Assembly (NCBI RefSeq): GCF_003130705.1 | Contig: NZ_CP021354.1 | Span: 3,596,001-3,660,000 of the forward strand | Length of the DNA stretch: 64,000 nt | Source: Rhodococcus oxybenzonivorans | GTDB taxonomy: Bacteria; Actinomycetota; Actinomycetes; Mycobacteriales; Mycobacteriaceae | Direction of reading: 5' to 3' | In this document: piece by piece, positions 1-64,000 of the stretch | How positions within the stretch are numbered: the first letter of the stretch is position 1 | Layout of the letters: every line of letters starts with the position of its first letter | Notes under the pieces: generated by a model | Database searches by the model: none | The model's input: only the letters and a program-made list of their open reading frames with translations | What the model was told of the DNA's origin: nothing | Position numbers and translations under genes: made by a program

Positions 1-2
1 AC

Positions 3-1340
3 ACGCCTCTGCCGAGCACGCCGCTCGAGGCGCTGCAGAGTTCGCCGCTCGGCCCGCTACTCGACACCCCGATCGGCGTGCCGGCGCTGCCCGAACTCCC
101 ACCGTTGCCTGCTCTTCCGCCGTTGCCTGCTCTTCCGCCGTTGCCGCCCAATCCGGTGGAGGCCCTCCTCCAGGGACAAGGCCTGCCCGGACTGCCGGGA
201 ATCGACGAGTTGTTCAAGCCACTCACCGACCTCGCGGGCACGTTCGGTACCGGGACGTTCGGCTCCGTCGATCCGACATCGGTGCTCGACATGTCCTCCG
301 GACTGATCGACCAGGCCATTTCGCTCAGCATGTCGGGACTGAAGGCGCTCGATCAGATCTGGCAGAGCCAGGCGGCGCAGGCCGCGCAGGTCCAAGGACA
401 GCAGGCTCAGGTAAGCGGCGCAGAGCTGAGCGAGCGTGGCACGCAGATTTCCGGGACCACCCAGACCGCCGCTGCGTCGGTGGCCCGTGGCAACGCCAAT
501 CTGATGACCATCTCCGAATCATTCGCCTCCACTGCGGTCGCTGCAGCCCCGATGGTGATGACGCCGCCCGGGCAGGCGATGCTTCTCGCGTCGGCCGCCG
601 AACACATCAAGGCCGCGATCGGAGTGGTCACGCAGACACGAACCGAGCTGAACGAGCAGACCCTCACCATGAACGGCCTCGCGGCACCGGTGCCCGTGCC
701 GCCGCCGCCGCCCGGACCGTCCGCCGCAGCGGCGACGTCGCCGTTTGCCGTCGCGGGCACCGTGCTCGAGAGCGTCGGTACCCCGTTGGTCTCCACAGTT
801 ACCGACAGCCTCGATCAACTCGTTTCGGCCACGACGCAGGCCGCGAGTGTGTCGCCCAGTGACGTGTCCGCCGACTCCGTCGCGGCCAGGTCCGGCTCGC
901 CCGCGCCGGCCGGTGCAGCGCACGGTGTCCCCGGCTCGGTGGGCATCGCAGGTGGTACCGGAATCGGCATGTACGGCGCCGGCACCGGAACACCTTCTGG
1001 GAGCGTCGCTTCCGTGCCGCGCGCACCGGTGGCCGGTTCCGTTCCGCCAAGCGCTGCCGGTGTGGCGACTCCGGCTGCCACGGGCACGCCAGGAGCACTC
1101 GGCACGTCGACAACGACCGGAGTGGGAACAGCCGGCGGGCCGATGGGCGCGATGGGTGGCGGCGCAGGAATGGCGGGGGCGGGTCGCGGTGGCGACGAAC
1201 AGCTCAGCGGCCGCACCACACCCGGCTACCTCGTGAACGCGGGCGACAGCAACGCCTTCGTCGGCGACCTCCCAATGGTGGCTCCGGCCGTCATCGGCGG
1301 CGAAGAACTCGACGACGGCCAGATCGACGCCAGGAACTGA
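3..1340 (+). CDS. Pro/Ala-rich protein of unknown function, 5' end outside window
   Basis: The reading frame is open from the first base, so the true start lies upstream; the first in-frame start-like codon (GTG at 78) sits inside proline-rich sequence and is probably internal. At least 445 residues are visible. The order is a Leu-Pro repeat tract (LPPLPALPPLPALPPLPP), a middle region rich in Ala, Gln and Ser that could be helical (roughly residues 95-215 of the visible part), a short poly-Pro stretch, then a long Gly/Ala/Ser/Pro-rich low-complexity tail with a more ordered C-terminus containing GYLVNAGDSNAFVGDLP. No catalytic motif, signal peptide or clear membrane segment is visible. Composition resembles secreted or surface-associated actinobacterial proteins, but I do not recognise the family and assign no function. 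Confidence 0.7.
   Translation, partial: TPLPSTPLEALQSSPLGPLLDTPIGVPALPELPPLPALPPLPALPPLPPNPVEALLQGQGLPGLPGIDELFKPLTDLAGTFGTGTFGSVDPTSVLDMSSGLIDQAISLSMSGLKALDQIWQSQAAQAAQVQGQQAQVSGAELSERGTQISGTTQTAAASVARGNANLMTISESFASTAVAAAPMVMTPPGQAMLLASAAEHIKAAIGVVTQTRTELNEQTLTMNGLAAPVPVPPPPPGPSAAAATSPFAVAGTVLESVGTPLVSTVTDSLDQLVSATTQAASVSPSDVSADSVAARSGSPAPAGAAHGVPGSVGIAGGTGIGMYGAGTGTPSGSVASVPRAPVAGSVPPSAAGVATPAATGTPGALGTSTTTGVGTAGGPMGAMGGGAGMAGAGRGGDEQLSGRTTPGYLVNAGDSNAFVGDLPMVAPAVIGGEELDDGQIDARN
102..146 (+). repeat. 18-bp direct repeat encoding Pro-Leu-Pro-Ala-Leu-Pro
   Basis: The unit ccgttgcctgctcttccg occurs twice back to back (102-119 and 120-137) and a partial third copy follows (from 138). The unit length is a multiple of three, so copy-number change would keep the reading frame of the Pro-rich gene. 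Confidence 0.85.
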
Positions 1341-1347
1341 CAGCCGC

Positions 1348-1377
1348 AGGTGGGGCGGAGGCACTGCCGCCCCACCT
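1348..1377. terminator. Stem-loop between convergent genes
   Basis: A perfect 11-bp GC-rich inverted repeat (AGGTGGGGCGG at 1348-1358 and its complement at 1367-1377) with an 8-nt loop lies between the stop codons of two convergent genes. It has no strong T-tract on either side. It probably acts as a bidirectional terminator. Confidence 0.65.
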
Positions 1378-1385
1378 CGGTCTGT

Positions 1386-2045
1386 CTACTCGACGAGCGC
1401 TGCTACTTCGTGATCGGTGAGTGTGGTCATCGGAACTCGTCCGGCTGCACGGACCAACTCCACCGCCCGGAACAACGGGCGCTCGGTCAGCGCGGCGTCG
1501 CGCGCCTCGGCACGTAACTGCTCGATGAGCACCGAGGCGATCGCTGCGGCCGGCACCAGTTCGCTCGTGGTCAGTGCGTCGGCCAGCTTCCGCAGCCCCA
1601 GCACGTCCAGTTCACGGCCGCCGTCAGTGGTGTACAACGCCAACGGCACCGCGAGAACGCCGTCGGAATCGGTGATGCGGACACTCACTTCGCTGACCCG
1701 AGCCGAGCGCACCACCACCTCGGCCGCCACCGCCTTCGTGACATCGACGTGACGGGTTCGCAGCCCTCCGGTCGAAAAAATGACACCGTGTTCCAGCAGG
1801 ACCTTGCGGCGCAGGGTGACGAGGGCCGACAGGGCGGTAGGGACGGCGATCACACCGCCCACCACCACGGCCAGCCACAACGGAGTGAAGAAGCTCAGCA
1901 CGGCACCGACGACCACGCCGATCAGTACGGCGATCATCGCGACCCGCCTGAGGCGCGGCGCAATCAGCTCGATGGGGACGAGGTCGAGTGACACCGGCGG
2001 ATCGTGCTCAGGCGCCAAGGATCGCTCCGACGTGCGCGACGACAT
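1386..2045 (-). CDS. Predicted two-helix membrane protein downstream of hisS
   Basis: 219 residues if started at the ATG at 2045, which overlaps the end of hisS by 38 bp; GTG at 1994 (202 residues) is an alternative just after the hisS stop, and neither has a strong ribosome site. Two adjacent hydrophobic helices are visible at about residues 36-54 and 56-76, followed by a soluble domain rich in beta-prone Val/Thr segments ([24 protein letters not shown]) that resembles the membrane-bound PH-like proteins of actinobacteria. The distal end is a Leu/Ala-rich helical region. Its position immediately behind hisS suggests cotranscription. Function unknown. Confidence 0.7.
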
Positions 2046-3279
2046 CGGTCGCCGAGATCGATTCCTGGTCACCGGTGGCCAAAGTCTTGATCCCGATGGT
2101 GCCCTCGGCGATATCGCGGTCACCCAGCACGAGTGCGAGTGCGGCACCGGAACGGTCCGCGGCCTTCATCGCGCCCTTCACGCCACGGTTGCCGTAGGCG
2201 AGATCGACCCGAATGCCCTGCGCGCGCAACTGCTGGGCGATCACCACCAGTTTCGCCTTCGCCTCGTCGCCCAGCGGAACCCCGAATACCTCGCAACGGG
2301 CGGTCGACCCTGCCGTCTTGCCCTCCGCAGCAAGCGCCAGGACGGTGCGGTCGACGCCGAGCCCGAAACCGATGCCGGACAACGGCTGACCGCCGAGTTG
2401 CGCCATCAAGCCGTCGTAGCGTCCGCCGCCGCCGATGCCCGACTGCGCGCCGAGACCGTCGTGCACGAACTCGAACGTGGTCTTCGTGTAGTAGTCGAGG
2501 CCGCGAACCATCCGCGGGTTGATGACATACGGCACGCCCAATGCGTCGAGGTGGGCAAGGACCTCGTCGAAATGCGCCTTCGCGGTATCCGAGAGGTGGT
2601 CGAGCATGAGCGGCGCATCCGCGGTCATCTCCCGCACCTCCTTGCGCTTGTCATCGAGAACTCGCAGGGGGTTGATCTCGGCGCGGCGACGCGTCTCCTC
2701 GTCGAGAGGAAGGCGGAAGAGGAACTCCTGCAGACGTTCCCGGTACTGGGGCCGGCAGGTGTCGTCACCGAGTGACGTGATTTCCAGCCGGAAGCCCTCG
2801 AGCCCGAGACCCCGGAACCCGGCGTCGGCAACTGCGATGACCTCGGCGTCCAGGGCCGGGTCGTCGACACCGATGGCCTCGACCCCGACCTGCTGCAGCT
2901 GTCGGTAACGTCCCGCCTGGGGACGCTCGTAGCGGAAGAACGGACCGGCATAGCTCAACTTGACCGGCAACTGGCCCCGGTCGAGACCGTGCTCGATCAC
3001 AGCGCGCATCACGCCCGCGGTCCCCTCGGGGCGCAGGGTCACCGATCGATCACCCCGGTCCGCGAAGGTGTACATCTCCTTGCTGACGACGTCCGTCGAT
3101 TCACCGACACCTCGCGCGAACAGTCCGGTGTCCTCGAAGATGGGAAGCTCGATGTGCCCGTAGCCGGCCAGTCGCGCAGCGCGGGTGAGCCCGTCGCGGA
3201 CCGCGACGAATTCGGCGGACTGCGGCGGGACGTAGTCGGGAACGCCCTTGGGGGCGGAGAAGGTGCTGGCTTTACTCAC
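2008..3279 (-). CDS. hisS: Histidine-tRNA ligase
   Basis: Class II aminoacyl-tRNA synthetase that charges tRNA-His in the cytoplasm. The 423-residue product has the usual length. It starts [16 protein letters not shown], contains the motif-2 segment [14 protein letters not shown], the HisRS signature [13 protein letters not shown] and the Gly-rich [11 protein letters not shown], and ends in an anticodon-binding domain ([12 protein letters not shown] onwards). The start is GTG at 3279, about 11 nt after an AAGGAAA ribosome site. It follows the glyoxalase-II-like gene by 15 bp, the same order as Rv2581c-Rv2580c in M. tuberculosis, so the pair is probably one transcript. No T-box leader is visible. 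Confidence 0.97.
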
Positions 3280-3294
3280 TGTCGCTACTTTTCC

Positions 3295-4002
3295 TTACTT
3301 CGATCCCGGGAGTCCAACGAGGAACGGGTTGGATGCGCGCTCGGCCCCGATGGAACTCGATCCGCCGTGCCCGGGCAGCACCGCCGTGTCGTCGGCGAGG
3401 ACCAGAAGCTTGTCGGCGATCGACTGCAACAACTGTTCGTGGTTGCCACCGGGCAGGTCACTGCGCCCGATCGATCCCTGGAAGAGGGTGTCCCCGGTGA
3501 GTGCGAGCACGACCCCACCGGTCTCCTGCTCGACCCGGGTCCGGAAGACCACGGAACCCTGTGTGTGCCCCGGAGTGTGATCGACGACGAACGAGATGCC
3601 CGCCTGCTCGATTCGATCGCCGTCCGACAGTTCGATCACCTCGCTCGGCTCCACGAAATCCATCCCCTCGATGAACGGTTTCATCGTCGGCCCGATGCCC
3701 CGTCCGGGGTCGGACAACATGTACCGGTCCTCGGGATGGATGTACGCGGGGATGCCGAACTTGTCGCACACCTCATGAGCGTTCCAGACATGGTCGAGGT
3801 GACCGTGTGTGAGCAGCACCGCCGTCGGTGTGAGATTCGACTGGGCGAGAAAGTCGATCAGCGGGCCGGCAGCATCCTGACCGGGGTCGACGACGACGCA
3901 CTCGCGGGCATCGTCCTGGGCGAGGATGTAGCAGTTGGTCTGGAACATCCCGGCCGGAAATCCTGTGACGAGCACGCGCGACGCTCCTGTTCGAGTGATC
4001 AT
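3295..4002 (-). CDS. MBL-fold hydrolase, glyoxalase II-like
   Basis: A 235-residue metallo-beta-lactamase-fold protein. Metal-binding motifs are complete: THGHLDH at residues 65-71, the His of HTPGHT near 146, the Asp of LTGDTLF at 171 and the His of LPGHGG at 212. These match hydroxyacylglutathione-hydrolase/glyoxalase-II-type thioesterases. Actinobacteria use mycothiol rather than glutathione, so the natural substrate is probably a different thioester. It shares a transcript with hisS (15-bp gap) and is divergent from the cyclophilin gene; the 150-bp intergenic stretch 4003-4153 must hold both promoters, though no clear elements stand out. Specificity is inferred from family only. Confidence 0.9.
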   Translation of the reverse strand: MITRTGASRVLVTGFPAGMFQTNCYILAQDDARECVVVDPGQDAAGPLIDFLAQSNLTPTAVLLTHGHLDHVWNAHEVCDKFGIPAYIHPEDRYMLSDPGRGIGPTMKPFIEGMDFVEPSEVIELSDGDRIEQAGISFVVDHTPGHTQGSVVFRTRVEQETGGVVLALTGDTLFQGSIGRSDLPGGNHEQLLQSIADKLLVLADDTAVLPGHGGSSSIGAERASNPFLVGLPGSK

Positions 4003-4153
4003 TGCAGTCGCTACAGCCTAAGCTGCCGCCCCGCCAGCTCGTTCTCAGGTTCGGATGGCAGACTCTGAAGGTCGTGTGCCGGGGGTAGATCACACCGACC
4101 AACTGCTATATCGACCGACTGCCAGAGAAGACCGATACGGGAGGACCACCGCA

Positions 4154-5029
4154 GTGCCGAGCAACGAGCAGCGCCGGGAAGCAGCGAAACGAAAGCTCGA
4201 GCGTCAACTCGAGCGCCGCGCGAACAGAGCACGCAAGCGCAAGCAGCTGACCATTGCCGGTTCGGTGCTGGGTGTAGTGCTCGTCGTGGCGGCCGGCGCA
4301 GTGGTCTTCGCCCTCACCAACGGTGACGACGACACGACCGAAGCCTCCGCCGACTCGGTGTCCGCCTCGCCCCAGTCGCCCGGTGTCATGCCCGCAGGAC
4401 GCGCCGAGCCGCTCCCCGAGAAGGTGTCGTGCACCTACACCCCGGACGGTCAGCCGCCGGCCAGGCAGGTGAACCCGCCGCGCACCGAGGACATCGACAC
4501 CACGGTCAGCGAGGTCAGCGTCAGCGTGGAGACCACCCAGGGCAATATCGGACTGACGCTGGACAACGCCGACTCCCCCTGCACGGTCAACAACTTCCTC
4601 AGCCTCGCGAGCCAGAACTACTTCGACAACACGCCGTGCCACCGGCTCGTCACTTCCGAAGGCCTCAAGGTGCTGCAGTGTGGTGACCCGACCGGTTCCG
4701 GTACCGGTGGACCCGGTTACGGCTTCACGAACGAATTCCCCACCGACCAGTACCCCGCCGACGATCCGTCGCTGCAGGTTCCCGTCACGTACCCGCGCGG
4801 AACCATCGCGATGGCCAACAGCGGCCGGCCCGGCAGCAACGGCAGCCAGTTCTTCCTCGTCTACGCCGATTCCCAGCTGCCTCCGCAGTACACCGCTTTC
4901 GGAACCATCGACGAGACCGGCCTCGCCACCATCGAGAAGGTCGCGGCCGCCGGTGACGATGCCTCGATGCAGGCGGGCGGCGGCAAGCCGAACCTGCCGA
5001 TCGACATCAAGTCCGTCCGGATGGACTGA
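4154..5029 (+). CDS. Membrane-anchored cyclophilin-type peptidyl-prolyl isomerase
   Basis: 291 residues from a GTG at 4154 preceded by an excellent GGGAGGA ribosome site 9 nt upstream; the longer frame upstream lacks such a site. A short, very basic N-terminus (residues 1-30) precedes one transmembrane helix (about 31-53), so the catalytic part should face outside. A linker is followed by a cyclophilin domain (about 120-291) with GSNGSQFFLVYADS and GTGGPGYGF. The usual FHR and QGGD motifs read CHR and QCGD, and a further Cys precedes TVNNF. This Cys-rich variant resembles Rv2582 (PpiB) of M. tuberculosis in the same gene position. Likely role: folding of exported proteins. Confidence 0.9.
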   Translation: MPSNEQRREAAKRKLERQLERRANRARKRKQLTIAGSVLGVVLVVAAGAVVFALTNGDDDTTEASADSVSASPQSPGVMPAGRAEPLPEKVSCTYTPDGQPPARQVNPPRTEDIDTTVSEVSVSVETTQGNIGLTLDNADSPCTVNNFLSLASQNYFDNTPCHRLVTSEGLKVLQCGDPTGSGTGGPGYGFTNEFPTDQYPADDPSLQVPVTYPRGTIAMANSGRPGSNGSQFFLVYADSQLPPQYTAFGTIDETGLATIEKVAAAGDDASMQAGGGKPNLPIDIKSVRMD

Positions 5030-5054
5030 GGCCGCCACATGTGAGGATGGACCG

Positions 5055-5849
5055 ATGAAACGCACCTCGATTCTCGTCGCAGGCGTGGGCCTCGCGGTCC
5101 TCCTCGCCGGTTGTTCGGACTCGTCCGACTCGGGCGGTTCGGCAACCGGCACCTCCTCGAAGGCATCCCCCACGAGCGCCGCGGCGCAGTCGCTCGACCT
5201 CTCCCGATTCGGCACGTTGCCGCCGGTCCCGGTCCCCGTCGCGCCAACCGTCGATTGTTCGTACCCGGCGGGTCGACCACCCGCCAAGGACGTCACCGCC
5301 CCGTCCGCCACCGGTGTGTCCACCGCAGGCACCGTCGCGGTGAACCTCACCACCAGCGCCGGCCCCATCGGACTGACCCTCGATCGGGCCGAGGCACCGT
5401 GCACGGTGAACAGCTTCGTGAGCCTCGCCGAGCAGGGATACTTCGACGACACTCCATGCCATCGCTTGACGACGGAACAAGGCTTGCAGGTCCTGCAATG
5501 TGGTGATCCGAGCGGCGTCGGCACGGGTGGTCCCGGCTACGGGTTCGACACCGAATATCCCGAAACGGCGTTCGCGGCGAACGATCCGGCGCTGGCCGAG
5601 CCGGTGGTCTACCCCCGCGGCACTGTCGCGATGGCGAACAGCGGACAGCCGGGTAGCAACGGCAGCCAGTTCTTCCTCGTCTACGCCGACTCGGTGCTCC
5701 CGCCCAATTACACCGTGTTCGGTTCGATCTCCGAGGAGGGCCTCGCAACGGTCGAGAAGGTGGCGGCCGACGGCGACGACGGCTCCATGTCCGCGGGCGG
5801 CGGCAAGCCGAACACCCCGGTTCAGATCGAGACGGCAAAGGTCGGCTGA
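5055..5849 (+). CDS. Cyclophilin-type peptidyl-prolyl isomerase lipoprotein
   Basis: 264 residues starting at ATG 5055, 25 bp after the previous cyclophilin. The N-terminus is a lipoprotein signal peptide, MKRTSILVAGVGLAVLLAGC, with the lipobox Cys at residue 20, so the protein should be anchored outside the membrane. A Ser/Gly/Thr-rich linker leads to a cyclophilin domain closely similar to that of its neighbour, with the same CHR, LQCGD and GSNGSQFFLVYADS variants. The two genes look like a tandem duplication in which one copy kept a transmembrane anchor and the other acquired lipid anchoring. A long hairpin follows the stop codon. Confidence 0.9.
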   Translation: MKRTSILVAGVGLAVLLAGCSDSSDSGGSATGTSSKASPTSAAAQSLDLSRFGTLPPVPVPVAPTVDCSYPAGRPPAKDVTAPSATGVSTAGTVAVNLTTSAGPIGLTLDRAEAPCTVNSFVSLAEQGYFDDTPCHRLTTEQGLQVLQCGDPSGVGTGGPGYGFDTEYPETAFAANDPALAEPVVYPRGTVAMANSGQPGSNGSQFFLVYADSVLPPNYTVFGSISEEGLATVEKVAADGDDGSMSAGGGKPNTPVQIETAKVG

Positions 5850-5889
5850 CCGCCCGACCTTCCCGGCGCCCGGTCCCGTACCCAGTCAC

Positions 5890-5941
5890 GCACGAACGGG
5901 ACGTTCGTTCGGTTAGACCGAACCGAACGTCCCGTTCGTGC
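5890..5941. terminator. Long inverted repeat between convergent ppi and rel genes
   Basis: Arms of about 24 nt (gcacgaacgggacgttcgtt onwards, and its near-perfect complement ending at 5941) flank a loop of about 4-6 nt. It lies between the stop codons of the cyclophilin lipoprotein and rel. The strength and symmetry fit a bidirectional terminator. No T-tract follows, as is common in high-GC actinobacteria. Confidence 0.8.
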
Positions 5942-5962
5942 ATGTTGGACAGGGCGGAGCTG

Positions 5963-8338
5963 TCAGGCGGCGGAGGTCACCCGGTAGACGTCGTAGACGC
6001 CCTCCACGTTCCGGACGACGTTCAGCACGTGGCCGAGATGCTTCGGGTCGCCCATCTCGAAGGTGAATTTGCTGATGGCCACCCGGTCACCCGACGTCGT
6101 CACCGACGCCGACAGGATGTTCACCTTCTCGTCTGCGAGTGCCTTGGTGACGTCGGAGAGCAGCCGGTGCCGATCGAGGGCCTCGATCTGGATGGCAACG
6201 AGGAATACCGAGGACGGTGACGGCGCCCACTGGACCTCGATGATGCGCTCGGACTGCTCCTGGAGAGACCCGGCGTTGGTGCAGTCGGTCCGGTGCACGC
6301 TGACCGCGCCGCCCCGGGTGACGAAGCCCATGATCTCGTCGCCCGGAACCGGGGTACAGCATTTGGCGAGCTTCGCGACGGTTCCTTCCGCTCCCGGAAC
6401 CAGGACACCGGCGTCGCCGGTACTGCGCGGGCGCATCGGCATGGTGGACGGCGTGGCCCGCTCGGCCAGCTCCTCCTCCACGTCTCCGACACCACCGAGG
6501 TGGGCCACCAGTCGCTGCACCACATGCTGCGCAGACACGTGGCTCTCCCCGACCGCGGTGTACAGCATCGACACGTCCGTGTAGTGGAGTTCGTGTGCGA
6601 TAGCTGCCATCGATTCGGCGTTCATCAGTCGCTGCAGCGGGAGACCGACGCGTCGCACTTCCTTCGCGATCGCGTCCTTACCGTTCTCGAGCGCCTCCTC
6701 CCGGCGCTCCTTGGCGAACCACTGCCGAATCTTCGTCTTCGCCCGAGGGGACACAACGAACGACTGCCAGTCGCGGCTGGGGCCCGCATTGACCGCCTTG
6801 GAGGTGAAGACCTCCACCACTTCTCCGTTGTCGAGGGTGCGCTCGAGCGCGACCAGCCGCCCGTTGACCCGGGCGCCGATACAGCGATGCCCGACCTCGG
6901 TATGGACGGCGTAGGCGAAGTCGACGGGCGTCGACCCTGCGGGCAACGTGACCACGTCCCCCTTCGGGGTGAACACGAAGATCTCCTTGACCGCAAGGTC
7001 GTAGCGGAGAGACTCGAGGAACTCGCCCGGATCGGCGGCCTCACGCTGCCAGTCGAGGAGCTGCCGCATCCACGCCATGTCGTCGACCTCGGCGACGTCG
7101 CCGGAATGCTTGCCCTTGGTCTCCTTGTACCGCCAGTGCGCTGCGATCCCGAATTCGGCGGTCCGGTGCATGTCGTGGGTGCGGATCTGCACCTCGAGTG
7201 GCTTGCCCTCGGGTCCGACCACGGTGGTGTGCAGCGACTGGTAGACGCCGTAGCGGGGTTGCGCGATGTAGTCCTTGAACCGGCCTGCCATAGGCTGCCA
7301 CAACGAATGCACCACACCGACTGCCGCATAGCAGTCGCGGACCTCGTCGCAGAGGATCCGCACACCGACCAGGTCGTGGATGTCGTCGAAGTCGCGCCCC
7401 TTGACGATCATCTTCTGATAGATCGACCAGTAGTGCTTGGGTCGGCCTTCGACCACCGCGTTGATGCGCGACGCCGTCAGGGTGGCGTTGATCTCCGCGC
7501 GAACCTTGGCGAGGTACGTATCCCGCGACGGCGCCCGGTCGGCGACCAGCCGCACAATCTCGTCGTACTTCTTGGGATGCAAAATCGCGAACGACAGGTC
7601 CTCGAGCTCCCACTTGACGGTCGCCATTCCCAGCCGGTGCGCCAGCGGGGCAATCACCTCGAGAGTCTCACGTGCCTTGCGGGCCTGCTTCTCGGGCGGC
7701 AGGAACCGCATGGTCCGCATGTTGTGCAGGCGGTCCGCCACCTTGATCACCAGTACGCGGGGGTCGCGCGCCATCGCGATGATCATCTTGCGGATGGTTT
7801 CGCCCTCGGCCGCGTTACCCAGAACGACCTTGTCGAGTTTGGTGACGCCGTCGACGAGGTGCGCCACTTCGTCGCCGAACTCCTCGGTCAGCTGAGCGAG
7901 CGAATACCCGGTGTCCTCGACGGTGTCGTGCAGCAACGCCGCGACCAGAGTTGTCGTATCCATGCCGAGCTCGGCGAGGATGCTCGCGACGGCGAGTGGA
8001 TGGGTGATGTACGGATCACCGGATTTGCGCTTCTGACTGGCGTGCTTTTCCTCGGCGACGTCGTACGCGCGCTGGAGGAGGGCCAGATCGGCCTTGGGAT
8101 AGAGCTCGCGATGCAGACTGACGAGGGGCTCGAGAACCGGCCGGATGGTCGCGTTCCGTTGCCCCGTGATACGCCTGGCGAGTCGCGCTCGTACCCGGCG
8201 CGATGCAGACGCCGGAACGGCGAATCCCTGCGCTCCGCGGCTGTTGCCGGAAGCGGGATCCGCTACAGGTGACTCGGCATCGGACTGTGCAGACGAAGGG
8301 GATTTCGCGTTCTGCGACCGATCGAGATTCGAAGTCAT
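5963..8338 (-). CDS. rel: Bifunctional (p)ppGpp synthetase/hydrolase Rel
   Basis: Makes and degrades the stringent-response alarmone (p)ppGpp. The start is ATG 8338 behind AGGAGG, giving 791 residues; an in-frame GTG 18 bp upstream overlaps that ribosome site and is less likely. Domains in order: an HD hydrolase domain with the HD pair at 137-138 (LLHDTVEDT), a synthetase domain ([20 protein letters not shown], about 330-350), TGS ([19 protein letters not shown]), and a C-terminal ACT domain (about 710-791, ending [10 protein letters not shown]). Both catalytic halves look intact, so it is the long bifunctional type. It is last in the yajC-secD-secF-lipoprotein-apt-rel run, with 62 bp between apt and its start. 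Order matches Rv2583c-Rv2588c. Confidence 0.97.
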
Positions 8339-8400
8339 GCCGTCACCTCCTACCACTGGTTAGCTGGGCCTTTCGGCACCACCAGGCACAACTTTAGTAC

Positions 8401-8934
8401 TCAGACCGTGACGAGGGACGTGAGCGGGTACTTTCCGAGCCGCGTCCTGCCACCGAGCGCCGCGATCTCGAGAACCACCGCCACACCGATCACTACGGCA
8501 CCTGCCGATTCGAGGAGGCGAGCGGTGGCCTCGATCGTCCCACCGGTGGCCAGGACATCGTCGACGACAAGCACCGAGCGGCCGTCCAATCCGAGGGAGT
8601 CGGCAGGGATTTCGAGCGTCGCCGTACCGTATTCGAGGGTGTACGACTGTGCGAGCACCGGCGGCGGAAGCTTGCCTGCCTTACGCACCGCCACCACGCC
8701 GGAGCCGAGCTCCCGTGCGACCCCGCCACCGAGAAGAAATCCTCGCGCGTCGACGGCGGCGATCACCTCCGCATCCGGCGCGCATGCGGCCAGCGCATCG
8801 ACCACGACGCGGAATCCGGTGGCATCGGAGAAGACGGGCGTGAGGTCCGCGAACCGCACCCCAGGCTCGGGAAAGTCGTCCGCCCACCGGGTGAGCCGGG
8901 TGACGACGTCATGTGCGGAAGAAGTGTCGGTCAC
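8401..8934 (-). CDS. apt: Adenine phosphoribosyltransferase
   Basis: Purine salvage enzyme that joins adenine and PRPP to give AMP. The 177-residue product contains the PRPP-binding motif VLVVDDVLATGGT at 121-133 and the APRT-typical DARGFLLGG near residue 62. The start is GTG 8934, which overlaps the stop of the upstream lipoprotein gene as GTGA; upstream frame extension is inside that gene and can be ignored. Its placement just before rel is conserved in actinobacteria and links salvage of purines with purine-based alarmone metabolism (inference). Confidence 0.95.
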   Translation of the reverse strand: MTDTSSAHDVVTRLTRWADDFPEPGVRFADLTPVFSDATGFRVVVDALAACAPDAEVIAAVDARGFLLGGGVARELGSGVVAVRKAGKLPPPVLAQSYTLEYGTATLEIPADSLGLDGRSVLVVDDVLATGGTIEATARLLESAGAVVIGVAVVLEIAALGGRTRLGKYPLTSLVTV

Positions 8935-10667
8935 CGCCGCAGAACCCACCTGTCCATATTCCATCCGGCGCCGGAACGCGTCGGATTGACCGCTCCGGCC
9001 TCCAGACCCGTCGCGAACCCGACGGTGCGAGGCTGATTGAACAACGGCACGGTGGGCACCTCCGACCACAGGATGTTCTCGGCCTCGGTGGACAAGGACA
9101 GCTGTGTTGCGGTGGAGCTGTCGACCGCGAGCTGATCGACGATCTGATCCACCCGGCCGTTGGCATAGTCCCCGAAGTTGTTTCTGCTACCGCCGCGAAG
9201 TGCGTACATCGCGGTAGTCGGCGCCGCAGTCCCGGCCGCGCCCGGAGCGGACGCCGTTCCCGCGAGCAGCGCGTCCACCTGTCCGTCTCGCAGCATCGAC
9301 GGAGTGAACTCTTCAGACCCGGCGTCCTGCACGGTAATTCCGGCCGGGGCGCACGCCGCGGCCACGGCAGCCACGATCGCGGCACGGCGCGGATCGGGTC
9401 CCAGGTATCCGATCCGCACGGTGGCCGCGGTGTTGTCGGTCTCGGCCAGCGCCGCAGTGGCTGCGGTCGTATCCGGCGTCTCGTACCGGCCACCGGCGGT
9501 TGCCGCAACCGACTCATACACGAGGCTGTCGGGTGCCGTGAACCGGGTGTCGACGGAGGCCGCGGCGGCACCGTCCTCCGCGGCCGTTCCGAATTGCGCG
9601 GCCAACTCCTCGCGGGGCAGGCAGGAGGCGAAGGCGCGGCGCCCGGCCGGGGTCTCGAACAGCCCCGACGTGGCCAGCACGAACTGCTCGACGCTGCGCG
9701 AGGGCACGTCTGTCACGTCGAAGCCGCCGAGTTCGATGTCCGGGACCGATCCCGTGGCCACGTCGACCACCTCGACGGACTCGTCTGCGATGCGCACCGC
9801 CAGATCGCTCGCTTTGGGCCACACGACGATTCGGGAGGTGGCGGGACGATTGCCCCACCAGCGGTCGTTCTCCACCAGCACCAGACCTTCGTCCGCGGAA
9901 AACGATTCGACCTTGTAAGGACCGGACGCGGGGAAGAGGGCGAGATCGAGTTCGCCGGGCGTCATCGTCCATCCGTCGTTCCAGAAGTCTGCGATCCGGG
10001 CGAGCGCCTCGTTGTCCGAATTCTGAACGGCGGCAACAAGGTCGGGAACACCGGCGGCGCGGGCGACCACATGGGCGGGCATCATCGACGTCGCCCCGAA
10101 CAGCGACCGCCAATCCGTGAAGTTTCGCCCCGCCTTGAAGGTCACCGTGGCTTCCTTTGCCCCGGTCTGGCAGTCGACACGGTCGATGTCCGAGTAGCCG
10201 GCGGTACTGGCCGCATCGAACAGCGGAACCGTTGCCTCGCCGGGTCGGGTGAACCGCCCGCTGTTCGCTGCCCAGGTGAGCACGAGATCATCGCAGGACA
10301 TCGGAACTCCGTCGGAATACACCGAATTGGGGTTCAGCTTGTACTGCACCGTCAGCGCGTCCCCCGGCACGGCGTTGGCCGTGCCGATGTCGGTGTCGGC
10401 CACTGGCCCACCCTCCGGCCCGGTATAGCTGAATCCGGGAAGCACGCGGGCGAACGCCTGCCGTGCCCCCGACACCGAGCCGGCCACGGTCCCGGCGTTG
10501 TAGGTGGTGACGGTGCTGTCGATCGCGTACCCGATGGACGGGATCTGCTCCCCCTCGTCGGAGCATCCGACGAGCGTGCCCGCGAGCACGACGGTGGCGA
10601 GCAGACCGGCGCCCGACACCGCCGCAGCGCGGTGGTGTCGGGTTCGAACTCGGGCCGATGCGCGCAT
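8931..10667 (-). CDS. Family-5 substrate-binding lipoprotein in the sec operon
   Basis: 578 residues from ATG 10667, one base after the secF stop. A signal peptide ends in the lipobox LVGC with Cys at residue 35. The mature protein has the length and organisation of the SBP_bac_5 (oligopeptide/dipeptide-binding, DppA/OppA-like) family, including an N-terminal stretch YNAGTVAGSVSGARQAFARV and a central DDLVLTWAANSG segment. No permease or ATPase gene lies nearby, so a transport partner, if any, is elsewhere. It is the positional equivalent of Rv2585c. Placement between secF and apt is conserved, which suggests a link to export or envelope function rather than ordinary peptide import (inference). 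Confidence 0.88.
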   Translation of the reverse strand: MRASARVRTRHHRAAAVSGAGLLATVVLAGTLVGCSDEGEQIPSIGYAIDSTVTTYNAGTVAGSVSGARQAFARVLPGFSYTGPEGGPVADTDIGTANAVPGDALTVQYKLNPNSVYSDGVPMSCDDLVLTWAANSGRFTRPGEATVPLFDAASTAGYSDIDRVDCQTGAKEATVTFKAGRNFTDWRSLFGATSMMPAHVVARAAGVPDLVAAVQNSDNEALARIADFWNDGWTMTPGELDLALFPASGPYKVESFSADEGLVLVENDRWWGNRPATSRIVVWPKASDLAVRIADESVEVVDVATGSVPDIELGGFDVTDVPSRSVEQFVLATSGLFETPAGRRAFASCLPREELAAQFGTAAEDGAAAASVDTRFTAPDSLVYESVAATAGGRYETPDTTAATAALAETDNTAATVRIGYLGPDPRRAAIVAAVAAACAPAGITVQDAGSEEFTPSMLRDGQVDALLAGTASAPGAAGTAAPTTAMYALRGGSRNNFGDYANGRVDQIVDQLAVDSSTATQLSLSTEAENILWSEVPTVPLFNQPRTVGFATGLEAGAVNPTRSGAGWNMDRWVLRR

Positions 10668-10668
10668 G

Positions 10669-11907
10669 TCAGTGCCTCTTCTTGTGGCGCTTCCCGGTGG
10701 GACGCGTTCCGGGCCGGGGCGCACCGCCGGCGGCACGCCGCGGCGCGGCCCCCGCCGTTGCCCCGGCGCTCACTCCGGTCGCGGACGTTGCGGCGGCGGC
10801 CGCCTTCACCGACCCGCCCTCCGCGAGCGCTGCTCGGCGAGCGAGCACCTTACGTGTGTGTGCTGCCACGGGACCCCACCGCTCCTTGAGTGACACCAGC
10901 AACGGCGTCGCGAAGAAGATCGACGAATACGCGCCGACGACGATGCCGACGAGCTGAACCAACGCTAGATCCTTGAGGGTGCCCACACCAAGCATCCACA
11001 CCGCGATCACCATCAGCGCGAGAACCGGCAGGATGCCGATCAGCGTCGTATTGATCGACCGCATCAGTGTCTGGTTGACCGCCAGGTTCGCTTGCTCCGC
11101 GTACGTGCGGCGGGTCAGGTGCAAAATGCCACGGGTGTTCTCGTCCACCTTGTCGAACACCACCACGGAGTCGTAGAGCGAGAAGCCGAGGATGGTGAGC
11201 AGGCCGATGACCGTCGCGGGCGTGACCTCGAAACCGACCAGCGAATACACACCGGCCGTCACGGTGATGTCGAAGAACAGGGCGATTATCGCGGCGATCG
11301 CCATGTCCCGTTCGAATCGGACGGCGATGTACACGCTGACGAGCACGAGGAACACCAGCAGCGCGATCAACGCCTTCTTGGTGATTTGACCTCCCCACGT
11401 CTCGCTGACGTCCGCGACGCTGATGGTGTTCTTACTCACCGCGCCGTTGCTGTCCTTGGGCTGGAACTGCTCGTACAACGCATCCTGGAGTGTGGCCACC
11501 TGAGCCGCATCGAGCGCCTCGGACCGGATCTGCACGGTTGCACTCGATCCCGACCCCACCGTTTGCACGGTGACGGCATCCATTCCGAGTGCGTCGCTGT
11601 AGACCTGTTCCACCTGCGCGGTGTCGACGCCGTCGCCCACGGGGAACTGGATACGCGAGCCTCCCTCGAAGTCGATACCGAGGGTGAACCCTCGGACGAG
11701 AATGCTCAGCAGGGAGACGAGCACGATCACACCCGTCAGGATGTAGTAGAAGCGTCGCCGCCCGATAATCTCGAATGCGCCGGTTCCGGTGTAGAGCCGG
11801 GAGAGCAGGCTGTGCTTCGGCATGGACGCCTGGTCGACACCCGAATCGGACAGCGAGGATTCGGCGTCCGCCCGGGATACGGCCTGGGAGGTGGTCGATT
11901 CGCTCAT
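10669..11907 (-). CDS. secF: Protein translocase subunit SecF
   Basis: 412 residues. SecF works with SecD to pull exported proteins through SecYEG using the proton-motive force. The family signature [12 protein letters not shown] lies at residues 77-88 after the first transmembrane helix (about 53-72). A periplasmic domain follows, then five helices including [14 protein letters not shown]. The C-terminal 55 residues are a basic, Ala/Gly/Pro-rich tail (ending [11 protein letters not shown]) that should be cytoplasmic. The ATG start overlaps the secD stop as ATGA, so the two subunits are translationally coupled. Confidence 0.96.
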
Positions 11908-13580
11908 ACTCGTGACTCCTTCGCCGACGCTGCGGCAGCCTTACGTTCCTTGGCGATCTGCTGCACGGCTCCCAGCCCGTTGACGCCCGGCCTGGACCAG
12001 AACGGCGACTTCGAGGCCAGGTGGACCAGCGGCCACGTCACCAGGAAGACGACGACGACGTCGAGAATGGTGGTCAGGCCGAGCGTGAACGCGAACCCGC
12101 GCACCTGACCGACCGCGAGCACGTAGAGGACCGCGGCGGCGATGAAGCTCACCGCATTTCCCGAGAGAATCGTGCGGCGCGCCCGAGCCCAACCGCGGGG
12201 AACCGCCGACCGGAAACTCCGGCCTTCCCTCATCTCGTCCTTGATTCTTTCGAAGAACACCACGAACGAGTCTGCAGTCATACCGATACCGATGATCAGA
12301 CCGGCGATACCGGCCAGGTCGAGGGTGAAGTTGATGTACCGGCCGAGCAGAACCATGATCGCGTACACCATCACACCCGACAGCACCAGTGACAACGCTG
12401 TGAGCACCCCGAGCATGCGGTAGTACAGCAGGCAGTAGAGCAGCACGAGGATCAGACCCACGAGGCCGGCGATCAGACCCGCCTCGAGCGAGGCGAGACC
12501 GAGCGTCGCCGACACCGTCTCCGCCTCGGATGCTGCGAACGAGAGGGGCAGCGAGCCGTATTTCAACGTGTTCGCCAGTTCCTTGGCACTGGCCGCCGTG
12601 AACGAACCGGTGATCGAGGTGGAGCTGCCGGCGGGTGTGGCGCCCTGGACCACCGGCGCACTGACCACCTTGGAGTCGAGGGTGAAAGCTGCCTGTTTGC
12701 CGATGTTCTGCGACGTGAACGCGGCCCAGGTGTTACTGCCCTCCGTCTTGAACGTCAGGCTCACCTCGTGCCGCGACTGCTGGGAGTTGTAGCCGGACGT
12801 GGCGTCGGCGATCTCCTGCCCGTCGATAATCGACGGCGCGAGCAAGTACACCGCTTGACCGTCGGTGGAGCACGCCACCAAGGGCAGCGCCGGATCGTCG
12901 TTTCCCCGCAGCGGGTCGGGAACCGAGCAATCGAGCGTCGCCATCGCCGCCTGCTGTACTGCGGGGTCCGTACTCTGTCTGCTCGCGCGTGCCGCTGCGA
13001 TCTCGTCGGCGGCCTCGGCGGTCTCGGACCCGGAGCCGTCGGCCGGGGCGGCCTCGTCGGACGGGGTCGGTTCGGCGGGTGCGGACGGATCCTGGGCCGG
13101 GAACGGACGGTTCTGTGGTGCCGGTGCCGGCCCAGGATCCAGTGTCCCGGTGGGCTCGGCCGGGGTTTCGCCGGCGGGAGCCTGCGCGCCGGGGGCAGCC
13201 GCCGCCTGCGACGTCTGCACAGGACGCACGTAGAGGCGGGCGGTCTGACCGAGCGAACGCGCCTGAGCACTGTCGTCGCCAGGAACGGTGATCACCAGGT
13301 TGTCACCGTCGATGACTACCTCGGAGCCGGAGACTCCCAGCCCGTTCACACGGGTCTCGATGATCTCCTGCGCCTGACGCAGGCTGTCCGGCGTCGGCTT
13401 ACTGCCATCGGGTGTGCGCGCCGTGAGGGTGACTCGGGTCCCGCCTTGCAGGTCGATGCCCAGCTTGGGTGTCGCGGACTTGTCGCCAGTGAAGAACACC
13501 AGGGCATACAGAACCGCTACGAGCGCCGCAAAAACGGTGAGGTAGCGGACGGGATGCACCGATCCTGTGGAAGGTGCCAC
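11904..13580 (-). CDS. secD: Protein translocase subunit SecD
   Basis: 558 residues, GTG start at 13580. An N-terminal transmembrane helix (about 13-30) is followed by the SecD signature [12 protein letters not shown] at 41-52, the periplasmic P1 region, and a C-terminal block of five helices (about 360-530) with [18 protein letters not shown] low-complexity Pro/Ala/Glu/Asp insertion at about residues 123-200 interrupts the periplasmic domain; such inserts are common in actinobacterial SecD. The conserved [18 protein letters not shown] segment precedes the membrane part. It is 132 bp downstream of yajC and overlaps secF. Confidence 0.96.
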
Positions 13581-13712
13581 GATCTCTATGTCTCCTCAGT
13601 ACATGCAGTTCGAGTGGAACGTTCGGTGGGCACCCCGCCGCCCTTGCAGGGCTCGGCCCGGTGCAACGCCCGCCGCGCCTCGGACGCGACGGCTACGCAG
13701 CGGATGCGTCGA

Positions 13713-14057
13713 TCAATCCTTGGTCAACCGCGGCGCGGTGTCTCCGCCGTTCTCATGGTCATCGGGCGCAGCGTCAGACGCGGGCTCCCCGGGCTCGATC
13801 GGAGAGTCGACGATCTGCTCACGGATGACGAGCCGCGACCAGGTCGTGATCACGCCGGGGGCGATCTCGAGGTCGACCGTGTCGTCGTTCATCGCGACGA
13901 TCGTCCCGTGCAGCCCCGCAGTGGTCAGGATGCGGTCGCCGACCGAGAGGGATTCCTGGAGAGCTGTGGTCTTGGCCATCTCCTTCTTCTGCCGGCGGAT
14001 CCCCAGGAACATGGGGACGAGCAGCGCCAGAATGAGCAGCGGGAAGAGAAAGTCCAT
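13713..14057 (-). CDS. yajC: Preprotein translocase subunit YajC
   Basis: A 114-residue accessory subunit of the SecDF complex. One N-terminal transmembrane helix (residues 2-19) is followed by the cytoplasmic YajC domain, with RRQKKE after the helix and VGDRILTTAGLHGTIV typical of the family, then an acidic, disordered tail. The start is ATG 14057. It opens the sec cluster; ruvB ends 138 bp upstream, so a promoter probably lies in 14058-14194, where I see no clear elements. Confidence 0.93.
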   Translation of the reverse strand: MDFLFPLLILALLVPMFLGIRRQKKEMAKTTALQESLSVGDRILTTAGLHGTIVAMNDDTVDLEIAPGVITTWSRLVIREQIVDSPIEPGEPASDAAPDDHENGGDTAPRLTKD

Positions 14058-14194
14058 CGGTAAGTCAACCTCGAGGTATGTCGCACGATCCGTAGCGCAC
14101 CGGTCCCGGTTGGACCGATGCAGGACACCAGTGTGCCATTACCGTCCCGTACATCGGTTCGGTCGGCATGCGGCGGCGCGTTCCGCCCGGCCGA

Positions 14195-15292
14195 TCAGGG
14201 GTCTTCCGGATCGAACAACGAGGCCTGCGGTTCGTTGACCCGCACCTCGATTCCACCGGCGACGGCGTCCGGTGGCGGCGTCAGCCCGAGTTGGGTCCAG
14301 GCGGCGGCCGTTGCCACTCGACCGCGGGGTGTGCGGGCGATCATGCCCGCCCGGACCAGGAATGGCTCGCAGACCTCTTCGACCGTCGCCGGCTCCTCAC
14401 CCACCGCGACAGCGAGGGTGGACACGCCGACAGGGCCGCCACCGAAGCTTCGGACGAGGGCACTGAGAACGGAACGGTCGAGACGGTCGAGGCCCAGTTG
14501 GTCGACGTCGTAGACGGCGAGTGCCGCGTGGGCGATGTCGCGGGTGATGACGCCGTCGGCACGAACCTCGGCATAATCACGCACCCGGCGCAGCAATCTG
14601 TTGGCGATGCGCGGTGTGCCGCGGGACCGGCCGGCGATCTCCGCCCCGGCCTCCGCACCGAGCTGCACACCGAGAATCCCTGCGGACCGCATGAGGATTT
14701 GCTCCAGTTCAGCGGGTTCGTAGAAATCCATGTGCGCCGTGAACCCGAACCGGTCGCGCAGCGGCCCCGTCAGCGCCCCCGAGCGCGTGGTGGCACCGAC
14801 CAACGTGAAGGGAGCCACTTCCAGGGGAATCGACGTAGCGCCCGGCCCCTTACCCACGACGACGTCGACCCGGAAGTCCTCCATTGCGAGGTACAGCATC
14901 TCCTCCGCCGGACGGGCGATGCGATGGATCTCGTCGATGAACAGCACGTCCCCTTCGACGAGGTTGCTGAGCATGGCGGCGAGATCACCGGCCCGCTCGA
15001 GCGCCGGTCCGGAGGTCAGCCGCAACGACGACCCGAGTTCGGCGGCGATGATCATCGCCATACTGGTCTTTCCCAGGCCGGGTGGTCCGGACAGCAGGAT
15101 GTGGTCGGGGGTGCCGCCGCGCATCTTCGCGCCGGTCAGGACGAGTTGGAGTTGTTCCCGCACACGGGGCTGACCTATGAAGTCGTGCAGGTTCTTGGGG
15201 CGCAGACTGGCTTCTATGTCGCCGTCGCCGGCAACGAGGTCGGGCGATACCGGTGACTCGTCCTCGAAGTCCGCGTGGGATTCGAGATTCAT
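14195..15292 (-). CDS. ruvB: Holliday junction branch migration ATPase RuvB
   Basis: 365-residue AAA+ motor that drives branch migration with RuvA. Walker [10 protein letters not shown] starts at residue 69 and Walker B VLFIDE at 116-121; the winged-helix domain is C-terminal ([20 protein letters not shown]). ATG 15292 overlaps the ruvA stop as ATGA. It is last in the LexA-boxed ruvC-ruvA-ruvB operon, so it should rise during DNA damage. Confidence 0.98.
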
Positions 15293-15885
15293 CGTGTCTT
15301 ACCGAGCAGGGACAGGGCCGAGCGTAACGCTGCGGACGTCGTCGATTCAGGTGCTTCCACCAAGACGGAGTCGGTGGCCTGCTCGGCCTGCTTGGCCGGG
15401 AATCCGAGGCCGACGAGGGCTTCGACGACCTGATCGCGAATCGAACCGCTCCCGGCGGCGATCACCACTGCCCCCGACGACGCAACCGCGTCCACCTTGT
15501 CGCGCAGTTCCACCACCATTCGTTCCGCTCCCCGTTTGCCGATCCCCGGTACCCGGGTCAGCGCGGTCACGTTGCCCTCGGCAAGGGCTGTGCGCAATGC
15601 GTCCGGTTCGAGGACAGCCAGCGTGGCCATGGCGAGCCTCGGTCCCACCCCCGACACCGTCTGCAAGAGGCCGAACAGTTCCTTCGACTCAGAATCGGGG
15701 AAGCCGTACAGCGTCATCGAGTCTTCACGCACGATCATGGCGGTGATCAGGCGGGCTTCACTTCCGCGGTGCAGCCCACCGAGGGTGGCGGGGGTCGCGT
15801 TGACGCGGTATCCCACCCCTGCGGACTCGATCACCGCATGATCGAGCGCGATCTCGAGTACCTCGCCGCGGACGGACGCGATCAT
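15289..15885 (-). CDS. ruvA: Holliday junction DNA helicase subunit RuvA
   Basis: 198 residues from ATG 15885, which overlaps the ruvC stop as ATGA; a longer open frame upstream is only the shadow of ruvC. RuvA binds four-way junctions as a tetramer and recruits RuvB. The N-terminal OB-fold begins [12 protein letters not shown]. The two helix-hairpin-helix motifs are visible as [14 protein letters not shown] and [15 protein letters not shown], and a C-terminal RuvB-contacting domain ([18 protein letters not shown]) follows an Ala/Gly linker. Confidence 0.97.
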
Positions 15886-16451
15886 CGTGTACCTGCCTTC
15901 TTCACCTCGGCCAACCGGGCCTGGTATCGACGTTTCTGTTCGGCCGCGGCCGCCTCGGCCCGGGCCATGCGTTCGATCATCGGCGCTCGCCAACAGTGAC
16001 AGATGGCGAGTGCCAGGGCATCCGCGGCGTCGGCAGGCTTCGGTGCGGCCGCGAGTCGCAGGATGCGCGTCACCATGGCCGTCACCTGAGCTTTGTCTGC
16101 CGATCCGCTGCCCGTGACCGCGGCCTTGACCTCGCTCGGAGTGTGGAAGCAGACCGGGATCCCGCGGCGGGCGGCCGCCAGCGCGACCACACCACCGGCC
16201 TGCGCCGTGCCCATGGCAGTGCGCACGTTGTGCTGGGAAAACACCCGCTCGATGGCGACGACCTCGGGTCGGTGGAGGTCGATCCACGACTCGGCCGCCT
16301 CGGAGATCCGCAGCAGCCGGGCAGACAACTCGAGATCCGCGGGGGTACGCACCACGTCGACAGCCACCGGGATGACCGTCCGTCCTCCTGCGCCGTCGAC
16401 CACTCCGAATCCGCACCGGGTCAGACCGGGATCCACACCCAGCACACGCAC
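15882..16451 (-). CDS. ruvC: Holliday junction resolvase RuvC
   Basis: 189-residue endonuclease that cuts Holliday junctions symmetrically. The RNase-H-like fold shows the expected acidic residues: Asp7 in VLGVDPGL, Glu in VVAIERVF and the Asp pair in the C-terminal [12 protein letters not shown]. It is first in ruvCAB, and its ATG lies about 20 bp from a LexA box, which implies SOS control. A basic C-terminal extension ([15 protein letters not shown]) is present. Confidence 0.97.
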
Positions 16452-16471
16452 GCCCTGCCACCTCTCCCACG

Positions 16472-16487
16472 CCGAACAGCTGTTCGA
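16472..16487 (-). promoter_or_regulatory. LexA (SOS) box upstream of ruvCAB
   Basis: On the minus strand the site reads TCGAAC AGCT GTTCGG. It matches the actinobacterial LexA consensus TCGAAC-N4-GTTCGA at 11 of 12 defined positions. It sits 20 bp upstream of the ruvC ATG, close enough to block transcription start. DNA-damage induction of ruvCAB is inferred from this match. Confidence 0.85.
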
Positions 16488-16509
16488 TAGCTTAGCCGGG
16501 GGGTCGGAC

Positions 16510-16573
16510 GGTGAGGCGCACCAACACGCAGGACGAGTCGGGGCGGGCGAGCACCGCTCCCCCGCCCCTCACC
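16510..16573 (-). terminator. Possible terminator downstream of yebC
   Basis: A GC-rich stem pairs ggggcggg (16540-16547) with cccgcccc (16561-16568). An outer pairing of ggtgagg (16510-16516) with cctcacc (16567-16573) is possible but partly overlaps it. It lies just after the yebC stop, between yebC and the ruvC promoter. No T-tract is present. Confidence 0.45.
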
Positions 16574-16585
16574 GGTTGTCGGCGG

Positions 16586-17338
16586 TCAGTCCTCCAGCTC
16601 GGCGAGGACCTCGTCGGACAGGTCGACATTGGTGTAGACGTTCTGCACGTCGTCGGACTCCTCGAGAGCGTCGACGAGCTTGAAGACTTTGCGTGCCCCG
16701 TCTGCGTCGACCGGAACCTCGACGGACGCGCGGAAGTCGGCCTCCGCGGAGTCGTAGTCGATTCCTGCCTCCTGCAGCGCGGTGCGCACGGCGACGAGGT
16801 CGGTGGGCTCACTGACGATTTCGAACGTGTCACCGAGATCGGTGACCTCTTCGGCGCCCGCGTCGAGGACGGCCATCAACACGTCGTCTTCGGACTGATC
16901 ACCCTTCTCCAGGGTGACGACGCCCTTTCGGGTGAACAGGTAGGACACCGATCCCGGGTCTGCCATGTTGCCGCCGTTACGGGTCATCGCGGTACGCACC
17001 TCACCCGCGGCGCGGTTGCGGTTGTCGGTGAGGCACTCGATGAGGACGGCGACGCCATTGGGTCCGTAGCCCTCGTACATGATGGTCTGCCAGTCGGCAC
17101 CGCCCGCTTCTTCACCGGCACCGCGCTTGCGTGCGCGCTCGATGTTGTCGTTGGGCACCGAGGTCTTCTTGGCCTTCTGGATGGCGTCGTACAAGGTGGG
17201 GTTTCCCGCAGGATCGCCACCGCCGGTACGGGCCGCCACCTCGATGTTCTTGATCAGCTTCGCGAAGGCTTTGCCACGCTTGGCATCGATCACGGCCTTC
17301 TTGTGCTTGGTGGTGGCCCATTTGGAGTGGCCGCTCAT
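16586..17338 (-). CDS. YebC/PmpR family regulatory protein
   Basis: 250 residues starting [15 protein letters not shown] at ATG 17338, behind an AAGGGG ribosome site; the longer frame upstream is non-coding. The family signature [12 protein letters not shown] and internal motifs ([32 protein letters not shown]) are complete. YebC proteins were first described as transcription regulators; some members are now linked to relief of ribosome stalling at proline-rich stretches. The gene corresponds to Rv2603c and precedes ruvCAB on the same strand, separated by 134 bp that holds a hairpin and the LexA box. Confidence 0.95.
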
Positions 17339-17461
17339 GCGATTCAAGCCCCTTTCCTGCTGCCTGTGACACGCCGAATGCGCGGTTTCAGCTCTGACGA
17401 TGTTACCCGCCCCCCTGTTGTTGCTGCGCGTTCCGGTACACCGACTCGCTTTTATCGCCAT

Positions 17462-17482
17462 TGTTTGCATAGAATGCAAACA
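17462..17482 (+). promoter_or_regulatory. Palindromic operator overlapping the GntR start codon
   Basis: Nine-bp perfect arms (tgtttgcat and atgcaaaca) separated by aga. The site contains a -10-like TAGAAT at 17470-17475, and its last base is the A of the gntR ATG. The layout suggests a leaderless transcript whose promoter is occluded by the encoded GntR protein. Autoregulation is inferred. Confidence 0.7.
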
Positions 17483-17838
17483 TGTTGATGCGAGTCGACC
17501 ACGGGTCGAGCACTCCACTGGGCGAGCAGATCGCCGCCAGTGTGCGCGGAGCGTTCATGAGGGGAGAGATAGCGGCCGGCGATCGCCTGCCCTCGGCCCG
17601 TGCGCTGGCCGAGTCCATCGACGTCAATTTGCACACGGTCCTGCGGGCGTACGCCGTGCTGCGCGACGAAGGACTGATCGACCTGCGGCGCGGACGGGGA
17701 GCAGTGATCCGCGCAGACACGAATTCCGCCCACGCCGGGCTCACGGAAGCCGCCCGAGCATTCGTGGCCGAAGCGCGACGCCTCGGCCTGGACACAGACC
17801 AGATGATCGACATGATCAAGGAGATTTCGAAGAAATGA
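17482..17838 (+). CDS. GntR-family transcriptional regulator, YtrA type
   Basis: 118 residues: a winged helix-turn-helix ([33 protein letters not shown] spans residues 10-42; [17 protein letters not shown] follows) and a short C-terminal helix instead of a ligand-binding domain, which places it in the small YtrA subfamily. There is no ribosome site; the ATG abuts a -10-like element and a perfect 21-bp palindrome, so it is probably translated from a leaderless mRNA and represses itself. Its TGA overlaps the ATG of the following membrane gene. YtrA regulators typically control the adjacent transporter or membrane-protein gene. Confidence 0.9.
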
Positions 17839-18761
17839 CCACCACTCGCATACGCCTCGGCGCCGGTGCTGCCGCCACCGTGCTCCCGCTACTCGCCCTC
17901 GTCGTCGCGCGGATCGGCTGGGGCGCTGAAGTGCCTCCCGTGATCCCGCAGCACTGGTCCGGGACGCAGCCGGACCGATTCGGGAACACCACGACGTACT
18001 TCTGGATCGCGCTGGCCGTGTGTTGCGTGGCCGCAGTGGTCGCCGGCCTGGTGGTGGCCCGCGACAGAAGTGACGCCGCGCTGTGGCTCCCGATCACCGC
18101 ACTCACCACCTGGACGGTGTCCTCGGCCTGGATCCTCGGCGTCGCCCTCACCGTGCGCGCCGGATCCCCTGCCGCCGCCACGATGGGCGCATGGATCGTC
18201 ATACCGCTACTCGGGCTGGCTTGGGGCGCGGCGGTATTCGCGATTACATCCAAGGCCACCCGGGCGCGGCTCAGCGGGCCCACCCCGACCCTGTCCCCAC
18301 CTCTGGCGCCCAGCGAACGGGCCTCGTGGACCGCATACTCCCGCGGCCCCTGGGCCGCTGCGCTCACCCTCCTCATGACGGCCACCGCAATCGGTTCCCT
18401 GCTGATGGGCGTCTGGTGGCTCGCCCCGCTCTTCCTGATACTGGCCGTGGCGAGCGGCGTATTCGCCTCTGTCGGTGTGCACGTCGATCGTGCGGGTCTG
18501 ACGCTGTCGTCGTGGAATGTGCGGTGGCGGCGAATTCCCCTCGACAGCATCGAATCGGCCCAGGTGGCCACCATCCGGCCCGCCGAGTGGGGTGGATGGG
18601 GTTACCGTTTCAGCCCCCGAGGCACCGCAGTCGTGGTGCGGGGCGGCGAGGGAATTCTGCTCACCTGCCGGGACCGCAGACAGTTCGCAGTGACGGTCCC
18701 TGCGGCGGAGCAGGGTGCCGCCCTGCTCAATTCGCTGCTGGAAGTGCGGGCAGCGAGTTAA
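17835..18761 (+). CDS. DUF1648-containing multipass membrane protein
   Basis: 308 residues from ATG 17835, coupled to gntR by an ATGA overlap. The N-terminal part contains the DUF1648 signature [17 protein letters not shown] (residues 34-50) between transmembrane helices at about 8-25 and 55-75; further helices lie near 83-105, 115-138 and two between 175 and 222. The C-terminal 85 residues look like a soluble PH-like beta domain ([21 protein letters not shown]). DUF1648 occurs in SdpI-like immunity proteins and in membrane proteins paired with YtrA regulators. Function here is unknown; an envelope-stress or immunity role is a guess. Its end overlaps the convergent pdxT stop by 4 bp. Confidence 0.85.
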
Positions 18762-19366
18762 GCCTCACGGACGAGGTCCACGAACAACTCGTGTACCCGC
18801 CGATCGCCGGTCACCTCGGGATGGAAGGAGGTTGCCACCACGCGGCCCTGCCGGACGGCGACGATGCGTCCGGCAGCGGCGCCGCCCGACTCGGGGACAC
18901 GAGCGAGCACCTCGACGGCGTCCCCGACCCGCTCGACCCAGGGGGCGCGGATGAAGACGGCGCGTACCGGATCGCCGATGATGCCCTCGAAGTCGAGGTC
19001 GGACTCGAACGAATCGACCTGCCGCCCGAAGGCGTTGCGGCGAACCGTCATATCGATCGCGCCGAGATGCTGCGCATCCGGGCGGGTGTCGAGGATCTCG
19101 CTCGCGAGGAGGATCATTCCAGCGCAGGAACCGTAAGCGGGCAGGCCGTCCCGTAGTCGCGTCTTCAGAGGCTCGAGCAGCTCGAAGATCTCCAGCAACT
19201 TGCTCATGGTGGTCGACTCGCCGCCCGGAATGACGAGACCGTCGACCTTGTCGAGCTCTTCCGGACGACGAATACCCACGGCGTCGGCGCCTGCGTCCGG
19301 CAGTGCGGCAAGGTGTTCACGCACATCGCCCTGGAGAGCGAGAACACCGACGAGGGGACGGGTCAT
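18758..19366 (-). CDS. pdxT: Pyridoxal 5'-phosphate synthase glutaminase subunit PdxT
   Basis: 202-residue class I glutaminase that releases ammonia from glutamine and passes it to PdxS for vitamin B6 (PLP) synthesis. The catalytic triad is visible: Cys81 in YGSCAGMIL and His182/Glu184 in SFHPEVTGD; the family motif [11 protein letters not shown] is at 48-58. ATG 19366 overlaps the tesB stop as ATGA. Unlike the common pdxS-pdxT operon, pdxS is about 3.4 kb upstream with four genes between. Confidence 0.97.
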
Positions 19367-20217
19367 GCCATATTTCCTGTCTCGATATCGCGCTTGTCCT
19401 GGTCGCGCTGGATGCGGGTCAACCCCTCCTGCACCACCGCGGCCACCATCGCGCCGTTCTGATCGAACATGCGGCCCTGGGTGAGAGCCCGACCGAAACC
19501 AGCAGAAGGTGAAGTCTGGTCGTAGAGCAGCCACTCGTCGGCGCGGAACGGGCGCATGAACCACATGGCGTGGTCAAGTGACGCTGTTTGGGTCACCACG
19601 CCGGGGTGCGGCACCTTCGATGCTCCGAGCAATGTCATGTCACTGAGATAGGCGAGTGTGCAGATGTGGAGCACCTGATCGTCCGGAAGCTTGTTGCGGT
19701 ATCGCATCCAGACACGCTGCTGTGCCGCGATACCGGGAATCGGCTTGACGGCATCGGACGGAACGATGCGGACGTCCCATTCCTTCCACTCCTGATACAA
19801 CTCGGTGTTCGCGAACTCCTCGACAGTCTGCGCGTCGACGAGTTCCTCCGGATCCGGCACGGACGGCATCGTGTCCTGATGTTCGATTCCGGCGTCCTCT
19901 GCGTGGAAGGAGGCGGACATGGTGAAGATCGCCTTGCCGTCCTGGATACCGGTGACGCGGCGAGTGCAGAAGGACCGGCCGTCACGAATGCGGTCGACGA
20001 GATACACGGTCGGCTCGGTGGGGTTACCCGGCCGCAGAAAGTACCCGTGGAGCGAGTGAACCCGAAACCGCTCGTCGACGGTGCGGACCGCCGACACCAG
20101 CGACTGACCGGCCACCTGACCACCGAAGGTTCGCTTCAGCACCGAAGGATGCACCGCGCCGCGAAAGATGTCCTTCTCCAGCGCTTCCAGTTCGAGGATG
20201 TCTTCAATGCTCGCCAT
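19363..20217 (-). CDS. tesB: Acyl-CoA thioesterase II (TesB), copy 1
   Basis: 284-residue double-hotdog thioesterase that hydrolyses acyl-CoA to free acid and CoA. It starts [20 protein letters not shown] at ATG 20217 after a GGAGG ribosome site. Signatures: [30 protein letters not shown], and the catalytic Asp in [21 protein letters not shown] spread over residues 222-242 or so. It overlaps pdxT by four bases and is the Rv2605c equivalent. A second, clearly paralogous tesB lies 0.7 kb away on the same strand. Confidence 0.94.
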
Positions 20218-20281
20218 GTGCCCTCCTACGGTGCCCGTCAAGGTTATCTGCCCTGTTCGCGCTCGAGGCACGATGGGTGTC

Positions 20282-20896
20282 ATGACGATGTTCACACCGA
20301 CGAGCCCGGAAGGACTCGTCACACTCGTCACGACACGCTGCCTGGACGTCAACGGCACGGTTCTCGTCGCGATCGACGCACCCGACGGCGCTCGCCCGGA
20401 GCTGCTGGCGAACGCAGTCTGCGTAGCCCTGCGCGAGCGTGGACGCCCCTGTGACGTGGTCTCGCTCCACGACTATGTTCGACCGGCTTCCCTGCGCTTC
20501 GAGCACGGACGCGACGACGAGCTGAGTTACCGCACGCTGTGGTTCGACTACGAGGCGCTCGACCGGGAGGTCCTGCGGTCGGCACGCACCGACGGCGTCT
20601 GGTTGCCGCGCCTGTGGGACGAAACGGCCGATCGCTCGGCGCGGTGTGCGCGTGTTCCCACCGCGGCGCGGCAGGTACTCCTCGTCACCGGTCCGATGCT
20701 CCTCGGGCGCGGACTCGACTTCGACGTCACCGTGGCACTTCACCTGAGCGATGATGCGTTGCGTAGGCACACTCCTGCAGATGCGCTCTGGACCGTGCCC
20801 GCGCTCATCCGGCATGCAGCCGGCGTCTTGGAACAACCGGACCTGCTGGTGCGATACGACCATCCACCGAAGCCGGCCGTGCAGACGCTTCGATGA
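20282..20896 (+). CDS. Uridine kinase-like protein with degenerate P-loop
   Basis: 204 residues if started at ATG 20282 (an in-frame ATG at 20273 is possible; neither has a strong ribosome site). The fold pattern resembles the nucleoside/uridine kinase P-loop family: beta-strand VLVAIDAP, helix, then DVVSLHDYVRPASLRFEHGR, equivalent to the substrate-binding strand of uridine kinases. The Walker A position reads AIDAPDGARPELLA (residues 30-43), lacking the Gly-Lys-Ser/Thr needed to bind phosphate. It is therefore probably not a normal kinase. It lies on the opposite strand between two tesB paralogues. The assignment is by pattern only. Confidence 0.6.
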   Translation: MTMFTPTSPEGLVTLVTTRCLDVNGTVLVAIDAPDGARPELLANAVCVALRERGRPCDVVSLHDYVRPASLRFEHGRDDELSYRTLWFDYEALDREVLRSARTDGVWLPRLWDETADRSARCARVPTAARQVLLVTGPMLLGRGLDFDVTVALHLSDDALRRHTPADALWTVPALIRHAAGVLEQPDLLVRYDHPPKPAVQTLR

Positions 20897-20908
20897 CGGG
20901 GCAGTGAT

Positions 20909-21730
20909 TCACTCTGCGCGCAGGAACCGGGTCAACCCTTCCTGGACCACCGCGGCCACCAGGTTCCCGGCCCGATCGAAAATTCGACCCTGTGCCACTG
21001 CACGGCCGAAACCTGCGGACGGTGACGTCTGGTCGTACAGCAACCACTCGTCCGCGCGGAAGGGCCGCAGGAACCACAGCGCGTGATCGAGAGAAGCACC
21101 GTTGATGTGCACGTCCTTGTGGGGTGTCATGGCCGAACCGATCAGCGTCATGTCGCTCATGTACGTCAGCGCACACACGTGGAAAACCGGGTCGTCGGGC
21201 AACGTCTTCCGCGAACGGAACCACACCTGCTGCTGTGCCGCCGCTCCGCGTCGGCGGTCGACCTCACCGTCACCGACCATCCTGATGTCCCAGTCGGACC
21301 ATTCGCGGGCAAGCCAGGCGATCTCCGGGTCGTCCGAATCGCGAGCAAGAGGCAGGTTGTCCGGCGGCGGCACCACGGGCATGGCGTCGTGGTGCTCGAT
21401 GCCGCTCTCGGAGACCTGGAAGGACGCGGACATCGTGAAGATCGCTTGACCGTCCTGAACCGCACTCACCCGCCTGGTCACGAACGATCGCCCGTCTCGA
21501 ATCCTGTCGACGAGATACACGATCGGCATGGTCGTGTTGCCCGGCCGCAGGAAGTAGCCGTGCAGCGAGTGCACCGCGAACTGGGGGTCAACCGTACGCA
21601 CCGCCGCCACCAGCGCCTGCCCGGCCACCTGCCCGCCGAAGGTACGGGGAAGCGTGGTCTCGGTGGCGATGCCGCGGAAGATGTTCTTTTCGAGACGTTC
21701 CACCTCGAGAATTTCTTCGATCGTCGCCAT
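20909..21730 (-). CDS. tesB: Acyl-CoA thioesterase II (TesB), copy 2
   Basis: 273 residues, MATIEEILEVERLEKNIFRG at ATG 21730. It is highly similar along its whole length to the neighbouring tesB (shared [60 protein letters not shown]). The central region 130-190 is more divergent and has a small insertion (VDRRRGAAAQQQVWFRSR), so the substrate range may differ. The pair most likely arose by local duplication with the kinase-like gene caught between them. M. tuberculosis has only one tesB at the equivalent locus as I recall it. Confidence 0.92.
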   Translation of the reverse strand: MATIEEILEVERLEKNIFRGIATETTLPRTFGGQVAGQALVAAVRTVDPQFAVHSLHGYFLRPGNTTMPIVYLVDRIRDGRSFVTRRVSAVQDGQAIFTMSASFQVSESGIEHHDAMPVVPPPDNLPLARDSDDPEIAWLAREWSDWDIRMVGDGEVDRRRGAAAQQQVWFRSRKTLPDDPVFHVCALTYMSDMTLIGSAMTPHKDVHINGASLDHALWFLRPFRADEWLLYDQTSPSAGFGRAVAQGRIFDRAGNLVAAVVQEGLTRFLRAE

Positions 21731-21886
21731 CCAGTGTCCCTTCCCGATGTTGTTCCGCTGACACTCTCACATCCCGAGCAGAGGCCAACGCAGGAAGGTA
21801 CTACCGCCGCTCACCGGCCAGCGCAGCGAAGAGATGGGCATCGTGCGCCGAGAACACCCGGACCCGCGCAGACGTCACGCTAGACG

Positions 21887-22744
21887 ATGCCGGATTCGGC
21901 AATCCTGCCGTCGCACGCACCGTCGTGGCAGCGTTGGGCCATGCCCCTCTCCACTGCCGTGTCGCTCGTGCGCACCGCGCACCCCGGCCCGGCCGCCGCG
22001 GTCACCGTGCTCACTCTGGTGATTGCGGTCGGTATGGATGCGAATCCGGGCACCGTGATGGTCCTCGGAATCGCAGTTCTCAGTGGTCAGCTCGTCGTCG
22101 GATGGACCAACGACCTGCTCGATCGCACCCGCGACCAGGTGGCCGGCCGTACGGACAAACCTCTCGCCACCGGACGCATATCCCGGACCGCTGTCCGCCG
22201 GGCCGTCGGCATGGCGTCCGCGACATGCGTGGTCGCGTCCTTGCTCTGCGGCCTGGCGGCGGGGCTTCTTCACCTGGCGCTCGTCGGTGCTGCCCTGGCA
22301 TACAACGCGGGACTCAAATCGACGGTGTGGTCCTGGCTCCCGTACGCACTGGCGTTCGGAGGGTTACCTGTCGTCGTGTCACTGGCGTCCGACCCGGCGC
22401 AGATTCCGCCTCTGTGGATGGTGGTGGCCGGCGCACTGTTCGGGATCGCGGCGCACCTACTCAATGTCATGCCCGACCTCGCCGCGGACGCAGCCACCGG
22501 CGTGCGGGGACTGCCACATCGCCTGGGCGCCCGCACCATTCGGATCATCGCGGCACTGATCCTGGTGGCTGCCTCGGCCACCGTATTCCTCGGAACCGGT
22601 AACTCAGCCTCGGTGGGGCACCGGGTATTGCTGGGCGCCGTTCTCATTCTTGCCGCGTTGACCGTCCGGGCGCCGAACAGAATGCCGTTCTACGCAGCGA
22701 TCGCCGTCGCCGGCGCCAACGGCGTGATGCTCCTGCTCGAGTGA
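21887..22744 (+). CDS. UbiA-family prenyltransferase-like membrane protein
   Basis: 285 residues from ATG 21887; ATG 21941 (MPLSTAVSLVRTAHPGPAAAV) is an equally plausible start. About eight hydrophobic segments are visible. Both Asp-rich motifs of UbiA prenyltransferases are present: NDLLDRTRD at residues 75-83 and DLAADAATG at 197-205, positioned to bind Mg-prenyl diphosphate. It is smaller and stands alone with no quinone or decaprenyl-phosphate pathway genes beside it, so the acceptor is unknown. A strong bidirectional hairpin separates it from the convergent pdxS. Confidence 0.8.
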   Translation: MPDSAILPSHAPSWQRWAMPLSTAVSLVRTAHPGPAAAVTVLTLVIAVGMDANPGTVMVLGIAVLSGQLVVGWTNDLLDRTRDQVAGRTDKPLATGRISRTAVRRAVGMASATCVVASLLCGLAAGLLHLALVGAALAYNAGLKSTVWSWLPYALAFGGLPVVVSLASDPAQIPPLWMVVAGALFGIAAHLLNVMPDLAADAATGVRGLPHRLGARTIRIIAALILVAASATVFLGTGNSASVGHRVLLGAVLILAALTVRAPNRMPFYAAIAVAGANGVMLLLE

Positions 22745-22782
22745 TCCAAGCCGACGACCCAGAAAAGTCGTCGGCCCGGATC
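22743..22782. terminator. Bidirectional terminator hairpin between ubiA-like gene and pdxS
   Basis: A perfect 9-bp stem, gccgacgac (22750-22758) with gtcgtcggc (22767-22775), is extended by gatcc/ggatc on the outside (22743-22747 and 22778-22782). The loop contains an A-run that gives a T-run on the minus strand inside the loop. It lies between two convergent stop codons. Confidence 0.8.
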
Positions 22783-22804
22783 AGTCACCGGTCGAGCCTG
22801 CAAA

Positions 22805-23707
22805 TCACCAGCCGCGTTCGGCGAGGCGGTGCGGAACCGGGATGTCGTCGACGTTGATCCCGACCATCGCCTCACCCAGCCCACGAGAGACCTTCGCAAG
22901 CACGTCCGGGTCGTCGAAGAAGGTGGTGGCCTTCACGATCGCCGCCGCCCGCTCCGCCGGATTACCCGACTTGAAGATCCCCGACCCGACGAACACACCC
23001 TCCGCGCCGAGCTGCATCATCATCGCCGCATCCGCCGGGGTCGCGATGCCACCGGCGGTGAACATGGTGACCGGCAACTTCCCGGCCTTCGCCACCTCGA
23101 CCACCAGGTCATACGGTGCCTGCAGCTCCTTCGCCGCCACATACAGCTCGTCCTCGCTCAGCGACGTCAACCGGCGAATCTCCCCACCGATGGTCCGCAT
23201 ATGCGTGGTGGCATTCGACACGTCCCCGGTACCGGCCTCACCCTTCGACCGAATCATCGCCGCACCCTCGGTAATCCGCCGCAACGCCTCACCCAGATTG
23301 GTCGCACCACACACGAACGGGACGGTGAACTTCCACTTGTCGATGTGATTCGCATAGTCGGCCGGGGTCAGGACCTCGGACTCGTCGACATAATCGACCC
23401 CCAGGGACTGCAGGATCTGCGCCTCGACGAAGTGCCCGATCCGGGCCTTGGCCATCACCGGGATCGAGACCGCGGAGATGATGCCGTCGATCATGTCCGG
23501 ATCACTCATCCGCGACACCCCACCCTGCGCGCGGATGTCCGCGGGCACCCGCTCGAGCGCCATCACCGCGACCGCGCCGGCGTCCTCGGCGATCTTCGCC
23601 TGATCGGGGGTGACGACGTCCATGATGACCCCACCCTTGAGCATCTCGGCCATGCCCCGCTTGACGCGCGCAGTGCCGGTGGTGGGGGTGGTGTCGGGGG
23701 TGCTCAC
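22805..23707 (-). CDS. pdxS: Pyridoxal 5'-phosphate synthase lyase subunit PdxS
   Basis: 300-residue (beta/alpha)8 enzyme that builds PLP from ribose 5-phosphate, glyceraldehyde 3-phosphate and ammonia from PdxT. It starts at GTG 23707 with an AGGAG site 6 nt upstream. Conserved stretches [39 protein letters not shown] and [19 protein letters not shown] are intact. It corresponds to Rv2606c. pdxT is separated from it by tesB copies and two plus-strand genes, so the subunits are not cotranscribed. Confidence 0.97.
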
Positions 23708-23858
23708 AGCGAACTCCTGGGTAGTGGCGGGGTGGAACTTCGATGGCGGCATGCGTGAGCGACGACGTTCACGCTGCTTTGTTCGATTCTAGGACGACGG
23801 CCCGCGATGCTCTGTAGCCAGTCTCGGATTGCTGGCCTCGTCGAGTCCGCTCCGCGAC

Positions 23859-24881
23859 TTACGTGATGGCGCGCACTTCGGGGTTGTCGGCGGCGGCTGC
23901 GACGGCTGCGGCCTCCTCGAGCAGATCGGCAAGATCGCGGGGATAGACGGCTTCACCGGCAGCCGTCAGTTCCCGGACGCAGTCGGCAGTACACCACCGG
24001 TGGCCGGTGATGGTGCGCTCCTCGAGTTCGGTGAACCCGCCGTGGTGAGGTTCGAAACCCTCCGTCTGCAGGGCGAAGAACAGTTCCTCGGAACGAATCA
24101 GCTCACCGCCCCAAGAGAAGATCGCCACCCGGCGCCACATCGGGCCGCGCAGCGACTCCGCGGAAGCGGTGTACCCGGTCTCCTCGGCGATTTCCCGGAC
24201 CGCCGCAGCACGCAGGTTCTCCCCTTTTTCGACCGCGCCACCGATCGTGAACCAGTAGTAGGTGTCGGGAATCTCCGGATCATGGCCCCTCAGCAACAGC
24301 ACACGGCCCCGCTCGTCGAGCAGCACCACCCGCGCGGACGTGCGGACGGAGTCGAGCGACAAACCGTCGGCTACCGCCGCAGCCGACGCCCGTTCCGTGA
24401 TCTCGAAATAGGTCGGTAGCGGTGCGGTGCCGCCCAGGTGCAACCACCGAACGGGTCTGCGGGCACGTAATGCCAGGGTGTCCCGCACGGCGTCGTTGTG
24501 GAAACGGCGCGCGATCAGGACCCTCGCCTCCGCGTCCGCGAGTTCCGCGACGAGCTGAGGTCTGAGATCTTCGGGATCGAGCAGCGAGAGCGCGCTGGAC
24601 AACGCGTTCTCCGCGCTTTCGCGGTCGGTGCGCTCCGACCGCTCGGCGCGGGCGGCCAGGGCAGTGAGCCTCCTTGCCTCGGGTGCGTCCATCGCCGCAG
24701 CCGCAGCCCGCACGACCACCGCCCGACGGGCCAGCGCGGAGTCGAGGGCCTGCCAGGACAGATCGGAACGCACGTGCAAACGGTCGAGGCGGTTGGCCGT
24801 TCCGTAGGCCCACAACCCGATCGCCAGAACGACCACTGCCACGAGTGCCAGAACGAAGATGGTCAGCGCGGAGAAGGTCAC
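23859..24881 (-). CDS. Membrane-anchored LemA-like/Nudix hydrolase fusion
   Basis: 340 residues. An N-terminal transmembrane helix (about 5-26) is followed by a helical segment (about 30-130) resembling the N-terminal part of LemA proteins (WQALDSALARRAVVVRAAA). The C-terminal Nudix domain carries a complete Nudix box at 215-237 (begins GAVEKGE, contains REIAEETGY). Nudix enzymes cleave nucleoside diphosphates linked to another moiety; the substrate here is unknown. ATG 24881 overlaps the pimA stop, so it is part of the PIM operon; the order equals Rv2609c-Rv2614c. A membrane-tethered location next to mannolipid enzymes suggests a role in nucleotide-sugar or CDP by-product turnover (inference). 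Confidence 0.88.
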   Translation of the reverse strand: MTFSALTIFVLALVAVVVLAIGLWAYGTANRLDRLHVRSDLSWQALDSALARRAVVVRAAAAAMDAPEARRLTALAARAERSERTDRESAENALSSALSLLDPEDLRPQLVAELADAEARVLIARRFHNDAVRDTLALRARRPVRWLHLGGTAPLPTYFEITERASAAAVADGLSLDSVRTSARVVLLDERGRVLLLRGHDPEIPDTYYWFTIGGAVEKGENLRAAAVREIAEETGYTASAESLRGPMWRRVAIFSWGGELIRSEELFFALQTEGFEPHHGGFTELEERTITGHRWCTADCVRELTAAGEAVYPRDLADLLEEAAAVAAAADNPEVRAIT

Positions 24882-26005
24882 GATCCGACCTCGTGGACGC
24901 CGTCACGCCCGACGGTTACCGTCTCGTACACCCGCAGAATCTGTTCGGCCACCACCGGCCAGTCGTATTCGGTGACGACCGTCCTCCCGACCTCGGTCAG
25001 TGCGGCACTGCGCGCCGGGTCGCCGAGCACGGAATCGATACCCTCGGCGAGCGCCGCGGAATCACCCACCGGCACGAGCACACCCGCCTGCCCGTCGCGG
25101 AGGACGCGGCGGAACGCGTCGAGTTCACTTGCCACCACCGCGGCACCGGCCGCCATCGCTTCCACCAGCACGATCCCGAAACTCTCCCCGCCCAGATTCG
25201 GGGCGCAGTACACGTCGGCACTGCGCAGAGCCGACGCCTTCTCGGCGTCGCCGACCTGGCCGAGGAGGCACAGGTGCCCGAACAGCGGGCCCGCCTCACG
25301 ACGTAGGCGGTCCTCGTCTCCCCGGCCGACCACCAGCACCTGCAGCTCCGGGTACTTGTCGACCAGCGCGGGAAGCGCGCGCAACAGGACAGACATGCCC
25401 TTGCGCGGCTCGTCGTATCGCCCGAGGAACACGATCGTCCGGCCCGGGCGGGGGTAGCCCGGCAACGGTTCGGCGTTCGCGAAGGCCCCCACGTCGACAC
25501 CGTTGGGGATCTCGACGGCGTCCGACCCGAGCGATTCCACCTGCCATCGGCGCGCCAGTTCCGACACCGCGATCCGTCCGCTGATCCTCTCCAGGTAGGG
25601 CTGGAGGACTCCCTGAAAGGTGCTGAGCACCAATGATTTCGTCGTCGACGTGTGAAAGGTCGCCACGATCGGTCCCTCGGCCACCCGCATGGCGAGCATC
25701 GACAGGCTCGGCGCATTGGGTTCGTGGATGTGCAGGACATCGAAGTCGTTGTCGGAAATCCAGCGCCGCACCCGCGCGCTCGCGGCAGGTCCGAAACTCA
25801 ACCGGGCTACCGATCCGTTGTACGGAATGGCCAGCGCCCGGCCGGCCGACACGACGAAGTCGGGCAATTCGGTGTCGTCCGAAGCGGGGGCCAGGACGCT
25901 GACCTTGTGCCCGCGTTCGATCAACACCTCGGCGAGATCCACGACGTGGGCTTGCACCCCGCCCGGAACATCGAACGAGTACGGACAGACCATGCCGATC
26001 TTCAC
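24878..26005 (-). CDS. pimA: Phosphatidylinositol alpha-mannosyltransferase PimA
   Basis: 375-residue GT4 glycosyltransferase adding the first mannose from GDP-mannose to phosphatidylinositol on the inner leaflet. It starts at GTG 26005, overlapping the patA stop as GTGA. The N-terminal Rossmann half shows MVCPYSFDVPGGVQAHV and IHEPNAPSLSMLA; the C-terminal half shows FLGRYDEPRKGMSVLLRA and the E-x7-E motif ESFGIVLVE. Together with pgsA and patA it forms the early PIM pathway. Order and composition equal the M. tuberculosis operon. Confidence 0.97.
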   Translation of the reverse strand: MKIGMVCPYSFDVPGGVQAHVVDLAEVLIERGHKVSVLAPASDDTELPDFVVSAGRALAIPYNGSVARLSFGPAASARVRRWISDNDFDVLHIHEPNAPSLSMLAMRVAEGPIVATFHTSTTKSLVLSTFQGVLQPYLERISGRIAVSELARRWQVESLGSDAVEIPNGVDVGAFANAEPLPGYPRPGRTIVFLGRYDEPRKGMSVLLRALPALVDKYPELQVLVVGRGDEDRLRREAGPLFGHLCLLGQVGDAEKASALRSADVYCAPNLGGESFGIVLVEAMAAGAAVVASELDAFRRVLRDGQAGVLVPVGDSAALAEGIDSVLGDPARSAALTEVGRTVVTEYDWPVVAEQILRVYETVTVGRDGVHEVGS

Positions 26006-26907
26006 GGGCTCTCCATACGCGTGAGTCTCGCCTGCGACAGGTCGGACAGCCAGAGCGGCTGCAGCATGTGCCAGTCCTCCGGGTGTTGTGCGATGTTCGC
26101 CTCGAACCGTTCCGCCAGCGCCTGGGTGGCCGCCGCCACCCCGACTGACGTATCGATCGGGGGATCGATCCGGAAACCCCACCCGTCCCCTGTGAACCAG
26201 CAGTGCACGGGCAGGAGCGGAGCACCGGTGTCGATCGCCAGCTTCGCCGGACCTGCGGGCATCCGCGTCGGTTCCCCGAAGAATGTGACGGGAACGCCCT
26301 TCTTCGCGAGATCGCGTTCACCGAGGAGGCACACGATTCCGTTGGCGCGCAGGCGCGCCGACAGTTCGACGAACGGGGGATGCTCTCCCCCGCTGAGCGG
26401 GAAGATTTCGAATCCCAGCCCTTCGCGGTAGTCGACGAAACGTTGATACAGCGACTCCGGCTTCAACCGCTCGGCCACGGTGGACAGCACGCCCCAGTGC
26501 TGCACGCACCACACCCCGGCCATGTCCCAGTTACCGCTGTGCGGCAGTGCGAGTACCGCTCCGCGGCCAGCGGCTTTCGCGGCGTCCAGATGCTCCTGTC
26601 CTTCGATGAGGGCGTCGAGAGCCGCCCCGGTCTTCTCCAAATCCATGGCCGGCAGCCGGAACGCCTCCCGCCAGTACCGCGCATAGGACCGCAGCGACGC
26701 ACGTACCAGCGACTCCGGAACCTCCGCCGGAGTCACTCGCAGCACGCGAGCAAGGTTGCGGCGCAGCTGCTCGGGACCGCCGCCTTTGCGTGCGGCGAAG
26801 TCGGCACCCGTGTCGAACAGGGTGACAGCGACTCGCTCGGGCAGGGCACGGACCAGCCGCCAGCCGGCCGCGTAGCCGAGGTCGGCGACCCGTTCACCGA
26901 GGCTCAC
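26002..26907 (-). CDS. patA: Phosphatidylinositol mannoside acyltransferase
   Basis: 301 residues, GTG 26907 overlapping the pgsA stop as GTGA. The LpxL/HtrB-like acyltransferase family signature is visible as the catalytic H-x4-D in ALPHSGNWDMAG. In mycobacteria the orthologous enzyme (Rv2611c) transfers a fatty acyl group from acyl-CoA to the mannose of PIM1/PIM2. Position between pgsA and pimA supports the same role. No signal peptide; peripheral attachment to the inner face of the membrane is expected for the family. Confidence 0.94.
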   Translation of the reverse strand: MSLGERVADLGYAAGWRLVRALPERVAVTLFDTGADFAARKGGGPEQLRRNLARVLRVTPAEVPESLVRASLRSYARYWREAFRLPAMDLEKTGAALDALIEGQEHLDAAKAAGRGAVLALPHSGNWDMAGVWCVQHWGVLSTVAERLKPESLYQRFVDYREGLGFEIFPLSGGEHPPFVELSARLRANGIVCLLGERDLAKKGVPVTFFGEPTRMPAGPAKLAIDTGAPLLPVHCWFTGDGWGFRIDPPIDTSVGVAAATQALAERFEANIAQHPEDWHMLQPLWLSDLSQARLTRMESP

Positions 26908-27569
26908 TGCGCCGTCGCCTGTCCGTCTTCGGGCGTCGTGCCGGGTGCCGGCAGCGGGAGGACGTCCCGTGCGCCGGCCGACCCCCGCACCGCCAGAACC
27001 CGCTGGAACACCGTGAGCACGCTGCCCGCAGCGAGGAGCCACATGGCGATGTGGATCGCCCACGGCACGCCGAGCCCGGTGACACCGGCCCCGATGAGGA
27101 CGATGACCAATCGATCGGGCCGTTCGATGAGTCCGCCGTCCGCGGACAACCCGCTCGCCTCGGCGCGGGCCTTGGCGTAGGAGATCACCTGCGAGGTGAC
27201 CAGGCACACCAGAGTCGCGATCACGAGCGGCTTGCTCGCCTCGTGGTACACGGCCCACCAGGCGAGACCGGCGAAAATCGCACCGTCCGCCACTCGGTCA
27301 CAGGTGGCGTCGAGGACGGCGCCGAATCGAGTTCCCCCACCACGGGCCCGGGCCATCGCGCCGTCCAGCATGTCGAACAGGACGAACACGGTGATGACAA
27401 CCGCACCCCAGAACAGATGTCCGCTGGGAAACAGCACGACCGCCCCAGCCACGGTCGCGACGGTCCCTATCACTGTGACCGAATCGGGGGTCAGCCCGGT
27501 CTTGACCAGAGCCCTCCCCAACGGCGCGGTCACCTTGGACACCGGTGCCCGTCCGAAAAAGCTCAGCAC
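26904..27569 (-). CDS. pgsA: Phosphatidylinositol phosphate synthase (CDP-alcohol phosphatidyltransferase)
   Basis: 221 residues from GTG 27569, chosen because the N-terminus then aligns with mycobacterial PgsA1; a GTG at 27599 adds ten residues. The CDP-alcohol phosphotransferase motif D-G-x2-A-R-x8-G-x3-D-x3-D is complete in the segment beginning DGAMARARGGGTRFG. About five to six membrane helices follow. The actinobacterial enzyme joins CDP-diacylglycerol and inositol 3-phosphate to give the phosphatidylinositol phosphate precursor of PI and PIMs. It is followed by patA and pimA with 4-bp overlaps. Confidence 0.95.
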   Translation of the reverse strand: MLSFFGRAPVSKVTAPLGRALVKTGLTPDSVTVIGTVATVAGAVVLFPSGHLFWGAVVITVFVLFDMLDGAMARARGGGTRFGAVLDATCDRVADGAIFAGLAWWAVYHEASKPLVIATLVCLVTSQVISYAKARAEASGLSADGGLIERPDRLVIVLIGAGVTGLGVPWAIHIAMWLLAAGSVLTVFQRVLAVRGSAGARDVLPLPAPGTTPEDGQATAQ

Positions 27570-27648
27570 CTGCCCACCCCGTTCATCACGTCCTGCCACC
27601 GACCCTGCACGGAGGAGTGTGCGACCCCCGCGTCATTCATCTATCGAG

Positions 27649-28206
27649 TCATTCATTCCAAGCCTTCGCCAGCAGACCGCGGGTCTCGCGCAACAACTGT
27701 GGCATGACCTTGACGCCGGCGAGGACCGTGATGAAGTTGGCGTCCCCACCCCACCGGGGGACCACATGCTGATGGAGATGTTCAGCGAGGGAGCCGCCGG
27801 CGGCGGCCCCCAGGTTCAGACCCACATTGAAACCGTCCGGCCGTGACACCCGCTTGATGACGCGCAGCGCCTGCTGAGTGAAGGACATCAGCTCGGCGCT
27901 TTCTTCCTCCGTGAGGTCCTCGAGCGCGGCGACCTTGCGGTAGGGCACGACCATCAGGTGACCAGGGTTGTACGGATACAGGTTGAGCACCGCGTAGACG
28001 TGCTCGCCGCGCGCGACGATCAGCCCGTCCTCGTCATTCATCTTCGGGATGTCGGTGAACGGTTCGTTCGGAGTGTCCGGAGACTTCGGTGCCTCGGCGA
28101 TGTATGACATGCGGTGCGGCGACCAGATCCGTTGAAGATGGTCCGGCTGACCTGGACCACGGTCGACGAGACTACCGGGACTGTCTCGCATCCCGTCGGC
28201 GGTCAC
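27649..28206 (-). CDS. HIT-family nucleotide hydrolase/phosphorylase
   Basis: 185 residues from GTG 28206, which has an AGGAGG site 7 nt upstream; GTG 28233, overlapping the thrS stop, is a weaker choice. The histidine triad is present as LAEHLHQHVVPRW, with NLYPYNPGHLMVVPYR typical of this actinobacterial subgroup. The M. tuberculosis equivalent (Rv2613c) has been reported as a diadenosine tetraphosphate phosphorylase, so cleavage of Ap4A, a by-product of aminoacyl-tRNA synthetases such as the adjacent ThrS, is a reasonable inference. Confidence 0.92.
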   Translation of the reverse strand: MTADGMRDSPGSLVDRGPGQPDHLQRIWSPHRMSYIAEAPKSPDTPNEPFTDIPKMNDEDGLIVARGEHVYAVLNLYPYNPGHLMVVPYRKVAALEDLTEEESAELMSFTQQALRVIKRVSRPDGFNVGLNLGAAAGGSLAEHLHQHVVPRWGGDANFITVLAGVKVMPQLLRETRGLLAKAWNE

Positions 28207-28229
28207 ATCATCCCCTCCTGCCATGTGTG

Positions 28230-30287
28230 TCACCCTCTCCCACCGGGTTGGAGCAGCTCCGCGGTCGGGGACGCGTTCTCACGGCGCGCGACCCATTCGG
28301 TGACGATCCGAACGGCCTCGTCGACCGCCACACCGTTCACCTGAGTGCCGTCGCGGAAGCGGAAGCTCACGGCACCCGCCTCGACGTCGCGGGCACCCGC
28401 GAGGAGCATGAACGGCACCTTCAGCGCGGTGTTGTTGAAGATCTTCTTCTGCATCCGGTCGTCGCTCGCGTCGACCTCCGCGCGGATCCCCGCCGCCTTC
28501 AACTGCTTCACCACGTCGAAAAGATGATCGGCGAACGCCTCGGCGACCGGGATGCCCACCACCTGAACGGGTGCAAGCCAGGCCGGGAACGCACCTGCGT
28601 AGTGCTCGGTCAGCACACCGAAGAATCGCTCGATGGACCCGAACAACGCGCGGTGAATCATCACCGGCCGCTTCTTCGTGCCGTCGTTCGCCGTGTACTC
28701 GAGGTCGAAGCGCTCGGGCAGGTTGAAGTCGAGTTGGATGGTCGACATCTGCCAGGTTCGGCCCAGGGCGTCCTGCACCTGCACCGAAATCTTCGGACCG
28801 TAGAAGGCGGCACCCCCGGGGTCGGGCACGAGGTTCAGCCCCGACGCCTCGGCGACCTCGGCCAGCGTCTGCGTGGCCTCCTCCCACACCGCGTCGTCAC
28901 CGACGAACTTGTCCGGGTTCTTGGTGGACAGTTCCAGGTAGAAGTCGTCGAGCCCGTAGTCCTCGAGGAGCCCGAGAACGAACTGCAGGGTGGTGGCCAA
29001 TTCATCGCGCATCTGCTCGCGGGTGCAGTAGATGTGCGCGTCGTCCTGTGTCATGCCGCGCACGCGGGTCAACCCGTGTACGACACCCGACTTCTCGTAC
29101 CGGTACACGGATCCGAACTCGAAGAGCCGCAACGGCAATTCCCGGTACGACCGTCCGCGGGACCGGAAGATCAGATTGTGCATCGGGCAGTTCATCGGCT
29201 TGAGGTAGTAGTCCTGCCCCGGCTTGCGCACGGTGCCGTCCTCGTTCAATTCCTCGTCGATGTGCATGGCCGGGAACATGCCGTCCCGGTACCAGTCGAG
29301 GTGACCCGACACCTCGTAGAGGTGCCCCTTCGTGATGTGCGGGGTGTTGACGAATTCGTAGCCCTCGTCGACGTGCCGCTTGCGCGAGTAATCCTCCATC
29401 TCGGTGCGGATGATGCCGCCCTTGGGGTGGAACACGGGCAGGCCCGAGCCGAGCTCGTCGGGGAAACTGAAGAGATCGAGTTCGGCGCCCAACTTCCGGT
29501 GATCGCGCCGTTCTGCTTCGGCGAGAAGCTCGAGGTGCTGTTCCTGGGCCTCCGCCGACTCCCAGGCGGTGCCGTAGATCCGCTGGAGATCGGCGTTGTC
29601 CTGATTACCTCGCCAGTAGGCGGCGGAACTGCGGGTGAGCTTGAACGCAGGAATGTGCTTGGTGGTGGGGATGTGCGGGCCACGGCAGAGATCGCCCCAG
29701 ATCTTCTCCCCCGTGCGCGGATCCACATTGTCGTAGATCGTCAGCTCGTTGCCGCCGACTTCCATGACCTCCGGGTCGTCGATGCCCGACTTGTCGTCGA
29801 TCAGTTCGAGTTTGAACGGTTCCTTCGCCAACTCCGCGCGAGCCTCGTCGAGAGAGTCGACGACACGACGAGAAAACCGCTGAGAGCCCTTGATGATCTT
29901 CTTCATCCGCTTCTCGAGGTTCGCCAGATCCTCCGGAGTGAAGGGACGATCGACCGAGAAGTCGTAGTAGAAGCCGTCCTTGATGGGCGGACCGATGCCG
30001 AGCTTGGCCTCGGGGAACTCCTGCTGCACGGCTTGCGCGAGGACGTGCGCCGCGGAGTGGCGGATGACGCTGCGCCCGTCCTCGGTATTCGCGGCCACCG
30101 GCTCGACGGCGGTGTCTACATCCGGCACCCACGACAGGTCCTTCAGCTGACCCTCGGCGTCACGGACCACGACGACGACGTCCGGACCCTTGCTCGGGTA
30201 GCCGGCTTCCCGAACCGCGGTTCCGGCCGTAGTCCCTGCAGGCACCCGGACAAGGGCGGCGGGGGCGACGGATGCGGGCGTGGTCAC
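28230..30287 (-). CDS. thrS: Threonine-tRNA ligase
   Basis: 685-residue class II synthetase. The order is an N-terminal TGS-like domain, an editing domain with [10 protein letters not shown] and the later zinc-binding SCHHN-type region replaced by family-typical segments, a catalytic core with [20 protein letters not shown] and [15 protein letters not shown], and an anticodon-binding domain starting [17 protein letters not shown]. It starts at GTG 30287 after a TAGGAG ribosome site. It leads the thrS-HIT-pgsA-patA-pimA-Nudix run. Possible promoter elements lie in 30300-30370, but no T-box leader is seen. Confidence 0.97.
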
Positions 30288-30381
30288 AGCGATGTTCTCC
30301 TAGGTGAGGTATGCGGTGCAGACATGAAGAATGTGCCAGCCCATGCTATCGGCCCAGCTGTGCTACCCAATCATGCGTCCG

Positions 30382-30885
30382 CTAGAGGGGACTCTCCAGC
30401 CACGGGTAGTCGAGGCCGACCCACGTCCCGACCAGACCGAACGTTCCCAGTAACCACAGGGTGGCCAGCACGATCAGACCCGTCAGCACCGCGCCGGCAC
30501 CCTTGACGAGCAGCGACTGCCGGGAGAACCAGTCCATGAAGGCGTCGTACTTCGTCCGCGCGAAGCGGAGCAGTCGATGGGCCCACTCGAACTCGGACGC
30601 CAGGATGCCGAGTCCGGCGAAAACGATCAGCCATCCGGGACCGGGATACGGAATTGCCAGCACGCCGGCGGCCAGCACCAAGGCGCCGATCACGCCGACG
30701 GCGATGCGGTAACCGAGGTTCAGACTCGGCTTGGCGGCGATCCGAGCGCGCCACCGCTTCCAGCGGCTCTCCGCCTCCTGGAACGGCGACAGGTCGGAAT
30801 CCTCCGTGTCGACAGGTTCCGGCCCCTCCGTGTCGGCCTTGTCGGCACGGTCGGCCTCGTCCGGCCGGACTTCCCCGGTGCTCAC
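30382..30885 (-). CDS. PGPGW (TIGR02611) family membrane protein
   Basis: 167 residues, GTG start at 30885. An acidic N-terminal tail (about 1-35) precedes two closely spaced helices around the motif AIPYPGPGWLIVFAGLGILASEFEWA (residues about 77-102), the hallmark of this actinobacterial family, and a third helix near 125-148. Function unknown. It is separated from thrS by 94 bp on the same strand. The family is usually found as a single small membrane protein in mycolata. Confidence 0.85.
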   Translation of the reverse strand: MSTGEVRPDEADRADKADTEGPEPVDTEDSDLSPFQEAESRWKRWRARIAAKPSLNLGYRIAVGVIGALVLAAGVLAIPYPGPGWLIVFAGLGILASEFEWAHRLLRFARTKYDAFMDWFSRQSLLVKGAGAVLTGLIVLATLWLLGTFGLVGTWVGLDYPWLESPL

Positions 30886-31018
30886 GATCTACCTGCCCCT
30901 CGTGTGTCGACCCAGTGTGAACGGCAATCCGTGACGAAGCAGGCACGGAGGCGCGAGTGAAACTGCCATCGTCCACCCTACCCAGTGCCCGGGGCACGGT
31001 CGCGCCGTCAGGTCCGGT

Positions 31019-32221
31019 CTAGCCCTTCACACACACGACCTGCCGCAGGTGTGCGACGACCTCGACCAGATCGGCCTGAGCATCGATCACCTGCTCGATG
31101 TCCTTGTACGCGGCCGGGATCTCGTCGATCACCCCGGCGTCCTTACGCGACTCGACGCCGGACGTTTGACGCCTCAAGTCGTCGACCGTGAAACGCTTCT
31201 TCGCCTTCGTACGGCTCATGGTCCGACCGGCGCCGTGCGAGGCGGAGTTGAAGGACAGTTCCGACCCCAGTCCGCGCACCACGTACGAACCGGTGCCCAT
31301 GGAACCGGGAATGAGACCGAGATCTCCCTTTCCTGCGCGAATAGCACCCTTGCGGGTCACGAGCATCGTCTCCCCGTCGACGACCTCCTCGGACACATAG
31401 TTGTGGTGACACGAGATCGGATCGTCGAAACGGACGGGCCGAGTCGGCAGAGCGTCCCGGAATGCCTGCATGATCAGGGCGAGCATGACGGCGCGGTTGC
31501 GGGCCGCGTATTCCTGGGCCCACGACAGGTCGTGGCGGTAGGCGTCCATCTCGGGTGTACCTGCCAAAAAGACCGCCAGATCACGATCGACCAGCCTCTG
31601 GTTGTGCTGCAACGTCCGCGCCACGGCGATGTGTCGCTCGGCCAGTTCCTTCCCGATGTTGCGGGATCCGGAGTGGAGCATGAGCCACACCTCCTCTGCG
31701 TCGGACAGACACACCTCGATGAAGTGATTCCCGCCGCCGAGCGTTCCGATCTGCTTCATCGCCTTCGATTCACGAGACTGGACGCCCGGGTGCAGATCGC
31801 GGAACTCCTGCCAGAATCGCGTCCATCCCTTGTGGACGCCGGCGCCGGACACCGAGAGGGCACCGGTGTCGAGAGAGTTCTCGTGCATGGCGAATCCCAC
31901 CGGAACCGCACGCTCGATGCGCGCGCGCAGCGACCGCAGACTGTCCGGCAGGTCGTCGGCGGTGACATCGGTCCTGACCGCTGTCATGCCGCAGCCGATG
32001 TCGACCCCCACGGCGGCAGGTGCGACAGCCTGACGCATCGCGATGACGGAGCCGACCGTCGCGCCCTTACCGACATGGACGTCGGGCATGACGCGGACAC
32101 CGTGGACCCACGGCAGGTCTGCCATGGTGCGGAGCTGGGCAAGTGCGGCCGGCTCTATGGACCGTTCCTCCGCCCACATCAAGGTCGGCGCGGCAGTGCC
32201 TTCGAGGGTGACGGGAAACAT
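31019..32221 (-). CDS. rtcB: RtcB-type RNA-splicing ligase
   Basis: 400 residues from ATG 32221, where the N-terminus aligns with RtcB of E. coli; an ATG at 32278 would add 19 residues. RtcB joins a 2',3'-cyclic phosphate or 3'-phosphate RNA end to a 5'-OH end using GTP and Mn2+. Family motifs are intact: MPDVHVGKGATVGSVI, AVGVDIGCGMTAV, TLGGGNHFIEV, HSGSRNIGK, CHHNYVSEE and the guanylylated-His region SASHGAGRTMSRTKAKKRF. It sits beside six tRNA genes; tRNA repair after anticodon cleavage is an attractive role but is inferred. No archease or RtcA gene is nearby. Confidence 0.95.
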   Translation of the reverse strand: MFPVTLEGTAAPTLMWAEERSIEPAALAQLRTMADLPWVHGVRVMPDVHVGKGATVGSVIAMRQAVAPAAVGVDIGCGMTAVRTDVTADDLPDSLRSLRARIERAVPVGFAMHENSLDTGALSVSGAGVHKGWTRFWQEFRDLHPGVQSRESKAMKQIGTLGGGNHFIEVCLSDAEEVWLMLHSGSRNIGKELAERHIAVARTLQHNQRLVDRDLAVFLAGTPEMDAYRHDLSWAQEYAARNRAVMLALIMQAFRDALPTRPVRFDDPISCHHNYVSEEVVDGETMLVTRKGAIRAGKGDLGLIPGSMGTGSYVVRGLGSELSFNSASHGAGRTMSRTKAKKRFTVDDLRRQTSGVESRKDAGVIDEIPAAYKDIEQVIDAQADLVEVVAHLRQVVCVKG

Positions 32222-32338
32222 TCGACTTCGATCCTTCGACAGCGGCCACCGCGGGTGCGGTTCGGCCTGCCCTGTCATTGTTCGCCGTTTCCGGGTACCC
32301 GGACAACCGAATATCGGCACGTGAGGGCACATGCAGAA

Positions 32339-32370
32339 GAGGGCGTCTCCGAATTCCCGGAAACGCCCTC
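32339..32370 (-). terminator. Intrinsic terminator of tRNA-Val(CAC)
   Basis: A 13-bp stem (gagggcgtctccg at 32339-32351 with its near-perfect complement at 32358-32370, one mismatch) has a 6-nt loop. It lies 13 nt past the 3' end of the minus-strand tRNA-Val and before rtcB. It should end the tRNA transcript. Confidence 0.8.
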
Positions 32371-32383
32371 TTCGTGTTCTCGG

Positions 32384-32455
32384 TGGTCCCGGCTGGGATC
32401 GAACCAGCGACCTCCCCGGTGTGAACGGGACGCTCTTCCACTGAGCCACGGGACC
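32384..32455 (-). tRNA. tRNA-Val (CAC)
   Basis: Seventy-two nt with a 7-bp acceptor stem GGTCCCG/CGGGACC, the anticodon loop TTCACAC (anticodon CAC) and the T-arm GGTTCGATCCC. The CCA end is not encoded (ACCG follows). It is on the opposite strand to the other five tRNAs, with a strong terminator after it and a probable TTCGTT-N17-TAATGT promoter about 40 nt upstream. Confidence 0.95.
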
Positions 32456-32609
32456 GAGGCACGCCACATGCTCGCGCTCGAACGAGTTGGAACATTAACA
32501 CGACGGACCGGCCGAACGAAAATCACGTCGTGGTGATTCGCGGTCACCCGCACAGACCACCGCTTTCCGCATGCGCCCCGAAGCCCGGCAGCAGTCATGA
32601 CCTGCAGAT

Positions 32610-32639
32610 TTGTAACTAACAGGCATGGTCGGCTAATGT
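32610..32639 (+). promoter_or_regulatory. Probable promoter of the tRNA array
   Basis: TTGTAA (32610-32615) and TAATGT (32634-32639) are separated by 18 bp, a good sigma-70-type match. Transcription would begin about 40 nt before the first tRNA-Gly. Confidence 0.6.
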
Positions 32640-32686
32640 TCTCAACCGCACCACGGAGAACATTCTCCGCGAGTTACACGGTGCAT

Positions 32687-32759
32687 GCGGACGTGGCGCA
32701 GCTGGTAGCGCACAACCTTGCCAAGGTTGGGGTCGCGGGTTCGAATCCCGTCGTCCGCT
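32687..32759 (+). tRNA. tRNA-Gly (GCC), copy 1
   Basis: Seventy-three nt, acceptor GCGGACG/CGTCCGC, anticodon loop TTGCCAA (GCC), T-arm GGTTCGAATCC. CCA is not encoded (TCGA follows the acceptor stem). The sequence is identical to the copy at 32999. Confidence 0.96.
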
Positions 32760-32783
32760 CGAGAGGTTGGACTCAACCTTCAC

Positions 32784-32854
32784 GGTGGAGTGGCCGAGTG
32801 GTGAGGCAACGGCCTGCAAAGCCGTGCACACGGGTTCGATTCCCGTCTCCACCT
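32784..32854 (+). tRNA. tRNA-Cys (GCA)
   Basis: Seventy-one nt, acceptor GGTGGAG/CTCCACC, anticodon loop CTGCAAA (GCA), T-arm GGTTCGATTCC. CCA is not encoded. It lies between tRNA-Gly and tRNA-Val copy 1 and is the only member of the first cluster without a second copy. Confidence 0.96.
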
Positions 32855-32855
32855 C

Positions 32856-32927
32856 GCGCGATTAGCTCAGCGGGAGAGCGCTTCCCTGACACGGAAGAGG
32901 TCACTGGTTCAATCCCAGTATCGCGCA
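32856..32927 (+). tRNA. tRNA-Val (GAC), copy 1
   Basis: Seventy-two nt, acceptor GCGCGAT/ATCGCGC, anticodon loop CTGACAC (GAC), T-arm GGTTCAATCCC. ACCG follows, so the CCA end is not fully encoded. It is separated by only one base from tRNA-Cys. Confidence 0.96.
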
Positions 32928-32998
32928 CCGAGATAGATCGTAGGACTGTAGTACTTGCACGACAGTGAACTCCCCCGGACTCGGAGGTTTTCACGCAT

Positions 32999-33071
32999 GC
33001 GGACGTGGCGCAGCTGGTAGCGCACAACCTTGCCAAGGTTGGGGTCGCGGGTTCGAATCCCGTCGTCCGCT
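32999..33071 (+). tRNA. tRNA-Gly (GCC), copy 2
   Basis: Identical in its mature part to the copy at 32687, but the 3' CCA is encoded (33072-33074). It lies 71 bp downstream of tRNA-Val copy 1 and 18 bp upstream of tRNA-Val copy 2. Confidence 0.96.
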
Positions 33072-33089
33072 CCATTTCTTCTCGATCTC

Positions 33090-33161
33090 GCGCGATTAGC
33101 TCAGCGGGAGAGCGCTTCCCTGACACGGAAGAGGTCACTGGTTCAATCCCAGTATCGCGCA
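33090..33161 (+). tRNA. tRNA-Val (GAC), copy 2
   Basis: Identical in its mature part to the copy at 32856, with an encoded CCA (33162-33164). It is last in the array, and a strong bidirectional hairpin follows 30 nt later. Confidence 0.96.
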
Positions 33162-33193
33162 CCATCTCTTCGGTTCATCCGAAAAGACGTTCC

Positions 33194-33235
33194 CAGCGGC
33201 TCGGCCCCGGTCATACGACCGGGGCCGAACCGCTG
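33194..33235. terminator. Bidirectional terminator after the tRNA array
   Basis: A perfect 12-bp stem, TCGGCCCCGGTC with its complement around the loop ATAC, is extended by cagcgg/ccgctg outside a single mismatch. It separates the tRNA transcript from the convergent LeuA-domain gene, whose stop is at 33240. Confidence 0.85.
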
Positions 33236-33239
33236 TCTG

Positions 33240-33728
33240 TCACGCCGAGTGCACCCTATTCGCACCGGAAATCATCGCGCGCAGCGCCGACTCGGTGTCG
33301 GATTCACCGATTCCCATCGTCCACAGTCGCACTCCCCCCGCCTCGCACCTCAGGAACGTTGCCGTGCGGTGCCCGATTCGATGCTGGTGGAAGGCGAGGA
33401 TCTCGATCGAACATCCGGCGTCGTAGAGCATCGACGTCATCGCGGACACCGGGCCCGGCGCGAGTGCGCTCATCGTGCAGATCGATTCTCCGATACCCAA
33501 GGTCGCCTCGAAGACCCACAGGCCTGGGGCGGCTTTCTTCTCGGACCATCGACCGAGACGGAACGGGCCGGACATCGGCGCATACAGGCTCTCGAACGCG
33601 GTCCAGCTCATCCCGGCTGCCTCGTCCGCGAATTCGCGGGGGAGCGGCTTTCCGTGACGCGTCGCGAAGGGATCGGCGGCGCTGCTCGACGTGCGACAAG
33701 TTGCGGCAAACGAAGTGGAGGTGCTCAT
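33240..33728 (-). CDS. Stand-alone LeuA allosteric (dimerisation) domain protein
   Basis: 162 residues, ATG 33728. There is no catalytic TIM-barrel. Residues about 25-55 (HGKPLPREFADEA, MSWTAFESLYAP) correspond to the linker of 2-isopropylmalate synthase, and residues about 60-160 to its C-terminal leucine-binding domain, with ALAPGPVSAMTSMLYDAGC in place of the usual G-x-GNGP-V-A segment and FHQHRIGHRTATFLRC matching the YHEH...AAAYVE region. The final TMGIGESDTESALRAMISGANR matches the LeuA terminus. It may form mixed dimers with LeuA or act as a leucine sensor (inference). A leader peptide and attenuator-like hairpins lie upstream. The family match is by motif memory. Confidence 0.8.
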   Translation of the reverse strand: MSTSTSFAATCRTSSSAADPFATRHGKPLPREFADEAAGMSWTAFESLYAPMSGPFRLGRWSEKKAAPGLWVFEATLGIGESICTMSALAPGPVSAMTSMLYDAGCSIEILAFHQHRIGHRTATFLRCEAGGVRLWTMGIGESDTESALRAMISGANRVHSA

Positions 33729-33775
33729 TCTCGTGGTCTTCCTGAAAGTGAAGGGAGGACCAACGCGTAGCTCAA

Positions 33776-33814
33776 CGACCCGCAGCGAGGGGTCGGTCCG
33801 TATCAGACCCCGCT
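33776..33814 (-). promoter_or_regulatory. Attenuator-like alternative hairpins
   Basis: Two stems compete for the same GACCC segment. Stem A pairs AGCGGGGTC (33814-33806, the last leader codons) with GACCCC-TC-GCT (33794-33784). Stem B pairs CGACCC (33795-33790) with GGGTCG (33781-33776). Ribosome position on the leader peptide would decide which forms. The direction of the response cannot be told from sequence. Confidence 0.6.
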
Positions 33815-33844
33815 ACGGCGGAGAACTACGAGAATGCGCTGCAT
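33803..33844 (-). CDS. Branched-chain-rich leader peptide upstream of the LeuA-domain gene
   Basis: A 13-codon reading frame, MQRILVVLRRSGV and TGA, with Ile-Leu-Val-Val-Leu at residues 4-8 and a final Val. Its ATG lies 8 nt after a -10 element, so it would be at or next to the 5' end of the transcript and translated leaderless. The hairpins that follow are mutually exclusive. The arrangement is that of a ribosome-mediated attenuator like those of ilv/leu operons. Confidence 0.7.
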   Translation of the reverse strand: MQRILVVLRRSGV

Positions 33845-33852
33845 GGGAAGAC

Positions 33853-33882
33853 ACTCTAGGCGAGGATCGTCCCGAAGGACAA
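33853..33882 (-). promoter_or_regulatory. Promoter of the leader/LeuA-domain transcript
   Basis: On the minus strand, TTGTCC (33882-33877) and TAGAGT (33858-33853) are separated by 18 bp. The -10 end is 8 nt from the leader ATG, which predicts a 5' untranslated region of zero to two nt. Confidence 0.65.
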
Positions 33883-33954
33883 CCTGCCACCTCATCGAGG
33901 AATTCGGCCGCGCATCTTCCCGGTGACGAAATTGTTATCCACGGGCCTGGAACG

Positions 33955-33968
33955 TGAGGAAATCCTCA
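33955..33968 (+). promoter_or_regulatory. Palindrome upstream of the 6C RNA
   Basis: TGAGGA-AA-TCCTCA is a perfect inverted repeat, placed just before a -10-like TATCGT (33971-33976) and about 14 nt before the first 6C hairpin. It could be an operator for the small RNA; the regulator is unknown. Confidence 0.4.
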
Positions 33969-33980
33969 TGTATCGTCGAA

Positions 33981-34055
33981 CGTGCCATCCACCCCCCCGA
34001 TGGCAATGAGCCCCAGCCATGACCCCCCATCCAAGGCTGGGGCTCAGTCTTGTTC
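33981..34055 (+). ncRNA. 6C small RNA
   Basis: Two consecutive hairpins each display a run of at least six C in the loop. Hairpin 1 is TGCCATC/GATGGCA (33983-34005) with seven C; hairpin 2 is a perfect 12-bp stem TGAGCCCCAGCC/GGCTGGGGCTCA (34007-34046) with six C. GTCTTGTT follows, so hairpin 2 may double as terminator. This is the defining structure of the actinobacterial 6C RNA motif, known as B11 in M. tuberculosis. A TATCGT -10-like element at 33971 is correctly placed for a 5' end near 33981. The ends given are approximate. Confidence 0.85.
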
Positions 34056-34265
34056 CGGGTCACCTCCGTCGAACAAAGTCCCCGGACGGTCACCGATTCG
34101 GGCTGTCGTTCTCGCCTTGCGCCGGACTCTGCGCAGTCGACGACGAAGCATCGCATACGGTCGGTTTCACACGCCGCGCAGGGCGTGGCAGATTGCGGTG
34201 AGCACGCGGTTGCGGGACAGTACGCACATAATGGTGACGAACAGGAAAGACGCGGTGACTGAACG

Positions 34266-34796
34266 GTGACGGTCGAAATAAATTCCGCGGGGATCTGGGA
34301 CTCCGAGGCGATCGCCGACGTAGCGGCGGCGACGTTTCCGCTCGCCTGCCCACCTGGCGCCACCCAGGACGACATCGCCACCTTCATCGATGATGTGCTG
34401 TCGGCGGAACGATTTTCCGAGTACCTCACCGACCCGCGCCGAACCGTGCTCAAGGTGACCCACGAAGGCGCCATCGTCGGCTATGCAATGTTGATCGACG
34501 GAGAACCTGCAGATCCCGAGGTGGCCCGGAGCGTGTCACTGCGTCCCGTCACCGAGATCAGCAAGCTGTATGTGCTGCCGGGCAATCACGGCACCGGAGT
34601 CGCGTCCGCGCTGATGAACGCCATCGTCGAGCGCGCCGTCGCCGGGGATTGTGCGGGACTGTGGCTCGGAGTCAATCAGGAGAACCTGCGCGCTCAGCGT
34701 TTCTACGAGAAGCACGGCTTCGAGACTGTCGGGACGAAGACCTTCCTGGTGGGGTCGCAGCTACACCACGATTTCGTGATGCAGCGGGCCCTCTGA
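34266..34796 (+). CDS. GNAT-family N-acetyltransferase
   Basis: 176 residues from GTG 34266 (no clear ribosome site). The GNAT fold is recognisable: VGYAMLIDGE strand, EISKLYVLPGNHGTGVASALMNAIVERA with the Q/R-x-x-G-x-G/A acetyl-CoA loop (GNHGTGVA), and LWLGVNQENLRAQRFYEKHGFETVGTK at the C-terminus, spread over residues about 97-160. It resembles Rv2669, which occupies the same position beside the ATPase gene. The acceptor substrate is unknown. It converges on zapE with a 10-bp gap. Confidence 0.88.
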   Translation: MTVEINSAGIWDSEAIADVAAATFPLACPPGATQDDIATFIDDVLSAERFSEYLTDPRRTVLKVTHEGAIVGYAMLIDGEPADPEVARSVSLRPVTEISKLYVLPGNHGTGVASALMNAIVERAVAGDCAGLWLGVNQENLRAQRFYEKHGFETVGTKTFLVGSQLHHDFVMQRAL

Positions 34797-34806
34797 GCCT
34801 GCCGGC

Positions 34807-35823
34807 TCAGTTCGCGGCTACCTCGAAGCGCGACAACGCGAGGAGCCGTGAGGTGGCGCGGAGATACTTCTTGCGGTACCCACCGGCAAGCATCTCGGGC
34901 GTGAAGATGGAGTCGAGCTTCGCGCCCGCCACCGTCACCGGGATGCTGGCGTCGTACAGGCGGTCCGCGAGAACGACGAGCCGCAGAGCCACCGACTGGT
35001 CGTCGGCCGGATGGACACCGTCCAGGAACACGGCCGGGATGCCCTCGACCAGCTTGTTGTATCGCGACGGGTGCAGGGTGCTCAGGTGCGCACACAGCGC
35101 ATCGAAGTCGTCGAGTGTGGCACCGGGGATGGCGTCGGCACGCTCGAGGAGTTCCTCCGAGGAGATCGGGTCGGGCGCCGGCGGCAGGTCGCGGTGCCGG
35201 TAGTCGGGGCCATCCACCCGGATGGTCTCGAAGATCGAGCCCAGCTTCTTGATCTCCCGCAGGAAGTCCTGCGCTGCGAAGCGGCCCTCACCGAGCTGGC
35301 CGGGAAGGGTGTTCGACGTCGCGACGATGGACACACCACGCGCGGACAGCTCGGACAGCAACCGGGACACGAGCATGGTGTCACCCGGATCGTCGAGTTC
35401 GAACTCGTCGATGCAGAGGACACTGTGGTCGGACAGCTGCTCGACCGCCTTGTTGAACCCCAGCGCGCCGACCACGTGGGTCAGCTCGACGAAGGTGCCG
35501 AATGCCTTCGGCGACGGGACGCTGTGGTAGATCGACGCGAGCAGGTGGGTCTTGCCGACGCCGAACCCACCGTCGAGGTAGAGACCGGCACCGGTGGACG
35601 GCGTCTTCTTCCCGAAGAGGCCACGTCGGCCGCCGCTGCGGATCTTGCCGACCTTCTTCGAGAACTCCTCGGCCTTCTGCACAGCCACGGCCTGGCTGGG
35701 CTCGGCGGGGTCCGGGATGTACGACGCGAAGCTCACCTCGTCGAACATGGCCGGGGGCACCATTTGAGCGACCAACTGATCAGCCGGCACCACGGGGCTG
35801 CGATCGACAAGACGTGCATGCAT
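34807..35823 (-). CDS. zapE: AFG1/ZapE-type ATPase
   Basis: 338 residues from ATG 35823; an in-frame ATG at 35859 would run into the divergent gene. P-loop ATPase of the AFG1 family with Walker A GGFGVGKTH, Walker B VLCIDEFELDD and SNTLPGQLGEGRF. In E. coli the protein modulates FtsZ rings; in mitochondria AFG1 aids protein turnover. The Rv2670c equivalent lies in the same order. It is divergent from the RibD-C reductase gene with about 34 bp between starts, so both promoters overlap there. Confidence 0.92.
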   Translation of the reverse strand: MHARLVDRSPVVPADQLVAQMVPPAMFDEVSFASYIPDPAEPSQAVAVQKAEEFSKKVGKIRSGGRRGLFGKKTPSTGAGLYLDGGFGVGKTHLLASIYHSVPSPKAFGTFVELTHVVGALGFNKAVEQLSDHSVLCIDEFELDDPGDTMLVSRLLSELSARGVSIVATSNTLPGQLGEGRFAAQDFLREIKKLGSIFETIRVDGPDYRHRDLPPAPDPISSEELLERADAIPGATLDDFDALCAHLSTLHPSRYNKLVEGIPAVFLDGVHPADDQSVALRLVVLADRLYDASIPVTVAGAKLDSIFTPEMLAGGYRKKYLRATSRLLALSRFEVAAN

Positions 35824-35857
35824 ACAAGCAGGGTATCCACGTGTTGTGATCACTAAC

Positions 35858-36646
35858 ATGCAGCGTGTACATATTGCGACCTACCTCACATCGGACTCCG
35901 GGCAGTCGGGGACGGATACCGGTGAAGTGACCGGGGACGCATTGCGTGAGCTGTATGCGTACCCGGTGGAGATGCCGCGACCGTGGGTGCGGGCGAATTT
36001 CGTGTGCAGCATCGACGGAGCCGTCTCTGTCGGCGGTGTGAGCGGAACGCTGGGAACGCCCGCCGACAAGAAGGTGTTCGACACCCTTCGGGAGGCGGCC
36101 GACGTCGTCCTGGTGGGAGCAGGAACCGTCCGCGCCGAAAACTACGGTGGCGTGCGAATTGACGCGGACGGCAGGCAACGCCGTATCGCATCGGGATTGT
36201 CCGCCGTCCCGCCGATTGCGGTCGTCTCGGCACGGGCACACCTCGACGCCGACGCCCGACTGTTCACCGACACCGAGGTCGCGCCCATCGTGATCACCTG
36301 CGCCGCCGCCGATCCGGTCCGGGTGGCCGCCCTCGTCGAGGCCGGTGCTCACGTCATTCGCACCGGCGGTTCGGAGATCACAGGTCCTGAGGTGATCGCC
36401 GCAGTGGAGGGGCTGGGACTGCGCAGAATTCTCTGTGAGGGCGGGCCGAGCCTGTTCGGACAGCTCGTGGCCGACGACCTCGTCGACGAACTCTGCCTCA
36501 CCACGGCACCCGTCCTGGTGGGGGGAACCGCCGGGCGCATCGCCACTTCTCCCCACGTCGCCACGGTCTCGATGACACCTGCGCACGTCCTCGCCGACAC
36601 AGACGGCACGGTTCTGACACGCTGGGTGCGGCTTCCCCGCCCGTGA
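35858..36646 (+). CDS. RibD C-terminal-domain (pyrimidine) reductase
   Basis: 262 residues from ATG 35858; GTG 35846 in frame is an alternative. A stand-alone RibD_C domain, related to 5-amino-6-(5-phosphoribosylamino)uracil reductase and dihydrofolate reductase, with RANFVCSIDGAVSVGG at the N-terminus, the nucleotide-binding VVLVGAGTVRAENYGGVR, and LRRILCEGGPSLFGQLV. The deaminase half of RibD is absent. The equivalent Rv2671 has been linked to antifolate resistance because it can reduce dihydrofolate weakly; whether that holds here is unknown. Its stop overlaps the start of the next gene as GTGA. Confidence 0.9.
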   Translation: MQRVHIATYLTSDSGQSGTDTGEVTGDALRELYAYPVEMPRPWVRANFVCSIDGAVSVGGVSGTLGTPADKKVFDTLREAADVVLVGAGTVRAENYGGVRIDADGRQRRIASGLSAVPPIAVVSARAHLDADARLFTDTEVAPIVITCAAADPVRVAALVEAGAHVIRTGGSEITGPEVIAAVEGLGLRRILCEGGPSLFGQLVADDLVDELCLTTAPVLVGGTAGRIATSPHVATVSMTPAHVLADTDGTVLTRWVRLPRP

Positions 36647-38235
36647 AGGAACCTGGCAGGCTGTCCGGCATGCGCAGATTGGGGTTGCTCGCACTGGTTC
36701 TCGTGGTGTGCAGTGCGTGCGGAGCCGGACCGTCGAACCGGCCGCACGTCGCCGTCGAACGCGAGGGCGGCGGCAGCGAACCCACCCCGACAGAATCCCA
36801 GAACGCCGACGCTCCCCCGCCCCAGTTGCAGGTTCCGAAGACGGACCTCACGTGGACAGACTGCACCCCGGGCACCCTCGAGACGCTGGGCCCCGGAGTG
36901 GTGGCGCCTTCGGGTCTGATCTTCGAGTGCGCGTCGTACGAATCGGCCGTCGACGAGAGCGGAGTCCTTCCCGGATCGTTCACAATGGGCGCGATGCGGG
37001 CGCGACTCGCGGACACCCCGGCAAACGCTGCCCCCCTCGTCCTGACGTCCGGGTCGGACCGGTCGTCGACGTCGACGCTCGCCGCGCTCAGCACGGGAGG
37101 GTTGTCGACTCTGCTCTCGACGCGTCCGGTTGTCGCCGTCGATCGCCGCGGAATCGCGTCGTCACAGAAAATCGAATGCCTTTCGCCGCCGACCTCCGAC
37201 CTTCGGCGCAGGCTGGCCGACCTGGGACAATTCGATCCGGGTGCCGGCGACCAGGTCGACAAGGTGGCCGCTCTCGGGCGAGATGCCACCATCGCCTGTA
37301 CCGATTATCTGCAACCGCAAGAACTCGCCTTCGACAGCACCCACGCCGCAGATGACATCGAAACGCTGCGTCGCACGTGGGAGGTCGACTCCCTCGGGAT
37401 ACTGGCCACCGGAAACGGGAGCGCCGTTGCATTGAGCTACGCCGCCGAATACCCGGGACGGGTCGGCCGGCTCGTCCTCGACTCCCCCGCGGTGACCACC
37501 GTGGACGCCGCAACCGTCACCGAGCAGCAGGTGGCCGGACAGGAAGCGGCGTTCGACGCCTTCGCCCGGCAGTGCACCGCACTGAACTGTTCCCTCGGCC
37601 CCGACCCGCGGGCTGCGGTCACCGCAGCCGTTGCCGCGGCCGCGGCCGGTCGGATCCCCGGGGTGTCGTCGAATGCGCTGCTCACGGCGATCTCGGGGGT
37701 GCTGGGTACGGCCGGAGGTGACCAGCAGGGCCGGGTACGCATGTTGTCCGACGCCGTGTCGGCCGCCACCGCCGGCAACACCGCGCCGCTGCTGGCCCTC
37801 GCAGCGCAGGCGGAGGCGGCCTACGAGTCCGACGGCCAGTTCATCACCCGGTGCACGGACGGGCAGCAGTGGCCTGCCCCGGATCGCGTGCGCGAACTCC
37901 AGCGCGTGTGGGGTGAGCAGTTTCCGTTGTTCGGCCCCGATGCGGCCGTGGGCCTCCTGCTGTGCACGTCGTGGCCTGCGACCGCACCGCCCGCGCTCCC
38001 CGGTGACCTCTCGATGCCCGTGCTCGTACTCAGCGGCGCGGCCGACCCCGTCGTCGGTAACGCCGGCGTCGGCACCGTCACCGGAGCAGTGGGCAGCGCG
38101 GGCGCCACCACCGCCACCCTGACGTGGCACGGCCGGGGTCACCCGGCCACCCACTCGGACTGCGCGCAGAAGGCCATCGTCTCGTATCTGGCCGACGGAA
38201 CACTGCCTCCCGACGGCAGCGCCTGCCCCGCCTAG
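36643..38235 (+). CDS. TAP-like alpha/beta-hydrolase lipoprotein
   Basis: 530 residues from GTG 36643 (overlapping the previous stop) or 521 from ATG 36670. The N-terminus is a lipoprotein signal, LGLLALVLVVCSAC, with further disordered residues rich in Glu and Pro. The alpha/beta-hydrolase core shows the nucleophile elbow ATGNGSAVAL, the acid in VLVLSGAADPVVG and the His in WHGRGHPATHSDC; the C-terminal region matches tripeptidyl-aminopeptidase-like hydrolases. It is the positional equivalent of Rv2672. Probably an exported peptidase or esterase anchored to the membrane; substrate unknown. Confidence 0.88.
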   Translation: MKEPGRLSGMRRLGLLALVLVVCSACGAGPSNRPHVAVEREGGGSEPTPTESQNADAPPPQLQVPKTDLTWTDCTPGTLETLGPGVVAPSGLIFECASYESAVDESGVLPGSFTMGAMRARLADTPANAAPLVLTSGSDRSSTSTLAALSTGGLSTLLSTRPVVAVDRRGIASSQKIECLSPPTSDLRRRLADLGQFDPGAGDQVDKVAALGRDATIACTDYLQPQELAFDSTHAADDIETLRRTWEVDSLGILATGNGSAVALSYAAEYPGRVGRLVLDSPAVTTVDAATVTEQQVAGQEAAFDAFARQCTALNCSLGPDPRAAVTAAVAAAAAGRIPGVSSNALLTAISGVLGTAGGDQQGRVRMLSDAVSAATAGNTAPLLALAAQAEAAYESDGQFITRCTDGQQWPAPDRVRELQRVWGEQFPLFGPDAAVGLLLCTSWPATAPPALPGDLSMPVLVLSGAADPVVGNAGVGTVTGAVGSAGATTATLTWHGRGHPATHSDCAQKAIVSYLADGTLPPDGSACPA

Positions 38236-38292
38236 CCGGTAACCGGGCCCGACACCCGCAGGGGGTGCGTGACCGCATGTCACGGCTAGCCG

Positions 38293-39597
38293 GTGTACCG
38301 TGCCGTGGTGTTCCTTCGACATCTCGAACCGCGCACCGGGCGGACTCCTCACGAGGTCATCAACTTCGCGTTGTGGCCGATCGCCGTCATGACCGTGCTG
38401 CATCGAGTGGTTGTCAAGGCGGTCAACGGCTACATCACCGACGACTTCCGGCCGGTCTACAACGCTGCCCTGGCGTTCCTCAACCGCCGCCCCGTCTACA
38501 CCGCCAACTTCGACTGGGTGGACCCGCACTACCTGTATCCGCCGTCCGGAACGCTGCTGATGGCACCGATCGCGATCATCGATCCCGAGAAGTCGCGGTG
38601 GCTCTTCATCCTGGCCAACACGATCGCCATCGTCATCGCGTTGTACCTGCTGTTGCGGTTGTTCGGCCTCGGCCTGAACTCGATCGCCGCCCCGATCCTT
38701 CTCTTCGCGACGTTTTCGTCGGAAACTGTCACGAACACGCTGGTCTTCACCAACATCAACGGTCTGGTGCTGCTCGGGGAGATCGCGTTCCTGGTGCTGC
38801 TCATGAAGCGACGGGACATGTGGTCCGGCGTCGCCATCGGCCTGACGTTCGCGGTGAAACCGATCCTGGCGCCACTTCTCTTACTTCCTCTCGTCCGCGG
38901 GCAGTGGAAAGTGTTCGTCACCGCCCTCGGCATCCCCCTCGTCCTCACCGCCGTAGCGTGGCCGCTGTCGGCGGATCCGATGGACTTCGTTCACCACACC
39001 GTTCCGTACCTGATGGAGTCGCGCGACTACTTCAACAGCGCGATCGTGGGCAACGGCAGGTACTACGGTCTCCCGACGTGGATGATCTTCACGCTCCGTG
39101 GAATTTTCGCCGCACTGGTGGCGGGGTCCCTCTGGCTGCTGTACCGCTACTACCGGCACGACGAACTGTTCTTCGTGGTGACCACGTCCGGTGTCCTGCT
39201 GACCGCGTCCTGGCTGCTCGGTTCGCTGGGCCAGATGTACTACTCGATGATGCTGTTCCCGCTCGTCATGTCGGTGGTACTGAAGAACTCGGTGATGCGA
39301 AATTGGCCGGCGTGGCTGGCGGTGTACGGGTTCCTCAGTTACGACAGTTGGTTGTCGGGACGGTTCGTCGAGGCGGGCCGCACCGCCGAATACATGAAGA
39401 CCACCCTCGGGTGGAGTCTGCTGTTGATCGTCATTTTCGGGGTGCTCGCAGTCCGCTACGTCACCGCGAAGCGTGAGGGTCGGCTGGATCAGGGCATCGA
39501 TCCGGCGTTCCTCCTCGAACCTCGCCCGAAGACCCCGTCGACGGAACCCGAGCTCGCACCGGAACCGGAAGCGGAGTCGGCTGTCGCCAAGTCGTAG
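38293..39597 (+). CDS. aftC: Alpha-(1->3)-arabinofuranosyltransferase AftC
   Basis: 434 residues from GTG 38293; GTG codons at 38305 and 38308 are alternatives. A GT-C type integral membrane enzyme of the GT87 family with about ten helices. The conserved ITDDFRPVYNAALAFLNRR and YVDPHYLYPP-type segment (FDWVDPHYLYPPSGTLLMAP region), NTLVFTNINGLVLL and RDYFNSAIVGNGRYYGLPTW closely match mycobacterial AftC (Rv2673). It transfers arabinose from decaprenyl-phospho-arabinose to branch the arabinan of arabinogalactan and lipoarabinomannan. The cytoplasmic C-terminal tail is Pro/Glu-rich. Confidence 0.95.
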   Translation: MYRAVVFLRHLEPRTGRTPHEVINFALWPIAVMTVLHRVVVKAVNGYITDDFRPVYNAALAFLNRRPVYTANFDWVDPHYLYPPSGTLLMAPIAIIDPEKSRWLFILANTIAIVIALYLLLRLFGLGLNSIAAPILLFATFSSETVTNTLVFTNINGLVLLGEIAFLVLLMKRRDMWSGVAIGLTFAVKPILAPLLLLPLVRGQWKVFVTALGIPLVLTAVAWPLSADPMDFVHHTVPYLMESRDYFNSAIVGNGRYYGLPTWMIFTLRGIFAALVAGSLWLLYRYYRHDELFFVVTTSGVLLTASWLLGSLGQMYYSMMLFPLVMSVVLKNSVMRNWPAWLAVYGFLSYDSWLSGRFVEAGRTAEYMKTTLGWSLLLIVIFGVLAVRYVTAKREGRLDQGIDPAFLLEPRPKTPSTEPELAPEPEAESAVAKS

Positions 39598-39652
39598 CAG
39601 TCTCGCCGGGCGCTGACGGACCCGCGAACTCGAAACGTATTAGCGTGGAGCC

Positions 39653-40090
39653 ATGAGTTCGCAGCAGAAGGATCCCACCCAGTCCGCACCGAAGGTCGTC
39701 CTCTCCGACAGTGAATGGCGGGAGAAGCTGACGCCCGAGGAATACGCGGTACTGCGGCAGGCCGGAACCGAACGTCCCTACGTGGGTGAATACACCGACA
39801 CGACAACCGAGGGTGTCTACCACTGCCGCGCATGCGGCGCGGAGTTGTTCCGCAGTACCGAGAAATTCGAATCCCATTGCGGGTGGCCGTCGTTCTTCGA
39901 CCCCGCCGATTCCGATGCCGTCATTCTCCGCGAGGACACATCGCTGGGTATGCGCCGCGTCGAGGTCATCTGCAAGACGTGCCACAGCCATCTCGGTCAC
40001 GTCTTCGAAGGCGAGGGCTACCCCACCCCGACCGACCAGCGTTACTGCATCAACTCCATTTCACTGGTCCTCGAGCCGACCGAGAAGTGA
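39653..40090 (+). CDS. msrB: Peptide-methionine (R)-S-oxide reductase MsrB
   Basis: 145-residue enzyme that reduces methionine-R-sulfoxide in proteins. Both zinc-binding pairs, CRAC and CKTC, are present; the catalytic Cys is in the C-terminal RYCINSISL; HCGWPSFF and SHLGHVFEGEGYPTPT complete the family signature. The 3' end overlaps the convergent BisC-like gene by 41 bp, so the two genes share DNA over their last codons. It is the Rv2674 equivalent. Confidence 0.97.
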   Translation: MSSQQKDPTQSAPKVVLSDSEWREKLTPEEYAVLRQAGTERPYVGEYTDTTTEGVYHCRACGAELFRSTEKFESHCGWPSFFDPADSDAVILREDTSLGMRRVEVICKTCHSHLGHVFEGEGYPTPTDQRYCINSISLVLEPTEK

Positions 40091-42398
40091 TCGTCGGCGG
40101 GTCGAAGGCGCGAATCGGCGGCAGCTCGTCCAGATAGCGTTCGATCTGCACCAGCACGTGCTGGCCCGTGCAGCCGCGGGACAGTGAAGAACTGCCCACG
40201 TCCGCGGTCAACACGTTCGGGTTGCCGTGCACGCACAGCGACTCCGGGTCGGTGGGGTCGAGCGGGTCGTACCAGGCACCCGTCGACAACTGCACCACGC
40301 CTCGCCGGACACCGTCGTCCACCACGACACCGGCGAGGCAGGAGCCGCGATCGTTGTAGACCCGGACGACGTCACCGGCGACGACGCCGCGAGCCGCGGC
40401 ATCATCGGGGTGGATCCGGAGCGGTTCGCGGCCCTTGATCTTCGATTCCCGGCTGGTCGCGCCGTGATCGAGTTGGCTGTGCAGCCGACTCCGCGGCTGA
40501 TTGGCGATCAGGTGCAGCGGATACTGCTGTGCTCGATCGCCACCGAGCCATTCCTCCGGCTCGTACCAGCGTGGATGGCCGGCGCAGTCCGCGTAACCGA
40601 AGCTGTCGATGTCTGCCGAGAAGATCTCGATGCGACCGCTGGGTGTCGCGAGCGGGTACGTGGCCGGGTCGGCACGGAAATCGCCGAACAGCACGAGGTC
40701 GTCTTCGGTGCGCATCCGCACCTGCCCGTCTGTCCAGAAGTCGTCGAAGATCGGCGCCGGGCCGCCGTCCGCCCGGACGAATCCGCGCCATTGTTCGTAG
40801 AGGTGCTCGAGCCATTGCTGCGACGAGCGTCCTTCGGTGAACTTCTCGCCGACACCCAGCCTGCGGGCGAGTGCGCTGAAGGTGTCGTAATCGTCCCGGG
40901 CATCGGCGTACGGGCGCACTGCGGCGTGCATGGCGACGAGCAGCGGGTCGTTGCGGGTGCAGCTGATGTCGTCCCGCTCGAGCGACGTGGTGGACGGCAC
41001 CACGATGTCGGCGTGCCGTGCCATCGGGGTCCAGTACGGCTCATGGACCACGATCGTCTCGGGGCGTGCCAGCGCCCGCCTGAGCCGGCCAAGATCCTGA
41101 TGGTGGTGGAACGGGTTGCCCCCAGCCCAGTACAGCATCCGGATATCCGGATAGCTCAGCCGCTGACCGTCGTAGTCGAAGGGTGCTCCCGGATTCAGGA
41201 GCATGTCCGAGACCGCCGCCACCGGGATGAAATCCGGGACCGGGTTGAGTCCCTGCGGCAGGGTGGGCAGGGGGTACGGCACGGGTGCGAGGCCCGGCTC
41301 GTTCATCGAACCATAGCCATGGCCGAAGCCCCCGCCGGGCAGACCGACCTGTCCGAGCATCGCGGCAAGAGTGACGCCCATCCACGGCGCCTGCTCCCCG
41401 TGCCGCACGCGCTGCAACGACCACGTGACGGTCACCATGGTCCGGCTCGCCGCCATCCGTCGCGCCAGTACCACCAGTTCGTCCGCGGCGATTCCCGAAA
41501 TCTGCTCCGCCCACGCCGGCGATTTGGGCACTCCGTCGGAACGTCCGAGCAGGTACTCCTCGAAACGGTCGTAACCGACGCAATGGCTTGCCAGGAACGC
41601 CGTGTCGTGCAGGCCTTCCGTCGCCAGAACGTAGGCGAGGGCGAGCATGATGGCGACATCGGTGCCGGGGACGGGTGCGTGCCGTTCCGCGGCACCATGG
41701 AGGTCGTCACGCAGCGGACTGAAGGACACGATGCAGCCACCGCGACGTCGGAGCGCGTCCAGCGCGCCTCGTGTCGGGTGGTCGCTCGTGCCGCCGTGGT
41801 TCACTCCGGTGTTCTTCAGCGGGACACCGCCGAAGCACACCAGAAGTTCGGTGTGCTCGGCGATGACTTTCCAGGACGTCGACCGCGCGAACAACTTCCA
41901 GTGCGTACCGACGACGCGGGGCATGATCACGCCCGTCGCACCCAGTGAATAACTGTGGACGGACCGTGTATAGCCACCGAGCGAGTTGAGGAACCGGTGC
42001 ACCTGGCTCTGCGCATGGTGGAACCGCCCGGCGCTGGCCCAACCGTAGGAGCCGCCGAAGATCGCGCTGTTGCCGTACGTGTCGATCACTCGGCGCAGTT
42101 CACCGGAAAGGCGCTCCGTCAGCTCTTCCCAGTCGACGGACACGAACTCGTCCGAGCCTCGGGCACTGCTGGGACCGGGTCCGTTCTCGAGCCAGCCGCG
42201 CCGCACGGCAGGGCCGGTAATGCGCGCCTTGTTGCGGATCGAACCGGCGATGTTACCCAGCGCCGGCGAAGGGTCCGAGTCACCCGAATACGGGTGAACC
42301 GCGACGACCTCGCCGTCCGACACCTGGGCCTCGAACATCCCCCAATGGGACATGTGCTGGTAGCGGACCCCGCGGTCCGCCTCGTCGACGTCACTCAT
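40050..42398 (-). CDS. BisC/TorA-like molybdopterin oxidoreductase (cytoplasmic)
   Basis: 782 residues, ATG 42398. Member of the DMSO-reductase family: N-terminal SHWGMFEAQVSDGEVVAVHPY, GGSYGWASAGRFHHAQSQV at residues 115-133, the molybdenum-ligand Ser (Ser151) in HSYSLGATGVIMP, and a C-terminal MGD-binding domain (LIANQPRSRLHSQLDHG, REPLRIHPDDAAARGV). It lacks a Tat signal and N-terminal Fe-S cysteines, as in biotin sulfoxide reductase BisC. BisC enzymes reduce free methionine-S-sulfoxide and biotin sulfoxide, which fits its place beside msrB. It interrupts the mycobacterial msrB-hemQ order and lies 15 bp downstream of hemQ, possibly as the distal gene of the hem operon. Confidence 0.9.
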   Translation of the reverse strand: MSDVDEADRGVRYQHMSHWGMFEAQVSDGEVVAVHPYSGDSDPSPALGNIAGSIRNKARITGPAVRRGWLENGPGPSSARGSDEFVSVDWEELTERLSGELRRVIDTYGNSAIFGGSYGWASAGRFHHAQSQVHRFLNSLGGYTRSVHSYSLGATGVIMPRVVGTHWKLFARSTSWKVIAEHTELLVCFGGVPLKNTGVNHGGTSDHPTRGALDALRRRGGCIVSFSPLRDDLHGAAERHAPVPGTDVAIMLALAYVLATEGLHDTAFLASHCVGYDRFEEYLLGRSDGVPKSPAWAEQISGIAADELVVLARRMAASRTMVTVTWSLQRVRHGEQAPWMGVTLAAMLGQVGLPGGGFGHGYGSMNEPGLAPVPYPLPTLPQGLNPVPDFIPVAAVSDMLLNPGAPFDYDGQRLSYPDIRMLYWAGGNPFHHHQDLGRLRRALARPETIVVHEPYWTPMARHADIVVPSTTSLERDDISCTRNDPLLVAMHAAVRPYADARDDYDTFSALARRLGVGEKFTEGRSSQQWLEHLYEQWRGFVRADGGPAPIFDDFWTDGQVRMRTEDDLVLFGDFRADPATYPLATPSGRIEIFSADIDSFGYADCAGHPRWYEPEEWLGGDRAQQYPLHLIANQPRSRLHSQLDHGATSRESKIKGREPLRIHPDDAAARGVVAGDVVRVYNDRGSCLAGVVVDDGVRRGVVQLSTGAWYDPLDPTDPESLCVHGNPNVLTADVGSSSLSRGCTGQHVLVQIERYLDELPPIRAFDPPTITSRSARGPVKWS

Positions 42399-42413
42399 GG
42401 ACGGTGCGGTGAA

Positions 42414-43109
42414 TCACGGAAGAGCCGTGACGAGCTTCTCCACATCCACCCGGGGACCGGTGAAGAACGGTACTTCCTCCCGGACGTGAAGGCGTGCCTC
42501 GGTGGCCCGGAGATCGCGCATGAGATCGACGATGCGGTACAGCTCGGGCGCCTCGAACGCGAGGATCCACTCATAGTCCCCCAACGCGAACGAGGGCACG
42601 GTGTTGGCGCGGACGTCCTTGTAGGCGCGGGCGGCCATGCCGTGGTCGGCGAGCATCTTGCGGCGTTCCTCGTCCGGCAGGAGGTACCACTCGTAGGACC
42701 GCACGAACGGGTACACGCAGATGTAGTTGCCCGGGTCCTCCCCCGCGAGGAATGCGGGGATGTGACTCTTGTTGAACTCGGCAGGGCGGTGACAGGCCAC
42801 ATTGCTCCACACGGGTGCGCTCGCCCGCCCGAGCGCGGTGGTGCGCCGGAAGTCGGAGTACGTGGCCTGCAGCGCCTCGATGCTCGGCGAATGGGTCCAG
42901 ATCATGAAGTCCGCATCGGCGCGAAGACCGGCCACGTCATAGAGTCCGCGGACGACGACCCCCTTCTCCGCCTGAGCCTCGAAGAAGATCCGAGCCTCCT
43001 TGATCACAGCTTCCCGGTCGTCCCCGAGAACACCGGGTTCCACCTGGAACACGGAGAACATCAGGTAGCGGATTTCAGAGTTCAATGCGTCGAAGTCGAG
43101 GCGTGCCAT
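42414..43109 (-). CDS. hemQ: Coproheme decarboxylase HemQ
   Basis: 231 residues from ATG 43109, four bases after the cgoX stop. Chlorite-dismutase-like fold; [38 protein letters not shown], spread over residues about 105-142, contains the Tyr and His region used for coproheme decarboxylation in actinobacteria. The protein removes two carboxyl groups from coproheme to make heme b, the last step of the coproporphyrin-dependent pathway. Neighbours cgoX and hemE are earlier steps. Equivalent of Rv2676c. Confidence 0.95.
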
Positions 43110-43113
43110 GGGT

Positions 43114-44475
43114 CTATCGTGCCACTCGCTCGGCGAGGCGTGTAGCCGCCGTCGTCGCAGAGGCGACACAGGCGGGAACCCCCACCCCGTGGAGCAACGC
43201 GCCGGACACCTCGACACCCTCCAGACCTGCGATGTCGCGCTCGATCTCGGCCACCCGGTCGAGATGCCCGGGGCCGTACTGCGGCAACCCGCCGTACCAC
43301 CGCTGGACCCGTGCCGCCACCGGTTCGTCCGTCACTCCGGTGACCGTACCGAGGTCGCGTCGCGCCGCCGCGACGAGATCCGCGTCGGGCGCATCGACGA
43401 TGCCGGCGTCACCGAACCTGCCGAACGACGCGCGGACCACTGCCACGTCCCGACCGGCGAGATGGGGCCATTTCCGGCTCGACAGCGTGAAGGCCTTGGC
43501 GGCGAGCGACGCGTCTGTTGCGACGAGGACTCCCGAGTTCTGCGGTAGGTCCGCCGCGGCGGGAAGAGCCAACGCCACAACAGCAGAGGAGGCGAGGGGA
43601 ATCCGCCCGGCGGCCGCAGCCGCACCAGGCGCGATCTCGGCGAGCAGGTCCGCCAGTTGCGGTGCGGGTACGGCGAGGACGATGCCGTCCACGAGCCCGA
43701 CCGGATCGGCCGACCAGCCGTCGGACTCGCGGGTGATGGTCCGTATCTGTTCGTGGACGACGTGCGCGCGTGCGGCGGCGGCGAGCGCGTCGAGGAGAAC
43801 TCCGTAGCCGTCGCGCAAGGCCCCGAAGACCGGCCCGGCGGAGGGCGGAGGAAGCGCCTCCGCCACGGCGGCAGACAGGCTTGCCGCTCCGCGATCGAGG
43901 GCGGCGGCAAGTGTGGGCAGGGCGGCCCGCACTCCGATCGTGTCCGCAAGACCCGAATACACGCCGCCGAGCAGCGGATCGACCGAGCGCCGCACGACCT
44001 GCTCCCCGAACCGCTCGCCCACCAGCGAACCCACCGCGACGTCGGAGCCGGGAACCCAGCGCAGGGGCAGCTCCGACTCCTCCTCGATCCGGGCGAGTGT
44101 CCCGTGGTCGACCAGTCCGGCGAGGTCCTCGGGCCGGGCGGGGATGCCCATCAGCGTGTTCTGCGGCAACGGGTGCAGCGAATTCTGGGACCAGATGAGC
44201 GGACGCAGGCCCGCCGGATGCACAAGTTGCTCGGTCAGACCCAATTCGGTCAGTAGCGCAGGCACCTCAGGGCGTCGTGCGATGAAGGCCTCCGCCCCCA
44301 GATCGAGGGGCTCCCCCGCCAGTAGGTCCGTGCGCAGCTTGCCGCCGAGTCGCCCAGCACCCTCCGCGAGGGTGATGCGCGCTCCGTCGCCCAATTGCTG
44401 ACGCAGGCGGTACGCCGCGACCAGCCCGGAGATGCCGCCGCCGACCACGAGCACATTCGGCGACGACACCGTCAC
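43114..44475 (-). CDS. hemY: Coproporphyrinogen/protoporphyrinogen III oxidase
   Basis: 453-residue FAD enzyme (also named CgoX). The N-terminal dinucleotide-binding motif [17 protein letters not shown] is followed by the flavin-containing-oxidase segments [17 protein letters not shown] and [17 protein letters not shown], and a C-terminal FAD-contacting region. In Gram-positive bacteria it oxidises coproporphyrinogen III to coproporphyrin III. GTG 44475 overlaps the hemE stop as GTGA, and hemQ follows after 4 bp. Confidence 0.95.
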
Positions 44476-45569
44476 AGCGAGTGCACCAACTCGACGACGG
44501 CGGTGAGGACTCCCGGGTCGGTGTCGGGCAGAACGCCGTGACCGAGGTTGAAGATGTGACCGGTCGTCCCGGATGCCATCGCGGCATCGGCCTCCGCCAC
44601 GATCCGGCGGACCTGCTTCTCGACGGCCGCCGGTCCGGCGAACAGCACCGAAGGATCGAGGTTGCCCTGCAGCGCCTTACCCGGGCCGACGCGATGGGCC
44701 GCGACGTCCAGGGGAATCCGCCAGTCGACGCCTACCACGTCGGCACCCGCTTCCCCCATCGCACCGAGCAGTTCGCCGGTACCGACGCCGAAGTGGATTC
44801 GCGGAACACCGGCGCTCTGAATCTCGGCGAACACTCGTTCCGAGTGGGGCAGGACGAACTCGCGGTACTCCGCCAGTGACAGTGCGCCCGCCCACGAGTC
44901 GAACAGCTGGACTGCGTCCACCCCGGCGCGCAACTGGGCCTGCAGGAACGTGATCGTGGTGTCGGCCAGGGTGCTCAGTAGTGCGTGCCACGTCTTCGGG
45001 TCGGAGTGCATGAGCGCCTTGGTGCGCTCGTGGTTGCGGCTGGGGCCGCCCTCGACCAGATACGACGCGAGGGTGAAGGGGGCACCCGCGAAGCCGATCA
45101 ACGGGGTCGAGCCGAGTTCGACCGTGAGCAGCCGGACTGCCTCGGCCACCGCGCCCACCTCCTCGGGGACGAGCCGTGGCAGCGCTGCCACGTCCCCGAT
45201 CGATCGAACCGGGTTGGCCACCACGGGCCCCGTTCCCGCCACGATGTCCAGGTCGATACCGGCCGCTTTGAGCGGCACGACGATGTCGGAGAAGAGAATC
45301 GCGGCATCGACACCGTGGCGGCGCACCGGCTGCATGGTGATCTCACTGACCAGGGCAGGGTCGAAGCACGACTCGAGCATTCCGATGCCCGCCCTGATCT
45401 TGCGGTACTCGGGCAGTGAGCGCCCCGCCTGCCGCATGAACCAGACAGGACGGTGACTCGGCGTGCGACCGTTCGCGGCCGCGAGGAACGGTGCGTCGGG
45501 AAGCACCCTCCTCGAGGTGAACGTGGCCCGCTCGGCCATGCCTGCATTCGTGCTTTCCAACCCGCTCAT
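44472..45569 (-). CDS. hemE: Uroporphyrinogen decarboxylase
   Basis: 365 residues, ATG 45569. Converts uroporphyrinogen III to coproporphyrinogen III. Family signatures are intact: [16 protein letters not shown] near residue 41, [17 protein letters not shown], and [12 protein letters not shown]. It heads the hemE-hemY-hemQ heme operon, which is divergent from the DUF3000 gene; 45570-45700 contains both promoters, but no clear iron or heme box is seen there. Confidence 0.97.
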
Positions 45570-45700
45570 CGGTCCTCACGCTCTCTGCCGGCTCGTATTT
45601 CGGCAGCTCTCATGCTGCCATGTCCTCGCGCCGTCGCCGATCGGCCCTGCTCGGCGCGCCTCCGACGAGATGCGAACGTCCGGGTCTAACGTCCCGAGCT

Positions 45701-46294
45701 GTGACGACTTCGGGATCGCGCGCCGAACCCGCCGAGTTCCGCGCCGCCGTCGATGCGATGAACTCCGCGCAGGTTCGTGCGGACATCGAGCTGGGCCCCA
45801 TCCGGCCCCCTCAGCGACTGGCGCCGTTCAGCTACGCCGTCGGTGCGGAAGTCGTGCACGAGGACACCGGTGTCGTTGCCGAACAGAGCGAGGGCGACGC
45901 GTTCGGCCGGCTGATCCTCCTCTACGACCCGGAGGGCGACGAAGCCTGGAACGGCACGATGCGGCTGGTCGCCTACATTCAGGCCGACCTCGATGCCGCT
46001 GTCGCGGCGGACCCGCTGCTTCCCGAGGTCGCGTGGAGCTGGCTCGTCGATGCCCTCGAGTCGCGGTCGGAACCACTCACTGCGCTCGGTGGCACGGTCA
46101 CCGCCACCACGTCCGTCCGCTACGGCGACATCGCCGGACCACCACACGCACACCAATTGGAACTCCGCGCGTCGTGGACCGCGACGTCCGTAGAACTCGC
46201 GGCCCACGTCGAGGCGTTCTGCGAGGTGCTGGCCTACGCCGCGGGCCTGCCACCGGCCGGTGTCGCGCAGCTCAAGACCCAGAACGGCGACTAG
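45701..46294 (+). CDS. DUF3000 domain protein
   Basis: 197 residues from GTG 45701; in-frame sequence upstream is outside the conserved part. No ribosome site is apparent, and the short distance to a TCTAAC-like sequence hints at a leaderless message. The DUF3000 family is restricted to actinobacteria and is found beside hemE and RNase D (Rv2680). Visible features are SYAVGAEVVHEDTG, LILLYDPEGDEAWNGTMRLVAYIQADLD and a Leu/Glu-rich C-terminus. Function unknown. It ends 3 bp before the convergent esterase gene. Confidence 0.88.
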   Translation: MTTSGSRAEPAEFRAAVDAMNSAQVRADIELGPIRPPQRLAPFSYAVGAEVVHEDTGVVAEQSEGDAFGRLILLYDPEGDEAWNGTMRLVAYIQADLDAAVAADPLLPEVAWSWLVDALESRSEPLTALGGTVTATTSVRYGDIAGPPHAHQLELRASWTATSVELAAHVEAFCEVLAYAAGLPPAGVAQLKTQNGD

Positions 46295-46297
46295 CCG

Positions 46298-47545
46298 CTA
46301 CGCCGGTTCCTCAGCCGCCGGAACGTCGGTGGTGGCACTTCGCGACCATTCCAGGAACCGCCCGACCGCCTGGGTCACCGAGATGCTGCGAATCGACGGA
46401 AAGATGTCGAAGGCGTGCTGGGCTCCCCGCAGTTCGGCGTAGGCGACAGGATTGCGGGACACCTTGCGTAACTCGTCGACGAAGAACCGTGCCTCCGCGA
46501 CCGGCACGAGGGAGTCGCTCGCGCCGTGGATGACGAAGAACGGCGGCGCGTCGGCCCGCACCTGTGCCAACGGTGACGCGGCCCGGTAGTCGTCGGGGAA
46601 GGTGGCGTGCCTGCCGAGGATCAACGGCATCAGTCCGGAATGGACACGCTGCAGGACGGCCCTGATCCCGGAGTCACCGGCGATGTCGTAGACGCCGTAA
46701 TACGGGACGCACGCGTGTACGGAAGTGTCGGCGTCCTCGAAACCGGGCTGAAACCGTGGGTCGTTGGCGGTAAGACCCACCATGGAAGCCAGGTGACCGC
46801 CCGCGGACCCACCCGTGACAGCGATGAAGTCGGGGTTGCCGCCGTAGTTCTCGATATTCTTCCTCATCCAGGCCAGCGCCTGCTTGATCGCTACGAGGTG
46901 TTCGGGCCACTTGGCCCGCGGCGAGAGCGGATAGTTCACCGCCACGCACACCCATCCGCGCGACGCCATCTCGAACATCAACGGCAGACCCTGCTGGTCC
47001 TTGTTGCCGATGACCCACCCGCCGCCGTGGATCTGCAGCAGGATGGGGCTGCTCGCCGGGCGGTCCTTGTGGTGGTAGATGTCGAGTTGCGCACGACGAC
47101 CGCCCGGGCCGTACGCGAGGTTGCGGATGCGGGTGACGTCTTCGTTGGCCATCCGGAACGGATTGAGCAGCTGACGCCATACCGGCCGTCCCGAACGTTC
47201 GATGGCCTCGTCGCGATCGGTGTAGTTTTCGCCGAGCGCCTCGACCAGCGCGCTTTCGGCTTCCTCACCTGCTCCACGGCCGGTGGCGATCGCGGCGGCC
47301 AGTCCGCTCATCGAGGCGAGTGCGAGTGCGACCCCGATGCGGTCGGTGCGCGAACGGATTCCGTGTCGCGCGACATGGACGGCCGTGTCCGCAGCAGTCG
47401 CCGCGAGGAGGTGCGGCGCCAATTCGGTTGTCAGCCATCCGGAGAAGAAGGCGAACACCGACGTCGGTGCGCCGGGCAGGGGACGCAGCGCGTTGGCGGC
47501 GAGCGCGGCCCCCACGCCGTGCCGGAGAACGAAGCCTCGAGTCAT
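46298..47545 (-). CDS. HSL-type carboxylesterase/lipase
   Basis: 415 residues from ATG 47545; the upstream in-frame ATG 47563 lies inside a KstR-type palindrome and is less likely. An Ala-rich, partly hydrophobic N-terminal part (about 1-95) precedes a hormone-sensitive-lipase-like alpha/beta-hydrolase with the oxyanion motif HGGGW at 173-177, the nucleophile Ser247 in GGSAGG, and Asp and His in IHGASDSLV and GAQHAFD. It resembles mycobacterial Lip esterases, and its divergent pairing with a WS/DGAT gene recalls Rv1426c/Rv1425. Likely turns over fatty acyl or sterol esters (inference). Confidence 0.9.
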   Translation of the reverse strand: MTRGFVLRHGVGAALAANALRPLPGAPTSVFAFFSGWLTTELAPHLLAATAADTAVHVARHGIRSRTDRIGVALALASMSGLAAAIATGRGAGEEAESALVEALGENYTDRDEAIERSGRPVWRQLLNPFRMANEDVTRIRNLAYGPGGRRAQLDIYHHKDRPASSPILLQIHGGGWVIGNKDQQGLPLMFEMASRGWVCVAVNYPLSPRAKWPEHLVAIKQALAWMRKNIENYGGNPDFIAVTGGSAGGHLASMVGLTANDPRFQPGFEDADTSVHACVPYYGVYDIAGDSGIRAVLQRVHSGLMPLILGRHATFPDDYRAASPLAQVRADAPPFFVIHGASDSLVPVAEARFFVDELRKVSRNPVAYAELRGAQHAFDIFPSIRSISVTQAVGRFLEWSRSATTDVPAAEEPA

Positions 47546-47555
47546 CCCGACATCG

Positions 47556-47569
47556 TAGAACATGTTCTA
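47556..47569 (-). promoter_or_regulatory. KstR-type operator, esterase side
   Basis: TAGAACATGTTCTA is a perfect 14-bp palindrome matching the KstR consensus TNNAACNNGTTNNA. It ends 10 bp before the esterase ATG at 47545. KstR is the TetR-family repressor of sterol catabolism in mycolata. Confidence 0.75.
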
Positions 47570-47680
47570 TCGATCGTCGCCAGGCGCCAGCGAGTACCGA
47601 GCTGAACACATCACTGCGCACGTCCTTCACGCCTCGGGGGCCGCCCATCTCGCATTCTTTCCTTTCCATGGACTGATTAC

Positions 47681-47694
47681 TAGAACGTGTTCTA
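47681..47694 (+). promoter_or_regulatory. KstR-type operator, acyltransferase side
   Basis: TAGAACGTGTTCTA is a 14-bp near-perfect palindrome (the central GT is the only asymmetry) matching TNNAACNNGTTNNA. It ends 10 bp before the WS/DGAT ATG at 47705, mirroring the spacing of the first site. Confidence 0.78.
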
Positions 47695-47704
47695 CTATTT
47701 GAAG

Positions 47705-49099
47705 ATGCAGCGACTCAGCGGGCTCGATGCCTCCTTCCTGTACCTCGAAACCTCGACGCAGCTCCTTCACGTCTGCGGGCTCATCGTGCTCGATACGTCG
47801 ACGGTCCCCGGCGGCTACTCCTACGGCCGGCTGAAAGAGGAACTCGGCATCCGGACCGAAGCCATCCCTTCGTTCCGGCGGAAGCTGCAGGATTCCCGCT
47901 TCAATCTGGACCACCCCGTCTGGGTCGACGACGCCGATTTCGACATCGACCGGCACTGCCATCGGGTGGCCGTTCCAGCCCCCGGCGGACGGGAGGAGCT
48001 CGCCGAACTGTGCGGAAACATCGCGGGGCAACCGCTCGATCGCGCACGGCCACTGTGGGAGATGTGGGTCATCGAGGGCTTGGACGACGGGTCCGTCGCG
48101 GTCATGTCCAAGATGCATCACGCAGGAGTCGACGGAGTTACCGGCGCGAGCATGATCGCCCAGCTGTGCAGCCTCGAACCCGATTCGCCGAGGCCCGATC
48201 CCGCAGACTCCGCCCAGGGCGCCGGCGGCGCCAGCTCACTCGAGATCGCCGTCGGTGGATTGCTGTCCGTCGCGTCACGGCCGGTGAAGCTGTTGCAGAT
48301 CATTCCCCGGAGCGTCGGCCTGCTCCCCCGCTGGATCGACCGTGCACGGCGTGGAGACGCAATGCCCGCGCCGTTCACCGCGCCCCGAACTTCGCTCAAC
48401 GGCACGCTGACCAGCCACCGCACCATTGCCTTCACCCAGCTCGATTTCGACCTCGTCAAACAGGTGAAGAACGCCTTCGGGGTCAAGGTGAACGACGTGG
48501 TCCTCGCCCTCTGCTCGGGGGCATTGCGGACCTACCTCGATACGCGTCGGGAACTACCCGACAAGTCGCTCGTCGCCATCGTTCCGGTGTCGGTGCGCGG
48601 CAAGTCGGACCGGCCCGGCACCAATCAGGTGAGCGGGATGTTCACCGAACTGGGCAGCGATATCGAGGATCCTGCGGAACGACTGCTCGCCATCGCCGAA
48701 CACAACTCGACGTCGAAAGAGCACAACGAGACGTTGGGCGCGACCCTCCTGCAGGACTGGTCCCAGTTCATCGGGCAGTCGGTATTCGGAGCCGCCATGC
48801 GCCTGTACTCCACACTCGGACTGGCCGAACGTCATCCCGTCGTGCACAACCTGGTGATCTCGAACGTGCCGGGGCCAACAGATCCGCTCTACTTCCTGGG
48901 CGCCCTGATCAAGGCGATGTATCCGATGGGACCGATTTTCCACGGGGCCGGCCTCAATGTGACGGTGATGTCCTTGAACGGGCAGCTCGACATCGGCTTG
49001 ATGAGCTGCCCGGAGCTCGCTCCACAGCTCTGGGACCTTGCCGACGCGTTCCCCGACGCTCTGGACGAACTCGCCAAGGCCGCGGTCACCCGTGCCTGA
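47705..49099 (+). CDS. Wax ester synthase/diacylglycerol acyltransferase (WS/DGAT)
   Basis: 464 residues from ATG 47705. The acyltransferase active-site motif HHxxxDG is HHAGVDG at 138-144; MQRLSGLDASFLYLET at the N-terminus, PLDRARPLWEMWVIEG and the C-terminal SNVPGP-x-PLYFLGA region (NLVISNVPGPTDPLYF) are typical. The enzyme esterifies acyl-CoA with diacylglycerol or fatty alcohol to make storage triacylglycerol or wax esters, for which Rhodococcus is well known. Expression is probably KstR-controlled together with the divergent esterase. Confidence 0.94.
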   Translation: MQRLSGLDASFLYLETSTQLLHVCGLIVLDTSTVPGGYSYGRLKEELGIRTEAIPSFRRKLQDSRFNLDHPVWVDDADFDIDRHCHRVAVPAPGGREELAELCGNIAGQPLDRARPLWEMWVIEGLDDGSVAVMSKMHHAGVDGVTGASMIAQLCSLEPDSPRPDPADSAQGAGGASSLEIAVGGLLSVASRPVKLLQIIPRSVGLLPRWIDRARRGDAMPAPFTAPRTSLNGTLTSHRTIAFTQLDFDLVKQVKNAFGVKVNDVVLALCSGALRTYLDTRRELPDKSLVAIVPVSVRGKSDRPGTNQVSGMFTELGSDIEDPAERLLAIAEHNSTSKEHNETLGATLLQDWSQFIGQSVFGAAMRLYSTLGLAERHPVVHNLVISNVPGPTDPLYFLGALIKAMYPMGPIFHGAGLNVTVMSLNGQLDIGLMSCPELAPQLWDLADAFPDALDELAKAAVTRA

Positions 49100-49148
49100 C
49101 ACCGCCGAATCGCTGCAGGAATCGGGCGGCGACGTAGAGTCAGGTCTC

Positions 49149-50507
49149 ATGTCCGAAGTCACCGACGAGACCTCGTCCCCTGTCACCGACGAGACCTCGT
49201 CCACTGTCACCGACGAGACCTCGTCCACTGTCACCGACGAGACCTCGTCCACTGTTGCCGACGAGCAGACCGCCCTGCAGGTAGTGCCGCTTCTCGCCCC
49301 GCGTGATGGGGTACCGCAGGTCGTGACCACAGCGGAGGGTGTAGCGAAGGCGGCTGCCGCGTTGAGTGAGGGCACCGGGCCTTTGGCTGTGGACGCCGAA
49401 CGTGCTTCCGGTTTCCGGTATTCGGCTCGGGCGTATCTGGTGCAGCTGCGCCGGGAAGGCGCGGGGACGGTGCTGCTCGATCCGATTCCGACGGCGGCCG
49501 ACCTCGCACCGCTCGCGGAGGCGATCAATCCGCTGGAGTGGATTCTGCATTCCGCTGATCAGGATCTGCCGGGGCTGGCCGAGCTGGGGCTGGCACCGGC
49601 GGCCTTGTTCGACACCGAACTCGCCGGTCGTCTCGCGGGCTTCGAGCGGGTGGGACTTGCCGCCATCGTGGAGCGGACCTTGGGCCTCGAGCTGAGAAAG
49701 GGGCACGGTGCCGCGGATTGGTCGAAGCGACCTCTTCCCAACTCGTGGCTGAATTATGCCGCACTCGACGTCGAGGTTCTCATCGAGTTGCGCGAGGTCA
49801 TGGCCGCGGAACTCGAGAAGCAGGGTAAGACCGAGTGGGCGGCGCAGGAGTTCGAGCACATCCGGCTGGCCGGTCCGCCGAAGCCCAAGCCCGACCGCTG
49901 GCGTCGAACCTCACACATCACGTCGTTGAAGACGCAACGCCAGCTCGCCGCGGCGCGCTCCCTCTGGCAGGCTAGGGAGGACCTTGCCCGCACTCGTGAC
50001 GTCTCCCCCAGCCGGGTGCTGCCCGACTCCGCGATCATCGAGGCGTCGGTGAAGAGTCCGCGGAGCATCGACACTCTGCGCGCCCTTCCGGTGTTCGGCG
50101 GCCCGCGTCAGCGGCGGCACACGCGAATCTGGTTGGCGGCGCTGGAGGAGGCACGGGCGTTGCCGGACACCGAGCTGCCACCCAAGACTCAGCCCTTCAC
50201 GGGACCACCTCCGCCGAGCCGGTGGGCGCGGCACGATCCGGCCGCTGCCGACCGGTTGACGGCGGCTCGTGCTGCGCTGGCAACTCTCGGTGAGGAGGTG
50301 TCGGTTCCGGTGGAGAATTTGCTGACCCCGGATCTCGTGCGCCGACTGTGCTGGGACTGGACGCCGCCCGTGGACGGGGACGTCGGGGCATCCGTCGACC
50401 GCATCCTCGCAGCGGGTGGCGCGCGTCCGTGGCAGCGGGAGTTGACGGTGCCGGTGCTCGGCGCGGCAATGTCGGCGCCCCCCGGCGACGAGCCGCCCAG
50501 CGCCTGA
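49149..50507 (+). CDS. rnd: Ribonuclease D
   Basis: 452 residues from ATG 49149 (GTG 49092, overlapping the previous gene, would add 19). The N-terminus is an acidic tandem repeat (VTDETSST units). The DEDD 3'-5' exonuclease domain follows: PLAVDAERASGFRYSARAYLVQL (about 75-97) with the first D-x-E, LHSADQDLPGLAELG and LPNSWLNYAALDVEVLIELR with the Y-x3-D motif. An HRDC-like helical domain (TLRALPVFGGPRQRRHTRIWLAAL) is C-terminal. RNase D trims tRNA 3' ends. Equivalent of Rv2681. A TAGAGT element ends 8 nt before the ATG, so the gene may also have its own leaderless promoter. Confidence 0.93.
   Translation: MSEVTDETSSPVTDETSSTVTDETSSTVTDETSSTVADEQTALQVVPLLAPRDGVPQVVTTAEGVAKAAAALSEGTGPLAVDAERASGFRYSARAYLVQLRREGAGTVLLDPIPTAADLAPLAEAINPLEWILHSADQDLPGLAELGLAPAALFDTELAGRLAGFERVGLAAIVERTLGLELRKGHGAADWSKRPLPNSWLNYAALDVEVLIELREVMAAELEKQGKTEWAAQEFEHIRLAGPPKPKPDRWRRTSHITSLKTQRQLAAARSLWQAREDLARTRDVSPSRVLPDSAIIEASVKSPRSIDTLRALPVFGGPRQRRHTRIWLAALEEARALPDTELPPKTQPFTGPPPPSRWARHDPAAADRLTAARAALATLGEEVSVPVENLLTPDLVRRLCWDWTPPVDGDVGASVDRILAAGGARPWQRELTVPVLGAAMSAPPGDEPPSA
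49158..49265 (+). repeat. In-frame 24-bp tandem repeat in RNase D
   Basis: Four units of gtcaccgacgagacctcgtc plus c(c/a)ct start at 49158, 49182, 49206 and 49230, and a degenerate half unit ends at 49265. Copies 2-4 are identical; copy 1 differs by one base. Each unit encodes VTDETSS(T/P), so copy-number change keeps the frame and only lengthens an acidic Thr/Ser-rich tail. Confidence 0.95.
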
Positions 50508-50559
50508 CCGGCACGATCGCCCGGTTCTACGGGCAAAATCCTGATGAAGCACCCATTAA

Positions 50560-50589
50560 GTTACCCGCGAGTAACGATAGGGGTAGTCT
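50560..50589 (+). promoter_or_regulatory. fadAB promoter with overlapping palindromic operator
   Basis: GTTACCCGCGAGTAAC (50560-50575) is a 16-bp palindrome with one mismatch. It covers a possible -35 (TTACCC, 50561-50566), spaced 17 bp from TAGTCT (50584-50589). A repressor bound there would block the promoter about 60 nt upstream of fadA. The regulator is not identified. Confidence 0.6.
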
Positions 50590-50652
50590 GTGCCCGAGGC
50601 CGGACGCTTGGCCGTGATCCGGCACCAGACTGCTCCATCAGGAGGAATTCGC

Positions 50653-51861
50653 GTGGCTCCATCCACCACATCGCAACGCAACGTCGTGTTCGTCGACGGG
50701 ATCCGGACCCCGTTCGGCAAGGCCGGCCCCAAGGGCATGTACGCCGAGACCCGGGCAGACGACCTCGTCGTCAAAACCATTCGTGAACTACTCCGCCGCA
50801 ATCCGCAGCTCGATCCCGCCCGGATCGACGAGGTCGCCATCGCCGCGACCACGCAGACCGGTGATCAGGGTCTGACCATCGGCCGCACCGCCGGCATCCT
50901 CGCCGGCCTGCCCGAAACGGTGCCCGGTTTCGCGATCGACCGAATGTGCGCCGGCGCCATGACGTCGGTCACCACCACCGCGTCCGGCATCGGTTTCGGC
51001 CAGTACGACGTGGTGATCGCCGGAGGCGTCGAGCACATGGGTCACCACCCGATGGGTGAGGGCGCCGACCCGAACCCGCGATTCCTCGCCGACCGCCTCG
51101 TCGACCCCAGTGCTCTGGTGATGGGCAACACCGCCGAGAACCTGCACGACCGGTTCCCCAGCATCACCAAGGACCGCACCGACGCGTACGCCGTCGCCAG
51201 CCAAAACAAGTACGACGCCGCCAAGAAGGCCGGTTTCATCGCCGACACCCTCGTTCCGGTGGCCACCCGCTCCGCCGCGGGGTGGGGACTCGCCACCGAG
51301 GACGAGCCGCCGCGCCCCGGCACCACGATCGAAGACCTCGCCAAGCTGAAGACTCCGTTCCGTCCGGCGGGCCGCATCACCGCAGGCAACGCGGCCGGTC
51401 TCAACGACGGCGCCACCGCGGCGATCCTCGCGGGTGAGGACACGGCACACGAGCTCGGACTGCCGATCGGCATGCGCATGGTCGGATTCGCGTTCCAGGG
51501 TGTCGACCCCGCCGTGATGGGCATCGGTCCAGTCCCTGCCACCGAGAAGCTGCTCGCCCGTACCGGTCTGAAGATCGAGGACATCGGCCTGTTCGAGATC
51601 AACGAGGCATTCGCCGTACAGGTGCTCGCCTTCCTCGAGCACTACGGCATCGCCGACGACGATCCGCGGGTCAACCAGTGGGGTGGCGCCATCGCCTGCG
51701 GTCACCCGCTCGCGTCCTCCGGCGTGCGCCTGATGACTCAGCTTTCCCGCCAGTTCGCCCAGCGTCCCGACGTCCGCTACGGCCTGACCACGATGTGCAT
51801 CGGTCTGGGCATGGGTGGAACGGTGATCTGGGAGAACCCGATTTTCGACGGAGCGAAGTAA
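50653..51861 (+). CDS. fadA: Acetyl-CoA C-acyltransferase (3-ketoacyl-CoA thiolase) FadA
   Basis: 402-residue thiolase that performs the last step of fatty-acid beta-oxidation. GTG 50653 is preceded by GGAGGA with ideal spacing. The nucleophile Cys99 is in DRMCAGAMTS; the active-site His is in GLFEINEAFAVQV and in GGAIACGHPLASSG, and the second Cys is in TTMCIGLGMGG. It directly adjoins fadB (TAA-ATG), so the two form the trifunctional beta-oxidation complex as in Rv0859-Rv0860. Confidence 0.96.
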   Translation: MAPSTTSQRNVVFVDGIRTPFGKAGPKGMYAETRADDLVVKTIRELLRRNPQLDPARIDEVAIAATTQTGDQGLTIGRTAGILAGLPETVPGFAIDRMCAGAMTSVTTTASGIGFGQYDVVIAGGVEHMGHHPMGEGADPNPRFLADRLVDPSALVMGNTAENLHDRFPSITKDRTDAYAVASQNKYDAAKKAGFIADTLVPVATRSAAGWGLATEDEPPRPGTTIEDLAKLKTPFRPAGRITAGNAAGLNDGATAAILAGEDTAHELGLPIGMRMVGFAFQGVDPAVMGIGPVPATEKLLARTGLKIEDIGLFEINEAFAVQVLAFLEHYGIADDDPRVNQWGGAIACGHPLASSGVRLMTQLSRQFAQRPDVRYGLTTMCIGLGMGGTVIWENPIFDGAK

Positions 51862-53970
51862 ATGACTTCTATCACCACAGCATTCGCCGACGAGGTCGTG
51901 ACGAACGCGTACACCAAGATCGTGGCAGTCCCGGGCATCGAGGGTCCGGTCGCCCTGATCACGCTCGACAACGGTTTCGACCACACCAAGCCGTCGTCGT
52001 TCGGCCCGAGCGGCCTCGCTGCCCTCGACGCAGCCCTGGAAGAGGCCTTCGCGGCGAACCCGGTTGCGGTCGCGATCACCGGCAAGCCGTTCATCTTCGC
52101 TGCCGGCGCCGACCTCAAGGGCGTCCCGAGCATTACCGACCGCGAGCAGGCGCTCGAGCTCGGCCGGTTGGGTCACAGGGTGTTCCGTCGCCTGCGTGAG
52201 TCCTCCGTGCCGACCTTCGCCTTCGTCAACGGGGTCGCGCTCGGCGGCGGTCTCGAGGTCGCGCTGCACAGCCACTACCGCACGGCATCCGAGAGCGCCG
52301 GCGCGCTGGGTCTGCCCGAGACCTTCCTCGGTCTGGTCCCCGGCTGGGGCGGAACACAGCTGCTGCCCAATCTGATCGGGCCCTCGAACGCGGTGACCGT
52401 CGTCCTCGAGAATGCGCTGAACCAGAACAAGATTCTCAACCCGAAGAAGGCTCTCGAGCTCGGTGTCGTCGATGCCGTGTTCGGTTCGGCCGACTTCCTC
52501 GAGCAGTCCTTCGCTTGGGCGGCACAGGTTCTCGCGGGTGAGATCACTCCGTCCCGTCCCGAGATCGATCGGGGTCAGGGCTGGGACGAGGCAATCTCGC
52601 GCGCGAAGGCCATCGTCGAAGGCAAGACGAAGAACAACGCTCCCGGACCGGTCAAGGCCGTCGAGCTGCTGGAATTGGCTCGCAACACCGACCTCACCGA
52701 TCCGGCGTCGCTCGACAAGGGTTTCGCCGCCGAAGACGAAGCTCTCGCCGACCTTCTGCTGGCGGACGAGCTCCGCGCCGGGCTGTATGCATTCGACCTG
52801 GTGAACAAGCGGGCGAAGCGTCCCGCGGGCGCGCCGGACAAGTCCCTCGCACGCAAGGTCACCGGCGTCGGCATCGTCGGCGCCGGCCTGATGGCCAGCC
52901 AGCTCGCCATGCTGTTCGTGCGGCAACTGAAGGTTCCGGTGATCCTCACCGACATCGACCAGGAGCGCATCGACAAGGGTGTCGGCTACGTCCACGGTGA
53001 GATCGACAAGCTCCAGGGCAAGGGGCGGCTGTCTCCCGACGCCGCGAACCGCCTCAAGGGCCTGGTATCGGGATCGCTGGACAAGTCCGCCTTCGCGAAG
53101 ACCGACTTCGTGATCGAGGCCGTGTTCGAAAATCTCGATCTGAAGAAGAAGATCTTCGCGGAACTCGAGGAGTACATCGCTCCCGAGACGATCCTGGCGA
53201 CCAACACGTCTTCGCTGTCGATCACCAAGATGGCCGCGGACCTGAAGCACCCCGAGCGGGTCGTCGGCTTCCACTTCTTCAATCCTGTTGCGGTCCTCCC
53301 GCTGCTCGAGGTGATCAAGGGTGAGAAGACCGACGACGCCACTCTGGCAACGGCATTCGCGACCGCGAAGGCGCTGAAGAAGTCGGCCGTCGGTTCCGCC
53401 GACCTGCCCGGCTTCGTTTTCAACAGGCTTCTGATCCGCACCCTCGGTGAGGTGATGAACGCGGTGGACGAGGGCACCCCGTTCGAGGTGGCCGACAACG
53501 CCATCGCCGAACTGGGCATGCCGATGACGCCCTTCACGCTGCTCGCACTCGTCGGACCGGCGGTCGCGCTGCACACCGGTGAGACGCTCGCCGAGGCGTA
53601 CCCCGAGCGGTTCCACAACTCCCCCGGGCTCGAGGCATTGGTCGAGGCCAAGAAGCCCGCGGTGTGGAGCTACGGCGCCGACGGAAAACAGGTCGTCGAC
53701 CCCGAGGTCGCCGAATTGTGGAAGCAGGGCGACAAGGCGTCCACGTCCGAAGAGGTTCTGGAGCGCACTCGTCGCGCGTTCGCCGAAGAGATCCAGATCA
53801 TGCTCGACGAGGGTGTCGTCGCCGCGGCCGAGGACATCGATCTCTGCCTGATCCTGGGCGGCGGGTTCGGTTTCTGGAACGGTGGCATCACGCCGTACCT
53901 GGACCGCACGGGCACCTCCGAGGCAGTCAACGGGAAGCGGTTCCTGGCGCCGGGCGTCGCAAGCGTCTGA
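51862..53970 (+). CDS. fadB: Fatty-acid oxidation multifunctional protein FadB
   Basis: 702 residues. The N-terminal enoyl-CoA hydratase/isomerase domain (about 1-200) contains PFIFAAGADLKGV and FVNGVALGGGLEVALH plus GLPETFLGLVPGWGG; the central 3-hydroxyacyl-CoA dehydrogenase NAD domain starts GVGIVGAGLMASQLAML near residue 334, and HFFNPVAVLPLLEVI (about 473) leads into the C-terminal dehydrogenase domain. It catalyses hydration and oxidation of the acyl-CoA. It is fused to fadA by zero-base spacing, and its transcript ends at a long hairpin. Confidence 0.96.
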   Translation: MTSITTAFADEVVTNAYTKIVAVPGIEGPVALITLDNGFDHTKPSSFGPSGLAALDAALEEAFAANPVAVAITGKPFIFAAGADLKGVPSITDREQALELGRLGHRVFRRLRESSVPTFAFVNGVALGGGLEVALHSHYRTASESAGALGLPETFLGLVPGWGGTQLLPNLIGPSNAVTVVLENALNQNKILNPKKALELGVVDAVFGSADFLEQSFAWAAQVLAGEITPSRPEIDRGQGWDEAISRAKAIVEGKTKNNAPGPVKAVELLELARNTDLTDPASLDKGFAAEDEALADLLLADELRAGLYAFDLVNKRAKRPAGAPDKSLARKVTGVGIVGAGLMASQLAMLFVRQLKVPVILTDIDQERIDKGVGYVHGEIDKLQGKGRLSPDAANRLKGLVSGSLDKSAFAKTDFVIEAVFENLDLKKKIFAELEEYIAPETILATNTSSLSITKMAADLKHPERVVGFHFFNPVAVLPLLEVIKGEKTDDATLATAFATAKALKKSAVGSADLPGFVFNRLLIRTLGEVMNAVDEGTPFEVADNAIAELGMPMTPFTLLALVGPAVALHTGETLAEAYPERFHNSPGLEALVEAKKPAVWSYGADGKQVVDPEVAELWKQGDKASTSEEVLERTRRAFAEEIQIMLDEGVVAAAEDIDLCLILGGGFGFWNGGITPYLDRTGTSEAVNGKRFLAPGVASV

Positions 53971-53976
53971 CTTCCT

Positions 53977-54016
53977 GGTGGGAGCGAAGGACGCCACGGC
54001 GTCCTTCGCCCCCACC
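53977..54016. terminator. Bidirectional terminator between fadB and the AprA-like gene
   Basis: GCGAAGGACGC (53984-53994) pairs with GCGTCCTTCGC (53999-54009) around a CACG loop, extended outside by ggtgg/ccacc (53977-53981 and 54012-54016). It lies between convergent stop codons. Confidence 0.85.
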
Positions 54017-54020
54017 TGTG

Positions 54021-56720
54021 TCAGGCGACTGGGACGCTGTTCGCCGCGCTCAACGCCTGCCGGGCGTAGGCCCGTACGTCGGCATCGGTGTCGTCCAGGG
54101 CCTCGGTCAAAGCCTGAGCCGCAGTCCGATCGCCGGCCCACCGTCCGAGTGAGAGCACGGCTGCCTTCCGCACATCGAGGTGCGGATCCTCCAATATTTC
54201 CGCGAGAGCGGGCACGGCAATGCCCGGGTCCGCTCCGGCCAGTCCGCGTGCTGCCCCCTGCCGTATCTGCCAGGCGGATTCGCGCAGTGCCGTGACGACG
54301 AGGGCGACATCGTCGTCGCGGCACCCCAATCCGGCGAATGCCGTCAGTGCCGCTGCACGCACCAGCGGGTCGCGGTCATCGGTCAACTCTCGCACTGCGT
54401 CGAGTCCACCGAGACCGATGGTGGCGAGCCCGTGCGCCACCGTGATCCGCACTTCCCGGTTCTCGTCGTGTGCCCCCGACGCCACCGACTCCCACTTGTC
54501 CAGCGACACCAGGCCTCGCACCGCTTCGATCCGAACGTGGTGATCGGAGTCGGACAACGCCGTCAGGAACTGCTCTGCCGACCCCGCGTGCAGTGCGCGC
54601 AGCACGTCGATCACCGCGGCCCGAACCACGGCGTCACCCGACCCCAGATGCGCCTCGAGCCCAGCGGCAGAGGTGAGCACCTCGACCAGTTCGCGCAGTC
54701 CTTCGGCGGCGGCGCGGCGAACGGTGACGGCTTCGTCGGCGAGAGCCGCCAAGAGTGCTCCGGTGAAGCCGTCGGGAGTTCCCTCGGTCAGCACCGACAG
54801 TGCGGTCACCCGGACCTGGGGGTCGTTATTTCGGAGGTACGGCTCCAGCTCGCCGATGCTGGGTGCATCGAGGCCGAGCAGCGCGACGAGGGCGGGCGAC
54901 GACGGTTCCTGCCGGACCGGCGCGGCGATACGCGAACGCTCCTCGACCGGCGCGCGTCCTCCGACCAGCGGCGGCTGAGTCACCGCGACCACCGTCTGGT
55001 CCTGCGGCGGAAGGGAATCGAGGCCCGGAACCGAAACGAAGTAGGGTGCGACCGGCCTCTTGAAGAACTCCATCTCCCCGTTCTCCCCGCGACGCAGGTT
55101 CAGGTGATACCCCCATTCCTCGTCGCCCGACTCCGGTAGGTCGGCGCGCTCGTGGTAGAGCCCCCAGCGGCTCTCGGTTCTGGTGAGGGAACTGCGGGAG
55201 GCCATCTCGGCGCAGTCGCGAATGAACGTGACCTCCGCGCAACGCATCAACTCGTGCGGGGTGGTGGCGCCCATCTCGGCGATCTCGCGCTCCATCCGTT
55301 CGAAGGTTTCCACGGCAATGGACAGCTTGGTGGCCGTCTTCGGCGGCGCGACGTAGTCGTTGACGAATCGGCGCAGCTTATATTCCACCTGCGGCTGCGG
55401 GGGGCCGCCCGGGTTGCGCAACGGCCGGTAGATCAGCTCGTGCGCCTCCTTCAACTGGTCTTCGGGCAGCAGGGTGGGCGCGGGGATACCGGGCAGCGTG
55501 CCGGTCGCGTGTGCCCCGGCGAGGTCGCCGTAGACGAACGCGCCGATCATGTAATTGTGCGGAACGCAGGCGAGGTCGCCCGCGGCGTACAACCCGGGAA
55601 CGGTGGTGGCGCCGTGCTCGTCCACCCACACTCCGGACGCGGAATGCCCGCTGCAGAGTCCGATTTCGGAGATGTGCATCTCGATGTCGTGACTGCGGTA
55701 GTCGTGACCGCGGCCCGCGTGGAAGGTGCCGCGGGTGGGACGCTCGGTGGTGTGGAGGATCGATTCCAGGGTGTCGAGCGTTTCCTCCGGAAGGTGACTC
55801 ACCTTGAGATAAATGGGCCCACGGGCCGACTCGATTTCGCTCTTGACCTCGCTCATCATCTGCCCCGACCAGTAGTCGGAATCGACGAACCGTTCACCGT
55901 GCGCGTTGACCTGGTAACCGCCGAACGGGTTGGCGACGTAGGCGCAGGCAGGCCCGTTGTAATCCTTGATGAGCGGATTGATTTGGAAGCACTCGATGCC
56001 GCTGAGTTCTGCGCCGGCATGGTAGGCCATCGAGTAGCCGTCGCCGGCGTTCGTCGGATTCTCGTAGGTGCCGTACAGGTATCCGGAGGCCGGTAGTCCC
56101 AGTCGGCCGCAGGGACCGGTCGCCAGGATCACCGCTTTCGCGCCGACTGCCACGAACTCCCCCGTGCGGGTGTTCAGCGCAGCGGCCCCGACGGCCCGGC
56201 CGTTCTCCGTGAGGACGCGAACGGGCATCAACCGGTTCTCGATGCGGATCTTCTCCCGCATCTTCCGCTGCCGCAGCACCCGGTACAGAGCCTTTTTCAC
56301 GTCCTTGCCCTCGGGCATCGGCAGCACATAGGAACCGGAGCGATGCACGCGCCGCACCGCGTACTCTCCGTACTCGTCTTTCTCGAACTTCACTCCGTAC
56401 TTCTCGAGGCGCTGCACCATGGCGAAGCCGCGGGTTGCGGTTTGATAGACCGTGCGCTGATTGACGATTCCGTCGTTTGCCCGGGTGATCTCCGCGACGT
56501 AGTCCTCGGGTTCGGCCTTGCCGGGAATGACCGCGTTGTTGACGCCGTCCATGCCCATGGCGAGGGCCCCGGAGTGCCGCACGTGTGCCTTTTCCAGCAG
56601 CAGGACGTTCGCCCCGTTCTCGGCTGCAGTCAGGGCAGCCATCGTGCCTGCTGTGCCACCGCCGATGACCAGTACATCGCAGTCGAGACGCACGGTCTCG
56701 TCGAGGTCGGGGATGTTCAT
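54021..56720 (-). CDS. AprA-like flavoprotein with C-terminal HEAT-type repeats
   Basis: 899 residues, ATG 56720 overlapping the ATPase stop as ATGA. Residues 1-600 form a fumarate-reductase/APS-reductase-family flavoprotein: FAD motif VLVIGGGTAGTMAAL at 17-31, RHSGALAMGMDGVNN at 48-62 as in AprA (SGAVAQGLSAIN), IKDYNGPACAYV, and GLYAAGDLACVPHNYMIGAF, which parallels the AprA region carrying its catalytic His. Residues about 607-899 are nine helical repeats of the form D-x2-VR-x2-A-x3-L (HEAT/PBS-lyase type), unusual in this family. Together with the ferredoxin it should act on a substrate imported by the adjoining ABC system. Sulfite/APS chemistry is possible, not shown. Confidence 0.85.
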   Translation of the reverse strand: MNIPDLDETVRLDCDVLVIGGGTAGTMAALTAAENGANVLLLEKAHVRHSGALAMGMDGVNNAVIPGKAEPEDYVAEITRANDGIVNQRTVYQTATRGFAMVQRLEKYGVKFEKDEYGEYAVRRVHRSGSYVLPMPEGKDVKKALYRVLRQRKMREKIRIENRLMPVRVLTENGRAVGAAALNTRTGEFVAVGAKAVILATGPCGRLGLPASGYLYGTYENPTNAGDGYSMAYHAGAELSGIECFQINPLIKDYNGPACAYVANPFGGYQVNAHGERFVDSDYWSGQMMSEVKSEIESARGPIYLKVSHLPEETLDTLESILHTTERPTRGTFHAGRGHDYRSHDIEMHISEIGLCSGHSASGVWVDEHGATTVPGLYAAGDLACVPHNYMIGAFVYGDLAGAHATGTLPGIPAPTLLPEDQLKEAHELIYRPLRNPGGPPQPQVEYKLRRFVNDYVAPPKTATKLSIAVETFERMEREIAEMGATTPHELMRCAEVTFIRDCAEMASRSSLTRTESRWGLYHERADLPESGDEEWGYHLNLRRGENGEMEFFKRPVAPYFVSVPGLDSLPPQDQTVVAVTQPPLVGGRAPVEERSRIAAPVRQEPSSPALVALLGLDAPSIGELEPYLRNNDPQVRVTALSVLTEGTPDGFTGALLAALADEAVTVRRAAAEGLRELVEVLTSAAGLEAHLGSGDAVVRAAVIDVLRALHAGSAEQFLTALSDSDHHVRIEAVRGLVSLDKWESVASGAHDENREVRITVAHGLATIGLGGLDAVRELTDDRDPLVRAAALTAFAGLGCRDDDVALVVTALRESAWQIRQGAARGLAGADPGIAVPALAEILEDPHLDVRKAAVLSLGRWAGDRTAAQALTEALDDTDADVRAYARQALSAANSVPVA

Positions 56721-57514
56721 CGGTTCTCCGGATCGTTCGTCGTCGGGGCGTCATCGGTCTGTTCCAGCGCCGCCAGTACCTCGTCGCGTGCGGCTCGGGT
56801 TTCGGTGTCGCCGAGGAACTCCCGCTTGCGCGGGTGGGGAATGTCCACGAGCGCCCGCAGTGGTCTGCCCGCGCCGCCCAGGACCGCCACCCGGTCTCCG
56901 AGCAGGACCGCCTCGTCCACGTCGTGGGTCACGAAGACCACCGTCGTGGGGTGGGTGCTCCAGGTGTCGACGAGAAGCCGCTGCATCACGCCGCGGGTCT
57001 GCGTGTCGAGAGCGCCGAACGGCTCGTCCATCATCACGGCGCGGGGTGCGCCGGCGAGACCACGCGCCAACTGCACACGTTGTCGCATGCCGCCGGAGAG
57101 GTTCTTCGGGAGAAAGTCTCCGAACCCGGTGAGACCGACTTCGTCGATCCAGCGGTCGGCAGTGGCCCGGCGACCCTTCCGCGGCTCACCGCGAAGCGCC
57201 AGAGCAAGTTCGATGTTCGAGCGCACGCTGCGCCACGGCAGCAGAGCGTTGTCCTGAAACACCACAGCCCTGTCCCGGGACGTCGACACCACCGACTCAC
57301 CGTCCGCGACCACCCGGCCGGCGGTGGGTGCCAGCAACCCGGCCAGAGCCCGGAGCACTGTCGATTTACCGCAACCGGACGGCCCCGTGAGTACGAGGAT
57401 CTCACCCGGCACCACGGTCAGCGACAGCGAGCGGATGACCGGGGCTCCGGTGTACGACAGTGTGACGTCGTCGAGTATGAGTGACATTCCGGTCGCGAGC
57501 GTGGTGGCGGTCAT
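56717..57514 (-). CDS. ABC transporter ATPase, NitT/TauT (SsuB/TauB) type
   Basis: 265 residues from ATG 57514 (ATGA overlap with the permease stop); an internal ATG at 57487 is possible. Walker A is LTGPSGCGKST, the signature NLSGGMRQRVQLARGLA, Walker B AVMMDEPFGALD and the H-loop FVTHDVDEAVLLGD. The sequence order and the LLPWRSVRSNIELAL Q-loop are those of nitrate/sulfonate/taurine importers. It powers uptake through the adjacent permease. The long frame that continues upstream is a shadow of the permease gene. Confidence 0.94.
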   Translation of the reverse strand: MTATTLATGMSLILDDVTLSYTGAPVIRSLSLTVVPGEILVLTGPSGCGKSTVLRALAGLLAPTAGRVVADGESVVSTSRDRAVVFQDNALLPWRSVRSNIELALALRGEPRKGRRATADRWIDEVGLTGFGDFLPKNLSGGMRQRVQLARGLAGAPRAVMMDEPFGALDTQTRGVMQRLLVDTWSTHPTTVVFVTHDVDEAVLLGDRVAVLGGAGRPLRALVDIPHPRKREFLGDTETRAARDEVLAALEQTDDAPTTNDPENR

Positions 57515-58371
57515 GCGCGCTCCCCTCGGGGCAGCCAGCGGGTGACACGCCTGCCGAGCAGCTCCACCGCTGCCGATGTGGCGAAGCCCAGGATGCCGAT
57601 GGTGATCATGCCGACGAATACACCGGGATAGTCGACGATCGTGTAGGCCTGCCAGGTGCGGTAGCCGACGCCGAGCCGGCCGGAGATCATTTCCGCGGAG
57701 ATGACGCAGATCCACGCGACACCGATCCCGACCGACAAGCCACCGAACACTCCGGGCAGGATCCCCGGAAGCACCACCCGGGCCAGCACATCCCAGCGCC
57801 CGCCGCCGAGGGTGCGCACCGAGTCTTCCCACAGCGTGGGCAACGCCCGGACCGCGTGCCGGGTGCTGACCATGATCGGAAAGAATGCGGCCACGAAGGT
57901 GATGAAGACGATCCCGGCCTCGTCGCTCGGAAACAACAGGATCGCAACGGGGACCACGGCGATCGCCGGAATCGGCCGGGCCAGTTCGGTCAACGGTCCG
58001 AGGACGTCGGCGAACAGCGTCGATCTGCCGAGCGCGATCCCGGCGGCCACACCGATCACGGTGGCGAGTCCGAACCCGCTGAGAATGCGGATCAGGGACT
58101 GGCCCAGGTCGAGGTAGAAGAGGTCGTTGCGCAGCTGGGTGCCGAACGCGGACACGACATCGGTGACGGTGGGAAGGGTGTCGAATCGCAACCACAACCG
58201 CACGTCGTTGGCCGTCAGCAGCTGCCACGCTGCGATGGCGGCGACGACGGACGTGATGCGCAGAAGGCGGGATCGCCACGACGATGCCGACGCGGGCAGC
58301 GGTGCCGGATCGGGCTGCAGTACCGAAGCCTCGGATTCGATCGACATGATCGACGACTGCAGGGTGGTCAC
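57511..58371 (-). CDS. ABC transporter permease, NitT/TauT (SsuC/TauC) type
   Basis: 286 residues, GTG 58371 overlapping the binding-protein stop as GTGA. Six hydrophobic helices; the EAA loop is VRTLGGGRWDVLARVVLPGILPGVFGGL (about residues 181-208), the contact site for the ATPase. A cytoplasmic N-terminal tail of about 35 residues precedes the first helix. Family membership (BPD_transp_1, sulfonate/nitrate/taurine group) is clear; the transported substrate is not readable from the sequence. Confidence 0.93.
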   Translation of the reverse strand: MTTLQSSIMSIESEASVLQPDPAPLPASASSWRSRLLRITSVVAAIAAWQLLTANDVRLWLRFDTLPTVTDVVSAFGTQLRNDLFYLDLGQSLIRILSGFGLATVIGVAAGIALGRSTLFADVLGPLTELARPIPAIAVVPVAILLFPSDEAGIVFITFVAAFFPIMVSTRHAVRALPTLWEDSVRTLGGGRWDVLARVVLPGILPGVFGGLSVGIGVAWICVISAEMISGRLGVGYRTWQAYTIVDYPGVFVGMITIGILGFATSAAVELLGRRVTRWLPRGERA

Positions 58372-59798
58372 TGCCGAACCTCCTCCACAGCGCGGTCGTA
58401 CGTGACAACCGTTCCCGCCGGGTGGACGCGCAGGTAGCGGCCGGCGGCGGCGTCGGTGGTGAAAGGCAGGAAGGTGTCACCGTCGCGCACCCACACCGCC
58501 TTGTCCGCGAACCAGCGGGTGCCCAATTCGGCATCGGGAATGTACGCGCTGCGGACGTCACGGCCCTCGGCGCGTGCCTGTTTGACCGCCCGGAGCAGGC
58601 ACGTCGGGCTCGCCGCAGGCTGGGTCTGCGTCGCATCTGCGAACCAGACTTCCCCGGCCAGAGCCGGATCGGTCGCAGGCGTGCCGCACACAGGATCGGT
58701 GCCGGTCACCGCTGTGGGGCTGCCAGGCGTCGTGACCGTGGCATCGTAGTTCTGCCCCTCGGCATCGAATGCCGCGCGCAGAGGCGCATCGTCGACGAAC
58801 CCCTCGACATCGAGATCCGCGAAGTCACCGATCGATTTCAGATACGGGACGTCTGCCTTCAACGCTTCGACCAGTTCGGGTCGGAGCGTGGTGTCGAACG
58901 TCGTACCACCGGGCCCGTTGTACAGGTAGACCACCTCCTGCGGCAGTCCGCTGTCTTCGGCGACGATACGTGCGGCCTCGAGTGGCTCGGTCCGGATGAA
59001 GTGCGTGGCGTCGAGTTGTGCACGGAGGAACGCATCGACGACTTCGGGGTGCTCGTCCGCGTAGGCCTCCCGCACGACGACCCCGTGCAGGGTGGGTGTG
59101 TTCAGCTCTGCGCCGTCGTAGAGCAATTTCGCCTTGTCCTGGAACACGAGAAGCCCGGGCCAGGCCACGAACTGTGACAATGCCTCGACCTGACCCGATT
59201 CGAGGGCGGAGGATCCGACCGGCGGTTGCTGGTTGAGAACCTCGACGCCGGTGCCCGGCTCGATTCCGGCGCGGTCGAGTGCACGGACGAGGGTGCCGTG
59301 CCCGGCAGAACCGACGCTGGCAGACACTTTCCGGCCCGCGAGATCGGCGAGCGTGGTGGCGGGAGAGCTAGGAGGGACGACCACCATGTTCAGGGCACCC
59401 TCCGGGTTGTACCCGGTGACCGACACGATCTCGGTTTTCGATCGCGGATTCGCCTGTGTGCGTGAGCCGTTGATCAGCATGGGATAATCACCCATCGAGC
59501 CGATGTCGATCTTCTCGGCCACCATCTGCGCGGTGATCGGCGCGCCGGTGTCGTAATCCTGCCATTCGACGGAGTACTTCGTCCCCGTCTCCTCGGTCAG
59601 TTCTTGCAGACGCTGTTCGAGGTAGCCCCTGGCTCGCAACAGTGTTCCGGCGGTGACCGTGTTGATCGTCTTCGATTGGTAACCGATCACTACGGGCACT
59701 GCATCGTCGCTCCCGGCGGTGGTGTCTTCCAGCGAGCAGCCGGTCGCGAGCAGTGCGACCGCAGCGGTCAGCACGAGAGAGGAGTAGGGACGCAACAT
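58368..59798 (-). CDS. ABC substrate-binding lipoprotein with extra C-terminal domain
   Basis: 476 residues, ATG 59798. The lipobox is ALLATGC with Cys21. Residues about 35-360 form a NitT/TauT-family binding protein (VVIGYQSKTINTVTAGTLLRARGYLEQRL, KIDIGSMGDYPMLINGS, GRKVSASVGSAGHGTLV). Unusually, about 109 further residues (368-476) follow, beginning DPVCGTPATD and including PTCLLRAVKQAR, GTRWFADKAVWVRDG and GRYLRVHPAGTVV. That segment resembles NosL-type metal-binding domains, with two Cys (371 and 400) as possible ligands; this match is tentative. The usual length of such binding proteins is 320-360 residues. Confidence 0.88.
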   Translation of the reverse strand: MLRPYSSLVLTAAVALLATGCSLEDTTAGSDDAVPVVIGYQSKTINTVTAGTLLRARGYLEQRLQELTEETGTKYSVEWQDYDTGAPITAQMVAEKIDIGSMGDYPMLINGSRTQANPRSKTEIVSVTGYNPEGALNMVVVPPSSPATTLADLAGRKVSASVGSAGHGTLVRALDRAGIEPGTGVEVLNQQPPVGSSALESGQVEALSQFVAWPGLLVFQDKAKLLYDGAELNTPTLHGVVVREAYADEHPEVVDAFLRAQLDATHFIRTEPLEAARIVAEDSGLPQEVVYLYNGPGGTTFDTTLRPELVEALKADVPYLKSIGDFADLDVEGFVDDAPLRAAFDAEGQNYDATVTTPGSPTAVTGTDPVCGTPATDPALAGEVWFADATQTQPAASPTCLLRAVKQARAEGRDVRSAYIPDAELGTRWFADKAVWVRDGDTFLPFTTDAAAGRYLRVHPAGTVVTYDRAVEEVRQ

Positions 59799-59816
59799 GT
59801 TTTCGAAGTCTTTCGC

Positions 59817-60044
59817 TCAGCGGAGGAGGTACGGCATGTTCACGGTGACGGCGCCGGTGGGACAGCGGGCTGCGCACGGGCCGCAGTACCAGCATTCGTC
59901 GACGTGCATGAAGGCCTTGCCGTTGTCCGGGTTGATGGCCAGCGAGTCGAGAGGACAGATTTCGACGCACAGCGTGCACCCCTCGATGCACAGTGACTCG
60001 TCGATGGTGACCGGTACGTCGGCGCGTGCGTTGACAAGTGTCAT
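59817..60044 (-). CDS. 2[4Fe-4S] ferredoxin, AprB-like
   Basis: A 75-residue protein with eight Cys in two clusters: 19, 23, 26 and 30 (C-x3-C-x2-C-x3-C-P, one residue longer than the normal first spacing) and 51, 54, 57 and 61 (C-x2-C-x2-C-x3-C-P). The second motif HVDECWYCGPCAARCPTGAV is close to the corresponding part of APS-reductase beta subunits. It lacks the C-terminal tail by which AprB wraps around AprA. ATG 60044 overlaps the gntR stop as ATGA. It probably passes electrons to or from the AprA-like flavoprotein encoded downstream. Confidence 0.93.
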   Translation of the reverse strand: MTLVNARADVPVTIDESLCIEGCTLCVEICPLDSLAINPDNGKAFMHVDECWYCGPCAARCPTGAVTVNMPYLLR

Positions 60045-60850
60045 GTGAGCTCCCAGTTCGAAATTTCGGGACGTCGGATGAGGTTGCTGCGCATGGTGAT
60101 TCGATCACCGCGCATGCGGATGTACTCGAGGTCGACGGGACGTCCGTCGACGAGTCGGGTGAGACGCTCGAGCAACAGGAGCGCGGCCCCGTCCGGGGTC
60201 TGTAGGTTCGCCGCCGAGTGCGCATCCGCATTCACCGATTCGATCGCCACATCCGCTGAACCGAGTGGTTGCCCACAGACCTCCTCGATCAGCGTGAAGA
60301 CGTCGTTGTGCTCGAGGTCGCGGCCGAGGATGTTCCGCCCGATGTCGGGCACCAGATAGGTGAGGTCGAGACTGAGCGGGAGGTCACCGAGATAGCGGAC
60401 ACGTTCGATGTAGACCGCGGATTCCCCTGCTGCCAGCTGCAATCGACGCACCACGGCCGGTGGTGGCGTGATCTCCCTGGCCACGCGCACGTCGTTGCGC
60501 ACCTCACCGTGTTCCTTCAAGGTCTCCCTCAGTCCCAGCAGGGCGTCGAGCCCGTGGTCGTACTTGCGCCGCGCCACGTGAGTGCCCACCCGGGGCGCAC
60601 GGTCGATCAGACCCTCCTGCTTGAGGAGCGCGAGCCCGTCCCGCACCGCGTTCCGAGACACCCCGAATTCGTGCGCCAACTCCGATTCCGGAGGCAGTCC
60701 GCGGTCGGCGAAAGAGTCCGCGTGGATCTGCTGCCGCAAGAGGTCGGCGAATCGGCGAGCCTCGTCGGCGCGAGATCTGCGGGCAGAGGGCTGGCCGTGC
60801 AGGGCAGTCGGAGCCACCACCGCCTCTGCATCGTCCGCGGCGAGCGCCAT
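60041..60850 (-). CDS. GntR-family regulator with UTRA domain (HutC type)
   Basis: 269 residues from ATG 60850 with a GGAGGAAACGC leader; the upstream in-frame ATG is less well placed. An N-terminal winged helix (FADLLRQQIHADSFADRGLPPESELAHEFGVSRNAVRDGLALLKQEGLIDRAPRVGTHV spans residues 33-91) is joined to a ligand-binding UTRA domain ending YIRMRGDRITMRSNL. It is first in the six-gene operon with the ferredoxin, ABC importer and AprA-like gene, and is likely its ligand-responsive repressor. A candidate operator was not identified with confidence in 60851-60950. Confidence 0.92.
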   Translation of the reverse strand: MALAADDAEAVVAPTALHGQPSARRSRADEARRFADLLRQQIHADSFADRGLPPESELAHEFGVSRNAVRDGLALLKQEGLIDRAPRVGTHVARRKYDHGLDALLGLRETLKEHGEVRNDVRVAREITPPPAVVRRLQLAAGESAVYIERVRYLGDLPLSLDLTYLVPDIGRNILGRDLEHNDVFTLIEEVCGQPLGSADVAIESVNADAHSAANLQTPDGAALLLLERLTRLVDGRPVDLEYIRMRGDRITMRSNLIRRPEISNWELT

Positions 60851-61099
60851 GCGTTTCCTCCGTCGATTGTGCAGTGTGCTGAACGACAAGAGACGCTAAC
60901 TGCTGTTCGACCACCGGAAGTCGCGCCTACGGACCACCCGGCGCGGCCTCCGCGAATCTGCCGGTTGGGTCCCGTGGAGTGCCCCGCTCACCTGGATAAA
61001 CGCGACTACGGCGCCCCATTACGCCACCGCTGAACCGGAAGCAGAGTTCGAATCACGGTGATCCGAAGTCGAGCGCAGAACCCGGTCCCGGCCCGATAT

Positions 61100-61118
61100 C
61101 TAGGTTAGGCTTACCTTT
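61100..61118 (+). promoter_or_regulatory. IdeR/DtxR iron box
   Basis: The 19-bp site cTAGGTTAGGCTTACCTtt matches the IdeR consensus TTAGGTTAGSCTAACCTAA at about 15 of 19 positions. It lies 27 bp upstream of the GTG of the siderophore-binding lipoprotein. Repression by iron-loaded IdeR is inferred. Confidence 0.85.
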
Positions 61119-61145
61119 TACTCGCTCGTCGAAGGAGTCGTTGCC

Positions 61146-62153
61146 GTGTACACACCCCCACGCCCGATCGCTGTAACACTCGCCGTGGCCGGCACCGCGC
61201 TGCTCGTCGCCGCCTGCTCGTCCGGCGACGGCGGCACGAGCGCGGAAGGCGGCGGAGCCGGCTTCCCGGTCACGATCGAGAACACCTTCGGATCCACCAC
61301 GATCGACGCCGCCCCGGAGCGCATCGTCACCCTGGGCTGGAACGCCCAGGACGTCGTCTACGCGCTCGGCGAGACCCCCGTCGGCATGCCAAAGTACTCC
61401 TACGGCGCCGAGGCGAACGGAGTGATGCCCTGGCTCCAGGACCGCTACGACCCCAGCCGGACCACACTCCTCGACACCGCCACCACCATTCCCGTCGAGC
61501 AAGTGGCCTCGCTGGCACCCGATGTCGTCCTCGCACCCTACGAGGGATTCGACCAGGGCACCTACGAAAAACTTTCCGCGCTCGCCCCCACCGTCGCCTA
61601 CCCGGACAAGGCGTGGCAGACCAGCTGGCAGGACCAGACCACCCTGATCGGTCAGGCGCTCGGTAAGACCGCCGAGGCAGAGGCTCTCGTCACCGGCCTC
61701 GACGACCGGCTCGCGCAGACCGCCGCAAAACACCAGGAGTTCGCCGGAAAGACGGTGTCGGTGGTGAACTTCGATACCGACGCTGCCACGGTGAACGTCT
61801 ACATGCCCTCCGACCCCCGCGTGCAGGTGCTCACCGAGCTCGGATTCACAGTCGCACCCGGTGTGTCGAAGCTCGCCGAGTCGAATCCGGACAAGTTCTT
61901 CGCCGACATCTCGGTGGAGAACATCGCCGATATCGACGCCGATGTCGTGGTCGCGTTCGTCGCCGACGACAGCACCGTCGCGGCCAACCCTGCCTACGCG
62001 AATCTCGGCGCCCTCGGCCGGGGAAGCGCGGTGACATTGTCGGATACGAAGGTGATCGCAGGACTCAGCCAGACCAGCGTGCTTGCCACTCCCTGGGCGC
62101 TCGAGAGGCTGACGCCGCAATTGAGCGAGGCGGCGAACAAGGCCGGTGCGTGA
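61146..62153 (+). CDS. Siderophore (Fe3+) substrate-binding lipoprotein
   Basis: 335 residues, GTG 61146 with AAGGAG 9 nt upstream. Signal peptide and lipobox LVAAC with Cys24. The mature protein has the two-lobe FecB/FhuD-like (PF01497-type) pattern: APERIVTLGWNAQDVVYALG, VASLAPDVVLAPY, a long connecting helix, and a C-terminal lobe (ENIADIDADVVVAFV, TPWALERLTPQL). The IdeR box and this family indicate capture of a ferric siderophore. No permease or ATPase gene accompanies it here, so it must use a transporter encoded elsewhere. Confidence 0.93.
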   Translation: MYTPPRPIAVTLAVAGTALLVAACSSGDGGTSAEGGGAGFPVTIENTFGSTTIDAAPERIVTLGWNAQDVVYALGETPVGMPKYSYGAEANGVMPWLQDRYDPSRTTLLDTATTIPVEQVASLAPDVVLAPYEGFDQGTYEKLSALAPTVAYPDKAWQTSWQDQTTLIGQALGKTAEAEALVTGLDDRLAQTAAKHQEFAGKTVSVVNFDTDAATVNVYMPSDPRVQVLTELGFTVAPGVSKLAESNPDKFFADISVENIADIDADVVVAFVADDSTVAANPAYANLGALGRGSAVTLSDTKVIAGLSQTSVLATPWALERLTPQLSEAANKAGA

Positions 62154-62246
62154 AGTCCCGCCTGATCAGGCATCGCGAGCGTAGCGTGATTCCACACGAA
62201 ATTTCGTAGCCGGCCCACAGCCACGCTCGCCGAAAGCAGGTATGCG

Positions 62247-63644
62247 ATGACACAGATGTCCGAAAGACACACCGCCAAGGTCATCGGGGTCACGGTCGCG
62301 GCAGCGGTCGGGGGTTTCCTGTTCGGATTCGACAGCTCGGTGATTAACGGCGCCGTCGATTCCATCCAGGGGCACTTCGAACTGAGTGCGTTCTTCACCG
62401 GCTTCGCGGTGGCCATCGCGTTGCTCGGATGCGCTGTGGGCGCGTGGTTTGCGGGCCGCCTCGCAGACCGGTGGGGCCGCAAGAAGGTGATGCTGCTGGG
62501 TTCGGTGTTGTTCGTCGTCTCGTCGATCGGCGCCGGACTCGCCTTCAGCGTTCCCGACCTGATGCTCTGGCGCATTCTCGGCGGCCTCGGAATCGGTATC
62601 GCGTCTGTCATTGCGCCGACCTACATCGCGGAGATCGCACCGGCACGCTACCGCGGCGCGTTGGCGTCGCTGCAGCAGCTGGCGATCACTCTCGGCATCT
62701 TCGCCGCGCTGCTGTCGGACGCGGTGCTGCAGAATGCCGCAGGCGGCGCATCGAACGAGTTGTGGCTGAACCTCGACGCGTGGCGCTGGATGTTCATCGT
62801 CGGCGTGGTCCCCGCGGTCGTGTACGGCATTATCGCGCTGATGATTCCCGAGTCTCCGCGCTACCTGGTCGGCAAGCACCTCGACCAGGAAGCGGCCGAC
62901 ATCCTCGCGAACATCACCGGCGAAGTCGACCCGCAGGGGCGCGTATCCGAGATCCGGGTGACCCTTCGCCACGAATCGACGGCGTCGTTCGACGACATTC
63001 GCGGCCCCAAGTTCGGGCTGCAGCCCATCGTCTGGGTCGGTATCTTCATGGCCATCTTCCAGCAGTTCGTGGGTATCAACGCGATCTTCTACTACTCAAC
63101 CACGCTCTGGAAGTCGGTGGGCTTCACCGAGAACGAGTCGTTCGTTACGTCGGTGATCACCGCGGTCATCAACGTCGGTATGACATTCGTCGCCATCCTG
63201 TTCGTCGACCGGATCGGCAGGCGCATCCTGCTCATGGTCGGCTCGCTCGGCATGTTCGTGAGCCTGCTGACGGCCGCAATCGCCTTCTCCCAGGCGAAGG
63301 GCAGCGGTGACGACGTCGTGCTCCCCAGCCCGTGGGGGGCAGTCGCCCTGATCGGCGCCAACCTGTTCGTGATCTTCTTCGCCTCCACCTGGGGCCCGGT
63401 CATGTGGGTGATGCTGGGCGAGATGTTCCCCAACAACATGCGCGCCTACGCACTCGGCATCAGCACGGCGGCGAACTGGATCGCCAACTTCACCGTCACG
63501 CTGTCGTTCCCGCCGCTGACCCGTTCGGTGGGCCTGTGGTTCCTGTACGGCCTGTTCGCGTTCTTCGCGCTGCTGTCGTTCTTCTTCGTCCGGTCGAGGG
63601 TCCGGGAGACGAAGGGGATGGAACTCGAGGAGATGACGACCTGA
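62247..63644 (+). CDS. MFS sugar porter
   Basis: 465 residues, ATG 62247 (ATG 62256 is possible). Twelve transmembrane helices. Sugar-porter signatures: GGFLFGFDSSVINGAVDSI near residue 22, DRWGRKKVM at 72-80, RILGGLGIGIASVIAPTYIAEIAPARYRG (about 109-137), PESPRYLVGK, QQFVGINAIFYYSTTLW and GPVMWVMLGEMFPNNMRAYA near the end. These fit proton-coupled hexose or inositol symporters. Substrate unknown. The gene stands alone, ends in a classic terminator and precedes dxs on the opposite strand. Confidence 0.95.
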   Translation: MTQMSERHTAKVIGVTVAAAVGGFLFGFDSSVINGAVDSIQGHFELSAFFTGFAVAIALLGCAVGAWFAGRLADRWGRKKVMLLGSVLFVVSSIGAGLAFSVPDLMLWRILGGLGIGIASVIAPTYIAEIAPARYRGALASLQQLAITLGIFAALLSDAVLQNAAGGASNELWLNLDAWRWMFIVGVVPAVVYGIIALMIPESPRYLVGKHLDQEAADILANITGEVDPQGRVSEIRVTLRHESTASFDDIRGPKFGLQPIVWVGIFMAIFQQFVGINAIFYYSTTLWKSVGFTENESFVTSVITAVINVGMTFVAILFVDRIGRRILLMVGSLGMFVSLLTAAIAFSQAKGSGDDVVLPSPWGAVALIGANLFVIFFASTWGPVMWVMLGEMFPNNMRAYALGISTAANWIANFTVTLSFPPLTRSVGLWFLYGLFAFFALLSFFFVRSRVRETKGMELEEMTT

Positions 63645-63660
63645 CGTGGTCTACATACAG

Positions 63661-63700
63661 ATCCGGCCGAATCGTTCCGATTCGGCCGGATCGGGTTTTT
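63661..63700 (+). terminator. Rho-independent terminator of the MFS gene
   Basis: A perfect 13-bp stem (ATCCGGCCGAATC with its complement, 63661-63691) has a GTTCC loop, followed by CGGG and five T. This is the most canonical intrinsic terminator in the window. Confidence 0.95.
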
Positions 63701-63710
63701 CACGGGTGTG

Positions 63711-64000
63711 TCAGCTCTGCCGGCCGCTGTTCTCGATGTGTTCGGCGCTCTCGCGCGCAACCACCCCGTTGGCCGCCGACGGGGGGTGGTTCCCCAGACT
63801 CGCCACCCAGCCGGTGATCTGGCGGGCGACATCCTGCGCAGTCAACCCCAGTTCGGCGTGAACCTGGGTGCGGGAGGCGTGGTCGAGGAACCGTTGCGGA
63901 ACGCCCAGATCCCGGCACGGGATATCGACGCCCGCAGAGCGCAGGGCCGCCGACACGGTGGAACCGACGCCTCCATGCAGGCCACTGTCCTCGACCGTGA
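63711..64000 (-). CDS. dxs: 1-Deoxy-D-xylulose-5-phosphate synthase, C-terminal part
   Basis: The frame is open to the window edge; the start is outside. Ninety-six residues of the transketolase C-terminal domain are visible: [19 protein letters not shown] (the usual EDn-x2-GGvGs motif), [37 protein letters not shown] over residues that include the substrate-facing D and H, and an extended tail with a Lys-poor, polar end. Dxs condenses pyruvate and glyceraldehyde 3-phosphate, the first step of the MEP isoprenoid pathway. The position after RNase D matches Rv2682c, with fadAB and the AprA-like and iron genes inserted between. Confidence 0.93.

Follow-up and report, generated by a model that had tools for sequence, protein, structure and literature searches.

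Known sulfonate systems of the SsuEADCB and TauABCD type combine a NitT/TauT-type importer with one desulfonating enzyme per operon, and the product of that enzyme can be assimilated. The Ssu and Tau enzymes use oxygen, as an FMNH2 monooxygenase or a 2-oxoglutarate dioxygenase. A NifA-dependent alkane-sulfonate ABC operon is described for Paraburkholderia phymatum in the accessible part of PMC8305402; this species is not among the 51 plasmid matches listed in the present analysis. In APS reductase, Asn74 and His398 contact the sulfo oxygens and Arg265 of AprA also touches the phosphate and ribose, according to the available text of PMC2211403. The PAPS reductase of Methanothermococcus thermolithotrophicus (MtPAPSR, 8a8o) is an assimilatory enzyme of the AprAB type (PMC10322725, available sections). 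Plasmids of Acidithiobacillus (Fervidacidithiobacillus) caldus carry ferredoxin, APS reductase and GntR genes with a NitT/TauT sulfonate transporter as cargo, and in 2025 a role in organosulfonate uptake was proposed for these genes, as a prediction only (PMC12375680, accessible part).

The locus compared with these systems lies in the window (the whole stretch of 64,000 nucleotides that was analysed) and consists of six consecutive co-directional genes on the minus strand at 54021-60850 (Table 1). From the gene coordinates, the GntR and ferredoxin genes overlap by 4 bases, an 18-bp gap separates the ferredoxin from the binding protein, and a 4-base overlap is found at each of the three junctions from binding protein to permease, ATPase and flavoprotein, which bears out the layout of four overlaps and one gap given in the sequence-only reading. 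All six genes have Pfam or NCBIfam matches, and with the gene order kept in related loci (below) this is more than chance.

Table 1. Features of the six-gene operon and its upstream region.
Feature	Position	Strand	Basis
AprA/PAPS reductase alpha-related flavoprotein with C-terminal HEAT repeats, 899 aa	54021..56720	-	NF010374, 8a8o
HEAT-repeat part of flavoprotein	54045..54869	-	Pfam HEAT_2 100.7 bits
ABC ATPase, NitT/TauT type	56717..57514	-	ABC_tran 105 bits
ABC permease, NitT/TauT type	57511..58371	-	BPD_transp_1 73 bits; GTG start
SsuA/TauA-like substrate-binding lipoprotein, 476 aa	58368..59798	-	NMT1 46 bits; SsuA_fam 132.5 bits
NosL-like C-terminal domain of binding protein	58371..58703	-	aligned region; relatives score on Pfam NosL, window copy does not
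Ferredoxin, 75 aa, two [4Fe-4S], AprB-like core	59817..60044	-	Fer4 Pfam matches
GntR/UTRA (HutC-type) regulator	60041..60850	-	Pfam UTRA 103.8 bits, GntR 48.5 bits
Upstream boxes GGTGGCGTAATG ... CCAGGT, operator candidate	60990..61028	-	array common to many actinobacterial copies

The identical six-gene order was found in 74 of 80 actinobacterial loci, whose proteins were collected by sequence patterns including MGMDGVNN and CVPHNYMI, and five of the six exceptions are truncations at contig ends. The six genes are therefore kept together in other genomes, with the regulator gene leading the operon in 74/80 loci, and the dedicated NitT/TauT-type importer that had been tied to an AprA/AprB-like pair does belong to one conserved operon. 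The actinobacterial flanks were scanned for common neighbours; none is shared, which is uninformative on function. In one locus (L018) a transposase-like gene is inserted between permease and ATPase, and in another (L014) there is a 4.8-kb insert with a second ABC importer and hydrolases, both uninformative on substrate. The system spans at least three phyla and is often plasmid-borne, including on symbiotic plasmids, and it brings along an importer, a probable sensor and a putative HEAT scaffold. The 17 plasmid records examined from outside the actinobacteria all have flavoprotein, ferredoxin and HEAT protein, the last as a separate gene in every record, and an importer is annotated beside the enzyme genes in 14 of them. 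One of these records, the A. caldus plasmid pTcM1 (L094), carries flavoprotein, ferredoxin, HEAT and GntR genes of the same family. The combination of genes had been put forward as new and is not, since the flavoprotein family is already in NCBIfam under a fumarate-reductase name and comparable plasmid modules were drawn in the 2025 paper (PMC12375680). The accessible part of that paper is without the residue analysis, NosL-like domain, HEAT repeats and wider distribution given here. In the literature that was searched, which left most subscription journals outside, no experimental study of an enzyme of this flavoprotein family or its chemistry was found. The names PRK13800, PRK08275, NF010374 and NF006131 led to a fungal study alone, and the accessible part of PMC8557817 makes no mention of fumarate reductase; PMC7661421 and PMC10433963 likewise had nothing of use.

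The best PDB sequence match of the flavoprotein is the alpha subunit of PAPS reductase (8a8o, E=8e-56), and NF010374 (PRK13800) covers residues 1-892, the HEAT extension included, with 1769 bits against a cut-off of 1196. In contrast, the AprA profiles stay far under their cut-offs (TIGR02061 130.2 vs 641.75 bits; NF005331 264.6 vs 557 bits). In the tree the flavoprotein forms a clade of its own (100/100), distinct from AprA and PAPS reductase as well as from the SDH-type rows included, and thus not among ordinary fumarate reductases. The stretches SGALAMGMDGVNN, PHNYMIGAF and CWYCGPCAARCPTGA had been read as APS-reductase motifs; they are present, but as signatures of this family and not as exact AprA motifs, the counterparts in Archaeoglobus AprA being SGAVAQGLSAIN and PHKFSSGSF. 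All 23 family members have Asn61 at the place of Asn74 and His388 at that of His398; the corresponding 80/80 count in actinobacterial proteins is partly selected, as these positions fall within the search patterns. Leu250 replaces Arg265 and Tyr219 replaces Trp234 in 23/23 family members and 80/80 actinobacterial proteins. Among ten SDH-type rows none has His at the 388 place, while six have Asn at the 61 place, so that this Asn is not specific. PAPS reductase has Lys at the His398 place although it releases sulfite. Because the SDH rows share the Asn and PAPS reductase has Lys, neither Asn61 nor His388 alone marks sulfo chemistry.

The ferredoxin has eight cysteines that are invariant in 15 aligned sequences from three phyla, and so is its Trp52 (in C-W-Y-C), which aligns with AprB Trp48, the tryptophan in front of the flavin, in C47-W48-x-C50 of 1jnr_B. 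Against the AprB profile TIGR02060 it scores 29.8 bits, under the cut-off of 135.65, and at 75 aa it is without the long C-terminal tail of solved AprB (150-166 aa). The resemblance to AprA and AprB noted from the sequence therefore holds as that of a related pair and not as AprAB proper, with both proteins under their cut-offs and Arg265 and Trp234 replaced. With dissimilatory AprAB (1jnr, 2fja) the window enzyme shares the Asn74 and His398 places, the eight Cys for two [4Fe-4S] clusters and AprB Trp48; it differs in the replaced residues, the tail-less ferredoxin and its genomic setting, in which a profile search for dsrA gave nothing over cut-off and three weaker matches. Like MtPAPSR, which is assimilatory, it pairs an FAD subunit of the fumarate reductase family with a small 2x[4Fe-4S] subunit and has Asn at the Asn74 place. 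MtPAPSR, however, keeps Arg265 and Trp234, has the Lys and co-occurs with sulfate-activation enzymes, whereas the window enzyme has lost that Arg and Trp, carries His in place of the Lys, ends in HEAT repeats and is linked to an importer.

The closest solved relatives of the binding lipoprotein are TauA and SsuA, and SsuA is also closest in NCBIfam, with a score below the SsuA_fam cut-off (132.5 vs 163.5 bits) and far below that of taurine_ABC_bnd (78.1 vs 304.25). For the permease the nearest NCBIfam entries are SaoP, ntrB and TauC, and for the ATPase it is the taurine ATPase, again all under cut-off. The profiles thus agree with the expected relatedness to Ssu/Tau importers, but all three components remain under the substrate-specific cut-offs. 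Homology of the C-terminal region of the binding protein to the NosL-like region of its relatives rests on alignment. In a Pfam NosL scan of five proteins (cut-off 24), those from Acinetobacter and Pseudanabaena scored 25.2 and 28.2, two further relatives 19-20 bits, one of them across 30 residues only, and the window copy had no match. The domain could hint at a metal ligand. Neither this domain nor the upstream box array appears in the sequence-only reading. In two cyanobacterial copies a LysR regulator is fused to a domain homologous to the window binding protein (E=5e-49 and 3e-56), and because of this fusion the importer ligand is probably also the signal.

Ten of the 17 plasmid copies have genes for sulfur compounds in their flanks, compared with 2 of 12 control windows (Fisher test, one-sided, 0.028, from records that are not independent and a small control). 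TauE sulfite exporters adjoin the copies in L090, L102 and L103, YeiH or putative sulfate exporters those in L090 and L102, TauABC/SsuD that in L100, and TauD and sulfonate ABC genes those in L096 and L106; in Mesorhizobium, sulfonate genes of the SsuEADCB/TauABCD type lie side by side with a cassette of the window type. A keyword search gave no sulfur gene near the other seven, L092 having only a TSUP transporter. An Mrp/NBP35 or DUF971/GBBH-like gene is annotated at 13/17 plasmid copies, the Mrp of Pseudanabaena carrying an FeS_assembly_P domain. These genes, which resemble the HCF101 / Mrp-NBP35 and DUF971 iron-sulfur carriers, are accessory in the plasmid copies and lie outside the actinobacterial six-gene cassette.

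The operon probably serves sulfur acquisition; of the sulfur (or other oxyanion) compound proposed from the sequence, sulfur is supported as the most likely nutrient. With confidence a little short of even, we favour a self-contained sulfur-scavenging regulon in which the AprAB-like enzyme would reductively release sulfite from an imported R-SO3- anion. In its favour are the conserved six-gene order, the recurrence of enzyme pair and HEAT gene on the plasmids, the residues kept at the Asn74, His398 and Trp48 places, the TauA/SsuA-like importer, the sulfur neighbours and the LysR fusions. What is observed are the genes, their order and relatives, the kept and lost residues and the neighbours; from these we infer the substrate class, the reductive direction and sulfite as product. 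The GntR/UTRA regulator, or another factor reading the dedicated box array, would switch the regulon, and the TauA/SsuA-like lipoprotein with its NosL-like domain would act with the ABC permease and ATPase to import an oxidised organosulfur anion, presumably a sulfonate or perhaps a sulfate ester. The enzyme, made up of FAD subunit, 2x[4Fe-4S] ferredoxin and HEAT scaffold, would pass two electrons to the flavin, whose N5 may attack the sulfur of R-SO3- so that the R group leaves, and the released sulfite would go to the ordinary assimilatory sulfite reductase. As the actinobacterial cassette has a single enzyme, its product should be assimilable. Unlike the Ssu/Tau enzymes, this one is of the flavin/Fe-S type; a literature search listed nothing comparable to a reduced flavin cleaving a plain C-SO3 bond reductively, a reaction which would need a good leaving group. 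More tentatively, and on balance doubtfully, the family may represent a class, so far unrecognised, of reductive desulfonases that are driven by ferredoxin and need no oxygen. The enzyme would then be an APS-reductase relative which has kept the sulfo-holding His but not the nucleotide site, and its reduced FAD would take SO3 straight off the imported organosulfur compound. If true, soil and aquatic bacteria would have a way of turning organic sulfur into sulfite without an oxygenase, and there would be a natural example of APS reductase chemistry moved to new substrates; a conserved orphan transporter would be explained, and many genome entries named fumarate reductase would be misleading, with annotations to correct.

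The same cassette can be read in other ways. It is rather improbable that the importer serves some other small anion, or else a metal complex, with the enzyme reducing a nitro, N-oxide or metal-bound compound; the NosL-like domain, the failure of binding protein, permease and ATPase to reach any substrate-specific cut-off and the seven plasmid copies without sulfur neighbours by keyword would suit this, against which stand the TauA/SsuA relatives of the binding protein and the sulfur neighbours of the other ten. Similarly unlikely is a sulfur-linked enzyme working oxidatively, with the flavoprotein dehydrogenating or oxidising the imported organosulfur compound (or sulfite), the ferredoxin removing electrons and other enzymes freeing sulfite. 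AprAB can work in both directions (PMC2211403, available text) and the sulfite exporters beside some copies would also suit sulfite handling, but the actinobacterial cassette has no second enzyme, and the 2x[4Fe-4S] ferredoxin, like the FdxA and ferredoxin-NADP reductase genes adjoining one copy, suits electron delivery better. Oxidation of AMP plus sulfite is unlikely because Arg265 is lost.

Much less probable is the dicarboxylate enzyme of the fumarate reductase/succinate dehydrogenase kind that database names suggest, NF010374 and NF006131 (both named FRD/SDH flavoprotein subunit) being over cut-off. It is rejected on tree and motifs and largely refuted: besides the separate clade, the A-(S/P)-R-D motif of 6/10 SDH-type rows, whose Arg we take to be the catalytic one of SDH/FRD, is DYWSG-(Q/D)-M in 23/23 family members, there is no counterpart to the HxxxR loop seen in the displayed SDH rows, sdhA/frdA reaches 138 vs 567 bits, the cassette has no FrdB-type subunit and the importer is not of the dicarboxylate type. 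Least probable is a role in sulfate assimilation as an APS or PAPS reductase, even with the Methanothermococcus enzyme as closest solved relative; this reading was rejected on the lost Arg265/Trp234, replaced throughout the family yet kept in that enzyme, and on genome content. The cassette has no sulfurylase or APS kinase, an assimilatory CysH is already present in the genome (244 bits, cut-off 235.3), and the importer would be pointless.

Returning to the control proposed for the sulfur-scavenging regulon, a search for inverted repeats in 74 upstream regions yielded no clear candidate (the top palindrome word of 5 bases occurred in 7/74, shuffled maximum 4-6), and no Rfam match was found in six whole loci searched for an RNA element. 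The k-mer list from the same inverted-repeat search led to the boxes. The exact box GGTGGCGYAAT occurs in 49 of the 74 upstream regions, compared with at most one in each of 20 shuffled sets. A three-element pattern, searched in 15 genomes, gave one match each in six, placed at the cassette by contig coordinates, and none in the other nine, the window's own included. The two-element pattern gave 10 matches in 9 genomes, two of them, both in G198, away from the cassette box; its sole match in the window's genome is the operon's own upstream boxes. The exact box has seven matches in that genome, and as a reversed control pattern gives three, the six others are mostly chance. One of these six, in L130, is intergenic and adjoins a GntR-type gene.

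The best reading is that the operon is a real and widely conserved cassette for scavenging sulfur that is apparently uncharacterised. Its six genes, with 4-base overlaps at four junctions and an 18-bp gap at the fifth, lie where the sequence-only reading had put them, in a host genome of 8.01 Mb and 4 contigs. A search of genome contigs gave at least 590 confirmed relatives, and among the best 80 of these loci 74 have all six genes in unchanged order, so the doubt raised beforehand, that the genes might not be conserved together, does not hold. The nearest among the loci listed are from Rhodococcus (R. wratislaviensis, 91% identity). With start codons picked by script, a 4-base overlap is the commonest junction both between binding protein and permease (65/74 loci) and between permease and ATPase (59/74). 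Five of the six exceptions are cut by a contig end (L044, L056, L060, L066, L068); in the sixth, a 4.3-kb MAG contig (L071), the flavoprotein directly follows the ferredoxin, perhaps through an assembly join. The cassette is patchy: in a sample of the phylum 7 of 198 genomes exceed the cut-off of the NF010374 model, and in a sample of the bacterial family 16 of 61 do, the window's own counted. In Nocardia salmonicida an insert that looks by eye like a transposase gene (OrfB/TnpB type; L018:6780-8204) separates permease from ATPase. In Antrihabitans sp. YC2-6 the ferredoxin and binding-protein genes are 4.8 kb apart, and the intervening block (L014:1125-5911) holds, by eye, a second NitT/TauT-like importer, an asparaginase-like gene and an M20-type hydrolase gene.

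Genes of the cassette, its neighbours in the window, and fused regulators on two plasmids
Feature	Location	Strand or orientation	Remark
GntR/UTRA regulator	60041-60850	-	
Ferredoxin	59817-60044	-	
Binding lipoprotein	58368-59798	-	
Permease	57511-58371	-	
ATPase	56717-57514	-	
Flavoprotein-HEAT	54021-56720	-	
Iron-siderophore-type binding lipoprotein gene	61146-62153	divergent, upstream of cassette	best family match, NCBIfam score below cut-off
FadB/FadJ-like gene	51862-53970	convergent to cassette	best family match, NCBIfam score below cut-off
LysR fused to domain homologous to cassette binding protein	L090:6655-8670		Pseudanabaena plasmid
LysR fused to domain homologous to cassette binding protein	L102:6307-8343		Leptolyngbya plasmid

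The flavoprotein exceeds the NCBIfam cut-offs of NF010374 (1769 bits) and NF006131 (861 bits). The AprA likeness noticed from the sequence stands as a relationship, with PDB matches to PAPS reductase alpha (8e-56), AprA (1.6e-30) and SDH (3e-24), but not as membership, as both AprA models score below cut-off (264.6 against 557, and 130.2 against 641.75). Nor does the protein fall among ordinary fumarate reductases, an outcome that would have counted against the same reading: sdhA/frdA gives 138 bits (cut-off 567), and in a 36-row tree, whose root and long branches are unsure, all 23 family members form one group (support 100/100). AprA, PAPS reductase and an AprA-like protein (L108) form another (100/99), and ten further flavoproteins of actinobacterial genomes (SDH label, at least six of classical type) stand apart, except for one long row (L115) between the groups.

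Across the 23 family sequences, from three phyla, 187 columns are invariant. In AprA, according to an excerpt of PMC2211403, the sulfate oxygens of APS touch Asn74 and His398, while Arg265 and Trp234 act via water, Arg265 also at the phosphate/ribose. These places are Asn61, His388, Leu250 and Tyr219 in 23/23 family members, a pattern found by motif in 80/80 actinobacterial proteins, partly selected by the search patterns. Asn also occupies the Asn74 place in 6 of 10 SDH-type rows, and the His398 place is Lys in PAPS reductase and Tyr in L108; the family's distinguishing mark is His388 plus the loss of Arg265/Trp234. Trp48 of AprB sits in C47-W48-x-C50 of 1jnr_B, and the cassette ferredoxin carries the same CWxC. 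The active site may be a sulfo-handling one that has lost its nucleotide side. The L108 pair (AprA/AprB-like, L108:5435-7503, from an actinobacterial genome of 1.8 Mb) keeps Arg265 and Trp234, resembles methanogen PAPS reductase and adjoins a sulfite reductase look-alike gene (by eye). A related PAPS reductase has been characterised (excerpt of PMC10322725); no experimental work on the family itself was found in the literature searched.

As we read it, the cassette is a sulfonate-type uptake operon in which an APS-reductase-related enzyme stands where an oxygenase would. The best PDB matches of the binding-protein profile are TauA (6.6e-27) and SsuA (6.8e-24), and the window protein scores below the cut-offs of both. 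Its C-terminal ~110 residues are present in 17/17 aligned proteins (shortest in Tsukamurella). This region passes the NosL cut-off in two relatives, from Acinetobacter (25.2) and from Pseudanabaena (28.2), whereas those of Methylobacterium (19.6) and of Sinorhizobium (19.1, over 30 residues) do not reach it; the window copy has no NosL match, and its genome gives none even at E<=10.

Relatives at E<=1e-60 occur in 51 of 72,556 plasmid records. We examined the context in 18 of the 51, of which 17 come from outside the actinobacteria (from Cyanobacteria and Proteobacteria). In all 17 the flavoprotein has 547-589 residues, lacks the HEAT part, and is accompanied by a ferredoxin and a separate HEAT gene; a HEAT part that is fused to the enzyme in one lineage but encoded by its own gene elsewhere suggests that the two act jointly. 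All three importer components (binding protein, permease, ATPase) are annotated beside the enzyme in 14/17; L091 has binding proteins only, L094 (Acidithiobacillus caldus pTcM1) has ATPase and permease ~7 kb away, and L106 has an unannotated gap at the importer position. A DUF971/GBBH-like gene is annotated in 10/17 and an Mrp/NBP35 gene in 3/17; Pfam confirmed GBBH-like_N in the 2 of 10 run, and NUBPL P-loop plus FeS_assembly_P in the one of 3 run (Pseudanabaena). These genes, which resemble plastid HCF101, may form an iron-sulfur maturation module. Regulators are GntR/UTRA (5/17), Crp/Fnr (8/17), or LysR in Pseudanabaena and Leptolyngbya, with none found adjacent in L091 and L101. Both LysR proteins match the binding protein of the cassette over their C-terminal half (E=4.7e-49 in Pseudanabaena, 3.4e-56 in Leptolyngbya), and such a fusion would be a built-in ligand sensor. 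On pTcM1 a 1153-aa FAD-dependent oxidoreductase (L094:10574-14035), in which Pfam found only Pyr_redox_2, adjoins FdxA beside the cassette and is a candidate electron donor.

A role in sulfur acquisition is probable, while reductive release of sulfite by the enzyme is put forward more tentatively. Since the window's genome has an assimilatory CysH above cut-off, the cassette is not needed for reducing sulfate to sulfite; dsrA has no match over cut-off there, and an SsuD-like protein reaches 441.6 bits (cut-off 518.2). For A. caldus plasmids, an excerpt of PMC12375680 names a ferredoxin/APS reductase/GntR module and a sulfonate transporter and predicts organosulfonate assimilation; pTcM1 bears a member of the window's family. 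We searched within ~9 kb of the plasmid cassettes (less where the record ends), cassette genes left out, for the keywords sulfonate, sulfate, sulfite, sulfo-, taurine, TauD, SsuA, SsuD, mercapto and sulfurtransferase. Ten of 17 records have a match (L090, L091, L093, L096, L100, L102, L103, L104, L105, L106), that of L105 being weak (a PhnD/SsuA label); within this span none was found in the other seven (L092, L094, L095, L098, L099, L101, L107), L092 having only a TSUP transporter. As control, six of these plasmids each supplied a 50-kb stretch from another part of the plasmid, of which two 20-kb windows were used (the final 10 kb of each stretch, left out, is keyword-free), and 2/12 matched, by a sulfate importer (Leptolyngbya) and hpsN/hpsO (Cupriavidus). 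The one-sided Fisher value for 10/17 vs 2/12 is 0.028, from a small control and records that are not independent (three are Sinorhizobium).

Upstream of the regulator, 74 regions (73 loci and the window; related, so events are not independent) were surveyed. Exact GGTGGCGYAAT occurs in 49/74 and paired GGCGYAWT boxes 52-55 bp apart in 40/74, each against at most 1 over 20 shuffled sets; both coding controls gave 0/74. Upstream of the window's own cassette, box A and the middle CCAGGT are present at 60990-61028, but there is no clear second box. The paired array is missing from five GntR-bearing proteobacterial plasmids, the Aquabacterium one having a lone box at -307. None of 15 genomes has more than one match to the three-element pattern, and the 6 matches lie, by their coordinates, at the cassette. 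The boxes are likely read by a dedicated regulator, most simply the cassette GntR. A relative of the divergent siderophore-type binding protein also precedes the cassette in three other loci (L010, L011, L030), and beyond this gene the window has an MFS sugar-type transporter look-alike (62247-63644, by eye).
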